Positions 1 to 64,000 of a stretch of DNA of 64,000 nt are shown piece after piece. Source of the DNA: a virus. The stretch spans positions 1-64,000 of the IMG/VR virus record IMGVR_UViG_3300028920_000004; one strand, written 5' to 3'. How positions within the stretch are numbered: the first letter of the stretch is position 1; each line of letters begins with the position of its first letter. A program made the position numbers and the translations under genes. The notes under the pieces are model-generated. The model was not told the DNA's origin. It saw only the letters and a program-made list of their open reading frames with translations, and did not search any database.

Positions 1-8
1 GGGAGAGG

Positions 9-200
9 ATGTTCAGAACCGACTACATAGATAAGCTACATTTACATTATCCAGAAGCAACATTTATTACTGTGAGAGCAAATAAAGACGGGCTTCAGTT
101 TTGCGTTTTTACTGAAGATGAAAAAACTGGTGGATTAAAAATATTACACGAGGGTAATAGAGCCATAGGTATAGTTCAGGGATTTAAGTTAAAACACTAA
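9..200 (+). CDS. Small hypothetical protein, 63 aa
   Basis: I do not recognise this protein. It is a short soluble-looking chain with one cysteine, no membrane segment and no visible motif. A GGGAG ribosome-site-like stretch lies at 1-5, only 3 nt from the ATG; because the window begins here, an upstream extension cannot be excluded. The G+C content (about 37%) is above that of most of the window, as in the next gene, which starts 18 nt downstream in the same direction. It appears to be the first visible member of a set of small accessory genes. Confidence 0.6.
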   Translation: MFRTDYIDKLHLHYPEATFITVRANKDGLQFCVFTEDEKTGGLKILHEGNRAIGIVQGFKLKH

Positions 201-207
201 TAGGACA

Positions 208-221
208 GGAGGTCATAGATG
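208..221 (+). promoter_or_regulatory. Conserved ribosome-site box GGAGGTCATAGATG (copy 1)
   Basis: The 14-nt string GGAGGTCATAGATG, which includes the start codon of the next gene, recurs at 424-437, at 727-740 and on the minus strand at 62035-62048. The spacing between GGAGG and ATG (6 nt) and the spacer TCATAG are identical in all four copies. A plain Shine-Dalgarno explains GGAGG but not the invariant spacer. Confidence 0.75.
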
Positions 222-434
222 AAATATCTAAAATGGCTATGGCGGACAATTCAGCGGATAGAAGGCGTTGTAGCTCAACACGAACATTCAATCTACATCC
301 GTTGTAATAATTGCACAAAATGGAGTATAAATAAACCCGATGAATTTCAATGTGGTTGTTGCGGGAGTTGGCATACCACAGAATATTATCCAGTAAGAAA
401 TAATTATCGGCAACCACGACAAGGGAGGTCATAG
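219..434 (+). CDS. Small Cys-rich (zinc-ribbon-like) protein, 71 aa
   Basis: The middle of the protein carries two cysteine clusters, CNNC (residues about 29-32) and CGCC (about 45-48), spaced like the knuckles of a zinc ribbon. No other domain is visible. G+C is about 48% in its first half, far above the window average, suggesting separate origin. It starts at an ATG inside the GGAGGTCATAGATG box and ends one base before the next ATG, so the two genes are probably coupled. A DNA- or protein-binding role is possible but is only inference from the cysteine pattern. Confidence 0.7.
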   Translation: MKYLKWLWRTIQRIEGVVAQHEHSIYIRCNNCTKWSINKPDEFQCGCCGSWHTTEYYPVRNNYRQPRQGRS

Positions 435-716
435 ATGAAGAAGAAAATAAATTTACTTGTAATTCATAAAGATTGTCCTAAGTGGATAAAGGGGCTTAAC
501 AATAAAAAAGAAATACGATGGCAACAATTACTCTGGCTATTAGAAAGGCATACCGATTTAAAGGAATGTTGCCGTTATTTTTTCGGAGCTAATTCATTAC
601 AAAATATACTTAATGAGCCAATACAATATTGTGGATATTGTGGAAGAAGGCTTAATAAAAAGGATTTTAGGTTTCTTAATGACCATTTTACAGAGTTATA
701 TGTAATCCAAAAATAG
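435..716 (+). CDS. Small protein with C-terminal zinc-knuckle motif, 93 aa
   Basis: Function unknown. Near the C terminus there is a CGYCGRRL motif (one zinc-ribbon half) and upstream a lone CC pair (around residue 45), so a degenerate zinc-binding fold is possible. The rest is rich in Lys, Trp and aromatic residues. It follows the preceding gene without a gap and has the same GGAGGTCATAGATG start box. It belongs to the left-end accessory group. Confidence 0.65.
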   Translation: MKKKINLLVIHKDCPKWIKGLNNKKEIRWQQLLWLLERHTDLKECCRYFFGANSLQNILNEPIQYCGYCGRRLNKKDFRFLNDHFTELYVIQK

Positions 717-737
717 GTTTAATTGAGGAGGTCATAG

Positions 738-1250
738 ATGAATATAGAATATAAAAGAGGGTGGCTAACTTCTTTAAAATTATTAGTGGTTTTATTGGTA
801 GCTACTTTAGGTTGGCTTTGGGGGAGAGGATTTCCTGGAGTTATGAGATTTTGGCTTCCTATTATTATAGCGGTTACTTGTTTGATTTCAGAAGTAATAC
901 AAAAAAGAGAATGGAAGTGGAAAACTTTTTTCTTATATAGTGGAATGGTTGGATTAGCTTATGGTTTGATGAGTTTATTTGCCTATGGAGCAGGAAGTTG
1001 GTTAAGACCTTTAGGAGTAATACCTCAAAGATTTATAGTAGGATTTATGTGGTCTATTCCTTATATTATAATAGCGTTTGTAAATAATTGTAAAAAAGTT
1101 TGGATATTGTTTGGATTACATTTAATAATATGTACTTTATTTATGGGAATTATTGGAGGGTTTGATTTGCTTCCTGCTCCTGCACAAGAAGCTCTTACAA
1201 GGGGCATTTTAGCATTATTACCTCCATTTATGATAATATGGAAGGAATAA
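738..1250 (+). CDS. Polytopic membrane protein, 170 aa
   Basis: About five hydrophobic segments can be seen (around residues 12-27, 35-52, 64-85, 100-117 and 122-143), separated by short basic loops, typical of an integral inner-membrane protein. There is no signal peptide and no recognised family motif. It starts at the third copy of the GGAGGTCATAGATG box and is followed 3 nt later by another small membrane protein. A host-interaction or superinfection-exclusion role, or a lysis role, would fit the position but cannot be shown. Confidence 0.7.
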   Translation: MNIEYKRGWLTSLKLLVVLLVATLGWLWGRGFPGVMRFWLPIIIAVTCLISEVIQKREWKWKTFFLYSGMVGLAYGLMSLFAYGAGSWLRPLGVIPQRFIVGFMWSIPYIIIAFVNNCKKVWILFGLHLIICTLFMGIIGGFDLLPAPAQEALTRGILALLPPFMIIWKE

Positions 1251-1253
1251 AAA

Positions 1254-1424
1254 ATGAGAATATTTTCTAGATATGAAAAAAATGATATACCAAGGTGGGG
1301 ATATATAATGTTTTTCCCTTTAATTTTGGGATATTTTCTATTATTAGGAATATTGTTTATAGTATATAGTATAGTAGGAATTGTCTTTAATTGGGTAGCT
1401 TGGTTTGGTAGGAAATTTTGTTAA
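1254..1424 (+). CDS. Small membrane protein, 56 aa
   Basis: This short gene encodes a basic/polar N terminus (about 17 residues) followed by one long, or two short, hydrophobic segments rich in Ile, Leu, Phe and Gly, and a Trp-rich C terminus ending in Cys. The preceding gene's end supplies a GGAAGGA stretch 8 nt before the ATG. Its stop codon lies inside the 44-nt repeat that carries the next promoter. Function unknown; a holin-like or membrane-anchored accessory peptide is one possibility. Confidence 0.5.
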   Translation: MRIFSRYEKNDIPRWGYIMFFPLILGYFLLLGILFIVYSIVGIVFNWVAWFGRKFC

Positions 1425-1458
1425 GTATAAAAAAGTAAGAAAAAAACCCTTGACAACC
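1415..1458 (+). repeat. 44-nt direct repeat, copy 1 (promoter cassette)
   Basis: The stretch from ATTTTGTTAAG to the -35 region TTGACAACC is repeated without change at 2471-2514. Both copies end in a promoter and precede a separate transcription unit, so the repeat looks like a duplicated upstream promoter element (A-rich, like an UP element) and not random similarity. Confidence 0.85.
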
Positions 1459-1479
1459 TACTATGTTATATGGTATAAT
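1450..1479 (+). promoter_or_regulatory. Sigma70-type extended -10 promoter P1
   Basis: TTGACA (1450-1455) and TATAAT (1474-1479) are both perfect consensus boxes, separated by 18 nt, with TGG directly before the -10 (extended -10 TGn). An A-rich tract lies upstream. Likely drives the genes at 1527 and 1881. The same layout occurs at 2506 and, on the minus strand, at 63067. Confidence 0.88.
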
Positions 1480-1526
1480 ATAATTGTAGGATATATCTTA
1501 ACCTAAAATCTATATAGAAGGATGTT

Positions 1527-1862
1527 ATGAATATACTAAAAAAGATGATAGTTACAATTTTTCCAAATAAGATAAGGAACAAGTTTTTTTTAGAATCTTT
1601 TATGGAAAAAAAATTATCAGGAGTGGCTTATTATTTATATGGAGCAGTTCCAGTTTTAGGAAATATAGCTAATGGAGAGTATTATGATAATAAAGGTCAT
1701 TTTATTAGAGAGATTGTGTTTGTAGGGATAGAAGATAGTAAAATGAAAGCTAATTTTTGGATTAGAGAAGAGGATATAATAGATTGGTATGTTAATGGAA
1801 GTCCTATTCCAAATTTTTCTAAACGTAGGGATAAATATATGAAAGAATACTTTAAAGTTTAA
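1527..1862 (+). CDS. Hypothetical protein, 111 aa
   Basis: Not recognised. The N terminus is basic and weakly hydrophobic, the rest a mixed soluble sequence with many aromatic residues and no cysteines. A GAAGGA ribosome site is placed 5-6 nt before the ATG and the start lies about 45 nt after the P1 -10 box, so this is the first gene of that transcript. It is followed closely (18 nt) by the amphipathic protein at 1881 with its own AGGAGG site. No function can be assigned. Confidence 0.65.
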   Translation: MNILKKMIVTIFPNKIRNKFFLESFMEKKLSGVAYYLYGAVPVLGNIANGEYYDNKGHFIREIVFVGIEDSKMKANFWIREEDIIDWYVNGSPIPNFSKRRDKYMKEYFKV

Positions 1863-1880
1863 ATAAAAGGAGGTAGAATA

Positions 1881-2129
1881 ATGGAAAAGGTATTAGCAGT
1901 TATAAAGAAAGTGCTAGATTGGGTAACTAATGTTGGTGCTGGTGTAATAGATGTGGCACAAGCAATAGTTAAGGTACTTAAAGGTGTTGTAACTTTAGTG
2001 GTAGATATACTTTGTCCTATTTTTGGCGATAATTTTGATAATGTAGTTTATAAAGTTAGAGATGTTATCAATGTAGTAGATGATGTGTTGGAAAGAATAA
2101 AGGATATAATGCTTAAATTGGGAAAGTAA
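1881..2129 (+). CDS. Amphipathic/hydrophobic small protein, 82 aa, with frameshift signal at its end
   Basis: The sequence is a run of Val/Ile-rich amphipathic stretches (VLAVIKKVLDWV, VIDVAQAIVKVL, VVTLVVDIL), suggesting membrane association or membrane-active helices; no family is recognised. AAAGGAGG lies 9 nt upstream of the ATG. The last two sense codons before the UAA form G GGA AAG, a canonical -1 slippery heptamer, and the -1 frame stays open for another 64 codons (see 2120-2320). It is transcribed from P1 and lies upstream of a set of hairpins ending in a terminator. Confidence 0.7.
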   Translation: MEKVLAVIKKVLDWVTNVGAGVIDVAQAIVKVLKGVVTLVVDILCPIFGDNFDNVVYKVRDVINVVDDVLERIKDIMLKLGK

Positions 2130-2320
2130 AAGGGATTTTCAGTCTTTTATTTTGGTTAGCTCAATTTAAATTTTTTAGAGTAAAATTTGGAAAATATTAT
2201 TATTGGATAGTTACTAATAAAAAGAGATTGGAAATCAATGATGAAGATAAGATAGGAAATATGAAGTTGGTTTGTAAAGGTTCACCGCCAAATGTTCGGT
2301 GTGAATGGAAGGCATTATAA
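2120..2320 (+). CDS. Probable -1 frameshift extension of the 1881 gene (slippery GGGAAAG)
   Basis: Heptamer GGGAAAG at 2120-2126 fits X XXY YYZ in the reading frame of the upstream gene and is followed at once by UAA. Slipping back one base lets ribosomes continue into GTA AAA GGG and on for 64 codons to a TAA at 2318-2320, giving a 146-residue product. The extension has protein-like composition (a YYYWIVTN segment, then a charged stretch and two Cys near the end) but has no ATG start before its last third, so it is hard to translate otherwise. GGGAAAG is the heptamer known from the lambda G/GT frameshift. Alternatives: an ancestral single gene broken by an indel, or a sequencing error. Confidence 0.55.
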   Translation, partial: GKVKGIFSLLFWLAQFKFFRVKFGKYYYWIVTNKKRLEINDEDKIGNMKLVCKGSPPNVRCEWKAL

Positions 2321-2350
2321 TGGAAAAAGGTTATTAAGTAATAACAGTCT

Positions 2351-2467
2351 ATATGTTTAAGAAACATATCAAAACCTAAAAAGTAAAGCTTGGTTATGCT
2401 TGAGGGCTTATGAATATAAGTCCTCTTTGCTTTGGAGAGGGAAATAAAATTCCCTCTCTTTTTTTTG
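2351..2467 (+). ncRNA. Candidate structured RNA / 3' leader with tandem hairpins
   Basis: Three hairpins are arranged in series: ATATGTTT/AAACATAT (2351-2369, 8 bp, 3-nt loop), GAGGGCTTAT/ATAAGTCCTC (2402-2425, 10 bp with one G-U), and the terminator (2434-2467). AAAGC (2385-2389) can also pair with GCTTT (2429-2433), enclosing the second hairpin. No open frame fills this part. This may be a small RNA released by the terminator or a structured 3' UTR; it does not fold as a tRNA. Confidence 0.4.
2434..2467 (+). terminator. Intrinsic terminator
   Basis: A 9-bp stem (GAGAGGGAA at 2435-2443 with TTCCCTCTC at 2450-2458) with a 6-nt loop is followed by eight T residues (2459-2466). It separates the P1 transcript from the P2 transcript. 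Confidence 0.92.
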
Positions 2468-2470
2468 TCT

Positions 2471-2514
2471 ATTTTGTTAAGTATAAAAAAGTAAGAAAAA
2501 AACCCTTGACAACC
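2471..2514 (+). repeat. 44-nt direct repeat, copy 2 (promoter cassette)
   Basis: Identical to 1415-1458 up to and including the -35 box and ACC. It places a second promoter immediately after the terminator. Confidence 0.85.
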
Positions 2515-2535
2515 CCCTTATATGTATGGTATAAT
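2506..2535 (+). promoter_or_regulatory. Sigma70-type extended -10 promoter P2 for the morphogenesis operon
   Basis: TTGACA (2506-2511) and TATAAT (2530-2535) with an 18-nt spacer and TGG before the -10. It lies between a strong terminator and the terminase genes, so it is the obvious promoter for the long plus-strand structural operon. Confidence 0.9.
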
Positions 2536-2591
2536 ATAAGTAGAGGTAAATAATAGCATAATTATGTTTATTTTTAAAATAGGAAAGATAA

Positions 2592-3281
2592 ATGAGTCGT
2601 AAACCTAATAAAACCAAAGACTTACAAGAAACTATAGAAAAATATAAATTTAATGGAATAGGTCTAACTACTACAGAAAAGCGTAGAGGCGGTAAAATAT
2701 TTAGAGATTATTGTAATGTTTATCATATAGATAAACTTAGCGATTTAGAACTTTTGAATGAATTGGTTTGGAGAGAAATAATACAACAGCGTTATAAGAA
2801 GAAAATTGGAGACCTTTCCAAAACAAAGAGAAGTAAAAGAGGCGAAAAAAATAAAATATCTACAGAAATAGTGCCTAAGAGATTAGTAGATGAATTAAAT
2901 GATAATCTTAAAAATATTGTGGATTTGAAAGATAAATTAGGATTAATGCAAGGTGAAGAAGGTAATAGCGTTTACGATTATATCGAAGATTTAAAAGAGA
3001 GATTTAGAAAATATAGAGAAGAAAATATAGAAGAATTTATGATTTCTTGTCCTTTTTGCGGAGAGGAAATAGTTCTAAATTTAAGAACTGATAAATATAA
3101 AGCTTCAAATTTAAGACTTTTTAAAAACAAAATATTGTGTAATAAAGAATTGTGGTTGCTATATAAGAAAGAAGGAAAAATCACAAAAAAAGATATGGCA
3201 AAGGTTTTAAATGTTTCTACAGATTATATTGATTGGTTAGATTCTCATATCTATAAAGAAGATAAAAAACAACTTTCCTAA
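2592..3281 (+). CDS. Putative terminase small subunit, 229 aa
   Basis: The assignment rests mainly on position: the gene lies directly upstream of the large terminase. The N-terminal part is basic with a predicted helix-rich segment, the middle contains long charged helices (coiled-coil-like, residues about 80-150), and the C-terminal third carries one CPFC pair and, about 30 residues on, a single Cys followed by a HTH-like segment (KKDMAKVLNVSTDYIDWLDSHI). A DNA-binding role at the packaging site fits these features. AGGAAAG precedes the ATG. It is the first gene after P2. Confidence in coding is high, in function moderate. Confidence 0.6.
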   Translation: MSRKPNKTKDLQETIEKYKFNGIGLTTTEKRRGGKIFRDYCNVYHIDKLSDLELLNELVWREIIQQRYKKKIGDLSKTKRSKRGEKNKISTEIVPKRLVDELNDNLKNIVDLKDKLGLMQGEEGNSVYDYIEDLKERFRKYREENIEEFMISCPFCGEEIVLNLRTDKYKASNLRLFKNKILCNKELWLLYKKEGKITKKDMAKVLNVSTDYIDWLDSHIYKEDKKQLS

Positions 3282-3340
3282 CTTTCTGCGTTTTAAGTTC
3301 ATTTCTTAGTTTTTCAATTCTTTTATCCCCGAAAAAATAT

Positions 3341-4960
3341 ATGCTAAAACATAAACTTACAGAAGAAGAGCTTTCTTTTATAGAACAATGGCACAATCCT
3401 AAATGTGTGATAGAAAGTCTTTGTCCTAATTTTGATAATTTGAGTAGTTTTAAAAGTAATAGAAATGACAAATTACATCTTTATCAAATTCCTATGATTT
3501 CTAAAGAAAGTATGATAAATTTTGAAGCTACAGCTAAATTACATAATTTAGATGAAAAAGGGAAATTTAAATTAAAGAAAAATGTTGGTGAAATTTATAA
3601 TGTTGGAGCAAGGGCATATGGTAAGACCCTTTGTTCTTTACGTTTAGATATTTTACATTCTCTATTACATGAAGAAGAATTAAATTCTACTATTTTTTCT
3701 ATTGATGAGAAGAGAATCCGAGGAGTATTAAATCCTGTAAAAAGGGCTTGTGAATTTCATCCTATAATAAAAGATTGGGAGGTTGGTTGTAGATTTAAAC
3801 CTTCTATAGAGATGGAAAGTAAGAAGACAGGTTGGAGAATTTTAGGAATTAATTTAACTATTAAAGGAAAGTCTCCTGGAGAACAATGGTATCAAGTCCA
3901 TTGTGATAAAACTTGGGGAGAAGAAGTTTCATTTGAAAGTGATGATATATACAAAAAAAGAAGAGAATCCGAAGGAAAGTATGGAACTATTAATCGCCTT
4001 GCTGGAATGACTAATTTTACTTTACATTCTCCAATGGGAAAAGTATTTAAGGATTCTAAGAAGAAAAAATTTGTTTTAAATTTGCCGAGATATGTAAGTC
4101 CTTATTGGGATTCCGAACAAAGGGAAAATGCTGAAAAAGATTATGGAGGTAAAAAAACCTCCAAATATAAAATTTTTGTTGAAGGCGAAATAATAAAAGA
4201 TGCCGAGACAGAAATAGATATGGAAATGATAGAGCCTTGTTGGAACCGCAAAACAGAAATAAAAAGATTTGAGATTGACAAGAAAGATTTTAAAAGATTT
4301 AGAGATTTGATAGTGGTCGAGAGACCTAAATGCGATAGACTTTTTATAAGTGCAGATATAGGAGAAACTTCTGGTACTGATATAAATATTTTTGCCGAAA
4401 AAGGTGAAAGATATAAATGGCTTTATAACATAATAATATATGATAGAAAATTAGAACACCAAGAAGAAATTTTTAAATATTTAGCAGAAGAGCTTGAAGC
4501 TAATGTAATTGCTTTAGATAATGGTGAAGGATTTGGTAGAGTTCTTTCTGACCATTTGATAGAAAAGTATGGTAACGAAAGGGTTTTAAAATATGATGGT
4601 AATGTTAAAGTTAAAGTAGGTTATCAAAAGGATAATAAAGGAAGACCTAAAGTAGATAAAAAAGGAAAATTGGTTTATAGAGAAGAAAGAATGAGAGAAT
4701 GGGGAGTTAGTAGGATTAAAACTCTTCTCTATGGAGGAAGGTTATTACTTCCCAAAGATTATAAATTAGAAAATCAATTAACATATGTAGTTTCAAGAAT
4801 GTCTGGAAATAGAAAAATATATGAATGTTTTTCTGATACTGGAGACCACTTATTTGATTCTTTGGTAATTTTTGGAGTTTCACAATGGTATTTTGGAGAT
4901 TTTAATAAAACTAAACCTATAAAAAAGAAAAAGGCAAGAGGTATTTCAACAATATTTTAA
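3341..4960 (+). CDS. terL: Terminase large subunit (DNA packaging ATPase/nuclease), 539 aa
   Basis: The N-terminal ATPase has a Walker A-like GARAYGKT at residues 89-96 and a Walker B-like acidic pair in HCDKTWGEE near residue 190. The C-terminal RNase H-like nuclease shows the expected acidic series: SADIGETSGTD, then VIALDNGEGFG, then GDHLFDSLVIF. Length is typical for TerL (450-600 aa). Together with the small subunit and portal it packages DNA into the prohead. There is no clear ribosome site before the ATG (CCCCGAAAAAATAT), so translation may depend on coupling or on another start. The portal gene follows three genes later. Confidence 0.9.
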   Translation: MLKHKLTEEELSFIEQWHNPKCVIESLCPNFDNLSSFKSNRNDKLHLYQIPMISKESMINFEATAKLHNLDEKGKFKLKKNVGEIYNVGARAYGKTLCSLRLDILHSLLHEEELNSTIFSIDEKRIRGVLNPVKRACEFHPIIKDWEVGCRFKPSIEMESKKTGWRILGINLTIKGKSPGEQWYQVHCDKTWGEEVSFESDDIYKKRRESEGKYGTINRLAGMTNFTLHSPMGKVFKDSKKKKFVLNLPRYVSPYWDSEQRENAEKDYGGKKTSKYKIFVEGEIIKDAETEIDMEMIEPCWNRKTEIKRFEIDKKDFKRFRDLIVVERPKCDRLFISADIGETSGTDINIFAEKGERYKWLYNIIIYDRKLEHQEEIFKYLAEELEANVIALDNGEGFGRVLSDHLIEKYGNERVLKYDGNVKVKVGYQKDNKGRPKVDKKGKLVYREERMREWGVSRIKTLLYGGRLLLPKDYKLENQLTYVVSRMSGNRKIYECFSDTGDHLFDSLVIFGVSQWYFGDFNKTKPIKKKKARGISTIF

Positions 4961-4977
4961 TATTAGGAGGAACTAAA

Positions 4978-5208
4978 ATGGCAACTAAATGGTTGGATGC
5001 TCCATTAAGCGAATATGTATATCATAAATCTGCTGAAGCTGAAAGTGGATATGATTATCACCTTTATATTCATCCTAAAGGGCAAGCTATAATAATGAGA
5101 GAAACTATTGCTACTGGAGATATACAATATGCTGACGGAGGCATAGATGGTGCGAATTGGAGTGATAGAGCAACACAAGATTATGTCAACTACAATAATT
5201 TAGGATAA
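4978..5208 (+). CDS. Hypothetical protein, 76 aa
   Basis: A small, aromatic- and Asp/Gly-rich protein without cysteines or membrane segment. An AGGAGGAACTAAAATG ribosome site makes the start certain. It lies between terL and the beta-propeller gene, with 20 nt to the latter. I do not recognise it; sequences of this size in packaging clusters are often minor virion or assembly proteins. Confidence 0.6.
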   Translation: MATKWLDAPLSEYVYHKSAEAESGYDYHLYIHPKGQAIIMRETIATGDIQYADGGIDGANWSDRATQDYVNYNNLG

Positions 5209-5228
5209 TTGTATAAGGAGAATAAAAT

Positions 5229-6344
5229 ATGTCTAAAGAATATAAACTTAATCCAAGAACAGGAAAATTTAATAGGGTAGATGATGATAATAAAGGTTTT
5301 AGAAAATCTGATTATCCTTTTTACAAAAATTGGAGATATATAGATTTAGCAGATACTAATCCTTTATATGTAGTTTTCAATGCAATATGTCATGATAGTC
5401 AAAATCTATATTTAGGAGGAGTACCAGGAATAGTAAAAGTAAATTTATCTGACTATACCAATGTATCTAATAAAGATGTAGGTATGATAGTTTTAAATGT
5501 TTCTACAGATAACAGTTTATTATATATGATAGGGATGAATGGAGCCGATAGATTATTTAAAGTGCTAGATTTATCAGATTTTACTACATTAACATCTTTA
5601 AATATAAATTCTATATTGAAAGATGGAGCCTCTGCATATGCTGGAACTATGGCTATAGTAGGAAGAGAAGTATATATATTTGGAAACGGCAAAATAGCTA
5701 AAATAGACCCTATAGACTTAAATATAGATGCTACAGTAGATATTGGAGCTATAGATTCTGATTTTGCAAATCAAGGTGGACATGATATTTTTCAATATGG
5801 TAACTATTTATTTGTAATATCTTCTGGTTCTTCAAATGGAAAAATTGCAAGAATTGATTTAGGAGATTTTACTGCGAATGGGATAAGTATTTTAGATTGT
5901 ACAGAAACTTATGAATGGTTAAAGAATTTTACCAGTTTTTTTGTAGCTGGAAAATATGCTTATGTTGCAGGATATAATGGAGTAATAGGGAAATTAGATA
6001 TAGAAAAATTTGTAATTAAAAAATATGTAGATATTTATGCTGTAAGCAATACTTTATGGAATATGGTAACTACATTTACCGATGGGAGATATGGGTATTG
6101 TATTTCTGACCAAAAATCTATAATGAGAATAGATTTGATGAATTTTTCTCAAGATAGTGTAGAATTTTATGATTATTCTACAGAAGTAAATCCGAAGGGG
6201 CTTTTTTATCATTTTAATGATGTAACAGTAGTAAATAATTATGCTTATTTTGCTCCTGAACAAGAATATCAAAAATATCCAGGAAAACAACAAGATTCAG
6301 GAAAAGTAATAATATATCCACTTAATGATGGAAAGAAAATATAA
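5229..6344 (+). CDS. Beta-propeller repeat protein, 371 aa
   Basis: Degenerate repeats of about 45-50 residues are visible, each with a pattern of aromatic-V/I strand, Gly, then KIAKIDxxDL or RIDLxxF (for example near residues 145-175, 195-220, 235-260 and 285-310), as in YVTN/NHL-type six- or seven-bladed propellers. There is no signal peptide. It sits between terL and portal, an unusual place for a propeller, and its stop overlaps the next ATG (TAATG). A virion surface or receptor-binding role is plausible; a host-cell-directed role is possible. Ribosome site AAGGAG. Confidence 0.6.
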   Translation: MSKEYKLNPRTGKFNRVDDDNKGFRKSDYPFYKNWRYIDLADTNPLYVVFNAICHDSQNLYLGGVPGIVKVNLSDYTNVSNKDVGMIVLNVSTDNSLLYMIGMNGADRLFKVLDLSDFTTLTSLNINSILKDGASAYAGTMAIVGREVYIFGNGKIAKIDPIDLNIDATVDIGAIDSDFANQGGHDIFQYGNYLFVISSGSSNGKIARIDLGDFTANGISILDCTETYEWLKNFTSFFVAGKYAYVAGYNGVIGKLDIEKFVIKKYVDIYAVSNTLWNMVTTFTDGRYGYCISDQKSIMRIDLMNFSQDSVEFYDYSTEVNPKGLFYHFNDVTVVNNYAYFAPEQEYQKYPGKQQDSGKVIIYPLNDGKKI

Positions 6345-6577
6345 TGAGAATAGAAAATGATAAACTTTTACATATATTAGTAAGTTTTGGACTTTTCATG
6401 TCCTTTCATTTCTTTTTGGGAATGGGGATAATATTGTCGGCAAATTTAACTTTATTAATTGGATTATTAAAAGAATTTTGGGATATAAGAGGAACAGGAT
6501 TTAGTCCAAAAGATTTACTAGCAGATTTAGTTGGAATATCAATACCTTTAATTATTGCTTTAATACTAAACAAATAG
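6344..6577 (+). CDS. Small two-segment membrane protein, 77 aa
   Basis: Two or three hydrophobic stretches (residues about 10-40 and 60-75) flank a conserved-looking loop with KEFWDIRGTGFSPKDLLAD. DKLLHxxVSF near the N terminus and the KE/D-G-F-S-KDxxAD loop recall YfiM/DUF2279-type small proteins found in phages and bacterial envelopes. The location between head genes and the size would fit a holin or spanin-like lysis protein, but this is not established. Translationally coupled to the propeller gene through TAATG. Confidence 0.55.
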   Translation: MRIENDKLLHILVSFGLFMSFHFFLGMGIILSANLTLLIGLLKEFWDIRGTGFSPKDLLADLVGISIPLIIALILNK

Positions 6578-6586
6578 GAGAGATAA

Positions 6587-8287
6587 ATGGCAGAAGTACA
6601 ACAAGTAAATTATGTAGATTGGTTATTGAATGTTTTATCTGAAAAAATAATAGTTCCTAAAGAATTCCATAGTAGAGTTAAGGACGTAAAGGAATTATTA
6701 GAAGATGATGTTTCAGGATTAGTAGATACTTTGACTGATTTTGCAGTAGATTCAGCATCAAAAGGATTTGCCATAGAAAGTAATAATGATAATCTTAATG
6801 AAATTTTAAACAAATGGATTACAGAAATAAATAAAGATTATAGAGGAAGAGTGCCAGTAGGTTTAGATTCTTTAGCGAAAGAATATTTTAAAGAATATTG
6901 GAAATATTCTTCCTTTCCTGTATTAAAAGTTATAGATTGGAAAGCTTATGATGGAATATTGTTACCTACTAAAATGTTTTTTGTAGATGGTGGTAGCATA
7001 TATTCTCAACAAAAAGAGGATGGAAAAAAACTTAGCTTATTAAGTTATGATTATTATATAGGAAAACCTCAGAAAGATGGTAAAAATAAAATAGGAGATA
7101 ATGCCATATTTTCTAGGGCTAATGGAAGATGGTTCGATGAATATCCAGTACCTTTTATTATAAAGAGAGGTATTTATCATAATTGGAAAATTGTAGAAGA
7201 TTTGAAAAAGAAACAAGTAAAAGTATTAAATGAAGTTATCCCTTATTTATTATGGATTAGTAAACAAGACAATTCTGCTGAAGGTGATAAATATGATGAT
7301 GGGGATTTAAAAAAAGTTGCAGAAGATATGAGAGATTTACTAGAAAAAATGAAAGATTCTACAAGTAAAACCAGAACTCCTGCAAGAGTTAGCGTTAATG
7401 AAGATTTGAAACATCTTATTCCAGATTTATCGAATTTATTTAGTATAGAATTATTTGCTCAAGCAGAAAGAAATATATTAGCTGGTCTTGGTTTCATTGA
7501 TATAGTAGAGGCGGTTACGACTTCTCGTAGAGAATCTATATTAAATCCTAAAGCTTTTATACAAGAAGTTAAAACAGGAACAGAGGATTTTGCAAATGTT
7601 TTACAACAACTTTTATTTATGATTCAGGAAAAAAATGAGAAAAATAAAAAATATATGTCTTCCAAGTTTTATATAAATAAACCTTATGTATCTATATTTC
7701 AGACTGGAGAATTTAAAAATCAATTAATGCTTCTGTGGAGAAATGGGCAACTTTCTGATAAAACTTATTGTGAAATAGTCGGAGAAGTGGAGTTTGGAAG
7801 AGAGAAGCGAAGAAGAGAACAAGAAGCTAAAGATGGTACGGAAGTTACTATGTACCCTCATATTACTCAAAATAATGAAGACAAAGAAAGTTACCAGGAA
7901 AAACTTAGACAAGAAAAATTTGAAGATATAGATAAAAGAGGAAAGCCTATTCCTGATGACAAAACAGACCCTACAGAAAGAAAAGAAAAATATGATATGA
8001 GCAAAGTAGAACTTAAAGGTTCTCCTTATGATACTATCAAAGAACTACCAAAAAGTGTGAGAAATAATATGACCTTATCGCTTCAAAGAACTTTTTTAAG
8101 GGTATTTAATGAGGCTTATAAAGAATATGGAAATGATAGCAAGGCTTTTAGAACTGCTTGGAATATTATAAAGAAAATAGCTAGGAAAAATGACAAAGGA
8201 AAGTGGGTTAAAAAAGCTTCTAGGCTTAAAGTAACTAAATTAGATATAGTCCAAGCAATAAATGAAAATAAAGGAGACCAAAAGTAA
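6587..8287 (+). CDS. Portal protein with C-terminal ChaB-like domain, 566 aa
   Basis: The protein forms the dodecameric vertex through which DNA enters. Support: position after terL and directly before the protease/scaffold gene, length, a long mixed alpha/beta N-terminal core and a segment (residues about 275-345) with helices typical of the stem and clip region. At residues about 490-550 a ChaB-like segment is visible (ELPKSVRNNM, then FNEAYKEYGND, AFRTAWNIIKK, KGKWVKK), a small fold often appended to phage structural proteins. AGGAGAGATAAATG gives the start; the stop overlaps the next ATG (TAATG). Confidence 0.8.
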   Translation: MAEVQQVNYVDWLLNVLSEKIIVPKEFHSRVKDVKELLEDDVSGLVDTLTDFAVDSASKGFAIESNNDNLNEILNKWITEINKDYRGRVPVGLDSLAKEYFKEYWKYSSFPVLKVIDWKAYDGILLPTKMFFVDGGSIYSQQKEDGKKLSLLSYDYYIGKPQKDGKNKIGDNAIFSRANGRWFDEYPVPFIIKRGIYHNWKIVEDLKKKQVKVLNEVIPYLLWISKQDNSAEGDKYDDGDLKKVAEDMRDLLEKMKDSTSKTRTPARVSVNEDLKHLIPDLSNLFSIELFAQAERNILAGLGFIDIVEAVTTSRRESILNPKAFIQEVKTGTEDFANVLQQLLFMIQEKNEKNKKYMSSKFYINKPYVSIFQTGEFKNQLMLLWRNGQLSDKTYCEIVGEVEFGREKRRREQEAKDGTEVTMYPHITQNNEDKESYQEKLRQEKFEDIDKRGKPIPDDKTDPTERKEKYDMSKVELKGSPYDTIKELPKSVRNNMTLSLQRTFLRVFNEAYKEYGNDSKAFRTAWNIIKKIARKNDKGKWVKKASRLKVTKLDIVQAINENKGDQK

Positions 8288-10461
8288 TGAAAGTAAAAGT
8301 AAAAAAATCGGAGGTATCAGCGTTTTTAAATGATTATAAATCCAATTCTGAAACTTATATTTTGGAGGAAGGCAAATCTAAAGAAATAGCTAAAATTGCT
8401 AATAAAAGAGGGATAGAATTAGCTAATAGCAGAGATTTAGCAGGATTTAAAACAGTTTATACTTTTGCTAATCAAGCTAATAAAAATAGGGTAAGGCTTC
8501 CAGAGAAAGAACTTTTAAAAGCTCTTCCTTCTCTTATAGGAAAACCTGTGGATATTGACCATAATAGAAGGTATGTTATAGGTTATTATATAGATTACAA
8601 ATATAATAAAGCAGAAAATAAGGTAATAGCTTATGGTATCTTCTTTAAGAATTGTTTTGAAGATGAATGGGAAAAAGCTCAAAAATTATTTAAGGAAAAG
8701 AAATTAACTACTTCATATGAAATATGGAGTGATAGTAGAAAAACTAAAGAGCTTTCAGATGGAACTATAGAGCTTTATGATTTACAAGTGGCTGGCGGTG
8801 GCTTATTATTTAATGAGGAACCAGCCTTTGAAGATGCAGAAGTTCTTGAAGTAGCTAAGAAGAAAATAGATTCTGATGTGAAACTAATTTTTGCTAATAA
8901 TTCTTCTAAGAAATATAAAAATGAGGAACTTATAATGTGTGATAAAGGAAAATGTAAAATAAAAACTTCTGCTGAAGTTTATCAGTGTGAATGTCCTAAG
9001 TGTGGAGAAAAAACAAGTTCATCTACTCATTGTAATCAAACTAAATGTCCTAAATGTGGAACTATGATGAGAAAAGAAGGATTTCCTGGTAAAGGACAAC
9101 CAGATAAATCTCCAAATGCAACTCCGCAAAAGTCTCAAATTAAATGTAAAAATTGTGGTAAAGAATTTGAATATGATACTGAAAGTTCAAATGTAAAATG
9201 TCCTGAATGTTTAGCAATTCTTAATCAAAAAGGAGAAATGGTGCATCCTCCTCAAATTAAGAATTTTAAAATATTATGTCCGTCTTGTCAGGTTGATAAT
9301 TGGTTAATATTAGGTAGGGATGAACATAGAGCAAAAATCCAATGTTTAAGTTGTAAAAAGAAATATGCTGTTAAATTTACTAAAGAACAAAAAAGTGCTC
9401 TACCTGAAGGAGTAAGTTTCTTTTATGAAGGTACTCAAAGATGTTATCAGTGTGGTACTATAATAAGATACGGAGGATTTTCTGATTATAAAGAAAAAGA
9501 ACTTAAATGCCCGAAGTGCGGATTAAAATTTAGTATAGATATTAAAAACTCAAATAATACCAAAATATCTGAAATTACAGAGATAGATAAGCCTAAGAAA
9601 TCTTCTAAAGAGGGAGGAAAAAGGATGAATTACGTTTTAGAGGTATCTAAATATCATAGATTTGTAGATAATTTTGAAGCTCTTGATAAATCTATTTATA
9701 GCGAATATGAAAAAGCCAGCGAAAAAGTTAGTAAGAGATTAACATATAAAGAAAGACAATCTCTTTCAGATAATGATTTTGCGGTAGTAGTAAAAGTTAA
9801 AGACAAAAAAACTGGTAAAGTTAGAAAAATCAGAAAATATCCGATACATGACAAAGCTCATGTGAGAAATGCTTTGGCTAGAATAGCTCAGAAAGAAGCC
9901 AAAGAAGCCTTGAAAAAACTTGGAGTTTCAGTAGAAAAAGTAAAGGCAAAAATAGAAGCTAAAGCTAAAAAACTTGGAATAGAAACTTCTGAAAAGAAGG
10001 TAAAAGCTTCAAAGAAAGAATCTCCATATAAGAGTTCTAAGACTTTGAGAAAAGCTGTCTCTAGGATTAAGGAAGCAGAAAAACAGGTTGAAGAAATTAA
10101 GAAAGCTTCTGATAAAAAGTCTAACAACTATAAAGAGGCTATTAGAAACTTTGCAGATAAAGTAAAGAAACTTGAAGGAAAGGTTAAACTTTATGAATCT
10201 AATGCTAAGAAGATAGTGGAAAGAAGACAAGAACTTGGAGATGAATATTCTAAGGATTTGACAGATAAGGATATTCTTAATGATGATAAATTTGATAGAG
10301 CAAAAACTGAAAAAGAAAACTTAATGCTTAAAGCTAAATTAAATAAGTCATCTGATGAAACTGTAGGTATAAAACCCAAAGATGAAAATTATTGGGCTAA
10401 AACTAGAAAAGAAATTGACGAATTGGCTTTTGGTAAAGCCGACGATAAAGATAAGGAATAA
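8287..10461 (+). CDS. Prohead protease - zinc-ribbon - scaffold polyprotein, 724 aa
   Basis: Residues 1-200 resemble capsid maturation proteases: DIDHNRRYVIGYY supplies the expected His, followed by KLTTSYEIW with the expected Ser region. Residues about 217-420 hold four to five CxxC zinc-ribbon pairs, not usual for this family. From residue 447 the chain is a Lys/Glu-rich coiled coil with a YPIHDKAHVRNALAR motif, as in scaffolds. Two in-frame ATGs have excellent ribosome sites: GAGGA 7 nt before 8935 (residue 217) and GGAGG 7 nt before 9625 (residue 447). Nested scaffold products, as lambda C/Nu3, are likely. Lies between portal and capsid. Confidence 0.75.
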   Translation: MKVKVKKSEVSAFLNDYKSNSETYILEEGKSKEIAKIANKRGIELANSRDLAGFKTVYTFANQANKNRVRLPEKELLKALPSLIGKPVDIDHNRRYVIGYYIDYKYNKAENKVIAYGIFFKNCFEDEWEKAQKLFKEKKLTTSYEIWSDSRKTKELSDGTIELYDLQVAGGGLLFNEEPAFEDAEVLEVAKKKIDSDVKLIFANNSSKKYKNEELIMCDKGKCKIKTSAEVYQCECPKCGEKTSSSTHCNQTKCPKCGTMMRKEGFPGKGQPDKSPNATPQKSQIKCKNCGKEFEYDTESSNVKCPECLAILNQKGEMVHPPQIKNFKILCPSCQVDNWLILGRDEHRAKIQCLSCKKKYAVKFTKEQKSALPEGVSFFYEGTQRCYQCGTIIRYGGFSDYKEKELKCPKCGLKFSIDIKNSNNTKISEITEIDKPKKSSKEGGKRMNYVLEVSKYHRFVDNFEALDKSIYSEYEKASEKVSKRLTYKERQSLSDNDFAVVVKVKDKKTGKVRKIRKYPIHDKAHVRNALARIAQKEAKEALKKLGVSVEKVKAKIEAKAKKLGIETSEKKVKASKKESPYKSSKTLRKAVSRIKEAEKQVEEIKKASDKKSNNYKEAIRNFADKVKKLEGKVKLYESNAKKIVERRQELGDEYSKDLTDKDILNDDKFDRAKTEKENLMLKAKLNKSSDETVGIKPKDENYWAKTRKEIDELAFGKADDKDKE
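9625..10461 (+). CDS. Nested in-frame scaffold protein (internal start), 278 aa
   Basis: The ATG at 9625 is in frame with the upstream protease and preceded by GGGAGG with 7-nt spacing, as good as any true start in this window. The product would contain only the YPIHDKAHVRNALAR region and the long coiled coil, i.e. the scaffold without protease and zinc ribbons. Expression of scaffold from an internal start is well known in lambdoid phages. Direct evidence is lacking. Confidence 0.6.
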   Translation: MNYVLEVSKYHRFVDNFEALDKSIYSEYEKASEKVSKRLTYKERQSLSDNDFAVVVKVKDKKTGKVRKIRKYPIHDKAHVRNALARIAQKEAKEALKKLGVSVEKVKAKIEAKAKKLGIETSEKKVKASKKESPYKSSKTLRKAVSRIKEAEKQVEEIKKASDKKSNNYKEAIRNFADKVKKLEGKVKLYESNAKKIVERRQELGDEYSKDLTDKDILNDDKFDRAKTEKENLMLKAKLNKSSDETVGIKPKDENYWAKTRKEIDELAFGKADDKDKE

Positions 10462-10463
10462 TA

Positions 10464-10485
10464 TTGCTATAAAAGATAATAGCAA
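10464..10485 (+). promoter_or_regulatory. 5' stem-loop upstream of the capsid gene
   Basis: TTGCTAT (10464-10470) pairs with ATAGCAA (10479-10485), loop of 8 nt, inside the 71-nt leader of the capsid gene. No T-tract follows, so this is more likely an mRNA-stabilising or processing structure than a terminator. Confidence 0.45.
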
Positions 10486-10532
10486 GAAAGAAAAAAGATA
10501 TAATATTAAAATCTAAAAAGTGAGGTAATGAA

Positions 10533-11516
10533 ATGAATCTTAAAGATTTGAAAACAAGTGGCTATTTTGATTTGAATCTAGCCAAGGCTCTTGGTCAGCC
10601 TATCAATCCGCATAAGCCTACTCCTTTTGAAGTAGATGCGATAGCGGATGTGCTTACTGCTAAAGTTGGAGAGAAAATATATCGTTTTACCGCCCTCGAA
10701 AGCGAAAATGATATATGTCTGGATGTTGAGACCGATGGTTCACTTACTGTTGTTAAGAGAAGCGTAACTGGCGATGCCGAGCTTACGTTTAAGGGTCTTA
10801 ATTCTAAGTTGGAGTATGTGCTTGTTGATGATATTCTTTCATCTACGGATGAGAATAAAAGGGATTTAGCTACGAGAAAAGCTTCTATTACTCGTAGTAT
10901 GGATAAGAGAGAAGTTAGGATGATAGTTTCAGCTATACTTAATAAAACTGCTGGTTATCTTCCTGGTGCGAATCCTCATGAGTATACCATTGTAAGTGGG
11001 GATGACCTATATGATGCTATTATGGGTATGAAGCATCTTGTTGAAGATTTTGGCGATGATTTTGTGCTATTGGTTGGTAATACTGTTAAAGAAAAGATTG
11101 ATACTTATGATAAGGATAATGTGGGTAGTTTTAATTATAATATAGGTCTCAAACAGAGACTTGCGGATATGGGTATTAAGGATATAATTAAAGTATTTGG
11201 TAAAGTTGAAGCTGTAGATGCTAGCGGTGAAGTGCAGATAATGGATAAGAAGAAGATGATACTTGTGGCTAGAAATTCTAGAATTGCCGATGGTAAACCT
11301 ATAAAGTTCGTTAGGAGAAAGATTTCTGCTGAGGTTGCTAAGTTGATAGGTGCGGAAGCTGATAGTATGTTCCGTATAATCCTAAAGAACCCTGCTCCTG
11401 TAAATAATGCAGGTAGCAATACTTTTGGTTATGGTGTTTATGGTTATGAGAGTATTATATTTACGATAACGAATCCTAAAGCAGTCGCAATATGTGATGC
11501 TACTTCGATTGTTTGA
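10533..11516 (+). CDS. Major capsid protein, 327 aa
   Basis: The shell protein is assigned by position (after protease/scaffold, before connectors), size, and composition: a soluble mixed alpha/beta chain with a long central helix region (about residues 110-150) and a hydrophobic C-terminal end (ESIIFTITNPKAVAICDA). Its codon use is distinct: many GGT, GTT, CTT, CGT and GCG codons, and about 40% G+C compared with below 30% around it, as expected of the most highly expressed gene. GTGAGG precedes the start. It is bracketed by a 5' stem-loop and a long 3' hairpin. Confidence 0.85.
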   Translation: MNLKDLKTSGYFDLNLAKALGQPINPHKPTPFEVDAIADVLTAKVGEKIYRFTALESENDICLDVETDGSLTVVKRSVTGDAELTFKGLNSKLEYVLVDDILSSTDENKRDLATRKASITRSMDKREVRMIVSAILNKTAGYLPGANPHEYTIVSGDDLYDAIMGMKHLVEDFGDDFVLLVGNTVKEKIDTYDKDNVGSFNYNIGLKQRLADMGIKDIIKVFGKVEAVDASGEVQIMDKKKMILVARNSRIADGKPIKFVRRKISAEVAKLIGAEADSMFRIILKNPAPVNNAGSNTFGYGVYGYESIIFTITNPKAVAICDATSIV

Positions 11517-11533
11517 TAAGGATTAAAATATAA

Positions 11534-11580
11534 GAGTTTTGGGAAGGGTATTCACTGAGTGGATAACTCTTCCCAAACTC
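11534..11580 (+). terminator. Long stem-loop after the capsid gene
   Basis: GAGTTTTGGGAAG (11534-11546) pairs with CTTCCCAAACTC (11569-11580), one bulged T, and the inner part can extend the helix (TATTCAC/GTGGATA). There is no T-tract, so it may act as a 3' stability or partial termination element that raises capsid mRNA relative to downstream genes. Confidence 0.6.
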
Positions 11581-11604
11581 TGCTTATCTTAGGAGACTTT
11601 AAAA

Positions 11605-12042
11605 GTGATTATAGTAAAAAATCAATTAAATAAAAAAGAAGAGCAATTTTTTAGAATTTTTTTAGCAGAATTGACTGACTTTTATAGTGATTTCTATATT
11701 ACTAAGGATAGGATAAGGTTAGATATTAAGGAAAATGTAGACTTATTTTTGAAAGAAGCTAAAAAAGGCAATAAATTATTGTATGGGGAAAAAGAAGGAA
11801 TTGCAGGAATTGTTGGATATGCAGATAATTTTCCAAGAAAATATTTAAAAATTTTAGCTAAAGATGAAAATGGAGCAGATAAGTTAGTTAGAAGAGCCAT
11901 AGAAATTGTAGATTGTGATTTATGGGCAAAAATAAAGAAAAAAAATCCTCTAATTAAAATATTATATAATAATGGTTTTATACATAAAGGAAATAGAGGA
12001 AAAGAACTGCTAATGTATTATGAAAAATATAAAAATAAGTAA
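11605..12042 (+). CDS. GNAT-like protein of phage type, 145 aa (GTG start)
   Basis: The C-terminal half (LWAKIKKKNPLIKILYNNGFIHKGNRGKELLMYYEKY) resembles the end of a GNAT acetyltransferase fold, with the N-terminal part giving the mixed alpha/beta remainder; catalytic residues cannot be verified. Similar minimal GNAT-like proteins occur in phage head clusters without known activity. The start is a GTG, preceded by AGGAG with 9 nt. Gap of 9 nt to the next gene. Confidence 0.45.
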   Translation: MIIVKNQLNKKEEQFFRIFLAELTDFYSDFYITKDRIRLDIKENVDLFLKEAKKGNKLLYGEKEGIAGIVGYADNFPRKYLKILAKDENGADKLVRRAIEIVDCDLWAKIKKKNPLIKILYNNGFIHKGNRGKELLMYYEKYKNK

Positions 12043-12051
12043 GGAGAAATT

Positions 12052-12612
12052 ATGTTAAGTGCTCTTTATACTAAAATTCGGGCATTAGTAAAAGATTTTG
12101 AAAAAGAAGATAGCGAAGCTTGGGAATATACTGTAACTAATATTTTTGAAATATCAGAAGACAATATCAATTCTTTAGAAGATGTAAAATTAAATGGAAG
12201 TAGTTTAGGAAGTGGAGAATATTCTTATGATTCCTCTGAGAAAGAGATTACAGTAAGTGCCAGTCTAACTTCTGGAGACAAAATTCAAGCCAAATATAAA
12301 TATTATAAATATTCTGAAACCGAACTTAAAGAATATATAAGGTCTGCTATAGTTTGGATTTCTGTTCTTGGTTACGATGAATATGATTATGAACTTAAAG
12401 ATACTTATATTTATCCTTCTCCAGATAGTGAAACTAAAGATTTAATAGCAGTAGTGGCTTCTATATTAATTAAACCTAATTATAGTGAATATAGATTGCC
12501 GAATCTTACTGTTAGATATAGAGGAAGGGAATTGAGTAAGGAAGATAAAATTGCAAAATTAGTTGATAGATTTAAGTCTTCTGTAGGTGTTAATGTAATT
12601 ATTGAATTTTAA
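12052..12612 (+). CDS. Head-tail connector (neck) protein, 186 aa
   Basis: Position right after the capsid and the overall helix content (residues 1-25 and 88-165) fit a gp6-type connector ring protein. A beta-rich module is inserted at about residues 43-84 (VKLNG, GEYSYD, KEITVSASLTSGDKI), which also occurs in the products at 12988, 13438 and 19494. Ribosome site AAGGAGAAATT. It presumably joins the portal and tail. Confidence 0.6.
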   Translation: MLSALYTKIRALVKDFEKEDSEAWEYTVTNIFEISEDNINSLEDVKLNGSSLGSGEYSYDSSEKEITVSASLTSGDKIQAKYKYYKYSETELKEYIRSAIVWISVLGYDEYDYELKDTYIYPSPDSETKDLIAVVASILIKPNYSEYRLPNLTVRYRGRELSKEDKIAKLVDRFKSSVGVNVIIEF

Positions 12613-12623
12613 GAGGAGATATT

Positions 12624-12986
12624 ATGGAAGAACAAAGAGCAACTCAGTATGATTTAAAGGTATATCAACATACTGCTCCTATAGGTTGGCAATTAGAATT
12701 TGTGAAAGATGATGCTTCTTTGGATATTACAGATTATACTATATTTTTTACTGTTAAATCAGACCCTAAAGATGAAGATGATGATGCTTTAATAAAAAAA
12801 GATATAACTACCCATAGTAGTCCAACAGAAGGGAAAACTTTAATATCTTTAACTACTTCTGATACTAATATTGATGTAGGTTCTTATTACTATGATATAA
12901 AATATAAGGATGGTAATGGTAATCAAGACATTCTTTTTTATGGTAAGTTTGAAGTTCAAAGACCTATAACTAAAAGGACTTCTTAA
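12624..12986 (+). CDS. BppU N-terminal-domain-like structural protein, 120 aa
   Basis: The whole chain looks like the N-terminal domain of lactococcal-phage baseplate upper protein: a DLKVYQ beginning, GWQLEFVKDD, TVKSDPKDEDDDALI, and a final strand pair with KFEVQRP. In characterised phages this domain attaches fibres to the baseplate; here it stands alone between connector genes. GAGGAGATATTATG gives the start. Assigned to the virion by location. Confidence 0.6.
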   Translation: MEEQRATQYDLKVYQHTAPIGWQLEFVKDDASLDITDYTIFFTVKSDPKDEDDDALIKKDITTHSSPTEGKTLISLTTSDTNIDVGSYYYDIKYKDGNGNQDILFYGKFEVQRPITKRTS

Positions 12987-12987
12987 T

Positions 12988-13350
12988 ATGGCAGATGATA
13001 TTATAAAAACTACAAATGATTTTACTGTAAAATTTACTGAGAAGTCTATTTTAGATGTAGATTTTACGGAAAAAGAAGTATTAGAAGTAAAAGTTAATAA
13101 AATAGATATTGTGGAATATGTTCAAAAAGAAGTAATATCTAATCTTAAATATGAAGTTCCTACTAAATTAAGTGCTACACAATTTCAAACTTCTGTGGAT
13201 TATACTCAAGCTACTTTACAAGTAACTTTAAACGGATTAAAAGTACCAAAACAATATATTACATACGATACTGCTACTAAATTTACTATAGCAGATACTA
13301 CTAAAGATGGAGATATAGTAGAGGTAATGTATATAGAAAAAACCACATAA
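12988..13350 (+). CDS. Structural protein with shared beta-module, 120 aa
   Basis: Residues 1-60 are charged, with alternating strands; residues about 71-116 match the recurring module (VTLNGLKVPKQYITYD, FTIADTTKDGDIVEVMY) also seen at 12052, 13438 and 19494. It begins one base after the preceding stop, so is translationally coupled. A minor virion role, perhaps as head or neck decoration, is likely from context only. Confidence 0.5.
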   Translation: MADDIIKTTNDFTVKFTEKSILDVDFTEKEVLEVKVNKIDIVEYVQKEVISNLKYEVPTKLSATQFQTSVDYTQATLQVTLNGLKVPKQYITYDTATKFTIADTTKDGDIVEVMYIEKTT

Positions 13351-13367
13351 AAGATAAGATAAATATA

Positions 13368-13410
13368 GGGCTAGAGTAATTAAATGAGGTTAAAAACTAG
13401 TAAATAGCCC
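13368..13410 (+). promoter_or_regulatory. 5' stem-loop upstream of the 13438 gene
   Basis: GGGCTA (13368-13373) can pair with TAGCCC (13405-13410) across a 31-nt A/T-rich loop, within an 87-nt non-coding leader. This resembles the leaders of the capsid and tail-tube genes, which also carry stem-loops. No T-tract follows. Confidence 0.35.
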
Positions 13411-13437
13411 AAAATTGAAATAAAGAAGGGATGTCAA

Positions 13438-14217
13438 ATGGCATTAAATACCGCTATAAGAGGATTACAGATTAGAGATGGATTTTTTGGTGATGGCATT
13501 AAGAGAAATGATTCAGATGGAGATATTGCCGAACTTGCATTAAAATCTAGTGGAGGTTTAAAAATAGATACTGCTGAATTAGCGATTGAACCAGATGATT
13601 TTGCAGGAAATGGTCTTGCTGATGATGGTTCTGATAATTTGAAGTTAGATATTAATGGTTTGTCTGATACTGGAATAGATGTTGCAAATGATTTTCTAGC
13701 TTTTGATGATGCTACTGATAGTGAAGCTAAAAAAGAATCTATTGTAGATTTTGTTAGTGCAATAGCTGGAGATGGTTTAACTGAAGATTCTGATGGTGTT
13801 CTTGATGTTGAAGTAGATGATTCTACAATAGAGATTGATACCGATACTCTTAGAGTAAAAGACGGAGGCATTACAGAACCTAAATTAGATATAGTCAATT
13901 CTACTGTTGATGGATATGTTCTTTCATGGTCTGATGGCGATGGTCAGATGAAATGGATAGATATTGATGCAAATGCTGTTCAAAATGCTGATATAATCAA
14001 AGAGGATTTAACCTCTGATATTGATGCTTCTGGATATGCAGGTGAGCATACTTTGTCTAATACTCCTGTTGCAAATTCTTTACAGTTATTTTTGAATGGG
14101 ATATTACAACAAGAAGGTTCTGGAAATGATTATGAATTGTCTGGAACTACTATAACATTTTCTACTGCTCCTGAGAGTGGAGATATTGTTATAGCTCATT
14201 ATGTAATTTCTGACTAA
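13438..14217 (+). CDS. Fibre-like structural protein, 259 aa
   Basis: The sequence is Asp/Gly/Ala-rich with short strand repeats (DFAGNGLADDGSD, LDINGLSDTGID, DGLTEDSDGVLDVEVDDSTIEIDTDTLRVKDGGIT), typical of phage fibre shafts, followed by DGYVLSWSDGDGQMKW and a C-terminal beta-module (LFLNGILQQEGSG, DYELSGTTITFS, SGDIVIAHY). A long leader with a hairpin precedes it. Probably a head or neck fibre/decoration protein, since it lies in the head-tail gene interval. Confidence 0.65.
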   Translation: MALNTAIRGLQIRDGFFGDGIKRNDSDGDIAELALKSSGGLKIDTAELAIEPDDFAGNGLADDGSDNLKLDINGLSDTGIDVANDFLAFDDATDSEAKKESIVDFVSAIAGDGLTEDSDGVLDVEVDDSTIEIDTDTLRVKDGGITEPKLDIVNSTVDGYVLSWSDGDGQMKWIDIDANAVQNADIIKEDLTSDIDASGYAGEHTLSNTPVANSLQLFLNGILQQEGSGNDYELSGTTITFSTAPESGDIVIAHYVISD

Positions 14218-14261
14218 TATTAACAAACCCTCATTTAATTACTCAAATAAAGGAGAAAATA

Positions 14262-14450
14262 ATGGCTAAGAAGAGGAAGATAGATATTAAACTCTTAAAA
14301 GAAAAATTAGAATGGGCTAAAGAAGAAACACTAAAAGGTTCTAATATAATTAAAGTTTATAATACAAAAATTGATAATATTAAAAATACCTTACTTAGAT
14401 TAGAAGGTGTTATAGCATTTATTAATGAAATCTTAGGAGATAATAAATAA
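14262..14450 (+). CDS. Small helical protein, 62 aa
   Basis: Lys-rich chain of two predicted helices (residues about 7-30 and 36-58), probably coiled coil; no cysteines. AAGGAG precedes the ATG. Its TAA overlaps the ATG of the next tiny gene, suggesting the two form a coupled pair upstream of the fibre gene. Function unknown. Confidence 0.55.
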   Translation: MAKKRKIDIKLLKEKLEWAKEETLKGSNIIKVYNTKIDNIKNTLLRLEGVIAFINEILGDNK

Positions 14451-14602
14451 TGTCCGTTAAAAGAATAATAAATGAAACACAAAGGCATCTTTTAAAAGAG
14501 AATTTAGAATTAAAAGATAGGAATGAAGTTTTAACCTCTCTTATAAAGTTGCTTATTAAATATAATATAATACCTAAAGAAGAATTAGAGGAGTTATTAT
14601 AA
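14450..14602 (+). CDS. Tiny helical protein, 50 aa
   Basis: Starts at an ATG overlapping the preceding stop (TAATG) and stops in the next TAATG overlap with the 978-residue fibre gene. It contains amphipathic helices (ETQRHLLKENLELKDRNEVLTSLIKLLIKYN) ending in an acidic tail whose GAGGAG codons also provide the ribosome site of the fibre gene. Coding is supported by the double overlap. Function unknown; perhaps a chaperone for the fibre. Confidence 0.6.
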   Translation: MSVKRIINETQRHLLKENLELKDRNEVLTSLIKLLIKYNIIPKEELEELL

Positions 14603-17538
14603 TGTCAGATAGGAATACATCTATAAATCGTAAACAATTAAAACCTATAAGACAAGATGATTTAGACGCCACTAATTCTCCTTCTGATGGATATGTACCT
14701 TCTTATGATGAAGCTACAGGTCAATTTACTTGGGTAGAAAATACAGGAGGAAGTTCTTTTGCAAATACAGTAATGGTTTCTTCTTCTGGTGGAGATTATA
14801 CAACAATTCAAGGGGCTTTAGATGATAATGGAGCCGATACTCTTATTTTAGTTTATCCTGGAACTTATACTAATGATACTATCAATTTTTCTGCCAATAA
14901 TCAATGTATTATAGGAGTGGGATTTACATCTCAACAACTTATAACTAACACTGCTCAAATATGTAATTTTGGGGCTTATACTGGATGTAGGTTAGAAAAT
15001 TTAAAATTAATAGGTACTTATACTTCCGCTATAGATATGATAACAGGTTCTGGTGCTTTATCTTCAAAGTATTGTCATTTTGAAATAACCGCCTCTGGAA
15101 CGATAGCAGGTTCTCCAAGAATAATATATACTACTGGAACTTTTGGACAAGACAAAGGTTCTTTAATTTATTCAAATACTGCTTCGAGTTCTGGAAGAAT
15201 AAAAAGAGCCATTCAGCCAGGTACGAATGGTACTATTACTCTAAGAAGAGTAAATATAGAGGTTAGTGGTTCTGGTGATGCAAATGCGATTGCAGTAGGG
15301 TATTCTATTGGTTCAGGAATTATAAATGCTTATAGATGTTCGGCAGATATAGAAGATACTGATGCTAATATAGTGGTGGGTCTTGGAGATTTGAATGGTA
15401 GTGGAGAAGATGAATATATTGCGAATGATGTTCATGTTATATGTGGAGGAATAGGAAAAATAGGGTATGGTTTTTATGTTACTTCTTCAACATCTCTTTC
15501 GGTAAGAAGTATGTATAATCATATACATATAACAGATGGAGGAGGAAGTTCTTATTCTGTATATTTAGGTGCTAATACTATTATAACTTCTCAATTTGAT
15601 GATATAATAGCAAGCGATGGTTACAATGACCAAGGAGGAAATTTGGTATTAGTCAATAGTTCTATTGATGGAGAATTAAGTATTACTAATGGATTAACGC
15701 TTGTAAATAGAATAACTGAATTTTCTACAGATGGAACTCTTGGAGATAATTCAGACAATGCAGTTCCAACTGAAAAAGCAGTAAAAACTTATGTAGATAA
15801 TAATTTAGGAGCTTCTAGTATAGAAGATTTATCCGATGTTGATTTTGATTCTGGAACTCCTACTGATAATAATGTATTAACTTATGATAGTAATACTGGA
15901 AAATGGAAAGCAGAAGCAGGAGGGTCAGGAACTCCTGGAGGTTCTGATACTCAAGTACAATATAATAATGGAGGTTCTTTTGGTGGAAATTCTAATTTTT
16001 ATTTCGATGATGCTATAAGTGCTGAAACTTTATATCTATTAGGAAAAATAGTAACTTATGGAGTGTGGGATGCAGATGAAGATACTGGAGTAGAATTTGA
16101 CCAAGGAGCAGTAGATGAAGATAAAATTAGATTTTCTACTGGAAGTTATGAAAGATGGCAAATAGATGAAAATGGACATTGGCTTCCTGGAGTTAACAAC
16201 CATTATGATATAGGTACTAATGCTCTTCCTGTAAGAAAAGCATATATTAATGAAATACAATTAGAGGATGATAATTCTTTCAATGGAATAGATGATTTTA
16301 CTTTAGAAGTGAATGGAGATAGTAAATTAAAAGTAGCGGATAGAATAGAACAAAATATAATGCTTAATGCTTTTAGAATAGCAGTAAATGGTTCTCTAAC
16401 CCAATTTAATATGACTGATGGAATATTAGATGAGTATGAAGATGAAAGTGGAATAGATACTGTTTCTTCTACCAATGAAGAATATGATTCTTCTAATGAT
16501 TTATATAATCCTTCAGTTAATGCAGGTGGCAACGATGAAAATACCAAATTACTGCTCCATTGTAATGGAGTAGATGAATCTACTACTTTTACTGACGAAT
16601 CTGATTCTGCACATACAGTTACTGCACATGAAACCGCCCAAGTAGATACTACTAATAAAAAATGGGGAACAGGAAGTTTACAATTAGATGGAAATAGTGA
16701 TTATTTAAGTATTCCAGATAGTGCAGATTGGGATTTAGTTGGTTCAAATGCTGATAATTGGACAGTAGATTTTTGGGTAAAATTTAATCTTACAAATATA
16801 AGTACAGTAGAACCACTTATTTCGCAAGATGAAGGAGCTTCTGACGGTTGGTATATATTTAGAAATATTTCAGAAGAGATAAGATTTAATTTTTTTAGTG
16901 CTACGGTATTACAAATAAATCCTGGGGGTATAGTAGTTAATGATACAGATTGGCATCATATAGCATTTATAAAAATAGGAACTGAATATGCTCTTTATGT
17001 AGATGGACAACAGGGAGCATATGGCACAACTGCTTCTATAGATACTTTTTCTGCCCCAATTACTATTGGTTATAATCCTAATACTTATACAGGTTATTTT
17101 AATGGTTATTTAGATGAAATCCGCATACAGCATTCTAATTATTTTAACGCTTCCCCTAATTCTACTCCTGATGATACTATAATGGTTCCTACTTCAGAAT
17201 ATGGAGATGGACTTACTAATAATATGACATTAATTTCAAATTCTTCTACTGCTGAAGCGGAACCTAATGATGCTAGAATTGTAGTTTTTGAGGAAGATGT
17301 AGATTCGATTACAATTAATACTGACTTAAAGGCTTATGTTAGTAAAGATGGAGGTTCGACTTGGGCAGAGGTAACTCTTTCTGATGAAGGAAATTATGAA
17401 GCGTCTAAAAGAATATTATCTGGAATTGTAGATTTAACCGCTTCTGGAATTGGCTCTGGAACTGACATTGAATATAAATTAGTAACTGCAAATAATAAAG
17501 ACCTAAAAATTCATGGGGCTTCTGTGAGTTGGGATTAA
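14602..17538 (+). CDS. Large fibre/receptor-binding protein with beta-helix-like and LamG-like domains, 978 aa
   Basis: Residues 1-50 are a short attachment segment ending in DGYVPSYDEATGQFTW. Residues about 55-360 look like a pectate-lyase-type right-handed beta-helix (VSSSGGDYTTIQGAL, ADTLILVYPGTYT). A fibre linker follows (about 380-440, DVDFDSGTPTDNNVLTYD). Residues about 645-865 form a LamG/concanavalin-like domain (LLLHCNGVDESTTFTDES, DFWVKFNL, DTDWHHIAFIKIG, YLDEIRI). The LamG fold suggests glycan binding and hence host recognition. Asn/Ser/Thr/Gly-rich composition. It is the largest protein in this half apart from the tape measure protein. Confidence 0.8.
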   Translation: MSDRNTSINRKQLKPIRQDDLDATNSPSDGYVPSYDEATGQFTWVENTGGSSFANTVMVSSSGGDYTTIQGALDDNGADTLILVYPGTYTNDTINFSANNQCIIGVGFTSQQLITNTAQICNFGAYTGCRLENLKLIGTYTSAIDMITGSGALSSKYCHFEITASGTIAGSPRIIYTTGTFGQDKGSLIYSNTASSSGRIKRAIQPGTNGTITLRRVNIEVSGSGDANAIAVGYSIGSGIINAYRCSADIEDTDANIVVGLGDLNGSGEDEYIANDVHVICGGIGKIGYGFYVTSSTSLSVRSMYNHIHITDGGGSSYSVYLGANTIITSQFDDIIASDGYNDQGGNLVLVNSSIDGELSITNGLTLVNRITEFSTDGTLGDNSDNAVPTEKAVKTYVDNNLGASSIEDLSDVDFDSGTPTDNNVLTYDSNTGKWKAEAGGSGTPGGSDTQVQYNNGGSFGGNSNFYFDDAISAETLYLLGKIVTYGVWDADEDTGVEFDQGAVDEDKIRFSTGSYERWQIDENGHWLPGVNNHYDIGTNALPVRKAYINEIQLEDDNSFNGIDDFTLEVNGDSKLKVADRIEQNIMLNAFRIAVNGSLTQFNMTDGILDEYEDESGIDTVSSTNEEYDSSNDLYNPSVNAGGNDENTKLLLHCNGVDESTTFTDESDSAHTVTAHETAQVDTTNKKWGTGSLQLDGNSDYLSIPDSADWDLVGSNADNWTVDFWVKFNLTNISTVEPLISQDEGASDGWYIFRNISEEIRFNFFSATVLQINPGGIVVNDTDWHHIAFIKIGTEYALYVDGQQGAYGTTASIDTFSAPITIGYNPNTYTGYFNGYLDEIRIQHSNYFNASPNSTPDDTIMVPTSEYGDGLTNNMTLISNSSTAEAEPNDARIVVFEEDVDSITINTDLKAYVSKDGGSTWAEVTLSDEGNYEASKRILSGIVDLTASGIGSGTDIEYKLVTANNKDLKIHGASVSWD

Positions 17539-17553
17539 TTTAAGGAAAAAATA

Positions 17554-17907
17554 ATGGACGAATTATTTGAAGAAAAATCACAAAAAATTAAAATTTATAT
17601 GGCGAGAGAAAGAGTATTAGACCCATACGAAAAAAATACCGAACTTGTAAAATTAAATTCTATATCTATTCCTGCCATAGTAACAGACTTAGGATTTTCT
17701 CAAATTTCTTGGAAAATGCCTGGAATAGAAACCGATAAAGCAAAAGAAATTATAATCAGAGAAAGAGATAAATCTTTGCTTGAACAATCTTCAGTAATAG
17801 AAACCTCAAAAGATGAATTTTACAATGGTTGGAAGATTAACGGAAAATTGCAATTTCGTACAGAAGATAATTATATTAGAGCTTATATCTATTATAAGAA
17901 GATTTAA
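17554..17907 (+). CDS. Hypothetical protein, 117 aa
   Basis: Soluble mixed chain, Lys/Glu/Ile-rich, with a strand-rich C terminus; no recognised motif. AAGGA precedes the ATG and the gene directly follows the fibre gene (15 nt). Proteins of this size after a fibre are often fibre chaperones or minor tail proteins, but no motif supports either role. Confidence 0.55.
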   Translation: MDELFEEKSQKIKIYMARERVLDPYEKNTELVKLNSISIPAIVTDLGFSQISWKMPGIETDKAKEIIIRERDKSLLEQSSVIETSKDEFYNGWKINGKLQFRTEDNYIRAYIYYKKI

Positions 17908-17920
17908 CCGAAAGAATAAA

Positions 17921-18067
17921 ATGGCTGATAATAAAGATTTAAATACTCAACTTATAATACATTGGTATACTATAGATTTTAAAGAAAATATAGTTCATAT
18001 AATGTATAGTATTGTTCCTCCAAAAGGAAAAGAAAAGGTTTATTTAGCGGAAAGGCATTTAGTATGA
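17921..18067 (+). CDS. Tiny hypothetical protein, 48 aa
   Basis: The ATG at 17921 opens a 48-residue frame (MADNKDLNTQ to AERHLV) which overlaps the next gene's ATG by 4 nt (ATGA). Longer in-frame upstream starts would run over the preceding gene and are unlikely. The ribosome site is weak (GAAAGAA). Function unknown. Confidence 0.5.
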   Translation: MADNKDLNTQLIIHWYTIDFKENIVHIMYSIVPPKGKEKVYLAERHLV

Positions 18068-18594
18068 AGATGGGAATGAATATGACTATTACACCTAAAT
18101 TTACAGCAAGAGAAGTCATGATACCTTTATATAAAGATTGGAATTCTTTTAAAGCTTTTACTATGAAATTAGGTATGAATATTCATAATTATATGCAAAA
18201 TTATATAAATGCCAGAAGGCATAGAAGAGGAGGCACTGGTAACTTAGCCAATGCTATAAATTTTGTAGATTTATCTACTCCGAAAACTATAGGTTGGGGA
18301 ATAGGAGATATAAATTTGCTCCAAAAAAAAGCTCCTTACTGGTATGTTATAAACTATGGTAAGAAAATTACTGGAGAACCTTTTATTCCTGGTGGAGGTA
18401 AATTTGTTCCAGGTTCTTTTGAAGGACATGCTTCAGAAGGGGCTTTAGCAGGTGGAGTGGAAAAATTTAATTATAAAGACGGAAGTAAAATGGGTATAAA
18501 ACCTAAAAGTGTAATTAGACCTATTGACTATATAGATTCTACTTGGATAATGTTTAATAAACAAATAGCAGTATTATTAGCATCTTTTAAATAA
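18064..18594 (+). CDS. Putative head-tail joining/tail completion protein (HK97 gp10-type), 176 aa
   Basis: Context (just before another completion-type gene and the tail tube) and features (a basic RRHRRGG loop near residue 55, NLANAINFVDL, followed by YWYVINYGKK and a Gly-rich FIPGGGKFVPG loop) resemble HK97 gp10-like minor tail proteins. GGAAAGG 8 nt before the ATG. Several in-frame Met codons (residues 3, 5, 7) make the exact start uncertain. Function from context. Confidence 0.5.
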   Translation: MKMGMNMTITPKFTAREVMIPLYKDWNSFKAFTMKLGMNIHNYMQNYINARRHRRGGTGNLANAINFVDLSTPKTIGWGIGDINLLQKKAPYWYVINYGKKITGEPFIPGGGKFVPGSFEGHASEGALAGGVEKFNYKDGSKMGIKPKSVIRPIDYIDSTWIMFNKQIAVLLASFK

Positions 18595-18604
18595 AGGATA
18601 AGAA

Positions 18605-19102
18605 ATGGCATATCGTATTTCGAGAAACTTAGAAGCTTCAATAATAGATTTTTTAGAAAATAATTTAGATTCTGATTGGGGAAATGTAGACGTTGTTAAA
18701 ACTTTTGCTGAAGTTTATGGAGTTAATATGAGCCAATCTGATAGAAATGCTATAGTGTGTGTTAGATGTGGAATTACTCCTCATGATTGGGTAGAATTAG
18801 GTTCTAAAGCTACCAAAAGAGAACCTGCTATAATTATAGATTTATTTTGTGCGAATGATGGTCAAAGATTAGATTTAAAAGACTATCTTATAGAAAAACT
18901 AAAAAATGGATGTGCGTATTACAAATATACTATCGTAAATGGAGCAGTGGATTCTAAAGTAGCTGATGGAAGAATTTCTTTAGTAGCTCCTCCAGAAGAT
19001 GAACCTATAGATTTTAATACTCCAAAAAATGAATTAGAACCTATAGATAGATATAGACATAGAATTACTTTAAGAGTAAGTACAGGAGATTATGAATCAT
19101 GA
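18605..19102 (+). CDS. Putative tail terminator/completion protein, 165 aa
   Basis: A compact alpha/beta protein (residues 1-30 helical, then strands with VNMSQSDRNAIVCVRCG and PAIIIDLFCANDGQRLDLKDYLIEKL) of the size and position of the lambda gpU-type tail terminator, immediately upstream of the tail tube region. Its stop overlaps the next start (ATGA). AGGATAAGAA precedes the ATG. No catalytic motif is expected. Moderate confidence. Confidence 0.5.
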   Translation: MAYRISRNLEASIIDFLENNLDSDWGNVDVVKTFAEVYGVNMSQSDRNAIVCVRCGITPHDWVELGSKATKREPAIIIDLFCANDGQRLDLKDYLIEKLKNGCAYYKYTIVNGAVDSKVADGRISLVAPPEDEPIDFNTPKNELEPIDRYRHRITLRVSTGDYES

Positions 19103-19416
19103 TATTAGAATATATTAAAAACTGGCAATTTTGGACATTTATTATAGCTATTGCTTCATTACTTTATAGTATGGCTAACCATATAGTAGGTAAAATAGTA
19201 GCCTCTAAAATTCAAAATAATGAACTTAAACATTTAAAACTTGATATTGATAATATAAGAAAAGAAGAACTTATGTTTAAAAAAGACTTGAAAAAAGAAT
19301 TGCATGGTATTAAACTTATTGTAAGAAGGGTAGAACGTAAGCAAATTAAAAGAGATGCGATATGTGAGGAACATTTGCATAGGTATTATAGTGGAAAAGG
19401 TAAGAAAAAAGAATAA
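19099..19416 (+). CDS. Membrane-anchored coiled-coil protein, 105 aa
   Basis: One N-terminal hydrophobic segment (residues about 8-30, FWTFIIAIASLLYSMANHIVG) followed by a long charged coiled coil (35-90) and a basic tail. This layout (one TM then coil) resembles XhlA/holin-type small phage proteins and also tail-associated membrane-anchored proteins. It lies between the tail completion and tail tube genes, unusual for a lysis gene. Function unknown. Confidence 0.5.
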   Translation: MILEYIKNWQFWTFIIAIASLLYSMANHIVGKIVASKIQNNELKHLKLDIDNIRKEELMFKKDLKKELHGIKLIVRRVERKQIKRDAICEEHLHRYYSGKGKKKE

Positions 19417-19429
19417 AAGATAATAAAGA

Positions 19430-19475
19430 GACTAAGGTTTAATCTAAAGAAGAGAAAAAACCTTATAAATTAGTC
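19430..19475 (+). promoter_or_regulatory. 5' stem-loop upstream of the tail tube gene
   Basis: GACTAAGGTTT (19430-19440) pairs with AAACCTT (19458-19464) and, after a 5-nt bulge, TTAGTC (19470-19475), giving a 13-bp interrupted stem. It is placed just upstream of the AAAGGAGG ribosome site at 19476-19483. Could protect the mRNA or shape access to the ribosome site. Confidence 0.5.
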
Positions 19476-19493
19476 AAAGGAGGACTAAATACT

Positions 19494-20753
19494 ATGGCGA
19501 TGATTCATGCGAAAAAGTATAAACCCCGAATATTTCCAATTAAAGGAGATGCTTCTGATGCTGAGATAGATAGGGCACAAAAAATTGCTCCTACAGCTAC
19601 TCTTAATAGAGATGAAGTCAAGGAAATAGGTAGGGAAAGTAATGATGGTGTGGTTGGTTATATAAAAAGAGCTTCTAGTGTTGCCTATTCTCTTACTCAG
19701 TTAGAATATGGCAGTTTAGAATTTTGGCAGAAGCTGATTAATGATGATACTCTTGGTAATGATGGAGAAACTCCAATAGACCTTGATGATTTTAATAATG
19801 CTTATTTTAATATTTGTGCTTATTTAACCGATGATGATGATAATTTTGTAGGTACAATGTGGTACCCTAAATTAAGGACTTCTGGATTTTCTATTACAGT
19901 GGGAGACCCTGATGCTATTATAGAAAGAAGTTTTGATTTGGTTGGAGAATCTGCTGTTCAATGGCAAGGAGATAATAAGTATATCATATATGGTACACAT
20001 ACTGCTGGTTCTGGTGGAGATAATGAAATAGATTTAACTTCTAAAGAACCTGCGGAAGACCCTGATAATAGCGGAGAATATATGTTAATGGTTACTAGAT
20101 ATAGAAGTGGAACTGGAACTACAGAATTGACAGTTAGTACAGATTATAGTTATAGTAGTGTAACTAAAATATTGACTATAAATGCTTCTGCTATTGCTAC
20201 TGGAGATGTGATTAAATATTGGTATACTTCCGCTACTGCTCCTGATGCTCAATTTACAGTAAATGATTCTGACCCTGTAGCTATTGCTGGAGATTCCGTT
20301 AGTATATATTTATATATCCCTGCAAGCGGAAAACCTTCAAGTTCTGATTATATATATAAACTACAAAGTGCTACTATAGATGTTTCTCTTAGTAGAACTG
20401 ACTATAAAGAACTTGGTAATAAAGCAGTGGTTAAAAGAGGTGTAGATGATAAGACTGTAACAATTACTTTGGGTAGAATACTTAGCGAAACTACAGTTGA
20501 AGAGGTTTTAAGAGGGGCTGGTTCGGATTATGGTAAATTAGATGTAGATGAATTTACCGATGAGGCTACTCTTATAATTAAATTTTATGCTGATAATTCT
20601 AAGACTTCGTTTAAGTATGGTATAAAATGTACAGATTTAACAGTTTCCAATTTTAATCCTAGTGTAGATGTTGGAGCTTATGCTGAAAGAGAGAATGTGC
20701 TAACTGGAAGTTCTATGCAAATTACTGCATCTACTTCTGAATTAGGCATATAA
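19494..20753 (+). CDS. Major tail (tube) protein, 419 aa
   Basis: The position before the small chaperone-like genes and the tape measure gene, a strong AAAGGAGG ribosome site, a 5' leader hairpin, a 3' terminator and elevated G+C suggest the abundant tail tube subunit. N-terminal and C-terminal parts form one beta-rich domain; the middle (residues about 165-250) appears to be an insertion with the shared beta-module (TVSTDYSYSSVTKILTINASAIATGDVIKYWY). It is longer than usual tube proteins (200-300 aa), consistent with an added surface domain. The assignment is contextual. Confidence 0.65.
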   Translation: MAMIHAKKYKPRIFPIKGDASDAEIDRAQKIAPTATLNRDEVKEIGRESNDGVVGYIKRASSVAYSLTQLEYGSLEFWQKLINDDTLGNDGETPIDLDDFNNAYFNICAYLTDDDDNFVGTMWYPKLRTSGFSITVGDPDAIIERSFDLVGESAVQWQGDNKYIIYGTHTAGSGGDNEIDLTSKEPAEDPDNSGEYMLMVTRYRSGTGTTELTVSTDYSYSSVTKILTINASAIATGDVIKYWYTSATAPDAQFTVNDSDPVAIAGDSVSIYLYIPASGKPSSSDYIYKLQSATIDVSLSRTDYKELGNKAVVKRGVDDKTVTITLGRILSETTVEEVLRGAGSDYGKLDVDEFTDEATLIIKFYADNSKTSFKYGIKCTDLTVSNFNPSVDVGAYAERENVLTGSSMQITASTSELGI

Positions 20754-20764
20754 TATAAATTTAG

Positions 20765-20791
20765 GGTAGGGAAGAAATTTTCTTCCCTACC
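20765..20791 (+). terminator. Stem-loop terminator after the tail tube gene
   Basis: GGTAGGGAAG (20765-20774) pairs with CTTCCCTACC (20782-20791), extendable by two A-T pairs to a 12-bp stem with a 3-nt loop, followed by only TTT. Probably attenuates transcription between the abundant tube protein and downstream tail genes, like the hairpin after the capsid gene with the same GGGAAG/CTTCCC core. Confidence 0.65.
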
Positions 20792-20816
20792 TTTAAAAAG
20801 GTAAGCGGAGGAAAGT

Positions 20817-21050
20817 ATGGGAAGAGTAAAAGAATATAGAGTAAGTGAAGAATATTTGAATACTGTCATATCTAATGGTTCTAAAACTTTAGTTGGGCAA
20901 ATAATGAAAAGATTTGACAATTCAGATAATGTAGAAGAGATTAAAAAAGAGGTAAGGGAGTTAGTGTACGAGAATTATAGAACTATTAAAGCATATATAC
21001 AAGCCTTTCAAGCAGGTCTTGAATTTGAAACTCCCAAGAAACAGGATTAA
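20817..21050 (+). CDS. Small tail protein, possibly a chaperone, 77 aa
   Basis: Helical, charged 77-residue chain (SEEYLNTVISNGSKTLVGQIMKRF, then helices to the end) with no motif. GGAGG lies 7 nt upstream of the ATG. It is the first of three genes between tail tube and tape measure, where tail-assembly chaperones usually lie. Its 3' end forms part of a terminator hairpin (21032-21071). Confidence 0.5.
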   Translation: MGRVKEYRVSEEYLNTVISNGSKTLVGQIMKRFDNSDNVEEIKKEVRELVYENYRTIKAYIQAFQAGLEFETPKKQD

Positions 21051-21071
21051 ACTGTAACTTGGGATTTTTTT
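21032..21071 (+). terminator. Intrinsic terminator overlapping a gene end
   Basis: TCCCAAG (21032-21038) pairs with CTTGGGA (21058-21064), with an inner ACAG/CTGT helix, then TTTTTTT (21065-21071). The 5' arm lies inside the last codons of the preceding gene, so translating ribosomes could modulate termination, a form of attenuation. Confidence 0.7.
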
Positions 21072-21088
21072 GTAAGAGGAGGTAAGTA

Positions 21089-21757
21089 ATGTCGGAAAAG
21101 AAAAAGTTTAAAATAGCCAAAAAAGCTTTAGAAGCCCTTCAGAATTTAGAAGCAGAAACAGAAATAGAGGACGAAGTAAAAAATAATCAAATAGTATTTA
21201 AGTCTGGAGAGACTACCTATAGAGTTAGAATACCTTCTTCAGAAGAAACAGAAGATATATCAAGGTTTAGAAGAAAGAAGTATATAGAATTTTTGGATGA
21301 TGATTCTTATATATTTGAAGCAGATTTAAAGGCAAAATTAAAAAAGAAAAATGTTGATATTTCAAAAATAGATGATAAAATTGCTACTTTATCTAAAAAA
21401 ATCAAAAAAAAGTTTTTGGAGTTATCAACTTGTCAAGTAGATGATACTGCTAAGGAATTAGAGAAAGAGATTTTGGATATGAAAGAACAGGTATTTATAG
21501 AAGTTAGAAAAAAATCTAATTGGTTAGCAAATTCTTTAGAAAATCAACTGATGGTAGAAACTAGTTCGTATACTATTTATTTGGTTTTAGAAAAAAAAGT
21601 TAAAGTAAAAAAAGAAGAAACGAAATGGGAAAGAGTATTTAAATCTTATGAAGATTTTAATAAGAGTAAAAATACTGATTTGATGGCTAAAGCATATTCT
21701 AAAGGTTCAAAAATTTTGTATGTGGAAAGATTAAATGTGGAGCCAGATAATGCCTAA
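21089..21757 (+). CDS. Putative tail assembly chaperone-type protein, 222 aa
   Basis: Position, charged helical composition and length resemble gpG-like chaperones that coat the tape measure protein. There are coiled segments (about 85-145) and no cysteine pairs or membrane segments. AGAGGAGGTAAGTAATG gives the start. The end overlaps the next gene by 8 nt in the +1 frame, and that gene has its own ribosome site, so a lambda-type -1 frameshift is not supported here. Confidence 0.55.
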   Translation: MSEKKKFKIAKKALEALQNLEAETEIEDEVKNNQIVFKSGETTYRVRIPSSEETEDISRFRRKKYIEFLDDDSYIFEADLKAKLKKKNVDISKIDDKIATLSKKIKKKFLELSTCQVDDTAKELEKEILDMKEQVFIEVRKKSNWLANSLENQLMVETSSYTIYLVLEKKVKVKKEETKWERVFKSYEDFNKSKNTDLMAKAYSKGSKILYVERLNVEPDNA

Positions 21758-22097
21758 TACGAAAATTCTTAGAAAATTAGCTAGGTCAAATAAATATCAA
21801 AACATTTATAATCAATGTAAAAAAATTCATGGTATAACTTTATTTAAAAACAAGAATAATTTTACGGAATTGCAACAAGAATTTTTATATTGGTTATCAG
21901 TTTATTCTATGCTGTACGATGACTTATATAATAACGAAAAATTTATCAATGAGGAAATAATAAAAAATGATATTAGGGTAGATGCTTATTTAATATATAA
22001 AGAAGAAAAAAGAAAAAACCCTAAAAAATATAAAAAACTTGAAGAATCAATCTCAACTTCTAAGTTGACAGGAATACCTACGTTAAAATTTGAATAA
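21750..22097 (+). CDS. Putative tail assembly protein, 115 aa
   Basis: The ATG at 21750 has GGAG with 7-nt spacing inside the end of the upstream gene; an earlier in-frame ATG (21735) lacks one. The product is helical, aromatic-rich (FTELQQEFLYWLSVYSMLYDDLYNNEKF) and ends 13 nt before the tape measure gene. This resembles the second half of a chaperone pair (gpT-like) made as a separate protein. Function inferred from location. Confidence 0.55.
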   Translation: MPNTKILRKLARSNKYQNIYNQCKKIHGITLFKNKNNFTELQQEFLYWLSVYSMLYDDLYNNEKFINEEIIKNDIRVDAYLIYKEEKRKNPKKYKKLEESISTSKLTGIPTLKFE

Positions 22098-22110
22098 GGA
22101 AGTGTAAACT

Positions 22111-25100
22111 ATGAATATGGGAAAACAATATTTAATAAATTTCTTGGTTACTATGACAGGGGATAAAATAACTGCTAAGAGATTTAAAATGTTTGAAGCT
22201 CAAATTAAAGGTACAGGTAAAACTATGGTGGCTACTGGAAAACAAGCTCAAACTATGGGTAATTGGTTCTCTACTATTGCTAAAAGAGCTTTATTAACAA
22301 TCCCTGCCTGGTTATTACTTAGAAGAATATTTATGGGAATTTTTGGAACCATAGACCATGTTACTACTAAGAATATGGAATTAGCAGATGCTATGGCTAG
22401 AATAAAAACTGTAGTATCAGCATCTTCTAAACACATAGAAAGAGATATGGCTATCATAGAAGAAGTTATATCTAGGGTAGCAGTTACTACTCGAAGAGAT
22501 ATAGGCGAATTAGCAGAAGTTTTCTATTATTTAAGAACTGCTAATTTAACTACTGCAGAAGCTATATCTGCTTTTGAACCTACAGTGGCTACTTTAGTAG
22601 GAACTATGGGGGATGCTAAAACAGTAACTAGAGCAGTAGCAGGTATATATAATACTATGGGAGAAAATTTAGGTAAAAATTTATCCACTTATGAGAAGTT
22701 CCAAAAAATAAATGATGTTTTGACCTACACCTATGCTTGTTATACTCCAGATACAGAGGTTTTAACTGATAAAGGTTGGAAACTGTTTACAGAATTAGAT
22801 AGAACAGAGAAAGTAGCAACTTTAAATCCAAATACTCACGAATTAGAATATCAAAAACCGATAAAATATGTGAACAAAGATTTTGAAGGTAAATTATTAC
22901 ATTTAAAAGGAAGATTTGTAGATATTAAAGTAACACCTTTGCATAAATTATATGCCAAAATAGGATATAAAACAAAGAATAAAGCCTATAAAAGAGTAAG
23001 AGCAGAAGAAGTATATAGAAAACCTAAAACTTTTTATAGGGGTTCTAATTGGAACGGAAAAAATCCTGAATATTTCGTTTTACCAGAAATAGATAATCAT
23101 CAATTAGATGGTAAATCAAAAAGAATTCCTATTAAAACTTGGTTAAAATTCCTTGCTTGGTATTTAAGTGAAGGAACTTATATGTGGAAAGAAGGGATAG
23201 ACCCTACATATAAAATTCAAATTTATCAATCTAGAAAATCTAAATATTGGGATAAATTAAAGAAAATTATGGAAGAAATGCCCTTTAACTATTCTGAGTT
23301 TAATAGAGGATTTATAATACATAGCAAACAGCTTACATCTTATTTGAAACAATTTGGAAAATCTTATGAAAAATTTATACCTGATTTTGTTAAAAAATTA
23401 TCCAAAGATTTGATAAGGCTTTTCTTAAAAACATATACTTATGGAGATGGAAGCTTTCGTAAAAAATCCTTTGTTATTATTACAAGCTCTAAAACGATGA
23501 GAAATGACCTACAAGAATTAGGATTAAAGGCTGATTATGGTACTACTTATAAAATTAGAAACGGAAAAGTTAAAAATATATGTGGAATAACCACAAAAAA
23601 GAAGACAAGAAACTGTTGGGGGATTAGTTTTTCTGACAGAACAGAAATTTTAATATCACAAGAAAAAAATGAATATTATGCTAAAAAACAAAATAGAAAA
23701 ACTACCAGTAAAGAAGAATGGATTGATTATAAAGGCAAAGTAGTTTGTGTAGAAGTTCCAAACCATACATTATTTGTTAGAAGAAAGGGAAAAGCTTTTT
23801 GGTGCGGAAATACCCAAGATGTCCAAATAGATGAATTAGCATCTTCTTATACTAAATTGGCTCCTTATTTAACAGGACTATCGGATAGTTTTACAGATAT
23901 AGTTACTATGTTAGGTTTCCTTAATACTCGAATGTTGAGAGCAGGAAGAACTGGTAGATTATTGGGTAGAACTATATTACAACTTACTAAAAATGCAGAT
24001 AAATTGAGAAAGTCTTTTGGTGTTGTTTTTGACCCTGATGCTCCTATTAGTTTATTAGATACTATTGAACAAATTAATATATCTTTAGCCACTCAAGGAG
24101 ATATTACTTCCAAACAATCAGAAATGTTGAGGGAAGTTTTTGGAACCAGAGGTTTAGTACCTATGAGGTTAATGTTAGCTTCTTATAATGATATGATTGA
24201 AGCTATAGATGAGGCAAATATAAAGGCTGAAGGATATGCCGAAAAAATGAGATTAATAAGAGAAGCTACTGCTAAAGCTCAAATAGGAAGATTTAAAAAT
24301 TTATTGGTAGTTTTATCTAAAGATTTTGCCTCCGCTACTGGTAACGCAGGAGATTTTGTTGAAATGCTTACTAAAATGAATGATAATTTAGAAATAAGTA
24401 GAGATTCAGTGAGTAGTTATGGTACTACTATAGGATGGTTATTTGATTCTATCAATAGAGGTATTGCACCTTTAACTGCTGGTTGGGCACAATTAATGGA
24501 CATTCTTACTTTTAATTTTCAAGATGTTATGCCTCATGGAGCATGGGGAATATCACAATTTATGGGGCTTAAAAATCTTGGAGATTATGCTTATGATTTA
24601 GAAGAAAAACGATTAGAAACGCAAAGAAAAAGACAAAAAGAAGAGAGCATCAGATTAAGGATGCAAACCAAAGAAGTAGAACTACAGGAACAATTAACAG
24701 AAGCTGAAAGAGATACTGAAAAGATGTTAAAGCATCAATCAAATTTGATGAAAAATTTAGGAGCTTCTTCTTTAGCGGTTAGCAAATATGAATATGAAAA
24801 ATTAAAACTGATATATCAAGAAACTGGAGCCAGAGAAGATTTAAATAATATGACAAAAGCTAGAAATAAGCTTTTGGAAGAACAAGCAAAGTCTCAACAG
24901 AAATTAGTGGAACAAGCAGAAAAATTAATTTCTAAATATGTAACAGCAAATAAAGAAAGACGAGAAGAATTAGAAACTCTTGCTAAATTGAGACAGTTAT
25001 CCCCTGCTGAAATGGGAGGGGTATGGAGTAGATTATGGGATGAAAATGAATTGTCTTTAGTATTGGATAATCTTGAATATTTTACAAGTGAACAACAAAA

Positions 25101-25677
25101 AGCTATATATGAAATAGCAAGAGCAAAATTTCCGCATTTTGCAGAGCTTATTGATGAACCTTTTGGTAAAGAAGCGATAGATGAATTTTCCTCTTATTGG
25201 AAAGAACAAGGATATGATAAAGGACAAGAATTTTGGAATAAATGGGAAGAATTAGGAATAAAAGCTATAAATAATGTTTTTGGGGAAAGTTGGGATAGAG
25301 TTTTAGAAGATTTTAAAGTATTTGTAACAGGAATATCGGAAGTTACAGCTTCTCAACAAAATTATAGAGAAATGTTAGAACAAATAAAACAAAAAGAATC
25401 TTATGCCACTGCTTTTGGCTCTCCTTTAGATAGGTATCATTCAAAACGTCAACATTGGACGTACCAAAGTAAAATGGCTGGAGTGCCTAATGTTCAAACA
25501 GGATTTGGAAAACAAATAGCTCCTATAAATGTGGCTGTAAGTGTAGATGGAGCTTCTAAGGATTTAGCCAATGCAATTTCTGAAAAAATAAAATCAGAAT
25601 TAATAGCTGATAAAAATTTTACTGAAAGTTTGGTAAAGTCAAACAGAGATTTAATAATAAGAAATTTAAAATGGTAA
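22111..25677 (+). CDS. Tape measure protein precursor interrupted by an intein, 1188 aa
   Basis: Without the intein the mature protein would be 830 residues. It has an N-terminal hydrophobic segment (residues about 55-78, ALLTIPAWLLLRRIFMGIFG), a conserved tape-measure core around the intein insertion point (VLTYTYA, then TQDVQIDELASSYTKLAPY and GRTGRLLGRTILQL) and a long C-terminal coiled coil (about 825-985). It sets tail length and usually passes into the host membrane during DNA entry. At about 0.15 nm per residue the tail would be near 125 nm (inference). GGAAGTG precedes the ATG. Confidence 0.88.
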   Translation: MNMGKQYLINFLVTMTGDKITAKRFKMFEAQIKGTGKTMVATGKQAQTMGNWFSTIAKRALLTIPAWLLLRRIFMGIFGTIDHVTTKNMELADAMARIKTVVSASSKHIERDMAIIEEVISRVAVTTRRDIGELAEVFYYLRTANLTTAEAISAFEPTVATLVGTMGDAKTVTRAVAGIYNTMGENLGKNLSTYEKFQKINDVLTYTYACYTPDTEVLTDKGWKLFTELDRTEKVATLNPNTHELEYQKPIKYVNKDFEGKLLHLKGRFVDIKVTPLHKLYAKIGYKTKNKAYKRVRAEEVYRKPKTFYRGSNWNGKNPEYFVLPEIDNHQLDGKSKRIPIKTWLKFLAWYLSEGTYMWKEGIDPTYKIQIYQSRKSKYWDKLKKIMEEMPFNYSEFNRGFIIHSKQLTSYLKQFGKSYEKFIPDFVKKLSKDLIRLFLKTYTYGDGSFRKKSFVIITSSKTMRNDLQELGLKADYGTTYKIRNGKVKNICGITTKKKTRNCWGISFSDRTEILISQEKNEYYAKKQNRKTTSKEEWIDYKGKVVCVEVPNHTLFVRRKGKAFWCGNTQDVQIDELASSYTKLAPYLTGLSDSFTDIVTMLGFLNTRMLRAGRTGRLLGRTILQLTKNADKLRKSFGVVFDPDAPISLLDTIEQINISLATQGDITSKQSEMLREVFGTRGLVPMRLMLASYNDMIEAIDEANIKAEGYAEKMRLIREATAKAQIGRFKNLLVVLSKDFASATGNAGDFVEMLTKMNDNLEISRDSVSSYGTTIGWLFDSINRGIAPLTAGWAQLMDILTFNFQDVMPHGAWGISQFMGLKNLGDYAYDLEEKRLETQRKRQKEESIRLRMQTKEVELQEQLTEAERDTEKMLKHQSNLMKNLGASSLAVSKYEYEKLKLIYQETGAREDLNNMTKARNKLLEEQAKSQQKLVEQAEKLISKYVTANKERREELETLAKLRQLSPAEMGGVWSRLWDENELSLVLDNLEYFTSEQQKAIYEIARAKFPHFAELIDEPFGKEAIDEFSSYWKEQGYDKGQEFWNKWEELGIKAINNVFGESWDRVLEDFKVFVTGISEVTASQQNYREMLEQIKQKESYATAFGSPLDRYHSKRQHWTYQSKMAGVPNVQTGFGKQIAPINVAVSVDGASKDLANAISEKIKSELIADKNFTESLVKSNRDLIIRNLKW
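22738..23811 (+). mobile_element. LAGLIDADG intein in the tape measure gene, 358 aa
   Basis: The intein begins at Cys210 of the precursor (CYTPDTEVLTDKGWK, splicing block A) and ends at Asn567 (HTLFVRRKGKAFWCGN, blocks F and G), followed by extein residue Thr568. A block B-like region with TPLHKLYA is present at about intein residue 67. Two LAGLIDADG-type motifs, FLAWYLSEGT (intein residues 138-147) and LFLKTYTYGDGS (228-239), indicate a homing endonuclease inserted between the splicing halves. The penultimate residue is Gly instead of the usual His, seen in other phage inteins with a similar WCGN end. Thr as +1 nucleophile is allowed. Confidence 0.9.
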
Positions 25678-25681
25678 AAAA

Positions 25682-26095
25682 ATGTCTATTAATAATTTTA
25701 CAGTAAAAATTAATTTTAATGATGGAACCTATGATTATGATTTACCATATGTGTTCCAAGTTGCAGACCCAAAAGAAGGGATGAAATCTGTAGATATTGA
25801 AGGTGTAGCTAAAGACGGAAGTAATATGCTTCCTGGAGGCAAAAAAAGTCAAGAGATAAGAATTAGAGGTAGAGTATTTGGTGATGATTATGATGAAGTT
25901 CAAGAAAATTTAAGTGAACTTAAAACTAAAATAACTACTGATATTGCTACTCTTACTTTAAAATATTGGAATGGTTCTACTTGGGTAAATAATTGGCAAT
26001 ATACTGTAAGAAGAATAGAACCTATAAAATTTAGAGAATCTTTAAGAAGAAGAAAACAAGAATATGAAGTTTCTTTTCTTGTGTTAGTATATTAA
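25682..26095 (+). CDS. Distal-tail-like protein, copy 1, 137 aa
   Basis: Beta-rich protein with the shared sequence elements DPKEGMKS, GSNMLPGGKKSQEIRIRGRVF and TVRRIEPIKF, repeated in the next gene; this looks like the N-terminal domain of Dit-type proteins that form the tail-tip ring, without the carbohydrate-binding C-terminal part. It starts 4 nt after the tape measure stop with a weak ribosome site (coupled). Together with the next gene it probably closes the tail tube. Confidence 0.6.
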   Translation: MSINNFTVKINFNDGTYDYDLPYVFQVADPKEGMKSVDIEGVAKDGSNMLPGGKKSQEIRIRGRVFGDDYDEVQENLSELKTKITTDIATLTLKYWNGSTWVNNWQYTVRRIEPIKFRESLRRRKQEYEVSFLVLVY

Positions 26096-26104
26096 GGAGA
26101 AAAA

Positions 26105-26509
26105 ATGTCTGGAATTAGAACTAGATTAATATTTGATGATGGAAGCTCCTATACTTTTCCTTATGTTTTTCATATAGATGACCCAAAAGAAGGGATGAAA
26201 TCTAGAATTATAGATGGAAATAGGGGAGATGGAAGTATAGTAATTCCAGGAAATAAAGAAAGTCAGGATATAACAATAGAAGGTAGATTTGTAGAAGATG
26301 GATATGAAAATATAACTTCTCAAATAACTTCTATGAGAAATTCTATATCTACTAATCAGGCTTCCTTAAAATTGCAACATTATAATGGAAGTTCTTGGGA
26401 AACGGATTGGGAATATACTGTTCGTAGAAAAGAAGAGATAGAATTTCCAGAAAGTTTAAGAACTGCGGAACAAAAATATAAAGTATTATTTAAAGTATTA
26501 AGTTATTAA
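26105..26509 (+). CDS. Distal-tail-like protein, copy 2, 134 aa
   Basis: Clear tandem paralogue of the preceding gene: both contain DPKEGMKS, a GSxxxPGxKxSQxIxIxGR block, a WxxxWxYTVRR strand and a near-identical length. The divergence points to an old duplication. AAGGAG precedes the ATG. Probably a second tail-tip ring or a heteromeric ring partner. Confidence 0.6.
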   Translation: MSGIRTRLIFDDGSSYTFPYVFHIDDPKEGMKSRIIDGNRGDGSIVIPGNKESQDITIEGRFVEDGYENITSQITSMRNSISTNQASLKLQHYNGSSWETDWEYTVRRKEEIEFPESLRTAEQKYKVLFKVLSY

Positions 26510-26542
26510 AAGATAGAAAAATAAAGAAGGAGGAAATATCAA

Positions 26543-27202
26543 ATGGCAACTAATTTAACTGTTTCAGCCAATATTCTAGATGCGGATTTGGCTTATGATG
26601 CCAGTGGTGCGAGTTATATTGATATGGATTTGACTAACGATTATTTGATATGGACAGAAGGAGATGCTATTGTCAAGGATTTAATGACCCACGAACCAAC
26701 TGCTGACGAGCTAAATGATGCCTCAACTATCATAGACCCTAGTTCAGATACTACAGTTAATCTTTTACTGTTAATGGACTATTCTCATGATGTTGGAGGT
26801 TCATATTATACTCATAAAGTGATAGGTATGGGTGAAAATAAGCGTTATGTATTAGGTTTTAGATTTGATGATGCAACCGCTTCAGAACCTCAATTAGAAG
26901 CTTGGGATGATTCTGACCATGATAGTTATGATAATCATGTATTAGGAAATGGAACTCCAGCAAATTCTATGGTAAAGGCAGTATGTACCACTTCAGGTGC
27001 TCCTGGAGCTAGTTGGGCTGGTAGTGCAATAGCTGGTGGAAGTAATGTTCTTGAATTAAATGATGGTAATGGGGCTATCTCTGCTCCTGCTTCTGGAACT
27101 ACAGAAGACCTTTATGCTAATGTAAAAATAGTTATTCCTGCTGGATATGCCACACCTGCGACTGAGACTTTTGTGTTGACAGTACGTTATACTTGGTCAT
27201 AA
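26543..27202 (+). CDS. Putative virion structural protein, 219 aa
   Basis: Asp/Ala/Ser/Gly/Thr-rich beta-type protein (MATNLTVSANILDADLAYD, VNLLLLMDYSHDVGGSYYTHKVIGMGENKRYVLGF), with a C-terminal strand series ending TFVLTVRYTW. GAAGGAGG is a strong ribosome site and codon use is slightly richer in G+C, as for the capsid and tube genes, suggesting high expression. It lies between tail-tip genes. I cannot name the family; a tail decoration or adhesin-shaft protein is plausible. Confidence 0.5.
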   Translation: MATNLTVSANILDADLAYDASGASYIDMDLTNDYLIWTEGDAIVKDLMTHEPTADELNDASTIIDPSSDTTVNLLLLMDYSHDVGGSYYTHKVIGMGENKRYVLGFRFDDATASEPQLEAWDDSDHDSYDNHVLGNGTPANSMVKAVCTTSGAPGASWAGSAIAGGSNVLELNDGNGAISAPASGTTEDLYANVKIVIPAGYATPATETFVLTVRYTWS

Positions 27203-27229
27203 AAATCATATAAACATAGGAGAAATATA

Positions 27230-27835
27230 ATGAAGAAAGATAATATTCAACCTATTTTTATTATAATATTTGAAGATAATACTAAGTTTGAAGGTGGAAC
27301 TTCTTATTATGAAACTAAATGGAATCAAATTCCAGATAAGAAGATAAGAAATATATTTTATAGATTACCTTCTGGAGATTCTTTATGTTTACCAGTCGGA
27401 GATAAATATTATCACAAAGTAGAAGCTACTCAAGATATTTATGGAGGTAAAAATAAAGGTAAAGTTATATTGAGATATGCTTATATTATGGTAAAAAGAG
27501 GAGAGAAAGTTATACAATATAAGATTCAATTATTTAACTCCATGTATAGAGAATGTCATTTGATTTTAAATTATAAAGGAAAAAAAATAAAAAAAATAAC
27601 TCCTAAAAATGAAGTATATATAGTAAAAGGTTCAGAAATTAAAGCTAAAAACCTTAGAAAAGGTAATACCATATCTAAATATAATTATAAAGACAAAAAA
27701 ATGGAAATTATGAATGTAATTGAAAATAAAATAATACCTAAGCTTGGAGATAAAAAAATAGGAAATATTTCTATTAAAATACTACCTATTAATAGTTCTG
27801 AAATAAAATCTCTCAACAAGGAGAATTGGAAATAA
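27230..27835 (+). CDS. Hypothetical tail-region protein, 201 aa
   Basis: A basic alpha/beta protein beginning with a conserved-looking IIFEDNTKFEGGTSYYETKWNQIPDKKIRNIFYRLPSGDSL, followed by strands and a Lys-rich C-terminal half. Its stop overlaps the next start (TAATG). AGGAG precedes the ATG. I recall similar starts in hypothetical phage proteins, but no function is known to me. Confidence 0.5.
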   Translation: MKKDNIQPIFIIIFEDNTKFEGGTSYYETKWNQIPDKKIRNIFYRLPSGDSLCLPVGDKYYHKVEATQDIYGGKNKGKVILRYAYIMVKRGEKVIQYKIQLFNSMYRECHLILNYKGKKIKKITPKNEVYIVKGSEIKAKNLRKGNTISKYNYKDKKMEIMNVIENKIIPKLGDKKIGNISIKILPINSSEIKSLNKENWK

Positions 27836-30507
27836 TGGCAATATTTGAGGAAACTTTTGAATCTTATGCAGATGGAAGTAACATAAATGGTCAAGGAAGT
27901 TGGGTAGCTAGCGGTACTTTATGGACAGTATCAACTGCTCAATCTTTAGGAGGTTCTAAATCTCTTAAATATGATGGTAACGCAGGAGAAAGTGCAAAAA
28001 GAGTATTTGGAGATAGAACTTCTATTACACAATTTGATTTTTATGTTTATCTTGAAGCTCAAGGAGGAACTTTTGCAGATAAAAAAATTATGATTTCTGA
28101 CAGTGCCGATACTGCTGGTTGGGGGATTGTTGCAAAAATAGATTTGGGTACAAATTGGTTTACTTTAGATACTGCTGGAAATCATTTAGATACTGGAATT
28201 TCTGCTACTTTAGGACAATGGTATCATTTTAAATATGTATATTATCCTTCTTCTAATAATGCTAAACTTTATATTGATGATACTTTGGTTGGAACTGTTA
28301 CTGTTGCTTATACTCCTAATAAAATAGCTTTATATGGAGATGAAAATACCAAATTTTATGTAGATAGTATTTTAGTAGACCCTCCTTCAACAGAAAATAC
28401 AGAAAATATTACCAATTATTTCAATATGATTTCTCCTCCTACAGTAACCGAAGATATATCCAATGATTTTAGAATGGCAAATGCTATAGAATATGATTAT
28501 GATATAAATAATAAAATAAATACTCATAAATTAGTATATTCCGATATAAATAATAAAATAAATACTTCATTACAACAATTATATGACATTCAAAATAAAA
28601 TTAATACTGTAAAACAAGTAACAGATGACCTTGGGAATTTAATATCTTTTGTTGATGAAACTAAGGAAGATATAGAAAATGATATAAGAACTCAAGCGTT
28701 AGAGTTATCTGATGTATCTAATGATTTTAGAATGATAAAAAGCTGGCAAAAAGCTGGTAATGTAGGTTTTGTATCTTCTGGTAAAGGATATATAAAATGT
28801 TATATTGGAGGAATAGAACAAACTGATTTTGTAGTAGATACCGTAATTATAAATAAAGTACCTAACGAAGCTCATACTGCTGTTTTTGAATTAGGACGAG
28901 CTTATGATTCTACTGCTCCTAGTAAAGAAACCACTGTTGAAATTAAATATAGAGATATTCGATTATACTATGGATATATAACTAAAGTAACCCCTTCTGA
29001 TAATCCAGAACATATAAGAATAGAATGTAGTAACAAATATTGGAAACAAAATCAAGAAAACAAAGTTTGGTTTTATGTTGGACATGAGCCAAATGATAGT
29101 AGAGATGTATATTACAATACTATATCAGAAGGTTTGTCTAGTGGTTGTGGTTTTTCAGTTCCTTTTGGAAGCTTTGTGCCAGAAACTATGGATTTATTTG
29201 GAATAGGACAATCTGATGCTATTACTTCTCTTATTAATAATGCTGGAAATTTTGGATGGTATTATGATATAAATGAGAATAAGAAAATTATAAAGTATGG
29301 ACAAGGAAATATTATAAAATTAAATAGACAAGAGATAGGTACTAATATTGGATTACATCAAGTGCTTAATCATAATATGGAAGAATCTGTAGAAAATTTG
29401 GTCAATAAATTTAGAGTACAAATGGGAGATAAAGTAATAAGAAATATAGATAATGATAAAAATAGTTCTAGAACTTGGAGAATAGCAGGGTTATGGAGCA
29501 CTACTATTGTTCCTTCTCCTATGTGGGATGAAGATTATGAAGTCCTAGCTAAAAATTCCGATGATAATTATGGATTTGATTATTTTAATGAAGACAATGC
29601 TTATAAATATGAAGATGTTTTTAAAAAATATAATCTAAATTTTAGTTTGGATTCTTATGGGTCTGCTTTTGGAACTGCTGTAAATTGGGCTAATAACTAT
29701 ACTATCAATGAAAATATAGCTCCAGAAGTCATTATACAAGCAGATAGCCATACTGAATTTAGTTATAGTTCTTCTTATGGAGAGGAAGATTATTTTAGAT
29801 GTACTATTCCTTTGATTGAATCTGATAATTTTTTAAGCCTATCAAAATATAGAGTTCTAGATGGAGGTTATAATATAGATTGGACAGAAGGAGTTTTGAC
29901 TTTTAATGAACCAATATATATAGAAGTTTTAAATTCAAATGGAGAAGTAATAGGAATAAGAAGACCTTTAATAACAGTTAAAGTATGGTTTAGACCTTTA
30001 GTTACTGATTTAGATAGTGATACAGATAATCCAGAAAGTGATATTACTAATCCTTTAATGTTCTTCACTGACAAGATGGGAAGCTATTCTAAAACAATAA
30101 TAGAACCTTTAAATCTAGGAAATTTATCTATACAGCAAGGTGGAAGTTATAGAGAAAGAACTACTGAATATTATACTGATGCCAACGGACAAAGACATTA
30201 TTATTATAATTATTATTATATACCTTCTTGGGATGATACTTCTTTTGCAAATGATTATGCAAATTGGCAATTAAGTAAAAAATGTGATGTAAAAAAGACA
30301 GGAAATATAGAAGTAACTTTAGATTGTGCAATATTTAATAGTATATCCTTAAATAATAGGATAAAAGTACCAGGAATGATAGATACTCCATTAAATGTTA
30401 TGTCATTAAGGTATGATTTAAATACTTTTACTGTTACTGTAGGATTAGAGAACGGAAGATATTATAAAAGAACTATAAGTAAGCCATATAGAGGAGATAA
30501 TACATAA
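27835..30507 (+). CDS. Large tail-tip protein with N-terminal LamG-like domain, 890 aa
   Basis: The ATG at 27835 (TAATG overlap, AAGGAGA 9-10 nt upstream) is preferred over an in-frame TTG nine bases earlier. Residues about 1-185 are a jelly-roll/LamG-like domain (FEETFESYADGSNINGQGSW, LGQWYHFKYVYYP, AKLYIDDTLVG). Two repeats with NNKINT follow (about 215-260). From about 300 onward comes a tail-hub-like part (DTVIINKVPNEAHTAVFELGR, VEIKYRDIRLYYGYITKV), comparable to gp27/Tal-type proteins. Probably part of the tail tip that touches the host surface. Confidence 0.65.
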   Translation: MAIFEETFESYADGSNINGQGSWVASGTLWTVSTAQSLGGSKSLKYDGNAGESAKRVFGDRTSITQFDFYVYLEAQGGTFADKKIMISDSADTAGWGIVAKIDLGTNWFTLDTAGNHLDTGISATLGQWYHFKYVYYPSSNNAKLYIDDTLVGTVTVAYTPNKIALYGDENTKFYVDSILVDPPSTENTENITNYFNMISPPTVTEDISNDFRMANAIEYDYDINNKINTHKLVYSDINNKINTSLQQLYDIQNKINTVKQVTDDLGNLISFVDETKEDIENDIRTQALELSDVSNDFRMIKSWQKAGNVGFVSSGKGYIKCYIGGIEQTDFVVDTVIINKVPNEAHTAVFELGRAYDSTAPSKETTVEIKYRDIRLYYGYITKVTPSDNPEHIRIECSNKYWKQNQENKVWFYVGHEPNDSRDVYYNTISEGLSSGCGFSVPFGSFVPETMDLFGIGQSDAITSLINNAGNFGWYYDINENKKIIKYGQGNIIKLNRQEIGTNIGLHQVLNHNMEESVENLVNKFRVQMGDKVIRNIDNDKNSSRTWRIAGLWSTTIVPSPMWDEDYEVLAKNSDDNYGFDYFNEDNAYKYEDVFKKYNLNFSLDSYGSAFGTAVNWANNYTINENIAPEVIIQADSHTEFSYSSSYGEEDYFRCTIPLIESDNFLSLSKYRVLDGGYNIDWTEGVLTFNEPIYIEVLNSNGEVIGIRRPLITVKVWFRPLVTDLDSDTDNPESDITNPLMFFTDKMGSYSKTIIEPLNLGNLSIQQGGSYRERTTEYYTDANGQRHYYYNYYYIPSWDDTSFANDYANWQLSKKCDVKKTGNIEVTLDCAIFNSISLNNRIKVPGMIDTPLNVMSLRYDLNTFTVTVGLENGRYYKRTISKPYRGDNT

Positions 30508-31316
30508 TGCCAGAGAATATAAGACAAAAAATAGATAATTTAGAACGTGAGATAAAAAGTTTAAGAAGTAAATTACAAGCTCTTGAAGATAGAAAAGATA
30601 GTAGATTTATACTTCCTTATTCTAAAATAGGATTAGGAAAAAGTCCAGCTCAAAGATTTCCTACTGATATTTCGGCAGGGTTAGGAGGCTCAAAGGGTAG
30701 TTTCTTGCCTTGGAATGATTTAGAGTTAGTTCGTCCAGGTTACGGAACCATATTAGCGACTACTGCTCCTGCAAAAGCTTATCATAAACATAGTCATTCA
30801 GAATATTCGGGTGGAGCTTTAGACGTTAATACTTTAAAATTAGTAGAATATGATACGGATGGGAATGGAAATATTATAGGAGAAGGAGGTACTTCTTTAA
30901 ATCGTCATTGTCAACAATTTTGGAAAGAAGACCCTGTAATAGCTAAAACTGCCAGTGGAATAGAAAAAATTGGACTTTTGGATATAGAATTCGATGAAGC
31001 TACTCAAAAATGGTTAGCTGGTGGAAAAGCTGATTATATAGATGTGGAAAATACTTATTTGGTTCAATATGCTTATCATAAATATGATGATGATGGTAAT
31101 TTAATAACTACTGTAAATGCTGATGGAATAACAGTTCCAGTAGAATATTCTTCTACTGCTGAAGGAGTAACTAAAGAAATTAAAATAGATGATAAAGGTA
31201 ATGAGATGAAAGCTCCTTTATTAGTTTCTGATGATAGTTTTAGGTCTAATGTAATTTGGGATGAAGATGCCCAAACGTGGAGATTTTATGCAGTGTTTAG
31301 ACCTTGGGAGGAGTAA
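30507..31316 (+). CDS. Tail-tip/fibre-associated protein with N-terminal coiled coil, 269 aa
   Basis: Residues 1-32 are a Leu-zipper-like coiled coil (IDNLEREIKSLRSKLQALEDR), suggesting a trimer. The remainder is a beta-rich, Asp/Gly/Tyr-rich region with His-rich YHKHSHSEYSGG near residue 95, as in fibre or knob proteins. The start overlaps the preceding stop (TAATG). Position at the end of the tail operon supports a host-contact role. Confidence 0.5.
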   Translation: MPENIRQKIDNLEREIKSLRSKLQALEDRKDSRFILPYSKIGLGKSPAQRFPTDISAGLGGSKGSFLPWNDLELVRPGYGTILATTAPAKAYHKHSHSEYSGGALDVNTLKLVEYDTDGNGNIIGEGGTSLNRHCQQFWKEDPVIAKTASGIEKIGLLDIEFDEATQKWLAGGKADYIDVENTYLVQYAYHKYDDDGNLITTVNADGITVPVEYSSTAEGVTKEIKIDDKGNEMKAPLLVSDDSFRSNVIWDEDAQTWRFYAVFRPWEE

Positions 31317-31324
31317 TAATTATT

Positions 31325-32665
31325 ATGGAAGAAACTTATCCTTCTATATATGAATATTATGATTATTTAATTAAGACTTATATATCCAATCTATCAGATT
31401 ATAGTGATTGGATTTCTACTGAAAGAATTGATAATTTTTATTCTAAAAACCAACCTATACGATATAGAATTCCTTTCAATACTCATGATGAATTCGGAAA
31501 CGAAAAAACCGAAAGTGAATGGGTATGGGTTACTAAAGAACAATTAGCTATTGCTCTTTTGCTCAAAGAAGCTCTCCTACAACAATATGATAGATTTCCT
31601 AGTCTAGATAATTTACAATTTCAAGATGAAATATGGTATAATGATTCAAGTGATGATTATAGATGGGCATGTTTTAAATTAATGGATAGTCCTGCACATG
31701 CTTTTTATAATGATTTCTCTACTGAAGGAATGGGATTCGCTAGTTCTACTTGTGTAGTAGATGTTCCTATATATCCTTATTACAGTTGTTGTAGTATAAA
31801 AGGATATAGGATTCCTTATATATGGGCTAAAACATGGATAAAACAACCTAACAGATTTTCAGGATTACAAATAAGATTTGAAGAAAGAACATATATCAAA
31901 ACTTCATCTTCTCCAGATATTCCTACCTTTGTAACCGATGGCAGAAAAAACTTAGAAACTTGGTATAAACCTGTCCAAAGATACTATCTCTATTATAATA
32001 CAGGTCAAAGGTATGGACAATATTATGTAGATTCTCAATTATGTAGAAAATCATGTCCTATTAATGACCGATATTATTCTCCAGGTTTAGGGGAATATGC
32101 TGGAGACCGACCAGATATTTGTAAAATATGGACAAATATAGGAACTGGCACTTGTTCTGATTATGGACTTCCTAATGATGGATATGAATGTAGAGAAGGA
32201 TTATATTATGTTTATCAATGTGCAGAATATGGCTATGATTGTAGACCTTATTATGATTGGATAGGTGGAGGAGGAGTTACTTATTATGATGATAGAACTC
32301 ATCCTGATTTAAGAGGAGCCAATAACCAAATTATAACTCCATATCCTCATGGAGGTTCTTGGTATCTACAAAATCCTTTAGATGCTGTAGATTTATGTGC
32401 TGTATGTTCTTCAGGAAGTCAAAGCGATAAATCAGGAGTAGATAATGAAGACATAGAAGAAATTTGGGTTAGAGCTTATATTGTAGATAGTAAGGGAAAT
32501 GAAATTACATTTGATAAAACTTTAGGAGCCAGCGAAGGAATTCAAAATGCAGAATTTGCGTATGACCAAGTAATTAATATTTTAAGAACTATCCATGAAA
32601 AAATAGAATCAGATGGAGATTTTACTTATAATCTATATTATTATGGTGGTCGAGGAACTGCTTAA
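31325..32665 (+). CDS. Tyr- and Cys-rich putative tail/adhesin protein, 446 aa
   Basis: The ATG at 31325 (GGAGGAG upstream) is preferred over an in-frame TTG at 31304. The chain is exceptionally rich in Tyr, with Cys clusters (CSSTCVVD-type, YYSCCSIKGY, CRKSCPINDRYY, CSDYGLPNDGYECREGLYYVYQCAEYGYDC), which suggests disulfides in an exposed protein. No known domain recognised. It is the last plus-strand gene and its 3' end overlaps the convergent minus-strand gene by 44 nt. Confidence 0.55.
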   Translation: MEETYPSIYEYYDYLIKTYISNLSDYSDWISTERIDNFYSKNQPIRYRIPFNTHDEFGNEKTESEWVWVTKEQLAIALLLKEALLQQYDRFPSLDNLQFQDEIWYNDSSDDYRWACFKLMDSPAHAFYNDFSTEGMGFASSTCVVDVPIYPYYSCCSIKGYRIPYIWAKTWIKQPNRFSGLQIRFEERTYIKTSSSPDIPTFVTDGRKNLETWYKPVQRYYLYYNTGQRYGQYYVDSQLCRKSCPINDRYYSPGLGEYAGDRPDICKIWTNIGTGTCSDYGLPNDGYECREGLYYVYQCAEYGYDCRPYYDWIGGGGVTYYDDRTHPDLRGANNQIITPYPHGGSWYLQNPLDAVDLCAVCSSGSQSDKSGVDNEDIEEIWVRAYIVDSKGNEITFDKTLGASEGIQNAEFAYDQVINILRTIHEKIESDGDFTYNLYYYGGRGTA

Positions 32666-33404
32666 AATAATCACCTTTTTTTAAAGCTTTACATTTAATA
32701 GTTTTTTTTATTATTTCTTTTCTTAATCTTTTTTGATTATATTTAGAATTGGACAATCGTTTAAAAAATTCTTCATAACTTATATTAGGAAACAAAGTTA
32801 AATTACTATCTCCTACCACTATAATCTTACATTTTTCTTCATTCTGAAAATATCCAAAATCTATCATTTGTTTATTAGGACTATTATAATAGGCATCTTT
32901 GCCTATTCCTCTATGATTAATTTCTCCTTGATAATAATGAGTTAAATTCCTATTAAATTTCTTTTTATTTTTATTCTTTTTTAATTTGCCATAATCATAC
33001 CCTAATAAATAAATATTGCCTTTATCTATCAAATAAATAGCTAAAGAAAGTGTAAAAACTCCTGCCAAATTTTTTCTATATACTCCATCTCTTAAATCTC
33101 TATTATAATGACCACTAGCATACAATCTTAAAGTATTTGGATAAGGAACTTCATCTTTACTTCTATATGTTCCAATTAATAAAGGCAAAGAATCAATTTT
33201 ATCATATTCGTGTTCATAAAATCCTTGATTGCTTTGTTTTGTTGGGTTATAATCTACATAAGAAGTAAAAGTAGAATCAAAATGTTTATAAGCATAATTT
33301 ATAGTAATAACAAATTTATCTTTAATCTTATCTTTTAATCCTTGGCTTAATCCATCTTTAATAGAATAACCCCCTCCAATTATAATTACTTCATTGGGTA
33401 TCAT
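32622..33404 (-). CDS. DUF115/sialyltransferase-like Rossmann protein, 260 aa
   Basis: The N terminus has a nucleotide-binding-type loop IIIGGGYSIKDG; later segments LAGVFTLSLAIYLIDKGNIYLLGYDYG and NLTLFPNISYEEFF resemble DUF115/MptE-like proteins and bacterial sialyltransferase-type glycosyltransferases, families that share this fold. The reaction cannot be deduced. It overlaps the upstream kdsA by 4 nt (ATGA), so the two are co-translated, and it is the last gene of the minus-strand glycan cluster. A role in transfer of a nucleotide-activated sugar acid would fit. Confidence 0.5.
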   Translation of the reverse strand: MIPNEVIIIGGGYSIKDGLSQGLKDKIKDKFVITINYAYKHFDSTFTSYVDYNPTKQSNQGFYEHEYDKIDSLPLLIGTYRSKDEVPYPNTLRLYASGHYNRDLRDGVYRKNLAGVFTLSLAIYLIDKGNIYLLGYDYGKLKKNKNKKKFNRNLTHYYQGEINHRGIGKDAYYNSPNKQMIDFGYFQNEEKCKIIVVGDSNLTLFPNISYEEFFKRLSNSKYNQKRLRKEIIKKTIKCKALKKGDYFKQFLDHHNNIDYK

Positions 33405-34183
33405 ATTTTACTCCAAGCTTCACTTATGATTTTTATAATATTTTCCATATCATCTAAAGGTAATTGCGTAGCACTATCAGATATTGCTTTATCTGGTTCG
33501 GGATGAACTTCAATAAATATTCCGTCAACATATCCAGTAGCTATTGCTCCTTTTATCATAGGAATTACAAATTCTCTATTTCCTCCTGATTTTCCTCCTT
33601 TAGATGGAATTTGTTGGCTATGTGTAGCATCGAAAATAATAGGATAATTTCCAAATTTTTTCATAATCATAAAAGACCTAAAATCTACTATAAGGTTATT
33701 ATATCCAAAACAAGTACCCCTTTCCGTTATCATAATATTCTTATTTCCAGTAGCTTCTACCTTCTCTATGACATATTTTATATCCCAAGGAGAAAGAAAT
33801 TGACCCTTTTTTATGTTGACTTTTCGAGCATATCTTCCAATAGTGTGAATTAAGTCTGTTTGTCGGCACAAAAAGGCTGGAATTTGGACAATATCAGCTA
33901 TTAGAGCTACTTTTTTGGCCTCTTCGACTGTATGGGTATCTGTTAAAATCTTAATGCCTTGTGCCTTGATTCTGCTTAAAATTCCTAATCCAGTTTCTAA
34001 TCCTACTCCTCTAAGTGAATTATTAGAGGTTCTATTAGCTTTATCATAGGAAGCTTTAAATATGAACTCTATATTATCATATTTATCGGTAATTTCTTTA
34101 AGCTTTTCTGCGGTTTTTCGTGTGGTGGTTTCATCTTCGATGGCACAATTACCAGCAATTAGAATAAGTTTTTTATTTTTCAT
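33401..34183 (-). CDS. kdsA: 3-deoxy-8-phosphooctulonate synthase (Kdo-8-P synthase), 260 aa
   Basis: Condenses phosphoenolpyruvate and arabinose-5-phosphate to Kdo-8-phosphate. Signature blocks are intact: AGNCAIE (residues 10-16), FKASYDKANRTS, IQIPAFLCRQTDL, KKGQFLSPWD, ERGTCFGYNNLIVDFRS, FDATHSQQ, GKSGGNREF and EVHPEPDKAISD. Cys13, the His of ATHS, the Glu of EVHPEP and the Asp of ISD match the metal ligands of the metal-dependent (Aquifex-type) class. Length is normal (about 260-285). No CMP-Kdo synthetase (KdsB) is seen. It lies next to a cupin and a DUF115-like gene, and the KpsC/KpsS-like gene is 7 kb away in the same operon. Confidence 0.93.
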   Translation of the reverse strand: MKNKKLILIAGNCAIEDETTTRKTAEKLKEITDKYDNIEFIFKASYDKANRTSNNSLRGVGLETGLGILSRIKAQGIKILTDTHTVEEAKKVALIADIVQIPAFLCRQTDLIHTIGRYARKVNIKKGQFLSPWDIKYVIEKVEATGNKNIMITERGTCFGYNNLIVDFRSFMIMKKFGNYPIIFDATHSQQIPSKGGKSGGNREFVIPMIKGAIATGYVDGIFIEVHPEPDKAISDSATQLPLDDMENIIKIISEAWSKI

Positions 34184-34193
34184 TTGCTATCCT

Positions 34194-34595
34194 TTATAAT
34201 TCTAACATTCCTTTCTTCTTCATTTCTGGTTCAGTATATTCTTTCCCTTTTATAACTTTCCCTCCTATAGATTCTCTATTAATATCATTAGGGTCTATTT
34301 TACCCTTTTCTACAAAGGCTAGTTCTACCATTATACTATCTTTTACCGCAAAAAATCTATGTTTGACTGGAGGACGGACTTCAAATATATCTCCTGGTTT
34401 TAAAACTTTTGACCCTCTTTCCGTTTCTATTCTTACCGCACCTTTAATAACTGCAAAACGATTTATTTTTTTACTATGGGTATGGGTCGAACAAAAATAA
34501 TTTTTCTTAACATTTAGTAGGTCTATCTCTGAAGTTCTGGTAAGAAGCAATCTTTGTCTAGTTCCCCAAATTTTGAATACGCTACTATCGTCCAT
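34194..34595 (-). CDS. Cupin-domain protein, 133 aa
   Basis: A single cupin barrel: first motif around THTHSKKINRFAVIKGAVRIE (residues about 37-57), then a GD turn (KPGDIFEVRPPVKHRFFAVKDSIMVELAF). The metal-type His and Glu residues are only partly conserved. Small cupins of this kind accompany sugar-nucleotide and Kdo/sialic acid pathways, for example the C-terminal cupin of mannose-6-P isomerases. Eleven nt separate it from kdsA. An isomerase or regulatory sugar-binding role is inferred. Confidence 0.7.
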   Translation of the reverse strand: MDDSSVFKIWGTRQRLLLTRTSEIDLLNVKKNYFCSTHTHSKKINRFAVIKGAVRIETERGSKVLKPGDIFEVRPPVKHRFFAVKDSIMVELAFVEKGKIDPNDINRESIGGKVIKGKEYTEPEMKKKGMLEL

Positions 34596-34598
34596 GAA

Positions 34599-34757
34599 TT
34601 ATTCCTCCTCTGATAATATCTTAGTTCTGTCCTTAATTACTTTTAGAGAATCTTTACCTCTTTTTCTAACCACATAATCGTAATCTTCTATCTCATCTTC
34701 TAATACCTTTTCTCTTTTATCCAAAACTAACATCTTAACATTTTTAAGGATTCTCAT
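34599..34757 (-). CDS. Small hypothetical protein, 52 aa
   Basis: ATG at 34757 opens a charged chain (MRILKNVKMLVLDKREK ... DRTKILSEEE). It overlaps the protease gene's stop by 14 nt and ends just before the cupin start; its last codons GAGGAGGAA also serve as the cupin's ribosome site. No recognised motif; coding is supported by the fit between neighbours and by composition. Confidence 0.5.
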   Translation of the reverse strand: MRILKNVKMLVLDKREKVLEDEIEDYDYVVRKRGKDSLKVIKDRTKILSEEE

Positions 34758-35712
34758 GAGTTTCTAATACCCTTTCTGTTTGGTTAATAAAGTTTTTAAT
34801 ATCTTCTAATTTAATCGCTACTGCAAGAGAAGGATATTTTTCTACATCTTGAAAAATAAATCCTTCTACATTATATATAATACCTACAACCACTCCTACT
34901 ATTTGTCCTTGTCTATTTACTACCATTCCTCCAGAATTACCAGGAAAGGTTGGAGCACTTATAAGCATGTAATAGTTATAACTATCATTATATTTTCTTT
35001 TTATATAATTTGATACTATTCCTCGTTGTATGGTATAATGGAAACAATAAGGATGCCCTACAGTATATATTTCAGACCCTTTAGCTGGTATTTTTTTAGA
35101 TATATTAATAGCTGATACCTTTTGAATAGGTTTTTTTAGTCTTATAATAGATAAATCTAAATTATCAGCTTTAAAAATATTAGAATTTTCTATTTCAAAA
35201 AATTCTTGAATATCGTCATTTAAATTTACCACTACTCTATATTTATCAGAATTTTTAACCACATGTTTTGCGGTTAAAATCCATATATAATTTTCATCTA
35301 TTTGATATATTGTTCCTGTACCTCCTACTTTTCCGCATATAATTTCTACTGTAGCTTTTTGTAAATCTATAAAACTTGGAGTTTTTACATACTCATCTAT
35401 TATGTTGTCATATATTATCTGTTGTATGCTTACTTCATTTAACATCTCTCTATTAGTAGATATTAAACTATCTACTATCTTTATCTTTTTATTTATTTTT
35501 TGAAAATTATTATCAGATTTTTCATCTACATTTTTAATCTTCTTCTTTTCTTTGACTAAATGATTTTCCATCATCCTTATCCTATCACCTAAATGCTTAT
35601 TAATATTTGTTACATTTTCTATAAATATTCCTCCCATAATTAAAACCCCTACCAAAATTCCTATAAATCCTACTATTACCAATTTCTTCATTTTACTCTC
35701 ACTTCCTTTCAT
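34744..35712 (-). CDS. Membrane-anchored trypsin-like serine protease (HtrA/S1-type), 322 aa
   Basis: One N-terminal membrane segment (residues about 11-31) is followed by a coiled coil (about 36-98) and a chymotrypsin-fold domain from about 118. Catalytic triad candidates: His150 (TAKHV), Asp186 (NLDLSIIRL), Ser260 (FPGNSGGMV). There is no PDZ domain. Such an enzyme would act outside the cytoplasmic membrane. The ATG at 35712 overlaps the preceding stop (ATGA); an alternative ATG at 35691 (residue 8) also follows a purine-rich stretch. Unusual cargo for a phage, perhaps surface remodelling or defence against other phages. Confidence 0.8.
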   Translation of the reverse strand: MKGSESKMKKLVIVGFIGILVGVLIMGGIFIENVTNINKHLGDRIRMMENHLVKEKKKIKNVDEKSDNNFQKINKKIKIVDSLISTNREMLNEVSIQQIIYDNIIDEYVKTPSFIDLQKATVEIICGKVGGTGTIYQIDENYIWILTAKHVVKNSDKYRVVVNLNDDIQEFFEIENSNIFKADNLDLSIIRLKKPIQKVSAINISKKIPAKGSEIYTVGHPYCFHYTIQRGIVSNYIKRKYNDSYNYYMLISAPTFPGNSGGMVVNRQGQIVGVVVGIIYNVEGFIFQDVEKYPSLAVAIKLEDIKNFINQTERVLETHENP

Positions 35713-36206
35713 ATTTTAAGCCAATCCCAATTCCTAAAATATTCTTTAAGAAAAGTATTGACATTTTTATGGTAATTATTATCTGAAATCAAAAAATCAG
35801 TATCAAAAAAATGCCACTGTTGTTTATACCAAAATACACAAATACAATGCCCTCCTTGATTATCATTGTGCATTAAATATAAATCGCTTGGAATATTAAG
35901 TTCTTGTAATAATGCTTTAGATAAAATAGCAAAATCTTCACAGTCTCCATATTTAAATTCTATAGTTTCTAAAGGAGTTTGCCAAAAATCATATTTATAG
36001 ACTAAACTTTCGGATTTATATGTTATATTGGTTATTAACCATATTTTTATATCTTCAGGTGTTTTGATATTATTTTCAGATATAATATGTTGTATTTTAT
36101 ATCTATTTCCAGATTCAAAATATTTTATTACTTTGTCATAATGAGGATTATTAGATAATAACATAATCATCATATATGCCAAAAGTATTTTATTATAAAA
36201 TTTCAT
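35709..36206 (-). CDS. Transglutaminase-like (papain-fold) protein with signal-like N terminus, 165 aa
   Basis: The triad of the transglutaminase-like superfamily is present: Cys89 (YGDCEDFAILSKALL), His120 (QGGHCICVF) and Asp135 (WHFFDTD). The first 18 residues (KILLAYMMIMLLS after a short basic start) look like a signal peptide or anchor, so it probably acts outside the membrane, with the neighbouring anchored protease. Bacterial relatives are often peptidases. Overlaps the protease start by 4 nt. Substrate unknown. Confidence 0.7.
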   Translation of the reverse strand: MKFYNKILLAYMMIMLLSNNPHYDKVIKYFESGNRYKIQHIISENNIKTPEDIKIWLITNITYKSESLVYKYDFWQTPLETIEFKYGDCEDFAILSKALLQELNIPSDLYLMHNDNQGGHCICVFWYKQQWHFFDTDFLISDNNYHKNVNTFLKEYFRNWDWLKI

Positions 36207-36207
36207 A

Positions 36208-37083
36208 CTAATCCCCCATAACTTTCCTTAATCTTTTATTTGTTTTCTTCATTTTACAGTTCCAATAATTAGTAAAAACTTTTTTCATATCTCTAGTAGC
36301 CACTACTAATTGTTTCAAATTATATTTATCTTTAGCCAATGTTTTAAATTTTTTTAACCCTCTTTTTCTATATTTTTCATATTCTTTTGGTTTATATTCT
36401 ATATATTTACCAGAAATATCAATATTATAAAAAGATTTCCAATTTTTATTTTTAACTCTATATGCCCAATCTATATGTTCAGCCAATTTTAAATTTTCAT
36501 CCCATTTAATATCTATAAGCATTTTAGTTTTTGCTATAAAAAAATTTCTATGAATGTCTACTGGTTGGAACATATTTCCTTCAAATATTAGATAAGGTCT
36601 TTTTGGACAATCCAATTTAAAATGTTTATTTGGGATTAATTCAATATCTCCTTCCCAAGGTACTCTTCCATTTATATCGAATCCGATAGTACCATATTTT
36701 TCATTACTATCTAAAAATCTTATAATATTATTAATATCATATTTATCAGTAAACAATAAAGAATCTGCACTTATCCAACAATATTCATATCCTTTTTCTT
36801 TAGCTTTTTTAACTAAAAAGTTTCTAGCATAACTTAATCCACAATCAAAAGGTAAATTATAATAAGTTATACCATCTCTAAGTTGTCCGTACCCATAATC
36901 TGTAATATTCATACCAAAATTAGAAAATCCTTGTAATTTATCATTATCAGTTTTATAACTTTGATTTCCTACAAAGATATGATAATTCGGATTCCAATTA
37001 TCTAATATAGATTGGACAGATTTAATTAATAAGTCTTCTCTCAAAAATGTAGTTATAATTATCGCTGTTTTATTTTTTGTCAT
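36208..37083 (-). CDS. GT-A glycosyltransferase, paralogue 1, 291 aa
   Basis: Begins IIITTFLREDLLIKSVQSIL, then YHIFVGNQS, then YYNLPFDCGLSYARNFLV. This arrangement is shared with the genes at 39358 and 42635 and recalls GT2/GT12 enzymes such as animal beta-1,4-GalNAc transferases. At the place of the metal-binding DxD the sequence is SADSLLF, unlike the DND and EDD of its paralogues, so metal binding or activity may be altered. EHIDWAYR (about residue 200) is the equivalent of the downstream acidic/His motif. C terminus basic. Overlaps the upstream phosphatase by 14 nt. Confidence 0.8.
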   Translation of the reverse strand: MTKNKTAIIITTFLREDLLIKSVQSILDNWNPNYHIFVGNQSYKTDNDKLQGFSNFGMNITDYGYGQLRDGITYYNLPFDCGLSYARNFLVKKAKEKGYEYCWISADSLLFTDKYDINNIIRFLDSNEKYGTIGFDINGRVPWEGDIELIPNKHFKLDCPKRPYLIFEGNMFQPVDIHRNFFIAKTKMLIDIKWDENLKLAEHIDWAYRVKNKNWKSFYNIDISGKYIEYKPKEYEKYRKRGLKKFKTLAKDKYNLKQLVVATRDMKKVFTNYWNCKMKKTNKRLRKVMGD

Positions 37084-37498
37084 AATAAACCTCTAAAATA
37101 GTCCTATATACTAACATATTAGGTAAATAATTATTAAAAATTTCAGCATCTTCTCCGTTAAATATTTTACTTAATGCTCCTGCTACTCCTGCACTCCTAC
37201 TTATACCTGCTTCACATTGACAAATAACTAAATTAATATTATTCTTATATTTGTTTATAAAATTAAGAATATTTTTAGCATCTTCTTGTGTGAATAATTT
37301 TACTTTTATGTCAGAATTAGGCATATGTAAACCATCTAAATCATGAAAATCTAACCAAAGTATATCTAAACAATTTGCTTGTGAGGCTATCTTTCCTAAT
37401 TCTATAGGATATTTTGGACTTCTTATAGAAATTATTATATGAGGTTTATTTTCTTGATAATTTTTTATTTCTCTTTCACTCATTACTAAAAATTTCAT
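37070..37498 (-). CDS. Dual-specificity/tyrosine-type phosphatase, 142 aa
   Basis: The CX5R signature is CEAGISR at residues 95-101, followed by SAGVAGAL as in cysteine phosphatases; upstream DFHDLDGL provides the expected Asp-containing loop. The size corresponds to a minimal DSP domain. Substrate could be a phosphotyrosine protein, a sugar phosphate or a nucleotide. In capsule operons tyrosine phosphatases regulate export, so a regulatory role in the glycan cluster is possible (inference). AAGGAAATATTATG gives the start. Confidence 0.7.
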   Translation of the reverse strand: MKFLVMSEREIKNYQENKPHIIISIRSPKYPIELGKIASQANCLDILWLDFHDLDGLHMPNSDIKVKLFTQEDAKNILNFINKYKNNINLVICQCEAGISRSAGVAGALSKIFNGEDAEIFNNYLPNMLVYRTILEVYYDKK

Positions 37499-37507
37499 AA
37501 TATTTCC

Positions 37508-37705
37508 TTAATATTGTATAGGGCTTCGAGCCAATTCTTTTATATCTTTTTTTCTACAATGTGGACATCTTACTTTCCCTGTTTTTCCATTAGGTCTTGA
37601 CCATCTTCCATTTTCTAATAAAATAGTTCCTGTTTTAAAAAGTCTAGTAAATTCTTTATTACAATTATTACACCTATACTTAACTAAAAATTTTTTATTT
37701 TTCAT
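37508..37705 (-). CDS. Small zinc-ribbon protein, 65 aa
   Basis: Two CxxC pairs, CNNC (residues 12-15) and CPHC (48-51), flank a short beta-hairpin segment with TGTILLENGRWSRP: a typical zinc ribbon. Lys/Arg-rich, so nucleic acid binding is possible. It sits between the phosphatase and a sulfotransferase in the glycan island. One of at least five mini zinc-ribbon genes in the minus-strand half. Confidence 0.7.
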   Translation of the reverse strand: MKNKKFLVKYRCNNCNKEFTRLFKTGTILLENGRWSRPNGKTGKVRCPHCRKKDIKELARSPIQY

Positions 37706-37708
37706 AGT

Positions 37709-38287
37709 TTACTCCTTATATCCATATTTTATTGCCATTCCTCTTATCATATCTGTAAAAACTGGACTAATTTTATATAAATCTTCCCAAATTAATTTTC
37801 TATGGATTCTCATATTAGCCCTACTTACTATTGGTCTTTTTTTATTTTTTATTCCTAATTCTTTGCACCATTTATTCCATACTTTAGGAAGTTCTTCTAT
37901 CTTATATCTCCAAGAAGCTTTAGATTCTATAACCAAATTCCAACAATACCATGACCGCATACAATTATAAATACTTTGATTTCTATGTTTTAAAGGGTCA
38001 TCAAAAGGCACATATTTATTTATATATTCAAAACTTTGATTCCAAAGAGTAGTAGAAGAAGCAATAACATTTAAAGGATGTCTTACTTGATGAATTATTT
38101 TATCAAAATTGCATTTAATAATATTCTCAGGGGAAGGTTTAGGAAACTCTCCATCCACACAATGCTTCCAAGAAACTGTATATTTATGCCCACTTCTTTC
38201 AAACATTGAATCTTCTCCTAAAGCTCTAAGAAGTTTATAAGTATACATAGTGGCTGACCTAGGATGTCCTGTAATAAGATATTTCAT
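37709..38287 (-). CDS. Sulfotransferase-like protein A, 192 aa
   Basis: The 5'-phosphosulfate-binding loop is GHPRSATMYTYKLL (from residue 7) and the 3'-phosphate-binding motif is HQVRHPLNVIASS (about residue 67), both standard for PAPS-dependent sulfotransferases. A short 192-residue form without extra domains. It would transfer sulfate from PAPS to a glycan or metabolite; the acceptor cannot be told. Start overlaps the preceding stop. One of three sulfotransferases here, with the APS kinase and permease 6-8 kb upstream in the same operon. Confidence 0.8.
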   Translation of the reverse strand: MKYLITGHPRSATMYTYKLLRALGEDSMFERSGHKYTVSWKHCVDGEFPKPSPENIIKCNFDKIIHQVRHPLNVIASSTTLWNQSFEYINKYVPFDDPLKHRNQSIYNCMRSWYCWNLVIESKASWRYKIEELPKVWNKWCKELGIKNKKRPIVSRANMRIHRKLIWEDLYKISPVFTDMIRGMAIKYGYKE

Positions 38288-38685
38288 TATTTCCCTTCCT
38301 TGTTTATTTTCATTATACGTTCCACTTCTTCAATTAATTCTTCTGCACTTCTATAATTATGTTTATAATGAAAATTAATAGCTTTATCATCAAATATAAT
38401 ATCAAAATAAGGTTTAAATCTACTATCACATAAATTAGGGTCTCTTGGAGGTTGTCTATTTATAGCATGATATTTAAAATTATTATCTTTTAACCATTTT
38501 TTTAATTTAGGAGTACACATCCTACCAGTAAAAAGACCTATCCAATATCCTTTATCATAATAATGCTTCATAACATTTCTTATAGAAGCTACAGGACTTC
38601 CTAATTTATCAAACTCCCAAGGTCTAGTATAAGTAGCTATAACAGAATCAAAGTCAAACATTAGATAGCCTTTATATTGTAACAT
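38287..38685 (-). CDS. HAD-superfamily phosphatase-like protein, 132 aa
   Basis: Start chosen at the ATG 38685 because GGAGG lies 6 nt upstream; an earlier in-frame ATG (38721) lies inside the preceding gene without a ribosome site. Motif I is MFDFDSVIA (nucleophile plus second Asp), motif II LFTGR, and the acidic motif IV IIFDDKAI. CTPKLKKWLKDNNFKY and INRQPPRDP are shared by a family of small HAD-like proteins found in phages. It is not KdsC-like, so it is not an obvious Kdo-8-P phosphatase. Substrate unknown. Confidence 0.7.
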   Translation of the reverse strand: MLQYKGYLMFDFDSVIATYTRPWEFDKLGSPVASIRNVMKHYYDKGYWIGLFTGRMCTPKLKKWLKDNNFKYHAINRQPPRDPNLCDSRFKPYFDIIFDDKAINFHYKHNYRSAEELIEEVERIMKINKEGK

Positions 38686-38686
38686 T

Positions 38687-39358
38687 TTATTCCTCCAAAT
38701 AGGCTTCCCATTTAGTTCCAATTAATTTTTTCTTGATATAATTATAATTAATTATTAGTTTTTCTAAAGATTCTTTATTTTGTTTTTTAGTTACTGGTTT
38801 TAAATTTCTAACTTTAACTCCTAAAAATTTTTGTATCTTTTTTAATTCTTTGCTTAAATCTTTACATAAATCTTCGTAATAAACTGTAATTATAGGATTA
38901 TCTTTGAAATAATTATCTCCCCATTCTTCATTATTCTTTATTCCATTAATACGTTGAGCTAAATCTATATAATCTACTTTTATCATTTTTTTGTTAAGAG
39001 AGGTTCTTTTTCTACCTCTTATTAATCTCCACCAACCAGTTTTACACGCAATAAGATGAGATACTACTGTTCTTAATTTATTTTGTCTTTTAAGATGTAT
39101 AACTGAAATATTTTTACTTTTGCACCATTTCCAAAAATCTGCATTTGCATGGTTATAAAATATTTTAACACCTGTTACTTTATAACGTAAATTTCCCCAT
39201 ATTCTTTTTTTCTCAGAAGCTATAGTTCTATTTCGTCTTTTTAATTTTTTATGGTCAAAGGTTTCATTATAACACCTTATATCAGAATGTTTATTTAAAG
39301 CTGATTGTATTATAGTAGAACCTGTTCTTTCTCTTGCTAATATAATAAATTTCTTCAT
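38687..39358 (-). CDS. Sulfotransferase-like protein B (Stf0/NodH type), 223 aa
   Basis: The N terminus IILARERTGSTIIQSALNKH carries the 5'-PAPS loop (RTGST), as in Stf0/NodH-type carbohydrate sulfotransferases, and VIHLKRQNKLRTVVSHLIA is the 3'-phosphate motif; TVYYEDLCKDL is the usual conserved strand-helix near the end. Predicted to be cytosolic, with PAPS as donor and an unknown glycan as acceptor. It belongs to a different family from protein A. Overlaps the glycosyltransferase at 39358 by one base. Confidence 0.8.
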   Translation of the reverse strand: MKKFIILARERTGSTIIQSALNKHSDIRCYNETFDHKKLKRRNRTIASEKKRIWGNLRYKVTGVKIFYNHANADFWKWCKSKNISVIHLKRQNKLRTVVSHLIACKTGWWRLIRGRKRTSLNKKMIKVDYIDLAQRINGIKNNEEWGDNYFKDNPIITVYYEDLCKDLSKELKKIQKFLGVKVRNLKPVTKKQNKESLEKLIINYNYIKKKLIGTKWEAYLEE

Positions 39359-40533
39359 TATTTATCCCTTTTTATTATAGTTAGAACATCTTCATATCCT
39401 TGTTTTAATAAATAATCTACTACAGGAAAAGATACTAATACCTCTAAATGGTTCTTATTAAAAATTTTAGTATTTTCTGGCATATTTTTATATGAAATAT
39501 TTTCTCCTATTTTTTCTTTAGAATATTTTGGATTATCAACTGCTACTTCTAAACGAGGGGTTTCTAAATCTCCATATACCACCCATCTATGACAAGTTTC
39601 TCCTAATAAGCAAATATATTTATTATATTTTTGTAACTCTTTAATCAACATTAAATTCTTTTTTGTGTAAACTGCTTTTTGAATAGTATCATCTTTTGAG
39701 GTTTCTATTTCAATTTTAAAATTTTTAGATTTAAGTTCTCTGAATTTATGCTCTGATACTTTATGTAAATCTTTTAAAGTTTTTAACCCCATTTTTTCAA
39801 GATAAATTTTCCAGCTATCTCTTTTATTATCTGTTCTGGTTTTGGCATATTTACTAGTATCATCTTTCATTTGATGATTAACTACTACTGAGGGCACATA
39901 AGTAACTTTCCATTTAGTTTTCTTTAATCTAAAAAAGAAATCATTATGCTCAACCATTTTTAACCTTTCATCCCACATTATATCCTCAAATATTTCTCTT
40001 TTGGCTAAAAAGAAATTTAAAGCTAATTGAGAATAATAATATTTAATATATGGATATTCTTTCGTAGTTTTCCATTCCCGACTTTCTTTATCTATTAAAT
40101 AAAATTGATGATTAATATTATCTAGGTACATATCATAAGTATGAATATCTCTATTATTAACCCTACCTGCTGATATGCCTATATATTTATCTTCATTTAA
40201 AACTTGTTTAAGAGTATTCAAATTTGTCTGTTCATAAAAATCAAAATCATTATCTATTATCAATATATAAGGTTCTGTTGATTGTTTGATTAAAAAATTA
40301 CGAGCAAAAGACAATCCACAATTAAAAGGTAGATTATAAATCTTATGACCTTCTTTTTCTAATTCTTTAAAAAATCCCATTTCTCTAATATTAAATTTGT
40401 CTTGATTACCGACATAAAATCTTATTGTTGTAGGATAATATCTACGAATAGATTTTATTTCTTCTATGGTTTTATTTATCCTAGTAAAAGAAGGTATTAT
40501 AACTGCTATATCTGGAATTTTCTTATAATACAT
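39358..40533 (-). CDS. GT-A glycosyltransferase, paralogue 2, with C-terminal extra domain, 391 aa
   Basis: The N-terminal 230 residues show AVIIPSFTRINKTIEEIKSI, IRFYVGNQDK, YNLPFNCGLSFARNFLI and the metal-binding IIDNDFDF, then VEHNDFFFRL. They are parallel to the genes at 36208 and 42635. About 100 C-terminal residues (from KNLMLIKELQKYNKYICLLG) form a separate region with LETPRLEVAVDNPKYSKE that could be a nucleotidyltransferase- or acceptor-type domain; I do not recognise it. Flanked on both sides by one-base overlaps with other glycan genes. Confidence 0.8.
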   Translation of the reverse strand: MYYKKIPDIAVIIPSFTRINKTIEEIKSIRRYYPTTIRFYVGNQDKFNIREMGFFKELEKEGHKIYNLPFNCGLSFARNFLIKQSTEPYILIIDNDFDFYEQTNLNTLKQVLNEDKYIGISAGRVNNRDIHTYDMYLDNINHQFYLIDKESREWKTTKEYPYIKYYYSQLALNFFLAKREIFEDIMWDERLKMVEHNDFFFRLKKTKWKVTYVPSVVVNHQMKDDTSKYAKTRTDNKRDSWKIYLEKMGLKTLKDLHKVSEHKFRELKSKNFKIEIETSKDDTIQKAVYTKKNLMLIKELQKYNKYICLLGETCHRWVVYGDLETPRLEVAVDNPKYSKEKIGENISYKNMPENTKIFNKNHLEVLVSFPVVDYLLKQGYEDVLTIIKRDK

Positions 40534-41570
40534 TAAATTTCCTTTATTATTATTCTATCTTCATAAGGATGTTGTAAAACTATTCTCTTAATATCTGTAA
40601 ATAAATTCCATTTTTTATGTTTTACATTTTTCAAAATACATTCGCTATAGAAATTATATTTTAAATAATATAAAAATCTTTTAACTTTGTTCATATCAGG
40701 ATATTTAGTAAACATATTTATTATAGCTTCTATATCATATATAGATGATACTTTTTGATTTATATCTTTGAAATTATAAAAAGCTTCTCCTACTATTACA
40801 ACTGGTTTTTTCCACATCATAGCTTGTAAACCAATTCCAGAATTAATGGTCAATATTAAATCAGAATATTCTATCATTGATTTATAATGAAAATTATCTA
40901 CAATTCTCAAATTTTTAGTTTCTTTGTTAATATGATATTTATCTTCTTTTTCTATTGGATGATTCTTTACTAAAAATAACCAAGTAGGATATTCTTGTGC
41001 CAATTTCTTAATCAATATATTAAAATTAGTAGTATTTTCAATCCAATTACTCCATAAAAGAGTAACAGTATCATCATGAACTTGTAAAGGAACAAAAATA
41101 ATTCTATTATATTTATTTAGATTTATATTTAACATATCACAAAAAAGCCCAAAAGAAGGTCTATTATTTTTTTGAGTTTCTAATGAAGTATTGTCTTTTT
41201 TAAAATTATCAATATATTGATTTATTTTTTCTTTTTGAACTTCTGTTAAAAGATGATTCCATCTACTTTCATCATAAGAAGAACTATCTACCAAAAATCC
41301 ATTTTTATCCATAAATACAGTATTAGGCAAAGCCCCTCTTTCTATAATATAGACTGGATGATTAATTTTTCTAAGATATTCATAAAGTTCAAATTTCCAT
41401 TTATTTCTGTCAGTAACTAAATATCCATAAGGATTCCATAGAAGAACAGGATTTTCTGGAGAAATATTATCACCTGCTCTAAGACTTTTTTTAGAGATAT
41501 TTAAATGTTTTCTAAGCAATTTTACACAAGGATGATTAAAATCTGGAGTTAAAAATTTAAAAGTATTCAT
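40533..41570 (-). CDS. KpsC/KpsS-like capsule polysaccharide (Kdo) transferase, 345 aa
   Basis: The Capsule_synth family pattern is visible: RIIFVPLQVHDDTVTLLWS (about residue 158), FLVKNHPIEKED (about 204), LILTINSGIGLQAMMWKKPVVIVGEAFYNF (about 237-266). In E. coli the KpsC and KpsS proteins are beta-Kdo transferases that build the lipid-linked capsule anchor. With KdsA in the same operon, a phage-directed Kdo-linker or Kdo-containing glycan is plausible. The protein is a single domain, like KpsS. Overlaps both neighbours by one base. Confidence 0.75.
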   Translation of the reverse strand: MNTFKFLTPDFNHPCVKLLRKHLNISKKSLRAGDNISPENPVLLWNPYGYLVTDRNKWKFELYEYLRKINHPVYIIERGALPNTVFMDKNGFLVDSSSYDESRWNHLLTEVQKEKINQYIDNFKKDNTSLETQKNNRPSFGLFCDMLNINLNKYNRIIFVPLQVHDDTVTLLWSNWIENTTNFNILIKKLAQEYPTWLFLVKNHPIEKEDKYHINKETKNLRIVDNFHYKSMIEYSDLILTINSGIGLQAMMWKKPVVIVGEAFYNFKDINQKVSSIYDIEAIINMFTKYPDMNKVKRFLYYLKYNFYSECILKNVKHKKWNLFTDIKRIVLQHPYEDRIIIKEI

Positions 41571-42223
41571 TATATTTCCTTTGGATAATTAAAAGTCTTA
41601 AAATCTTCTTTATACCAAGCTATGATAGTTGATTTTTTCATTTCGTTATTATACAATTCTTTATAATTTTTGTTTTTAGATTCTCTAATTTTAGGTAATT
41701 CTTTTATAATTATATTTGCATTTCTAAACGTCAATCTTAATCCATAATTAAAATCTAATTCAAACTTAATAATTTTATTTATTTTAAATTCTTCTACAAT
41801 ATGACTTTGAATATAAGAATGAGCATCTTTATTGTAAATTCCTCTCGGCAAATAAGTATGTAAAAATTTTAAAAAACTAATACCTTCTTCCCAATCTTTC
41901 CTATATATTCCATAATTGGCTATTGTAGGAACTTTTTTTCCTCTAAATTTTTCTATTTTTTCAGGAGTTGACTGAATTTTATCAAGATATAAAGAAGCAA
42001 TTCTGGTATAGGGATTTCTCACAACTATAAATTTTTTATAATCTGAAGGAATATCTTTAGCATTTATTAATAAATGCCTGGTAGAATCATGAATGTTATT
42101 TTCTTTTATTTCTAATCCCATACTATTTGCTATAATAAATTTAATAGTAGAACTACCAGCTTTTCCATTTACAATATATGCTAATTTACTATTAGGTATT
42201 AATATTGCTTTTATAGGTAACAT
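41570..42223 (-). CDS. Sulfotransferase family 2-like protein C (carbohydrate type), 217 aa
   Basis: AYIVNGKAGSSTIKFIIANSM is the 5'-PAPS loop and FIVVRNPYTRIASLYLDKI the 3'-phosphate motif with the RxPxxRxxSxY signature of HNK-1/chondroitin-type carbohydrate sulfotransferases (Sulfotransfer_2). This family sulfates glycans. It is the third sulfotransferase in the island and of a third family, so different positions or sugars may be sulfated. Start ATG overlaps the preceding gene's stop. Confidence 0.82.
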   Translation of the reverse strand: MLPIKAILIPNSKLAYIVNGKAGSSTIKFIIANSMGLEIKENNIHDSTRHLLINAKDIPSDYKKFIVVRNPYTRIASLYLDKIQSTPEKIEKFRGKKVPTIANYGIYRKDWEEGISFLKFLHTYLPRGIYNKDAHSYIQSHIVEEFKINKIIKFELDFNYGLRLTFRNANIIIKELPKIRESKNKNYKELYNNEMKKSTIIAWYKEDFKTFNYPKEI

Positions 42224-42633
42224 TATATGATTTTTCCTTTAAAATAAATAGATTCTAAATTTTTATCTGAAGAAATTATTTTTCGTCTTAAAAGTTCTTC
42301 CTTTAATTTTAGCATCCCATAATTTTTTCCTATTTTTTTAATTTTCTTTATTTTAGTTGTTTTTCCTATTTTTGTATTTACATTATCTACTTTAAAAGAT
42401 AATTGAGTATTTTTATTTATTCTATTTTTAAGTGTTTTAAGCTTATGTTTTAATAATAAAATTCGAACTTCATAATTATCAAAAGAAGGAATTTCAAAAT
42501 AATTAACATATAAATTTTTTATTGGCTTTCTAAATATGTCAATACTTTCTACATAACCTATAACCTTTCTTCTATAAATCAATTCGCATATTCTTATATC
42601 TTCATCTATATCTGCTCTTTTATATCTTCTCAT
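42223..42633 (-). CDS. Hypothetical protein in glycan cluster, 136 aa
   Basis: Not recognised. N-terminal half with mixed strands and helices (DIDEDIRICELIYRRKVIGYVE), C-terminal half Lys/Ile-rich (KTTKIKKIKKIGKNYGMLKLKEELLRRKIISSD). No cysteines beyond one, no membrane segment. It lies between the Sulfotransfer_2 gene and the third glycosyltransferase in a tightly coupled operon, so it probably acts in the same pathway. Confidence 0.55.
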   Translation of the reverse strand: MRRYKRADIDEDIRICELIYRRKVIGYVESIDIFRKPIKNLYVNYFEIPSFDNYEVRILLLKHKLKTLKNRINKNTQLSFKVDNVNTKIGKTTKIKKIKKIGKNYGMLKLKEELLRRKIISSDKNLESIYFKGKII

Positions 42634-42634
42634 T

Positions 42635-43399
42635 TTAATTCCTTTCTTTTAATTGTCCATTATGATTTACTATATAAAATTTATTTACTTTCCAATTTAT
42701 CTTAAAATATTTTAAATGTCTATTTCTTTTTCTTAATTTAGCATATTCAGAAGAAGGTAATTTATGATTGTGTAATATTTTCATATCTGGACAATGACAT
42801 ATTCTTTGTTCATGAAGTTTACACTTTAAGAAATAATCAGCATGTTCGCCTCCAGAAATTTTTGTATCTTCATTCCAAGAATAAAGCAAAGCTTTAGTAG
42901 CTATCCAAAAATTAGGAACATAATCACAATAATAAAATTTAGTTTCTGGAGTTTCTTCCCATTTTTTACCTACATATTCTATGGGTATTCTTATAAATAA
43001 ATTATATTCTGGTTCATATATAAATATACCTTCCCATTCTTGAACTTTTCCATTAGGTCTTGTAATTTTACCACCTACTATATCTGCTACCCCTCTTTTT
43101 AATAAAGATTTTCCTATTTTTAAACTATCATCTTGAAATATAAAATCATCTTCCACAATAACAATATATTTTTGCTTAACTTTATCCAAAAGAAAATTTC
43201 TAGCATATGGAAGACCGCAATCAAAAGGAACTTTATAATAATTTACAAAATTTCTTTCATATAATTCAGTATCTATCTCTTTATTTTGGTCAGCGACATA
43301 TATATGAATATCAGGATAAAATTTACTAATACTTTCTATACATTCCTTTATTGCTTTAGGTCTTAATATTGTAGTTAAAGTTATTGCAGTATCTTTCAT
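42635..43399 (-). CDS. GT-A glycosyltransferase, paralogue 3, 254 aa
   Basis: Start set at ATG 43399, which has GGAGG 6 nt upstream; an in-frame TTG 15 nt earlier is less likely. Sequence blocks: ITLTTILRPKAIKECIESI, IHIYVADQNKE, YYKVPFDCGLPYARNFLL, metal site IVEDDFIF, and GGEHADYFLKCKLHEQRICHCPDMKILHNH at the acceptor side. Typical GT-A metal-dependent enzyme, paralogous to 36208 and 39358. Acceptor and sugar donor unknown. Confidence 0.82.
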   Translation of the reverse strand: MKDTAITLTTILRPKAIKECIESISKFYPDIHIYVADQNKEIDTELYERNFVNYYKVPFDCGLPYARNFLLDKVKQKYIVIVEDDFIFQDDSLKIGKSLLKRGVADIVGGKITRPNGKVQEWEGIFIYEPEYNLFIRIPIEYVGKKWEETPETKFYYCDYVPNFWIATKALLYSWNEDTKISGGEHADYFLKCKLHEQRICHCPDMKILHNHKLPSSEYAKLRKRNRHLKYFKINWKVNKFYIVNHNGQLKERN

Positions 43400-43400
43400 T

Positions 43401-44042
43401 TTAATCCTCCTCAAACCAATTCCAAGATTTCATATCTCCTTTAAAATTAGGTTTAAAATAAGGGTCATCTGGAAAATAATCTTTAAGGGTTTCTATATCA
43501 TACCATCCAGTTGTTAATTTAGGTAATTTTTTATTTTTTCTTTTCTTTACAAAACCTACGATATTATATCTTATTCTTTTAAATCTGCCATTTCTTACAT
43601 CAAACCCTGTTAATATTAAATTATACATCAAACTTCCAATATTCCAACCTGTAGAAATATGTCCTCCTACTATATTGTTTTTATATGGAGGTACTATCAC
43701 AAAAAATATACCATTATCATTTAAAAGATTATATATTTTATTCAAAAATATTCCAGTATCTTGTATATGTTCCATAACATGAGAAGCGAGAATGGCATCA
43801 AATTTTTTATTAAATTTGTAAGTCATAAAATCGCCTTTAATAAAATGATAGTTAGGGTGGTTATAATTAAAATGCTTAGTAATATCTATAGAATAAAGTT
43901 CTTTATTATTTTTTGTAAAAAATTTAGTAATATCTGTATGTTTACCAGTGCCTATATCTAAAATACTGTTAAAATTATAAGTAAGAATTTTATTAAAAAT
44001 TTCTATCATATCTCTTTTTTTTATATTCTTTATATTTGACAT
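43401..44042 (-). CDS. Class I SAM-dependent methyltransferase, 213 aa
   Basis: SAM-binding motif I ILDIGTGKHTD, then YSIDITKH (acidic end of strand 2), FDAILASHVMEHI (motif typical of Methyltransf_11/25) and DNGIFFVIVPP. The C-terminal third (WYDIETLKDYFPDDPYF) may bind the acceptor. In a glycan cluster, O-methylation of a sugar is likely. Start uncertain: GGAAGG lies 4 nt from ATG 44045 and 7 nt from ATG 44042; 44042 chosen. The 113 nt upstream of it (to the APS kinase stop) contain no clear gene. Confidence 0.78.
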   Translation of the reverse strand: MSNIKNIKKRDMIEIFNKILTYNFNSILDIGTGKHTDITKFFTKNNKELYSIDITKHFNYNHPNYHFIKGDFMTYKFNKKFDAILASHVMEHIQDTGIFLNKIYNLLNDNGIFFVIVPPYKNNIVGGHISTGWNIGSLMYNLILTGFDVRNGRFKRIRYNIVGFVKKRKNKKLPKLTTGWYDIETLKDYFPDDPYFKPNFKGDMKSWNWFEED

Positions 44043-44155
44043 CATAATTCCTTCCATATTAATCCACTTCCATACTTCTGCAAATAATTAAAGAATTCTA
44101 TTTATATAATTTCCATTTGATAAAGATTTTTTAATACTTACCCAATAATTTTTCA

Positions 44156-44683
44156 TCATATTATCTTATTATCCTCTAAATATTTTATTACTTTATTTGT
44201 AGATTCTTCTATAGTTTCTGTTTCAGTATCACATATAATTTCAGGATTTTTAGGGGCTTCATATGGGTCATCAAATCCAGTAAAGCCTTTAATTTTACCT
44301 TTTAATGCTTTTTTCCACATTCCTTTAACATCTCTTTTTATACATTCTTTTACAGAGGCTTTGACAAAAACTTCGACAAAATTTGTAACATTATTTCTTA
44401 TATTCTCTCTTGTTTTTGCATAAGGACTTACAAATGAAGCAATTACTACTACTCCATTTCTTGATAAAAGTTTAGATACAAAATTTATTCTATTTATATT
44501 TTTATCTCTATCCTCTTTAGAAAATCCCAAATCATTACTTAATTTTCCTTTTCTTACTATATCCCCATCTAATCGTTCTACTCTTTTTCCTCTGTTATAT
44601 AGTTCTTTAGCCAATTCATCTGCTATTGAACTTTTTCCTGAACAAGGAATTCCAGTAAACCAAACTACACATCCTTTTTTCAT
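44156..44683 (-). CDS. cysC: Adenylylsulfate (APS) kinase, 175 aa
   Basis: Phosphorylates APS to PAPS, the sulfate donor of the three sulfotransferases in this operon. The P-loop GIPCSGKS is at residues 11-18, followed by RVERLDGDIVRKG (APS-site Asp/Arg), DRDKNINRINFVSKLL, ASFVSPYAKTRENIRN, EVFVKASVKECIKRD and FTGFDDPYEAP, all family hallmarks. Length normal for a stand-alone CysC. The gene lies 16 nt downstream of the anion permease. ATP sulfurylase, which makes its substrate, is not recognised in the window. Confidence 0.93.
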   Translation of the reverse strand: MKKGCVVWFTGIPCSGKSSIADELAKELYNRGKRVERLDGDIVRKGKLSNDLGFSKEDRDKNINRINFVSKLLSRNGVVVIASFVSPYAKTRENIRNNVTNFVEVFVKASVKECIKRDVKGMWKKALKGKIKGFTGFDDPYEAPKNPEIICDTETETIEESTNKVIKYLEDNKII

Positions 44684-44699
44684 AAAAGGTCTCCTTAAA

Positions 44700-45647
44700 T
44701 TATATTTTATTTATTATAGTAGCAATTAGATATACAATAGAAAATCCCAAAATTGGAGACATTATCCAAGTTAAAAAACATTTTTTAATAGTTTTTATTC
44801 CTAATTTCTTTATACCTTTTCCTCTATTAGCTACCCCAAATCCAAAAACTGCAAAAGAATTTAATTGTACTAAAGATTGAGGAAGACCTATCAAAGATGC
44901 ACTAATTAATAAACTACCTGTTACTAAACTTATAATACCTGCCGATATTAAATCTAATTGTGTAACTTTTTTTCCTATAGACTGTAAATTTCCTTTGCCT
45001 AAAACAAATCCTCCTATTCCAAAAAAAGGAGCAAGTATAAAAGTCGCTAATTTACTTGTCATAATTTGTGCTCCTGCAAAAACACCTGAAGCATTAGCTA
45101 CATTATTAGACCCTATGCTAAAAGCAGTATAACAACTTGTAAGTATATCCCAAAATTTAATAGAATTATGTTTAAAGTCTTTTATTTTTGGATAAATAAA
45201 TTTACCACATAAAAAAGTAATTAAAAAAGCAGAAAAAGGTAACACTATCCATAAAGGAATCATTCTTTGAAAAATTTCCCATTTAACTGCATTATGATAA
45301 GCTCCATACCCTACAATACTAAAAACTGTAATTTGACTTGTAGAGGCTGGTATTTTAAATAAATTAGCTAAAAATAAAGCAATAGTAGTTCCAGTAAAAA
45401 TGATTAATGCACTTTTTATGTTCAATAATTCTGGATTTATTAATCCTTTACTGATTACTTTCACTACTCTAAATCCTAATAAATAAGCCCCTAATAATAC
45501 AAATATTGCAAATAAAATAGAAGCTTTTTTTCTTGATATTATCCCTCCTCCATATTCTGCTGAAAAAGTAGGAGCAATACCAGACCCTCCCATATTAACT
45601 GCAAATAAAATTCCTAAAAATATTAAACCTATTACTAATAAATTCAT
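44700..45647 (-). CDS. PiT-family anion permease, probably sulfate (CysP-like), 315 aa
   Basis: Nine or ten membrane segments in two halves, each with the family motif: MGGSGIAPTFSAEYGG near the N terminus and AFSIGSNNVANASGVFAGAQI in the middle (phosphate transporters have GANDVANA; here the Asp is Asn). CysP, the PiT-type sulfate permease of Bacillus, belongs to this family. The location next to cysC and sulfotransferases makes sulfate the best guess, phosphate the alternative. Inner-membrane protein. GGAG precedes the ATG. Confidence 0.8.
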   Translation of the reverse strand: MNLLVIGLIFLGILFAVNMGGSGIAPTFSAEYGGGIISRKKASILFAIFVLLGAYLLGFRVVKVISKGLINPELLNIKSALIIFTGTTIALFLANLFKIPASTSQITVFSIVGYGAYHNAVKWEIFQRMIPLWIVLPFSAFLITFLCGKFIYPKIKDFKHNSIKFWDILTSCYTAFSIGSNNVANASGVFAGAQIMTSKLATFILAPFFGIGGFVLGKGNLQSIGKKVTQLDLISAGIISLVTGSLLISASLIGLPQSLVQLNSFAVFGFGVANRGKGIKKLGIKTIKKCFLTWIMSPILGFSIVYLIATIINKI

Positions 45648-45664
45648 AAATTCTCCATTATAAT

Positions 45665-46303
45665 TTAAAGTTTTTTTATTTTCGGAAAAATTTCTAAAGC
45701 CAATTTAAGAATCATATATGGACTATAATGATTCATGTTTAATAAATATTTTTTTATATTTTGCTTATCCATTAATATAGTAGGATTAAGAAACTCAGTA
45801 TTTAAATTATTATGACAATATTCATCTAAAGTTTGTATCATTTTTGTTCTTGAAGGTTTATTGTATATATTATGATTACTCACAAACAATATAGGTTTAT
45901 TATCTAACAATTTATGAATTTTTTTTAATTTGGCTACATAATTATCAGAATAAACTTTTTTATATTTAGTATGTTTATAAAATTTAGGAAAAGGAGATAA
46001 ATAATAACCATGTTCGCACAAATAATTAGTAACTCCGCTAATCTCTATTATATATTTATCTATTTTATTAATAGGAATAGTTATTTTTTTTGTTTTAATA
46101 CATTCTAAATTTCCACTCCGTTTATTTATAATATCCTTATGATTAGGTCTAATACCTTTTAAAATTTCTATAGCTTGAATAATTTGTTCTAACGTATGCA
46201 AATGCGGTAAAATCATATATAATTCCATAGAAGTATCTTTACATCGTCTATATACTCTGGTTGGATTTTTTACTCTGCAACTTCCAATAGTTAATATTTT
46301 CAT
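45665..46303 (-). CDS. Hypothetical protein, possibly SGNH/WcbI-like, 212 aa
   Basis: The N terminus MKILTIGSCRV has the GSC arrangement typical of SGNH/GSCFA or WcbI-type proteins, and the C-terminal part has NMNHYSPYM, which could supply the His of such a fold; the link is tentative. Such proteins de-acylate or modify capsular polysaccharide. The middle is basic and without known motif. It lies between the P-loop kinase and the permease. Ends one base from the kinase start (overlap). Confidence 0.4.
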   Translation of the reverse strand: MKILTIGSCRVKNPTRVYRRCKDTSMELYMILPHLHTLEQIIQAIEILKGIRPNHKDIINKRSGNLECIKTKKITIPINKIDKYIIEISGVTNYLCEHGYYLSPFPKFYKHTKYKKVYSDNYVAKLKKIHKLLDNKPILFVSNHNIYNKPSRTKMIQTLDEYCHNNLNTEFLNPTILMDKQNIKKYLLNMNHYSPYMILKLALEIFPKIKKL

Positions 46304-46944
46304 TAATTCTTTTCATCCTCTATATTAAAAGGTATTACTAAATTTGCTAAAGATTTGCTCTGGCATACACTATTATATTCTCTTTCCACTACATATTTCC
46401 TAAATTTATTTTCGGGATTTTCTTTTCCTCTATTAGCTCTAAATTTAAAAGTATCTTCAGGATTTCCATCTAGATAAACCCCATAATCAAATAAATTACC
46501 ATATAAAGCATATAACCCTTCTACTATTAAAAGGTCAATATTTTTAGAGTTACAAATAGAAAATTCAATACTATCTATATACATATGTATTCTTTGAATA
46601 TATAATTTCTTTTCATTATTTTTAAAATTCTTTAATACTTTATTAAATTTCTCCCACATTATTTCTTCTTTACCTATTATATCAGTTTCTTTTCTAACTT
46701 TATTTCTTATATGCCAATTAGTCTTATAATAATCATCTAGATGTAATACCTTATTTTTAATATTATATTTTTTATATAACTGTTCTTGAATAACATAAGC
46801 ACATTCTGTTTTTCCAGTTCCGCTTACTCCTGTAATAGCTAATATAAATTTACTGTCTTTTTTATATTTTTTAAGAACTTCCGCTAAAATAATTTCTGCT
46901 TTTTTTTCATGCAAAGGTAATATATTTACTCTATCTCCAATCAT
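46303..46944 (-). CDS. P-loop kinase of the PRK/uridine-kinase family, 213 aa
   Basis: Walker A GVSGTGKTE (about residues 39-47), LHLDDYYKT (acceptor-site Asp pair typical of phosphoribulokinase/uridine kinase), IVEGLYALYG (Walker B) and RANRGKEN at the lid. The likely substrate is a nucleoside or small sugar/metabolite. Uridine kinase would boost UDP-sugar supply for the glycosyltransferases; this is inference. It is coupled to the downstream gene by a one-base overlap. Confidence 0.72.
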   Translation of the reverse strand: MIGDRVNILPLHEKKAEIILAEVLKKYKKDSKFILAITGVSGTGKTECAYVIQEQLYKKYNIKNKVLHLDDYYKTNWHIRNKVRKETDIIGKEEIMWEKFNKVLKNFKNNEKKLYIQRIHMYIDSIEFSICNSKNIDLLIVEGLYALYGNLFDYGVYLDGNPEDTFKFRANRGKENPENKFRKYVVEREYNSVCQSKSLANLVIPFNIEDEKN

Positions 46945-46958
46945 CTTATCCTCACTTT

Positions 46959-47114
46959 TTAGACAAATTCATATTTTCCATTACCTACATATTTTCTTTC
47001 ATATTTTTTTTGACAAAAAGGACAATTAAATTTACCTTCACCTATCATTTTAACCACAAATATATGTCCACATTCACAATTTATAGTTATAGTATTATAT
47101 CTTTTATTTTCCAT
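46959..47114 (-). CDS. Tiny zinc-ribbon protein, 51 aa
   Basis: ATG at 47114 inside the end of the nucleotidyltransferase gene. CEC (residues 13-15) and CPFC (31-34) give the zinc-ribbon signature; KYERKYVGNGKYEF ends the chain. The neighbour's stop and this start overlap, as for most genes here. Function unknown. Confidence 0.6.
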   Translation of the reverse strand: MENKRYNTITINCECGHIFVVKMIGEGKFNCPFCQKKYERKYVGNGKYEFV

Positions 47115-47466
47115 TATTTTTTCTCCTTATTTCGGTAGCACTAATTGATTCTGTTTCTTTATCCAATTTAATTTCATTTATGCCCCAACCAACTTTTCTT
47201 CCATGGCAAACTTCTTTAATATCTGGAAGAGTAACATATTTAACCCTTCCGCTTTTAATTTCTTCCCTAAATTCTTTTCTTATCATTTCAACTCTTTCTC
47301 TAACAGTATAAGGATTTTTATCATCTATTTTAGTATCTCTTATTCCTATACAAACTTTTCCATTTTTATTTAAAACAGTTCTTATTAATTGTATATGTCC
47401 AGCGTGAAGCGGTTGCCATCTCCCAATAAATAAACTATATTCTCCTGTAAAATTATTATTAGACAT
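47104..47466 (-). CDS. HIGH-motif nucleotidyltransferase, candidate for sulfate/nucleotide adenylyltransfer, 120 aa
   Basis: GRWQPLHAGHIQLI (about residues 16-29) is the HxGH motif of the NMNAT/ATP sulfurylase superfamily, and ISATEIR near the end is the second signature (ISxTxxR). IGIRDTKIDDKNPYTVRERVEMI is unusual. It might be an NMN adenylyltransferase. Its place in an operon with APS kinase and sulfotransferases, and the absence of a normal ATP sulfurylase, raise the possibility that it supplies APS. The reaction is not proven. 120 aa is shorter than ATP sulfurylases. Confidence 0.65.
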   Translation of the reverse strand: MSNNNFTGEYSLFIGRWQPLHAGHIQLIRTVLNKNGKVCIGIRDTKIDDKNPYTVRERVEMIRKEFREEIKSGRVKYVTLPDIKEVCHGRKVGWGINEIKLDKETESISATEIRRKNNGK

Positions 47467-47468
47467 AA

Positions 47469-47684
47469 TTAAAATCCTTTCTTAGTTCCTTTTCTTAAAT
47501 CTAATATTATAGTTGAAAAATAATAATAGTCTTCTTCAAAATGTTTTTTAGCATGTTCGATTGAAAAATTTCTTAATTCTTTAAGTGCTAATAATTGTGC
47601 TTCTTCTGTAGCCTCATATTTTATGATAAATACTTCTCCACAACCTGTACAAGTTCTAATTACTAAATTCATATATTTTTCCAT
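47469..47684 (-). CDS. Hypothetical small protein, 71 aa
   Basis: One CTGC pair (about residues 12-15) and a helical middle (EEAQLLALKELRNFSIEHAKKHF). It could be half a zinc ribbon. A later in-frame Met (residue 5) is an alternative start. Gap of 2 nt to the nucleotidyltransferase gene. Function unknown. Confidence 0.5.
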   Translation of the reverse strand: MEKYMNLVIRTCTGCGEVFIIKYEATEEAQLLALKELRNFSIEHAKKHFEEDYYYFSTIILDLRKGTKKGF

Positions 47685-47707
47685 AAGCTCTCACTTTTTT
47701 AAAATCA

Positions 47708-49129
47708 CTAATCTAATTCTATAAGTTGTATATCTTCAGGAATATTATCAAATCTATGTAAAATGAGTATTAATTGAAATGGAAACTCATTAAAAATTTT
47801 AAGAATATAATCCAAATTAGATTTATCTAAACTACCTAAACCTTCATCAGCAATAATTAATCCATCTTCTCCTCGTTCCATCAATAACGCTAATTTGAAA
47901 GCTATTTGTAATATTAATTTTTCCCCTGTAGACAAATCTTTATAATTAAATTGAACTTCTTCTTTGGTTAATAATACATTAAATTTTCCTTTTTCATTCA
48001 CTTCAAAAGATACTTTAAAATTTATTTTATTTAGAATTTTATTTATAATAGGTTCCAATACTTTAATACTTTCTGTTAAATAATAAGAAGAAAAATTATC
48101 GAGTTCTTTAATTGCCCTACTTACTATTTCTACATCTTTAGTTGTATATTTATATTTTTTTTCATTAGGATTTCTTTCTAGTTTAGATAATAATCTCTCT
48201 AAATTATCTTCTTTGGTTTCCAATTTTTTTACTTTCTTTTCATATTGGACAATAATATCTAACATTGTTTCATTGTCTTTTACTTTACTTTCTAATCTTG
48301 GTACTATTTCTTTTATTTTCTTTTCAAATTTTTGGATAATATCAGTTTTAAGTTCCTCTGTTATTTCTTGTTCGCATACATAACAAACATCTAAAGATTC
48401 TAATTTATCTATTCTAGATTCAAAATATTCAATGCTATTTTCTAACTTGCCTATTTTTTTTGTATTCTTATTAGATTTATTTTCTAAATTCTCTACTTTA
48501 TCTTTTAAAGTTTCTATTTTATATTGTATTTTATCATAAGCAGTTTTTAATATACTTTTTCTTTTTTCTGAATAATAATGTATATTTTTAACCAAATTAT
48601 CTTTATTAAAGATTTCCCTTTGTCTTTTAATTTCCCTAAGATTATCTCTAATTTTCTTTATTCTTTTTTCATTAAGAGAAAATATAATATTTTTTAAAGC
48701 GGTTTGTCCTTGTTCCAAAAAATTAGATTCTTTACTATAAGCATCTATAACCCTAAATTGTTGAAATTGTTCTCTATCTCCGAGCAAATCATCTATAAAA
48801 TATTGAGCTTCTCTATTAGTAATAAATTTTAATAACTCTTCATTCTTATATATTTCTAATTTAGTAGGGTATTTTCTAATAATTTTATATATATCTTTAT
48901 CTTTCCTTATAGTATGTTCTGTCATACAAGATTTGGCTATATTTCTTGTAGGAAGGTCTCCTAATGAATTTGCCATAGAATATCCCCAAATCCCAAACAA
49001 AACTGATGATAGAGCAAGTGTGCTCTTACCAGACCCATTAGAACCTGTTATTAAGACGTTTTTTTCCCATTTTTGGGCTTTTTTCTCAAATTTCTTGAAA
49101 TTTTCTAAATAAGTATGTTTTAAATACAT
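47708..49129 (-). CDS. Rad50/SbcC-type recombination subunit (T4 gp46-like), 473 aa
   Basis: The Walker A GSNGSGKST is at residues 29-37; a long coiled-coil middle contains the zinc hook CYVCEQ (about residue 254), followed by the ABC signature DLSTGEKLILQIAFKLALL and Walker B DGLIIADEGLGSLD near the C terminus. Size is close to phage gp46 and much smaller than bacterial SbcC. With the Mre11-like gene at 50989 it would form a nuclease complex for recombination-dependent replication. AGGATAAAATATG is the ribosome site. Confidence 0.9.
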   Translation of the reverse strand: MYLKHTYLENFKKFEKKAQKWEKNVLITGSNGSGKSTLALSSVLFGIWGYSMANSLGDLPTRNIAKSCMTEHTIRKDKDIYKIIRKYPTKLEIYKNEELLKFITNREAQYFIDDLLGDREQFQQFRVIDAYSKESNFLEQGQTALKNIIFSLNEKRIKKIRDNLREIKRQREIFNKDNLVKNIHYYSEKRKSILKTAYDKIQYKIETLKDKVENLENKSNKNTKKIGKLENSIEYFESRIDKLESLDVCYVCEQEITEELKTDIIQKFEKKIKEIVPRLESKVKDNETMLDIIVQYEKKVKKLETKEDNLERLLSKLERNPNEKKYKYTTKDVEIVSRAIKELDNFSSYYLTESIKVLEPIINKILNKINFKVSFEVNEKGKFNVLLTKEEVQFNYKDLSTGEKLILQIAFKLALLMERGEDGLIIADEGLGSLDKSNLDYILKIFNEFPFQLILILHRFDNIPEDIQLIELD

Positions 49130-49132
49130 ATT

Positions 49133-49297
49133 TTATCCTATAGCTATAATGGACATTACATAAAAAATTATCACAAATATTATTAAAATAGTTACTAATT
49201 TTAAATTAGCAGTAGTATATAATAGCAAAAGAAAAAGAAAACTTCCAATGCCAAAAATAATTTGTCCTACCAATCCTACTAAATTAAGAGTGGTCAT
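49133..49297 (-). CDS. Small membrane protein, 54 aa
   Basis: The ATG at 49297 (AGG 7 nt upstream) starts a chain with two hydrophobic segments (NLVGLVGQIIFGIGSFLFLLLLY and VTILIIFVIIFYVMSIIAIG). A longer version from a TTG at 49378 would overlap the gene at 49284 heavily and is less likely. Function unknown; a small phage membrane protein, possibly holin-like by size and topology. Confidence 0.5.
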   Translation of the reverse strand: MTTLNLVGLVGQIIFGIGSFLFLLLLYTTANLKLVTILIIFVIIFYVMSIIAIG

Positions 49298-49451
49298 TTT
49301 TAAGCCTATTCCAAAATAATATCCATTTGGTTTGTATTCTAAAAATAAAAATCCAAAATTTAATATAATATCTTCCAAATATATTTTGTTTTCTATAAAA
49401 TTTTTTAAAATGGTCGCTAATAGATTCTATTAATTTAATTTTATCTCTCAT
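49284..49451 (-). CDS. Small basic aromatic-rich protein, 55 aa
   Basis: ATG at 49451 overlaps the MazG stop; the frame runs to TAA at 49284, overlapping the following ATG at 49297 in a compact way typical of this operon. Composition is basic and very aromatic (FGRYYIKFWIFIFRIQTKWILFWNRLK), so it may be membrane-associated. No family recognised. Confidence 0.45.
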   Translation of the reverse strand: MRDKIKLIESISDHFKKFYRKQNIFGRYYIKFWIFIFRIQTKWILFWNRLKNDHS

Positions 49452-49761
49452 CTCCATTTCCTTTTATTTTTCCTCTTACTTTTCTTGAAGCAAGTTTCTT
49501 AATATTTTCCTTCATTAATTCTTCATAATCTAATCCTAATGTTTCACATAAAACTGCTAAATACCAAGTACAATCCGCTATTTCTCTTCCAATCTGAATG
49601 GTAGGAACTGAACCATAATCTCCTCTAAGCCATTTCTTAACTTTTTCTGCAATTTCTCCTGCCTCTCCACAAACTCCTAAAGTTAATCTAGGAACAAGGT
49701 CATAAGTATTATTTGGAAATAAAGTATCTAAAGCTTTCTTCTGATATTCTTTAAATGTCAT
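49441..49761 (-). CDS. MazG-like NTP pyrophosphohydrolase, 106 aa
   Basis: The MazG helices with metal-binding acidic residues are evident: CGEAGEIAEKVKKWLRG (ExxE) and IGREIADCTWYLAVLCETLGLDYEEL (ExxD). One MazG domain, usual for phages. These enzymes hydrolyse dNTPs or alarmones and are thought to influence host physiology during infection. Lies in the small-gene run downstream of the Zn-ribbon genes. Ribosome site AGGAGATTAATATG. Confidence 0.88.
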   Translation of the reverse strand: MTFKEYQKKALDTLFPNNTYDLVPRLTLGVCGEAGEIAEKVKKWLRGDYGSVPTIQIGREIADCTWYLAVLCETLGLDYEELMKENIKKLASRKVRGKIKGNGDER

Positions 49762-49762
49762 A

Positions 49763-49912
49763 TTAATCTCCTTTACTCCATTCTCCTATTATCCAAATAG
49801 GAACTTTAGTTGGAATTTTATTTTGCACTTTAAGAAAATCTATAAATTCATAATAATGGTCTTTTCCCATATATTGAATTAATATATCTTGAGTTATTAA
49901 AAATTGTTTCAT
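49763..49912 (-). CDS. Hypothetical protein, 49 aa
   Basis: The ATG at 49912 has AAGGA 7 nt upstream, while the longer 63-residue version from 49954 would overlap the upstream gene. The short chain (MKQFLITQDILIQYMGKDHYYEF ...) ends GEWSKGD directly before the MazG start and contains its ribosome site. Unknown function. Confidence 0.5.
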   Translation of the reverse strand: MKQFLITQDILIQYMGKDHYYEFIDFLKVQNKIPTKVPIWIIGEWSKGD

Positions 49913-49928
49913 TTTGTTATCCTTTTTC

Positions 49929-50054
49929 TTATAATCTTCCAAAAAGCCAAGCAAATTCTTCTTTTGTATATTCTCTTAAAAATTTATTATTTATATAAAT
50001 ATTTATATTCATATTATAAGGATTTTTCATTATTTTTAATCTTTCCATACTCAT
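49929..50054 (-). CDS. Tiny hypothetical protein, 41 aa
   Basis: ATG at 50054 overlaps the preceding stop (ATGA), TAA at 49929. Asn/Tyr/Ile-rich chain ending EEFAWLFGRL. Coding is supported by coupling with neighbours only. No function. Confidence 0.4.
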   Translation of the reverse strand: MSMERLKIMKNPYNMNINIYINNKFLREYTKEEFAWLFGRL

Positions 50055-50230
50055 AGCCTCAGACCCATTCTTTTTATAGAAGTTCTTAAATATGGATTAT
50101 TAATATTATCAAAATTCAATTTTTGTAACCATCTATGATTACAATTTTTTTCTAAACAATAACATTCGTTAGTAATTTCATCATATTGTATAAATGGACT
50201 TCCACAATTAGGACACTTTTCAATAGTCAT
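50051..50230 (-). CDS. Small zinc-ribbon protein, 59 aa
   Basis: ATG at 50230 is preceded by GGAGAGG with 6-nt spacing; the in-frame TTG 15 nt upstream is not needed. CPNC (residues 6-9) and a second Cys pair CYCLEKNC (about 24-31) form a compact ribbon, followed by a basic tail. Such mini-proteins may bind RNA or DNA. Function unknown. Confidence 0.65.
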   Translation of the reverse strand: MTIEKCPNCGSPFIQYDEITNECYCLEKNCNHRWLQKLNFDNINNPYLRTSIKRMGLRL

Positions 50231-50324
50231 ATTGTACCTCTCCAATTTTTAACCATAAAATAAAATTATAAATTTTATCATCACCCACAAATTCTAGCAT
50301 TGTATCAAAGATTTTATTTCTCAT
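50220..50324 (-). CDS. Possible tiny protein, 34 aa
   Basis: An ATG at 50324 overlapping the end of the winged-helix gene opens 34 codons to a TGA at 50220, overlapping the next start. The region would otherwise be a 68-83-nt gap. No ribosome site is obvious, so translation would rely on coupling. Weakly supported. Confidence 0.3.
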   Translation of the reverse strand: MRNKIFDTMLEFVGDDKIYNFILWLKIGEVQYDY

Positions 50325-50703
50325 CGTTCTTTACCTTTGCCTTATTTCTTTTCACAGTAGTAACATAATCAGGATTTAATTTGTAATATCCCTTTCCAGT
50401 ACGCACTATAAATTCCTCTTCATAAAGCAATTTAAATATTCTATTAATTTGTCCATCTAAAGATTCTTTTGACCATTTAAGTCCACAATCTTTATGATGT
50501 TGAACAATCCATCTATCATACTCTTTGGTTGGATTTTTTAAGAAAACTTTAAATATTACTTGTGCATTTATATATAGGCTACATGTTTTACACTTTTTCA
50601 AAAATATTTGACTTTGTTTATGTTCTAATTCACTTTCTTTTTCTCTTAGTTTATCTATTTCCCTTTGAAGCTTAAAATATTTCTGTATTTTATTTTTACT
50701 CAT
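50314..50703 (-). CDS. Coiled-coil plus winged-helix-like protein, 129 aa
   Basis: Residues 5-35 form a charged coiled coil (QREIDKLREKESELEHKQSQIF); CKTC (residues about 38-41) is a lone cysteine pair; residues about 80-118 (SLDGQINRIFKLLYEEEFIVRTGKGYYKLNPDYV) look like a winged-helix DNA-binding domain. Possibly a regulator of the minus-strand genes. Its start overlaps the upstream gene by 8 nt. Function inferred from fold only. Confidence 0.55.
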   Translation of the reverse strand: MSKNKIQKYFKLQREIDKLREKESELEHKQSQIFLKKCKTCSLYINAQVIFKVFLKNPTKEYDRWIVQHHKDCGLKWSKESLDGQINRIFKLLYEEEFIVRTGKGYYKLNPDYVTTVKRNKAKVKNDEK

Positions 50704-50989
50704 TTTCTATCTCCTTACATTTATCACAAATATTTAATTCCTGTTCTATTTCCCATCCTTCAGAAACATTCTTATTTATAACTTTTCCATTAGTTCTTCC
50801 TAATTTATTTTCAGTTTCTAACCAATTTATAAATTCTTGTCTTTCTTTTTGAACTTTAAAAGTTTTATAATATTTACCTTTCTGCCTATAAAGAGCGTAA
50901 CAAACAATATAATATTTTCTTTCTCTTTTCTTTATTATTTTTTTATTCATACGTTTGGAAGGTTTATTACAACTATCACATATAAACAT
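50696..50989 (-). CDS. Protein with split zinc-ribbon cysteines, 97 aa
   Basis: CDSC at residues 4-7 and CDKC near the C terminus (about residue 90) frame a basic central part with KTFKVQKERQEFINWLE, suggesting that the ends come together around a metal. The start overlaps the Mre11-like gene's stop by one base. Function unknown. Confidence 0.55.
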   Translation of the reverse strand: MFICDSCNKPSKRMNKKIIKKRERKYYIVCYALYRQKGKYYKTFKVQKERQEFINWLETENKLGRTNGKVINKNVSEGWEIEQELNICDKCKEIENE

Positions 50990-51879
50990 TATATTTCCTC
51001 CATCTGACTTTTTAGAAGTTCTCTTACATCCTTATCCTTAATTTTATTTATTTTTTTAATAAAAAGCTTTTTAAAATTTATATTTTCTTTATTAGCTTTA
51101 TTAAATTTAGAGATAATATTAAAATCTAATTTTATTTTAAATTCAGCAAATTTATTTTTAAATTCTTTTACTTTTTTAATTTCATTTTTATAAATACCAA
51201 AATCTTGTATAACTACTTTTACTTTACTTTTTTCTTTATTTTTTATTTTCTGTAATTGTTCTTCCGCATAATTCGGAATTTCACAAGTATTTATTTGATA
51301 TATAAGATAAGGAGTTTTTAAAGGAACTTCTTTTAATTTATTTTTATTTAGGAGAAAAACTTTTTTATGAGTACCTTCCAATTCACTAAAAGATATATAA
51401 CGAACTGACCCTGGATGATACATTTTATCTTTCAATAATTCTTGGTAAATATGTTGATGTCCTAAGAAAACCTTATTATATTTCCTTAATTCTTTTACTG
51501 TTCTTTCATAGGTTCCATATTCTTTTTTAGATTTATTAGTCATAAAATGAGCATACAAATTATTGTCTTTATCTATATATTCTTTAATTACTTTGATTCC
51601 CACGCATTTTAAATATTCAATAGCAGAAAAACCCATACTTTCATCATGATTGCCTACAATAAAAATTACATCTTTAAAAACTTTCTTAAATCGCCTTGCC
51701 CATTTCAAACCAAAAGAATATTCTTTAGGAGTAGGATTTTTCTTATTAAAATAATCACCAAGCATTATCATAGTTTGAGCTTTATTTTTCTTACCTATTT
51801 GAACAATTTCTATAAAAATTTGCTCAAGTTCTTTTAATGCTTTTTCTTCTATATGAGGGTCAGTCCAAATAAATTTCAT
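50989..51879 (-). CDS. Mre11/SbcD-type nuclease subunit (T4 gp47-like), 296 aa
   Basis: Calcineurin-like phosphoesterase motifs in order: WTDPHIEE (motif I, DxH), LGDYFNK (GDxx), VGNHDES (GNHD), and GHQHIYQ (GHxH), followed by HPGSVRYISFSE. It would act with the Rad50-like subunit encoded 1.9 kb downstream. Length is close to T4 gp47. The motif I is DPH rather than DxH with Leu/Thr, a normal variation. Start overlaps the next upstream gene's stop. Confidence 0.9.
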   Translation of the reverse strand: MKFIWTDPHIEEKALKELEQIFIEIVQIGKKNKAQTMIMLGDYFNKKNPTPKEYSFGLKWARRFKKVFKDVIFIVGNHDESMGFSAIEYLKCVGIKVIKEYIDKDNNLYAHFMTNKSKKEYGTYERTVKELRKYNKVFLGHQHIYQELLKDKMYHPGSVRYISFSELEGTHKKVFLLNKNKLKEVPLKTPYLIYQINTCEIPNYAEEQLQKIKNKEKSKVKVVIQDFGIYKNEIKKVKEFKNKFAEFKIKLDFNIISKFNKANKENINFKKLFIKKINKIKDKDVRELLKSQMEEI

Positions 51880-52169
51880 TATTTTTTTTCTTTATTTTTT
51901 GTAGTTATTGATATGCCAAGTTTTTTAGCTTCTTCTATTGCTTTATTTACTGCATCTAATTGAATCTGTAAAGTTTCTAGTTCTAGGTCAAATTGTTTCT
52001 GATTTTCCTCATGTTGTTTTTTAAATCCTGCCATTCTTCTTTCTATGACAGTCCTATTAGTCAAAAGTAGAGAAATATCTATCTCTTGAGTGCTGGTAGT
52101 AATAACTCTTAATTTACCATCTTTGGTTTTACCATAAGTTCTTTTAGTAGTAGGTTTTTTCATGTTCAC
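51879..52169 (-). CDS. Coiled-coil hypothetical protein, 96 aa
   Basis: Residues about 38-80 are a coiled coil (RRMAGFKKQHEENQKQFDLELETLQIQLDAVNKAIEEAKKL); the N terminus is basic. The start is either GTG 52169 (GGAGG, 5-nt spacing) or ATG 52163 (11-nt spacing). It lies between two metallophosphoesterase genes. Function unknown. Confidence 0.55.
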   Translation of the reverse strand: MNMKKPTTKRTYGKTKDGKLRVITTSTQEIDISLLLTNRTVIERRMAGFKKQHEENQKQFDLELETLQIQLDAVNKAIEEAKKLGISITTKNKEKK

Positions 52170-52181
52170 TTCTTCCTCCTT

Positions 52182-53213
52182 TTATTTTTCATTTCCATCA
52201 TACAAAACTCCATTATATACAAATTTGCCTTTGATAATTCTGATATTATCTACATAAAAATATCCATTTGGCAAATAATAAACTATCACAAAACCATGTT
52301 CCCATCTATTAGGCCTATTCTTACCATATGCAGGTGCTCTGTTACAAAGACATCCTCCATTATACCCTACTATAGATATTTCTTTTGCACTTGATAATTC
52401 TGTTCTTGATGCTATAGTATGAGTATGGAAGAATAATACATTAGTCATAAAACTTTGTATATGCCTTCTTACCGCATATATGGTTGCATATATACCATGA
52501 GTAACTGACAATCTACCTATTCTTTCTATATAATTAGTATCTTCATAAACCTTATAGCCTCTTTCTTTAAGATTAAGTTCGGTAGTAGGACTTATTAATC
52601 CTTCCAATACTGGCATTTCTTCTATAAGTCCTTTATACCAATCTTCATGATTTCCCCAAAAATAAGCCTTATCACAATTTTTTGGCAGTCTCTTATCAAA
52701 TTCATCCAATAAAACATTACCTATAGCGTAATGTTCTTTTAATCTTTGAGTTTCTAAAGTCTTTTTCTTATTTTTATTCCAATGACTAATCGGAGACATA
52801 TCCATAAAATCCCCAACAACCCTAAATCCATCAAAATTTACATCTTCCATAAGCTTAAAAATAGCTTTATGTGCAGGTATATCATGCTCTGGTACATGGT
52901 TATCTGCTACATATAAATATTTTTTAAAACCTTTGTTAGTAGGTTTTATTATTTTAGATTTAGGTATTGTCCATTCCTGTTTAGCAGATTTAATAACTTC
53001 TCTAATTTGCTCAGAATCTATATCTCTACTTCCTACTTTATTTCTTAAATTTAAATCCATTCTTGGTTTTATGGTTCCTTTTTTTCTAAGTCTTTGAGCA
53101 TATCTTTGAGCAGTTCTTTCGCCTATTTTCATAAGCTCTGCGATTTCATAATCGTTTTTTCCTAAATTATACAACTCTATAAATAACTTTTTATCTATCC
53201 TCATATTACCCAT
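52182..53213 (-). CDS. Metallophosphoesterase with N-terminal HTH, 343 aa
   Basis: The first 50 residues contain a helix-turn-helix (NDYEIAELMKIGERTAQRYAQRLRKKG). From about residue 88 the calcineurin-like motifs follow: VADNHVPEHD, VVGDFMDM, WGNHEDWYK, VTHGIY and FFHTHT. A DNA-binding phosphoesterase of this layout may be a structure-specific nuclease or a regulator. AAGGAGGAAGAAAATG makes the start certain. It precedes the gp46/47-like genes in the operon, consistent with a recombination or repair role. Confidence 0.8.
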   Translation of the reverse strand: MGNMRIDKKLFIELYNLGKNDYEIAELMKIGERTAQRYAQRLRKKGTIKPRMDLNLRNKVGSRDIDSEQIREVIKSAKQEWTIPKSKIIKPTNKGFKKYLYVADNHVPEHDIPAHKAIFKLMEDVNFDGFRVVGDFMDMSPISHWNKNKKKTLETQRLKEHYAIGNVLLDEFDKRLPKNCDKAYFWGNHEDWYKGLIEEMPVLEGLISPTTELNLKERGYKVYEDTNYIERIGRLSVTHGIYATIYAVRRHIQSFMTNVLFFHTHTIASRTELSSAKEISIVGYNGGCLCNRAPAYGKNRPNRWEHGFVIVYYLPNGYFYVDNIRIIKGKFVYNGVLYDGNEK

Positions 53214-53322
53214 TTTCTTCCTCCTTTTTAGGCTTCAAATGATTACAACTTTTACAAACATATCTACCATCTATCTTAATACATTCTTTTTCTTTTTTAC
53301 AACAAAAACATTTTACATTCAT
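53206..53322 (-). CDS. Tiny zinc-ribbon protein, 38 aa
   Basis: ATG 53322 to TAA 53206: CFCC (residues 5-8) and CKSC (24-27) around a short hairpin, then a Lys/Glu tail whose GGAGG codons supply the ribosome site of the next gene. The start overlaps the nuclease gene's stop by 4 nt (ATGA). Coding is well supported by the cysteine pattern and both overlaps. Confidence 0.65.
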   Translation of the reverse strand: MNVKCFCCKKEKECIKIDGRYVCKSCNHLKPKKEEENG

Positions 53323-53621
53323 AGTTTAGGCTTCCTTTCTATATGTATATATCCATTAATTATAAATAATTCCCTTTCGTTCTTTCTTGGTATGCCTATA
53401 ACTATTCTTGGTAATTTATTTCTATCTAATGCTTCATTCCAAATTTTTTCCAATACTTTTTGAGTTAATCTATAGGATTTTTTATCTGTATATTTTACTT
53501 CTATTAAAAGGTCTTTGCCTCTTAAATCTCCCTTATCTATTTCAAAAGCTCCTGAATTAATACATTTTTGTACCAAATCTTCAAAAGCTTGTCCTTTTTC
53601 TCTATTACTTTTTTTACTCAT
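53319..53621 (-). CDS. PD-(D/E)XK-type nuclease (possible Holliday-junction resolvase), 100 aa
   Basis: GQAFEDLVQKCIN supplies the first helix with Glu; GDLRGKDLLIEVKYT gives the Asp and the ExK pair of the PD-(D/E)XK fold; KSYRLTQKVLEKIWNEA and PRIVIGI complete the core. The short length resembles archaeal/phage Hjc- or VRR-NUC-type enzymes. It has a hairpin in front of the start. A second resolvase-like gene (RuvC type) is at 63093. Active-site details are inferred. Confidence 0.7.
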   Translation of the reverse strand: MSKKSNREKGQAFEDLVQKCINSGAFEIDKGDLRGKDLLIEVKYTDKKSYRLTQKVLEKIWNEALDRNKLPRIVIGIPRKNERELFIINGYIHIERKPKL

Positions 53622-53636
53622 AATTTTTTTGGGTTC

Positions 53637-53663
53637 AGAGAGGGAGAGTTTATCTCCCTCTCT
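53637..53663 (-). promoter_or_regulatory. Strong 11-bp stem-loop between two genes
   Basis: AGAGAGGGAGA (53637-53647) and TCTCCCTCTCT (53653-53663) form a perfect 11-bp stem with a 5-nt loop. In the minus-strand transcript it lies 12 nt after the 53675 gene's stop and 15 nt before the next ATG. No T-tract follows on either strand, so it may be an mRNA processing or stability element or an occluded ribosome site, not an intrinsic terminator. Confidence 0.5.
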
Positions 53664-53674
53664 ATTATTATAGT

Positions 53675-53932
53675 TTATTCGGTCTTAGTCTTATCTTCAG
53701 GAATATTTAACTTGGTACTAATTCCTTCACTTTTTCCCTGAGACTTAGACCTAAAGTTCTTTCTTCTTTTCCTTTGACCTGTATTAGTATTGCTTCTAAT
53801 ATCCACCACCATTTTGCAGAGCAAACATAAAAGTTTAACTACATCTGCTATGGTAACATCTGTCTTATCATCTTTTAACTTTTTTTCTATCTCCCCTAGG
53901 TCATCATACATATGATTTCTTGCTAAAGACAT
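53675..53932 (-). CDS. Hypothetical protein, 85 aa
   Basis: N-terminal helical part (LARNHMYDDLGEIEKKLKDD, TIADVVKLLCLLCKMVVDIRSN) and a basic, disordered tail (GQRKRRKNFRSKSQGKS). A small oligomeric DNA- or RNA-binding role is possible. AAAGGAGG precedes the ATG. Followed by the 11-bp stem-loop. No family recognised. Confidence 0.55.
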   Translation of the reverse strand: MSLARNHMYDDLGEIEKKLKDDKTDVTIADVVKLLCLLCKMVVDIRSNTNTGQRKRRKNFRSKSQGKSEGISTKLNIPEDKTKTE

Positions 53933-53957
53933 ATCTATATCCTCCTTTCTTTAAGCA

Positions 53958-54233
53958 TTAAACTTCTGGTGGGTACATATCATTTCCACCATCAGAATTA
54001 TCTTTTCCAAAATGTAAATCTTTGGGTTTATTTTCTTGATTTAACGCTTCTATTAATTCTTTATAGGTTACGACTTTTTCATCTACTTTTTCAATATTAA
54101 ATGCTATATCTTCAGATAAATTTAAGATAATATTGCCAACTTCTTTTTTAGTTTCGACATATATTACTAAAGGAATATTGAAAAAATCATCACCTAATAT
54201 TACTCGCTTCCGACTTAAATTTATTTTATACAT
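53958..54233 (-). CDS. Hypothetical protein, 91 aa
   Basis: A short alpha/beta chain with a strand-rich start (LSRKRVILGDDFFNIPLVIYVETKKEV) and an acidic C terminus (DNSDGGNDMYPPEV). No motif recognised. AAAGGAAG lies before the ATG. It is in the chain of small genes downstream of DNA polymerase. Confidence 0.55.
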   Translation of the reverse strand: MYKINLSRKRVILGDDFFNIPLVIYVETKKEVGNIILNLSEDIAFNIEKVDEKVVTYKELIEALNQENKPKDLHFGKDNSDGGNDMYPPEV

Positions 54234-54245
54234 TTTTTTCTTCCT

Positions 54246-54470
54246 TTATATTTTAGCTATACTGTTTTTATTAAAAAATTTAATTAAATCTTGTCCTTCT
54301 TTATGCCAGTCTAAATGTTTATTTTTACAAGTGCTATTAAGATGAGCAATTTTATATATATTTTCAAGTATTATTCTAGTTTCTGGATTTTTGGTTTCTG
54401 TTCCATGTATTAAACATATAGCTTCTATCAATTTTAATTGTTGAGTTTTGGTTAATTTTTTAGTTTTCAT
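54246..54470 (-). CDS. Hypothetical helical protein, 74 aa
   Basis: Lys-rich, predicted all-helical (TKTQQLKLIEAICLIHGTETK, TRIILENIYKIAHLN). Two Cys are too far apart for an obvious ribbon. AGGATAATTTAAACAG precedes the ATG. Gap of 4 nt to the upstream gene. Not recognised. Confidence 0.55.
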   Translation of the reverse strand: MKTKKLTKTQQLKLIEAICLIHGTETKNPETRIILENIYKIAHLNSTCKNKHLDWHKEGQDLIKFFNKNSIAKI

Positions 54471-54474
54471 CTGT

Positions 54475-54789
54475 TTAAATTATCCTTTCTATTCTATATC
54501 TTTCTATTGCCATACCATATCTTTTTTTCATATAGTATTCTGCATCTCTTTCTGAAAACCATACTTGTCTTTCATTTATTTCCCCTAAACCGCCAGGACT
54601 AGATTTATAAGTATATACCCATTCCCATTTATAACATTTATATTCATCTTTAAAAGACTTATAATCTTTCTTTACGCAAGGTCTTATTTTTAAATAATAA
54701 TGTTTACCATCAGATATTATTTGATATTGAAGTTTATATTTTTCTATACATGAAAAAATACGTTGAAATTTATCATTTTCATAATCCAT
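54475..54789 (-). CDS. Hypothetical protein, 104 aa
   Basis: A compact, aromatic-rich alpha/beta chain (KHYYLKIRPCVKKDYKSF, YKCYKWEWVYTYKSSPGGLGEINERQVWFSERDAEYYMKKRY). A conserved-looking WEWVYTYK segment suggests a small binding fold. Start overlaps the preceding gene by 11 nt; AGGA 8 nt upstream. Function unknown. Confidence 0.55.
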   Translation of the reverse strand: MDYENDKFQRIFSCIEKYKLQYQIISDGKHYYLKIRPCVKKDYKSFKDEYKCYKWEWVYTYKSSPGGLGEINERQVWFSERDAEYYMKKRYGMAIERYRIERII

Positions 54790-54991
54790 TGTTTATATCC
54801 TTTCTGGTTTTATCTTTCTCTTTGTTTCTATCATATTTGGTTTTGTCTTTATGTACTTGCTCAGAAGGATTTCTATTCCATTTCTTACGGACTTTAAGAG
54901 AATCTATTTTATCGCTTCCGCAAAAAGGGCATTTATTTTTCTTAGGGTTATAAAATTGACCATTACAATTTTTACATATATATTTAGACAT
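54779..54991 (-). CDS. Small zinc-ribbon protein, 70 aa
   Basis: CKNC (residues 5-8) and CPFCGSDKI (from 20) form a classical zinc ribbon, followed by a highly basic disordered tail (RKKWNRNPSEQVHKDKTKYDRNKEKDKTRK). Likely nucleic acid-binding. Overlaps the gene upstream by 8 nt and downstream by 11 nt. Confidence 0.7.
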   Translation of the reverse strand: MSKYICKNCNGQFYNPKKNKCPFCGSDKIDSLKVRKKWNRNPSEQVHKDKTKYDRNKEKDKTRKDINNGL

Positions 54992-55295
54992 TTATATAGC
55001 ACCATCCTCTTGTGGGAGGTTTCTTTGGTTGTTTCTTATTTGTTCTTTTAAGAGGTTCAAAACAAATAACTTTTTTCTCTCCTCTTTCAGTAGGTTCATA
55101 GTCATTACCTATATAATCCCCTTCAGCAAAGATTTTATTGCCATCAGAAAAACAAACTTTATTGATTATTTTATTAGATTTTAAACTTGGGTGTACTCCT
55201 ACTGTCCAATAACAATATATAACTTCATTAGTATTTACATTTTCTATCATCTTATGTTCTACTTGTTCTGGTTTTGCGTAAATTAGTATATCCAT
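54984..55295 (-). CDS. Hypothetical protein, 103 aa
   Basis: ATG at 55295 overlaps the polymerase stop (TAATG) with AAAGGA upstream; a longer version starting at 55382 would lie inside the polymerase gene. The product is beta-rich (MDILIYAKPEQVEHKMIENVNTNEVIYCYWTVG, KKVICFEPLKR) and has no known motif. Coupled to the DNA polymerase. Confidence 0.55.
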   Translation of the reverse strand: MDILIYAKPEQVEHKMIENVNTNEVIYCYWTVGVHPSLKSNKIINKVCFSDGNKIFAEGDYIGNDYEPTERGEKKVICFEPLKRTNKKQPKKPPTRGWCYINV

Positions 55296-57595
55296 TATTT
55301 TATTTCCTTTACTTCCCACCCCATCGCAGTAAAGGGAGTTTCCAACTTCATTAAAATATTTCTTTCTATCATTAATTTCCAATCTATTATATTCTTATCT
55401 ATATTATCTTGAGTTTCTTCATCAAAAGCAATAACATTTTTAGGCTTTTCTTTTCGATGCAATATGCTTATTTTATATTTATCTTCTTCTAATTCTAATT
55501 TATTAGTTATATATTCTATACCCTCACTTCTAGATAAATCTTTGTCTAATATTTCTTTATAATCTTCTCCTTCAAGATAACCTTTAACTATTATTTGGGT
55601 TTTTCTTTTAGGTTTTTCTTGTGGTTTAATATATATCCAATAATAAGATTGTCCTATTCTTCTTTTAAAATTCTCAGTATTTTCTAAAGCCCTGGCAAAG
55701 ATTGGAACGCTTTTATAGTCTTTAATAGGCTTACTTATCTTACAAGGAAAAGCAATTTCTTTCAATGGTTTATTTTTGAGATTTTTAATTTCATTTTTTA
55801 TCCAATTAAATATTTTATCTTTAGATTCTTTATTCATAATCTTATCTAAAAGAATATCTTGAAACTTAGAAAGATACTCTGTACTATCTTTTCTCTTAAT
55901 TTCTAATCCTTTAATTTTTTCTTCTAATCCAGCAAAAGTTCTTAAATAACCTTTATACCTACAACGAGTGGCAATAAATAATTTCTCAAAATTACCTTCA
56001 TGTTCAAAAACTATATTTACTTTCTTATTAAATCTTTCTTTCGCCCATTTAATTATTACTTCATTTAACCATTCCTCTATATTTTTTCCTTTATCATCTA
56101 TAATAAATCCATCAGTATCAACATATAAAACTTTATATCCCTTCTTTTTTAATTCATCTTCTACATACCAAATTAAATCTCTAACTACTGCTGTAATCAT
56201 TCCTGCTACTCTATGGTCAAACATTCTGAAATATTTATTTCCAATCACTCCCCATGCCGAAAGTACAATAGTTTTTAAAGCTTCATATTTATTTTTAATA
56301 TCTTCATATTCATCAGAACTTGGGTCAGTTTTTTTCTTTTTCTCTTTAAGTATATTTTTTTCTTCAATTAGTTTTTTTGCTATTATAGGTAAAATAGCTT
56401 CTTTGTCTTGTTTAACATAGTAAGTTTCTTTTATTACTTTAGTTTCTCTATCGGTAATATTAACAGGAATAGTATTTGAACTTTTTTTATTTGAAACATT
56501 CGCAGGGTCTAAACATAAATCTATAATAGCATACATATAGGCTCCTGAAAGGTCATAGGAGCCAACATTAAAAAATCTACCTGTATAATAACTTTTCCTA
56601 TGTGCACCTTCAAATTCTCCTGATTCTGCATCTCTTTTCTTCATAGGCAATACTATACCTTTTTTCTTAGCTTCTTTTAATAAAAGCATATCTATAACTC
56701 TACTATTAAATACTCCAAGGTCTTCCCAATTTGCCATAGAAAATCTACGAATTTCATCATAATGATTAATAAGTTGATATTTCTTTTCCAATCTCACCAA
56801 TTTTTTAACGTCTTTTATATTCTTGTCTTTAACTTCATCCGAAATTTTATTAAAATCAGTATCAGGATTTGGCTTATCTTCAAGATATTTTTGAGCAATA
56901 TAATTTAAAGAGTATCTTTTTTCTTGGTTTCTTGTGAAATTTTTAAACCAAGTCATATAGTCAATAATAGAAATTCCAGATGGAAACCAAATTTCTCCAT
57001 CTCCATATCTAGTCTTACCTATAGGGCTTATATTTTCCGCAAATTCTTCATTCATTCTATAGTATAAATATTTATAATCAAACATTACATTCCATCCCAA
57101 AATTAAATCTGGAGATTCTTTCTTAATATATTTACAAAAATTTTCCAACATCTCAAATTCACTTTCATATTCTCTAATATCAAAAGTAATAGTTTTATCT
57201 TTAAAAGAATCATAAACAGTAATAAATGAAACTGGATATTTCGCTTGTTCTGGAACAGGAAATTCATCCGATTTTACTTCTATATCTATAAAGAAATATT
57301 TAATAGAGGTTTTTTCTATACTATCTATCCTATCAATCAAATATCTATTCGTAAATAATACATCAGATTCAAATGAATCTTCAGTTCTCATTTGTCTTAC
57401 ATTTTTAGGTTCCGAGACCATAATTTTCTTTAGTGGAGTTCCATTATATGCTCTATATTTACCTTCTATTTCATCAGAAATTTCATAAAAATAAGGAAAG
57501 AAATTAGTAACTGTTCTAATTTCTTGTTTACCCTTATCATCTCTAAGAAATAGATAAATAGTCCTTCTATGATTTGCTATATTTAATAATTTCAT
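55295..57595 (-). CDS. Family B DNA polymerase, 766 aa
   Basis: The 3'-5' exonuclease motifs are present: FIDIEV (Asp104, Glu106) and GWNVMFDYKYLYYR (Asp173). Polymerase motif A is SYDLSGAYMYAI with Asp348, motif B is KTIVLSAWGVIGNKYF (441-456), in which the usual Asn-Ser is Leu-Ser, and motif C is YVDTDG with Asp493 and Asp495. DNA polymerases of this type replicate phage genomes with their own RecA and nuclease subunits nearby. Length fits short family B enzymes. No clamp or primase is recognised in the window. Confidence 0.92.
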   Translation of the reverse strand: MKLLNIANHRRTIYLFLRDDKGKQEIRTVTNFFPYFYEISDEIEGKYRAYNGTPLKKIMVSEPKNVRQMRTEDSFESDVLFTNRYLIDRIDSIEKTSIKYFFIDIEVKSDEFPVPEQAKYPVSFITVYDSFKDKTITFDIREYESEFEMLENFCKYIKKESPDLILGWNVMFDYKYLYYRMNEEFAENISPIGKTRYGDGEIWFPSGISIIDYMTWFKNFTRNQEKRYSLNYIAQKYLEDKPNPDTDFNKISDEVKDKNIKDVKKLVRLEKKYQLINHYDEIRRFSMANWEDLGVFNSRVIDMLLLKEAKKKGIVLPMKKRDAESGEFEGAHRKSYYTGRFFNVGSYDLSGAYMYAIIDLCLDPANVSNKKSSNTIPVNITDRETKVIKETYYVKQDKEAILPIIAKKLIEEKNILKEKKKKTDPSSDEYEDIKNKYEALKTIVLSAWGVIGNKYFRMFDHRVAGMITAVVRDLIWYVEDELKKKGYKVLYVDTDGFIIDDKGKNIEEWLNEVIIKWAKERFNKKVNIVFEHEGNFEKLFIATRCRYKGYLRTFAGLEEKIKGLEIKRKDSTEYLSKFQDILLDKIMNKESKDKIFNWIKNEIKNLKNKPLKEIAFPCKISKPIKDYKSVPIFARALENTENFKRRIGQSYYWIYIKPQEKPKRKTQIIVKGYLEGEDYKEILDKDLSRSEGIEYITNKLELEEDKYKISILHRKEKPKNVIAFDEETQDNIDKNIIDWKLMIERNILMKLETPFTAMGWEVKEIK

Positions 57596-57636
57596 TATAA
57601 AAATTTCTCCAAATAATCTATTATGTCATTACCATA

Positions 57637-58104
57637 TTATCTTTCAATAATATCTATACCTTCATCATGTACAGGTTTTTCATACATATTATTAAATTTT
57701 GTCCAAACTTGTTCCCATAATTTTCTATCGGGTTGTCCATGAGGGTCATTCATTCTTCTATTTACTGCTTCATTCATAGTTAGTTTTGGCATTTCTATAA
57801 CAATAATGGTATATCCAAAACTTTTAGCATATTTGATATATCTAGCTCTCAGTTCTCTGTTAATACCTACTTCGTCTATTATAATATTAACTCCCAATTT
57901 AACAAAATTTCTAAACATAAATAATTCAGTATTCCATATTGTAGGTTCATATTCTAAATCAAAAATATATTTCCCTGCACCAATTCCATATCTTAAACTA
58001 TCTCTGGATATAACTACATATCCTTTTTTAGAATATTCTTTAGTTAAAGTAGATTTCCCTGTTCCTATATTGCCTACCATCAAAATTAAATTTTTATTTT
58101 TCAT
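57637..58104 (-). CDS. Polynucleotide/zeta-type P-loop kinase, 155 aa
   Basis: ATG 58104 is chosen because AAGGA lies 8 nt upstream; an in-frame ATG at 58146 overlaps the neighbour. Walker A VGNIGTGKST (about residues 8-17), VISRDSLRYG (Asp for the 5'-OH acceptor), VIIDEVGINRELRARYIK (Walker B/sensor) and GQPDRKLWEQVW resemble the kinase part of T4 polynucleotide kinase (AAA_33). There is no phosphatase domain. With the RlaP-like and HD genes nearby it may serve in RNA repair. Confidence 0.75.
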   Translation of the reverse strand: MKNKNLILMVGNIGTGKSTLTKEYSKKGYVVISRDSLRYGIGAGKYIFDLEYEPTIWNTELFMFRNFVKLGVNIIIDEVGINRELRARYIKYAKSFGYTIIVIEMPKLTMNEAVNRRMNDPHGQPDRKLWEQVWTKFNNMYEKPVHDEGIDIIER

Positions 58105-58120
58105 TATCACATTCCTTATT

Positions 58121-58336
58121 TTAAAATATAAAATTTCTAATAGCAATAAAACTTGCTACTATATTCATGATAGCTTGTCCATATAATCTTTTTTTCCAAT
58201 TTATTATAATATAGATTCCACACGCTAAAGCATAAAAAAGCCAACAAATATTAAAAGTATTTATAAAATATAAAGAAATTAAAACTATAGAAGCAGATAT
58301 AAAATCTAAGATATTTATTGGCATTAATTTTTTCAT
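58121..58336 (-). CDS. Small membrane protein, 71 aa
   Basis: Two hydrophobic segments (ISASIVLISLYFINTF and WLFYALACGIYIII) and a third weak one near the C terminus. Start overlaps the methyltransferase stop (ATGA). No family recognised; holin-like by size, but without other support. Confidence 0.5.
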   Translation of the reverse strand: MKKLMPINILDFISASIVLISLYFINTFNICWLFYALACGIYIIINWKKRLYGQAIMNIVASFIAIRNFIF

Positions 58337-58947
58337 ATCTTCCTTGCAACTGTTATCAAAGTAGGTGCTATTTTATTAATAACTATTTGTTTATATACTT
58401 TAAATCCTTGATTTTGTAATTCTTCTTTTAAAACTTCCGCAGGAACATGATGTACATTCTTCTCTATAAATGTTATTATTTTCCCAAATAGAATATTGCC
58501 CCAAAAATTATCAACACATCCATCAGCTATTATTAATATGCCATTCTTAGTCAATACTCTATGAAATTCTTTAATAGCATCGTATTGATTATCAAAATGA
58601 TGAAAAGCATGAGAACACGCTATTATATGAAATTTATTATCATAGTAAGGAAGTTGTTCTGCTGGAGCTATAGAATATTTTATATTTCCTTTATTTTCTT
58701 TTTTTGCTTGTATTATCATTTTTTTAGAATAATCTACTCCATATAAATATAGATATTCCGACCTATTTTCTAATTTTCTTAAAAACTTACCAGTTCCACA
58801 AGCAATATCTAAAACATTATAACTATCTTCTAATTTCATAAGTTGTATCATTTTATCGTGAGTTCTATTAAATAATAGATACTGTAATATTGACTTATCA
58901 TATTTTTTTGCCCATTTATTAAATCTTTCTTTATGGTCTGTCATCAT
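58333..58947 (-). CDS. Class I SAM-dependent methyltransferase (UbiE-like), 204 aa
   Basis: Motif I VLDIACGTGKFLRKL, YGVDYSKKMIIQAKK, IKYSIAPAEQLPYYDNKF and HIIACSHAFHHFDN followed by LTKNGILIIADG match the Methyltransf_11 family. The C-terminal part VLKEELQNQGFKVYKQIV is usual. Substrate unknown: a small molecule, lipid or a nucleic acid. Located within the replication region, not the glycan island. AAGGAG lies 5 nt before the first of two adjacent ATGs. Confidence 0.82.
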   Translation of the reverse strand: MMTDHKERFNKWAKKYDKSILQYLLFNRTHDKMIQLMKLEDSYNVLDIACGTGKFLRKLENRSEYLYLYGVDYSKKMIIQAKKENKGNIKYSIAPAEQLPYYDNKFHIIACSHAFHHFDNQYDAIKEFHRVLTKNGILIIADGCVDNFWGNILFGKIITFIEKNVHHVPAEVLKEELQNQGFKVYKQIVINKIAPTLITVARKI

Positions 58948-59290
58948 AATAACTCCTTGGTTGTGGTGTTGGTCTTGGTCGAGGTTGAGGATTTTTAGGA
59001 GGAGGATTATATCCTTTATTTCTTCTTCTTAATCTCCGTCTTAAAAACCTTCTACATCTACAAAAAATATTTGACCTTCTCTTGCAAGGTCTACATCTAC
59101 AATATCTTTCTTCTGTATTAACAGTTAAATTATAAAAGAGGTCTTTATATTTTTCCAATATTCCCATCTTTTTTTTAATATCTTCTTCATTATCATGCTC
59201 TTTCAAAATAAAAATTGACATCTTATCACCCATTTTTTTAGAATATCTTAATATGCCCAAATAGAAAAAATACTCTTTAAACTTTATCAT
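58931..59290 (-). CDS. Arg/Cys/Pro-rich small protein, 119 aa
   Basis: The N-terminal half is ordinary (a short aromatic start, then KKMGILEKYKDLFYNLT). The C-terminal half is extreme in composition: YCRCRPCKRRSNIFCRCRRFLRRRLRRR followed by a PPPKNPQPRPRPTPQPRS tail. This could bind nucleic acid electrostatically or be disordered; the Cys pairs may bind metal. AGGAG with 9-nt spacing supports the ATG at 59290. No known family. Confidence 0.55.
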   Translation of the reverse strand: MIKFKEYFFYLGILRYSKKMGDKMSIFILKEHDNEEDIKKKMGILEKYKDLFYNLTVNTEERYCRCRPCKRRSNIFCRCRRFLRRRLRRRNKGYNPPPKNPQPRPRPTPQPRSYYDDRP

Positions 59291-59432
59291 TGTCTTTATC
59301 TCCTATTTTTATACCTGCACTTTTAAGTATAGTTTTAATCCTTTCTATTTCTCCAGGCATACCTAACATTTTTGCTATTTTATCTAAAGATTTTCCTTTT
59401 CTATATTGTTTTATTGCTCTTTGTTCTAACAT
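59277..59432 (-). CDS. Tiny helix-turn-helix-like protein, 51 aa
   Basis: ATG 59432 inside the end of the RlaP-like gene, TAA 59277. YRKGKSLDKIAKMLGMPGEIERIKTIL resembles an HTH of the kind found in resolvases and small regulators. It fills an otherwise empty 135-nt interval and overlaps both neighbours. Possibly a phage regulator. Confidence 0.5.
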   Translation of the reverse strand: MLEQRAIKQYRKGKSLDKIAKMLGMPGEIERIKTILKSAGIKIGDKDNDKV

Positions 59433-60103
59433 TTCCAGTATCTTTTTCTAATTTCTAATAAAAATTCATTTACTTTGTTTATATTAGGTATATGTCTACA
59501 ATTTTTTAATTTTATAGTTGCCATTTTTTGTAATTCTTCAGCATAATTTATAATTTCTCCCATACCATAATAACCTTCTTTTTTATATCTCATAAGAATT
59601 TTAGCTAAATCTTTTTTTACTTTTATATCAAAATCTTTGTGTTCTAACAAATCCAATAAATAATTTAAGGTTCTAATATATGCAACTGCAAATTTTCCTG
59701 GTTTTTTATCTTTTTTATTTAAGAATTTTTTTCTTTGATTTAACCCATAACCAATAAACGCATTAAAAGCATCTTGAGGATTCCATATATAAGGAAATAA
59801 ATTTTGCAATTTTAAACCCTCTCCTGTAGCTTCTATTGCAGGAGCCTTAAATACTTCTAATATCGAAGGATTACATTTTACCGCTAAATATAAAAAATGT
59901 CCTATTTCATAAGAAGTATTATCTTTATTTGTATCTTCTATCCAATGGCTTCCTTTATATTTATAATTTAAAGATAACAATTTTTGGGTTGGAATTACAT
60001 AAACACTTCTATAATCATAATCACTATTTTTAGTGGCTAATCCATGTGCTCTACTACCTACTAAAACTTTCAATATCGTTATTTTATCTGTTATTTTCTT
60101 CAT
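59426..60103 (-). CDS. RlaP-like nucleotidyltransferase (DNA polymerase beta superfamily), 225 aa
   Basis: The signature VGSRAHGLATKNSDYDYRSVYV (from about residue 16) is the GS-x-DxD nucleotidyltransferase motif of the RlaP (YcgL) family linked with RNA repair. LSLNYKYKGSHWIED and SYEIGHFLYLAVKCNPSILEVF follow in the usual order, then a helical C-terminal domain. The start overlaps the HD gene by 20 nt. With the kinase at 57637 and the HD protein it may be part of an end-healing pathway; an RNA ligase is not seen. Confidence 0.75.
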   Translation of the reverse strand: MKKITDKITILKVLVGSRAHGLATKNSDYDYRSVYVIPTQKLLSLNYKYKGSHWIEDTNKDNTSYEIGHFLYLAVKCNPSILEVFKAPAIEATGEGLKLQNLFPYIWNPQDAFNAFIGYGLNQRKKFLNKKDKKPGKFAVAYIRTLNYLLDLLEHKDFDIKVKKDLAKILMRYKKEGYYGMGEIINYAEELQKMATIKLKNCRHIPNINKVNEFLLEIRKRYWKC

Positions 60104-60608
60104 AATTAAATAAATCTCCTTTTCTACTTGCTAAATAATCAGCCAATATAATTAAATGTTCGTATAATCCTTTAGGTTTAGGCACAAAAGGATTTTTATA
60201 CCAATGCCCCATATGCACACTTATTAACCTTTGTATTTCTGTTCTTCTTCCAATTCTAAATTCTTCTAATAATATATATCCTATTTGTGGATGTAATTTC
60301 ATCATCCAATCCATTCTAGACCAACCTGTAGGATGATTTCTCCATAATTTTTTATTTACTTCTCCTTTTACTGCTAAAATTAATTTACCAATATCATGTA
60401 ACCATGCACTTGCTACTAGCATATCTCTATCTGAATCCTTAATATCAAAGGCATCACATAGATGTTCCATAATATTTGCACATCTTGTAAGATGTTCTCT
60501 CATAGTTTCGCTTCTATGATATTTGCCACTTAAAGAAGCAGGTTGTTCTAATAAATCTTCAAAATTTTCTTCTAATATTTTTAAAGCTTTATCTGTTATT
60601 ATTCCCAT
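60084..60608 (-). CDS. HD-domain phosphohydrolase, 174 aa
   Basis: Metal ligand pattern of HD enzymes: EHLTRCANIMEHL, then WLHDIGKLI (HD pair, about residues 69-70), HPQIGY and VHMGHWY, and IILADYLASRK with the last Asp. Substrate could be a nucleotide or 2',3'-cyclic phosphate. It overlaps the RlaP-like gene, suggesting that both act together. Ribosome site AAAAAAATGGG is modest. Confidence 0.8.
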   Translation of the reverse strand: MGIITDKALKILEENFEDLLEQPASLSGKYHRSETMREHLTRCANIMEHLCDAFDIKDSDRDMLVASAWLHDIGKLILAVKGEVNKKLWRNHPTGWSRMDWMMKLHPQIGYILLEEFRIGRRTEIQRLISVHMGHWYKNPFVPKPKGLYEHLIILADYLASRKGDLFNYEENNR

Positions 60609-60793
60609 TTTTTTGTTTTGCCTATCCTTTTTAATTTATCTAAAAGTTTCTTATATTTTTTAATATCTTTCTCGGCATCTTTTATATAAAATATAAAAGG
60701 ACAATTTTGACATATTTTAGCGTGTCTTTTTCTCTGTCTTTTACAGTTACTATACCACCAAGTATTTTCTTGTATATGGTCTTTAAGATTCAC
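60599..60793 (-). CDS. Small Cys-containing basic protein, 64 aa (GTG start)
   Basis: Begins at GTG 60793 with GGA about 8 nt upstream; no ATG is available in frame. NCKRQRKRHAKICQNCPFIF holds three cysteines that could bind metal or iron-sulfur, and the tail is a Lys-rich coil. Overlaps the metallopeptidase-like gene by 11 nt. Unknown function. Confidence 0.5.
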   Translation of the reverse strand: MNLKDHIQENTWWYSNCKRQRKRHAKICQNCPFIFYIKDAEKDIKKYKKLLDKLKRIGKTKKWE

Positions 60794-61244
60794 AATTATA
60801 TTCCTTTATTTTTTTCCAAGCTCTTCTATATCTAGTTTTATTTTTATACCATTGTAGATTTTTTAAATTTTTTTGTTGTCGGCTGATATGTAAGTTATAA
60901 AAATGTTTTGACAAATATTTTTTCATCCATTTTAAACATTGGATTTCTGCAATATATTCAGCATTTATGCTTCCCATTTCAGAACTAAAAGCTTTATTTT
61001 TTAAGTGTCCTAATTCATGAAATATTAAACGCATCAAATCATTTTTAGTTAAATTTTTATCTTTTGACATATTTTTAGCATTATATTGTAAATAAAATCT
61101 ACTATTATCCCATGCATATCTTCCAACACTTCCCCAAGCCCACATAGTATTATCTTGACTTACATCAATAGGTTTAATATGAAATCTTTTTCGCCAATAT
61201 TCTACTTCTTTTTCCATAAATTTTCTTATAAAAGTTCTCTTCAT
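60783..61244 (-). CDS. Small zinc metallopeptidase-like protein (HELGH), 153 aa
   Basis: LIFHELGHLKNKAF carries the HExxH zinc motif, and EYIAEIQCLKWM about 20 residues later supplies a candidate third ligand (Glu). The fold resembles phage/bacterial M48- or SprT-like minimal peptidases. Start ATG 61244 is preferred (GGAG, 6 nt) over the TTG at 61256. It is coupled to the upstream small membrane protein through TAATG. Its target (host protein, prohead or cell wall) is unknown; no signal peptide is seen. Confidence 0.7.
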   Translation of the reverse strand: MKRTFIRKFMEKEVEYWRKRFHIKPIDVSQDNTMWAWGSVGRYAWDNSRFYLQYNAKNMSKDKNLTKNDLMRLIFHELGHLKNKAFSSEMGSINAEYIAEIQCLKWMKKYLSKHFYNLHISRQQKNLKNLQWYKNKTRYRRAWKKIKEYNCES

Positions 61245-61378
61245 TATCCTCTCCAAAATATTAAAGCATTAACCATTACCAAAAGAATACCTATAGTTTT
61301 GATTTTTAATCCAGGAACTAAAAGAGATACCCCCAAATAACCTATTAACATCATTATATAAAATATCCAATATAACAT
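61244..61378 (-). CDS. Small two-segment membrane protein, 44 aa
   Basis: ATG 61378 with an AGGAG site 7 nt upstream. Two hydrophobic stretches (WIFYIMMLIGYLGVSLLV and IGILLVMVNALIF) linked by LKIKT. TAATG overlap with the next gene. The size and topology resemble small holins or membrane regulators, but no family is known to me. Confidence 0.55.
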   Translation of the reverse strand: MLYWIFYIMMLIGYLGVSLLVPGLKIKTIGILLVMVNALIFWRG

Positions 61379-61379
61379 T

Positions 61380-61829
61380 TTATTCTCCTGAAGTTTGAAA
61401 TTCTTGTTCTGTCTTTTTCTTCAAACTTTGTAAAGTAGAAATATCTTGGCTTGCAGATTCTACATAGGCTTGCAGATAATTTCGTATTCTCCTATAATTT
61501 TGAACCAATGCTCTAGCTTCTTCTTTAGTAGCTGTAGAATTAAACTTACCATCTTTCTTAGTGTCATGTGTATTTTTTACTTTAAAATAATAATCCAACT
61601 GAGTATTAGTTTTAGCAGTGTCTACTACTCCCCAAGCAGTTTTAAGGTCAGAATGAGCACCTGTAACTTTACTTAAAAGGGTTCTAATAGTTTGAGGATT
61701 ATCTGATATATCTCTTTTTAATTTCTTTGCTGTTTCATCTACTATTTTTATACTATCTCTAACTTCTGATAATATCATTTCTACTGTTTCTTCTGATTTG
61801 GCTAATTTTTCTATTTTTTTAACTCTCAT
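61380..61829 (-). CDS. Helical hypothetical protein, 149 aa
   Basis: Mostly predicted helix, with coils at both ends (SEVRDSIKIVDETAKKLKRDI; QDISTLQSLKKKTEQEFQTSGE). No cysteines. It overlaps the RBS-box gene by 11 nt. G+C is intermediate. Not recognised. Confidence 0.55.
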   Translation of the reverse strand: MRVKKIEKLAKSEETVEMILSEVRDSIKIVDETAKKLKRDISDNPQTIRTLLSKVTGAHSDLKTAWGVVDTAKTNTQLDYYFKVKNTHDTKKDGKFNSTATKEEARALVQNYRRIRNYLQAYVESASQDISTLQSLKKKTEQEFQTSGE

Positions 61830-62037
61830 TAGTGCTCTCCTTCTTTATCTCCGCTTGGAGTTCGGTTATAAGGTCGTTAACAGCTAACGTTCCTTTGCCC
61901 CATATATCTCGCCTTGCCTCAAGCCACTCGTGAATGGCGAAGAGGAGTTGGTCAACTCGTTCTTCCTTAAATGGAGACATATGTTTTCCTTGAACATATG
62001 CTCTGCGTAAGTATAACCTAACCTGTTCCCGTATCAT
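61819..62037 (-). CDS. G+C-rich small protein, 72 aa
   Basis: Helical, with several Arg/Leu-rich stretches (REQVRLYLRRAYVQGKHM, ERVDQLLFAIHEWLEARRDIWGKG). Its G+C of about 47% contrasts with about 20% in the neighbouring recA region, and it starts in the box GGAGGTCATAGATG shared with three left-end genes. It looks like a recent import or an unusually conserved mini-gene. Function unknown. Confidence 0.6.
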   Translation of the reverse strand: MIREQVRLYLRRAYVQGKHMSPFKEERVDQLLFAIHEWLEARRDIWGKGTLAVNDLITELQAEIKKESTNES

Positions 62038-62048
62038 CTATGACCTCC
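62035..62048 (-). promoter_or_regulatory. Conserved ribosome-site box GGAGGTCATAGATG (copy 4, minus strand)
   Basis: Identical to the boxes at 208-221, 424-437 and 727-740. It lies between recA and the G+C-rich gene, with GGAGG overlapping the end of recA. Confidence 0.75.
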
Positions 62049-63018
62049 CTTTAGGATTTAATTTATTCCAAATCCCTTCTTCTATTTCTTTCCAATCTTT
62101 AGGAGTTAATTTTTCAAGAAATTTATTTTTAGTTCCTTTCTTATTTTTAAATATATAGGTATTTTTCCTTATATCTACAACTCCAAATTGAATACCCTTA
62201 AACAATATAGATTCTTTTTGATTTATCTTTCCAGTATCATAAAACTTAATACAAGTTTTCCTATGAGGCTTCCCTCTTTTATTTTTTATACAATTCAATA
62301 TAATTTCATTCCCTATTCTTTCTTTTTCCCTTCCAGTTCCTTTATCTATACCTTTACTTCTTTTAAATTTTATACGAGTGTTATATAAATGTCTAAGGGC
62401 ATGTCCACCACTGGTAGTCTCAGGATTTCCAAACATAACCCCTACTTTTTCTCTAACCTGATTTACAAAAATAATAGTAGTTTTTTTATCCTCTATAGCT
62501 TCATAAACTTTTCCACATATAATAGAATTAACTCTTGCCTGTAAAGCCATAGTAGGTTCATCTGTTCCTCTATCTATTTGTTCTTTGGCTAATTGAGCAA
62601 CTATACTATCAATAATTATCAAATCTACTTCAGGTATCAGTTTAGGTAAAATATCTCCTATTTCCTCTAAATTTCGTGGAGTAAGTATTAACAATTTTTC
62701 ATTATCTACTCCTAAATGTTTAGCCCAAGATTTATCATAGGAATGTTCGGTATCTATATAAACCACGCTTTTTCCAAGTTTTTGATATTTCTTTATAATA
62801 AACAAACAAAACGTAGATTTTCCAGATGATTCATCTCCGAAAAATTCGATTTTATGTCCACCTTCACAAAGTCTTATACCACCATCCAAAACATAATCCA
62901 ACCCAAAAACTTCAGTTCTAACTATCTCACTTTCAGATATTTCAGAAGCTTTTTTTAATACATAATCCTTACCTAAAACTTTATATAATCTTTCTAATTT
63001 TTTATTATTTTCTAACAT
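62038..63018 (-). CDS. recA: RecA-family recombinase, 326 aa
   Basis: Walker A GDESSGKST (residues 61-69), VVYIDTEHSYD, VDLIIIDSIVAQL (Walker B), loop L1 region with GTDEPTMALQARVNSI, IFVNQVREKVGVMFGNPETTSGGHALRHL (L2 region with the RecA signature) and a shortened C-terminal domain. Promotes strand exchange in recombination-dependent replication, together with the Mre11/Rad50-like nuclease and resolvases. It is the first gene after a perfect promoter (63067-63038) with AGGAG before its ATG. Confidence 0.93.
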   Translation of the reverse strand: MLENNKKLERLYKVLGKDYVLKKASEISESEIVRTEVFGLDYVLDGGIRLCEGGHKIEFFGDESSGKSTFCLFIIKKYQKLGKSVVYIDTEHSYDKSWAKHLGVDNEKLLILTPRNLEEIGDILPKLIPEVDLIIIDSIVAQLAKEQIDRGTDEPTMALQARVNSIICGKVYEAIEDKKTTIIFVNQVREKVGVMFGNPETTSGGHALRHLYNTRIKFKRSKGIDKGTGREKERIGNEIILNCIKNKRGKPHRKTCIKFYDTGKINQKESILFKGIQFGVVDIRKNTYIFKNKKGTKNKFLEKLTPKDWKEIEEGIWNKLNPKGRS

Positions 63019-63037
63019 TAAAATCTCCTATATTATT

Positions 63038-63067
63038 ATTATACCATAAGATATATAAGGTTGTCAA
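63038..63067 (-). promoter_or_regulatory. Sigma70-type extended -10 promoter P3 for recA and downstream genes
   Basis: On the minus strand TTGACA (63067-63062) and TATAAT (63043-63038) are separated by 18 nt with TGG in front of the -10; the sequence TTGACAACC and ATGGTATAAT matches the two left-end promoters. It probably drives the long minus-strand operon starting with recA. Confidence 0.88.
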
Positions 63068-63092
63068 GCATTAATATCTACCTATTTTATTA

Positions 63093-63686
63093 CTAACTTT
63101 GTACTAATCCTGATAATGAAAGCACTATAGCATCTGCGGTATCATTTTCAGAAATCTTTAATTCAAGACTTAATGCTTTATTTACATATTCCACAATTTC
63201 TTTTTTCAGTTGATGAGATTTCAGTTTCTTTTTAGATTTTTTAAACTTTACTTTTGCCCTCGCAGATGTAGGATTTATTAATGTAGCATTATTGGCTATC
63301 CTTTTTAATCTATCATAAGTTAATATGCCATTGTAAGATAATAATTTAGTAGTAAATACAGAAAAACCATAAAAACAATCCTCTATTTTAACAAAATCAA
63401 ATTTATATTCTTGAGATAATTCGTCTTTAAATCTATCTAATTGCTCGGTAAAAAGGTCAACATTATCTAAAGCTTTTTTAGTTTTGCTTTTTGATTTACG
63501 AGGAATATTAGGAACTGTTATTTTATGGGTTTTTTCTAATATTACATAAGAAGAAGTAGTTTTTATTATAGCAAAAGCAGTATGATAAGTAGCGGTATCT
63601 GCCCCTATACTTGTTTTATTAGAATGTAACTTTACCCCAAGAAATTTCTCAACCGATTTTTTACTTACTTTTTTTATATATTTCAT
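63093..63686 (-). CDS. RuvC-like Holliday-junction resolvase (RNase H fold), 197 aa
   Basis: GADTATYHTAFAII gives the first catalytic Asp, FVKIEDCFYGF the Glu and ENDTADAIVLSLSGL the C-terminal Asp pair of RuvC/RNase H-type resolvases. The N terminus (KKVSKKSVEKFLGVKL) and the middle are basic, as expected for DNA binding. It lies upstream of the recA promoter and overlaps the next gene by 4 nt. Could alternatively process replication intermediates. Confidence 0.75.
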   Translation of the reverse strand: MKYIKKVSKKSVEKFLGVKLHSNKTSIGADTATYHTAFAIIKTTSSYVILEKTHKITVPNIPRKSKSKTKKALDNVDLFTEQLDRFKDELSQEYKFDFVKIEDCFYGFSVFTTKLLSYNGILTYDRLKRIANNATLINPTSARAKVKFKKSKKKLKSHQLKKEIVEYVNKALSLELKISENDTADAIVLSLSGLVQS

Positions 63687-63985
63687 TTCTTTTTATTTCC
63701 TTTTTTAGGTTTTTCATCTTCATCCAATTCATCAACTCGTACAAACTCTTTGGTTTCCCATATATATTTACAAGGAATTTCAAAATTTTTAATTCTTCTT
63801 TTAGCATCTCTAATTTTATCTATCACAAATTTCCCATATTCTCCTTTACTATCTTCTTCATAAATATATCTTACAGCAAAAGAAGGAAATTGAGTTATCA
63901 AATCTTTAGCTAACCATTGACCATTATCTCTTAATTGTACAAAGACTATTAATATGGATTGTTTATCTCTTGCTTTATCATTCAA
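63683..63985 (-). CDS. Hypothetical protein, 100 aa
   Basis: The start ATG (63985) is near the window edge; upstream context is missing. The product is a soluble alpha/beta chain (QSILIVFVQLRDNGQWLAKDLITQFPSFAVRYIYEED) with a Lys-rich tail. Coupled to the resolvase gene (ATGA). No family recognised. Confidence 0.5.
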   Translation of the reverse strand: MNDKARDKQSILIVFVQLRDNGQWLAKDLITQFPSFAVRYIYEEDSKGEYGKFVIDKIRDAKRRIKNFEIPCKYIWETKEFVRVDELDEDEKPKKGNKKK

Positions 63986-64000
63986 ATGTTTAAGAATTTT

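Follow-up and report, generated by a model that had tools for sequence, protein, structure and literature searches.

A probable mobile intein within a tape measure gene from an uncultured tailed phage

The window, that is the whole stretch of DNA analysed here, comprises 64,000 nucleotides (positions 1 to 64,000 of the IMG/VR virus record IMGVR_UViG_3300028920_000004). One open reading frame (ORF) on its plus strand combines a tape measure gene and an intein, with the following features.

22111..25677, plus strand: tape measure gene including the intein, precursor of 1188 aa (PHROG and Pfam tape measure matches)
22111..22737, plus strand: N-extein, 209 aa (phrog_991, 1.4e-8; PhageMin_Tail positions 10-85)
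22738..23811, plus strand: intein, 358 aa, Hint splicing domain enclosing a LAGLIDADG endonuclease domain (end-to-end phage intein homology; AF2 model)
22738..22740, plus strand: Cys1, nucleophile of the N-terminal splice step, in block A CYTPDTEVLT (Cys in 101/101 aligned inteins)
22933..22944, plus strand: block B, T66-P-L-H69 (T66 in 95/101, H69 in 100/101)
23170..23172, plus strand: E145, first LAGLIDADG catalytic acid (E or D in 96/101)
23446..23448, plus strand: D237, second LAGLIDADG catalytic acid (D in 97/101)
23746..23748, plus strand: Cys337 of block F (Cys in 86/101, Asp in 13/101)
23806..23811, plus strand: Gly357-Asn358 of block G, C-terminal splice step (Asn 101/101, Gly 98/101)
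23812..25677, plus strand: C-extein, 621 aa, first residue Thr, the +1 nucleophile (phrog_9696 tape measure)

Tape measure proteins are the rulers that set phage tail length. Searched whole, the 1188-residue ORF scored 24.9 bits against Pfam PhageMin_Tail, split over two stretches. With the flanks joined without the intein, which gives 830 residues, exactly the count proposed earlier for the spliced product, the score rose to 47.0 bits, now continuous over profile positions 11-201 and past the curated threshold of 33.2 bits. Similarly, phrog_991 went from 55.5 bits on the whole ORF to 66.9 bits on the joined flanks, and phrog_28 appeared with the latter at 54.2 bits. Matches to the flanks in deposited phages were all weak, and every one was a tape measure gene. 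Residues 30-355 of the joined flanks aligned through the junction with intein-free Paenibacillus tape measure proteins, again weakly (E 6-7). The gene also lies in a tail operon whose gene order is common to the window and two related loci, L141 and L142. By profile matches and gene order alike, the host gene at 22111-25677 is thus recognised as a tape measure gene, in agreement with the sequence-only reading.

Scanning IMG/VR with the joined flanks turned up an empty site. In L141 (IMGVR_UViG_3300033148_004210), a phage whose PolB is 50% identical to that of the window phage, the tape measure gene reads LTYTYA/TQDVE without interruption and is without exactly the segment 22738-23811. No relative of the window intein was found in its 101,595-base record. 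The N-extein is 43-45% identical to the matching parts of intein-free L141 and of L142, which belongs to the L019 phage described below, and the C-extein matches both from its very first residue. The intein therefore corresponds to residues 210-567 of the ORF, beginning with Cys and ending with Gly-Asn, followed by Thr (YTYA/C...CGN/TQDV), and the predicted junction peptide of the spliced protein spans YTYATQDVQIDELASSYTK. The edges, the 358-residue length and the junction had been called to the base by the sequence-only reading, and the comparison with an intein-free homologue that it proposed comes out exactly at those edges. Its placement of the insertion in a conserved core also stands: residues 196-270 are about 80% identical between the window and L019, the most conserved block of the protein, versus mostly 20-57% in the rest of the N-terminal half. 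Inteins usually settle at conserved sites (PMC9957025).

Residues 1 to 358 align end to end with inteins of other phages, hosted by ThyX, terminase, ribonucleotide reductase, methyltransferase, nucleotidyltransferase and phosphoesterase genes. Among the full-length matches, the Corynebacterium phage P1201 ThyX and the HanShotFirst phosphoesterase are annotated as intein-bearing. IMG/VR scans with the intein or the exteins as single-protein queries gave no matches, and alignment queries gave matches. By this homology the insert is not a chance likeness. Two LAGLIDADG motifs, FLAWYLSEGT and FLKTYTYGDGS, hold the acids E145 and D237, both retained in the L019 intein. The Pfam LAGLIDADG_3 match on the ORF fell below the Pfam cut-off.

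An AlphaFold (AF2) model of the intein, built from an alignment of 44 sequences, reached a pLDDT of 93.5 and shows a predicted Hint fold. Its best PDB matches were the TliVMA and PhoVMA inteins (Foldseek E 7e-17 for TliVMA), PI-PkoII, PI-PfuI and PI-SceI, and the modelled endonuclease matched the folds of I-DmoI and PI-SceI. Among the archaeal and yeast VMA and polymerase inteins, the classical members outside phages, TliVMA, PhoVMA, PI-PkoII, PI-PfuI and PI-SceI share fold and domain order with the window intein, and several of them match by sequence profile too, but identities are 10-16% and the host genes differ. Judged by its sequence, the endonuclease is of the two-motif LAGLIDADG homing type with catalytic acids intact. 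Intein homology, the empty site, the motifs and the predicted fold agree on the LAGLIDADG intein that had been claimed.

The residue set of a class 1 intein is present (C1, T66/H69, N358, T+1), except that the penultimate His of this class is replaced by Gly357. A penultimate His is common in inteins, not obligatory; at the block F position, where the window intein has Cys337, Asp is usual in canonical inteins. Since Cys337 and the +1 Thr recall class 3 inteins, that class was considered; it was discarded on two grounds: an invariant Cys1 is present, and the WCT set lacks its Trp, none following the block B His (VTPLHKLYA). The last two residues are Gly-Asn in 97 of 100 non-redundant relatives and Ser-Asn in the other three. 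Several inteins devoid of a penultimate His still splice (review, PMC7664689). The RDF intein of mycobacteriophage Bethlehem, with a native penultimate Gly, splices completely, and changing that Gly to His slows the reaction so far that about half splicing takes more than 5 hours (PMC5050341). Gly357 is therefore no bar to intein membership, and Gly, being the family norm, predicts ordinary, prompt splicing rather than delay. The sequence-only reading had treated it as a departure, a view that these data do not uphold. The HanShotFirst phosphoesterase intein, a full-length homologue of the window intein, presumably belongs with the RDF intein, since RDF is described as a phosphoesterase of the same phage cluster (PMC5050341).

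An intein 67-68% identical (approximately) lies at the same residue of the tape measure gene in a sister phage, L019 (IMGVR_UViG_3300022699_000224). The tape measure flanks of the two phages share 45% identity on the N side and 36% on the C side, and identities across the neighbouring tail genes compared run from 31 to 56%, all below the intein, as expected of a mobile or constrained element. Between window and L019, dN was 0.24 for the whole intein versus 0.53-0.70 for the exteins, with dS at 1.0-1.2 for both. The endonuclease part gave dN 0.26 and dS 1.06, the N-extein dN 0.53 and dS 1.02. By this estimate, a rough one with dS near saturation, the endonuclease part appears to be under purifying selection. 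The intein would be either more constrained at the protein level than its host protein or more recently exchanged, and dS is too near saturation to choose between the two.

In this sister phage (record G001), L145:1501-2535 holds a second intein, about 38-40% identical to that of the window. The ORF around it has a Walker A-like GSKNAHGKTH stretch and is likely a primase/helicase; a homologue of this gene lies at the window end (63713-64000, minus strand).

Taken together, we favour, with a probability of about 0.93, a selfish mobile intein of class 1 type that sits at a conserved and essential site of the tape measure protein in this uncultured tailed phage and would splice itself out promptly. 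Protein splicing would follow translation and take the class 1 path: an acyl shift at Cys1, transfer to Thr+1, and cyclisation of Asn358. This would free the 358-residue intein and leave an uninterrupted tape measure protein of 830 residues. The freed LAGLIDADG endonuclease would then cut intein-free tape measure genes during co-infection, and repair of the cut gene would copy the intein in. Such cutting of the inteinless allele is known for two phage terminase inteins (PMC5050341). The insert and its edges, the empty site in L141, the same insertion in L019 and the catalytic residues are seen in the sequences, and the fold in the model; from residues and fold we infer class 1 splicing, probably fast, and homing by a presumably active LAGLIDADG endonuclease. 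For the phage, the intein is most likely nearly neutral and would leave the tail ruler unchanged.

Three other explanations were weighed. The endonuclease could be dead and the intein vertically inherited, persisting because precise loss is rare. This is compatible with the single intein copy in record G000, which contains no second intein, but both LAGLIDADG acids are intact in the window and L019 alleles and the endonuclease region appears to be under purifying selection, so that we regard it as unlikely. A smaller chance is left to the idea that the intein is genuine and its splicing rate acts as a timer, an unspliced tape measure protein being unable to nucleate a tail. With an insertion in the conserved core, the unspliced protein is probably inactive, and conditional splicing has been shown for other inteins (discussed in PMC7156551). 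However, the related L141 phage, with the same tail gene order, lives without the intein, the penultimate Gly is the family norm and, in the phage intein that was tested, accompanies rapid and full splicing, and no regulatory feature was seen in the sequence. The earlier suggestion that splicing speed times tail assembly finds no sign of regulated splicing behind it and no support except that the site is essential, and conditional splicing of the precursor as a post-translational checkpoint of tail assembly in this phage lineage is very improbable. Least probable is that the insert is a normal domain which the tape measure protein retains. In favour of this, no stop interrupts the frame, but the segment is missing at exactly the same edges in L141, is homologous to inteins in unrelated genes, and has a predicted Hint plus LAGLIDADG fold with its catalytic residues kept.

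A mobile intein, the reading we prefer, would be a known kind of element. The closest described relatives are the class 1 inteins of mycobacteriophages, hosted by RDF, ThyX, nucleotidyltransferase, methyltransferase, terminase and portal genes (PMC5050341). The window intein has full-length homology to those of the RDF-type phosphoesterase, nucleotidyltransferase and methylase, and shares with them Cys1, the block B region and the terminal G-N; unlike them it sits in a tape measure gene, and identity is only about 22-25%. The best deposited-phage match among the matches listed was an intein in an unannotated ORF of Prevotella phage Lak-A1 (32% over residues 1-358), but the match is confined to the intein, the Lak-A1 flanks bearing no resemblance to the tape measure flanks. 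In ICP1, the tape measure gene is likewise home to a homing endonuclease element, but there it consists of RNA-level introns with an HNH endonuclease (PMC10448857), in contrast to the protein splicing proposed here.

A second tape measure insertion was found in a different phage, L022 (IMGVR_UViG_3300032053_000645), whose intein is related to that of the window (about 35% identical) and whose host is another tape measure gene (phrog_1533, 2e-77). Its insertion point, GIKG/SMAG, is some 48 residues downstream in the alignment, and each of the two genes is uninterrupted at the other's site. A quick tree joined the window and L022 inteins (support 86), whereas a careful tree did not, so that independent insertion is the safer reading of these sequences. 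About 165 intein loci were inspected and tape measure exteins were present in L019 and L022 only, and a screen of the other intein-bearing ORFs for tape measure matches found none. Another virion host gene was seen at L089:4001-5092, where an ORF matching portal and head proteins contains a relative of the window intein.

Most phage genes published as intein hosts serve DNA metabolism or packaging; earlier examples among virion genes are portal (PMC5050341) and minor head (PMC7468147). Introns are reported in a Twort tail gene (as given in PMC5526547). We found no intein in a tape measure gene in the open-access papers searched, nor any tape measure gene among the annotated phage intein matches listed. 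The tape measure gene thus seems unreported as an intein host, and a virion ruler protein joins the list. Given two tape measure intein sites (window and L019; L022) and the known homing introns, homing elements seem to settle in tape measure genes repeatedly. For such genes, tail lengths predicted from the ORF and automatic annotation will be wrong unless the intein is removed.

Several neighbouring genes of the window deserve mention. Just 5' of the tape measure gene, 21089-21757 and 21735-22097 overlap in different frames, as in L141; they probably encode the two tail assembly chaperones, with frameshifting as a possible link between them. Just 3' of it, the adjacent 25682-26095 and 26105-26509 both match one L141/L142 gene and, by this match, are a tandem duplication in the window phage. 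In 27230-27835, the first 125 residues alone match L141, and the last 75 (ITPKNEVYIVKGSEIKAKNLRKGN...) have a slight Hint-type look by eye, with no family match. Farther away, in the phage replication region, 47708-49129 (minus strand) encodes an SMC-like protein with a Rad50 zinc hook motif.
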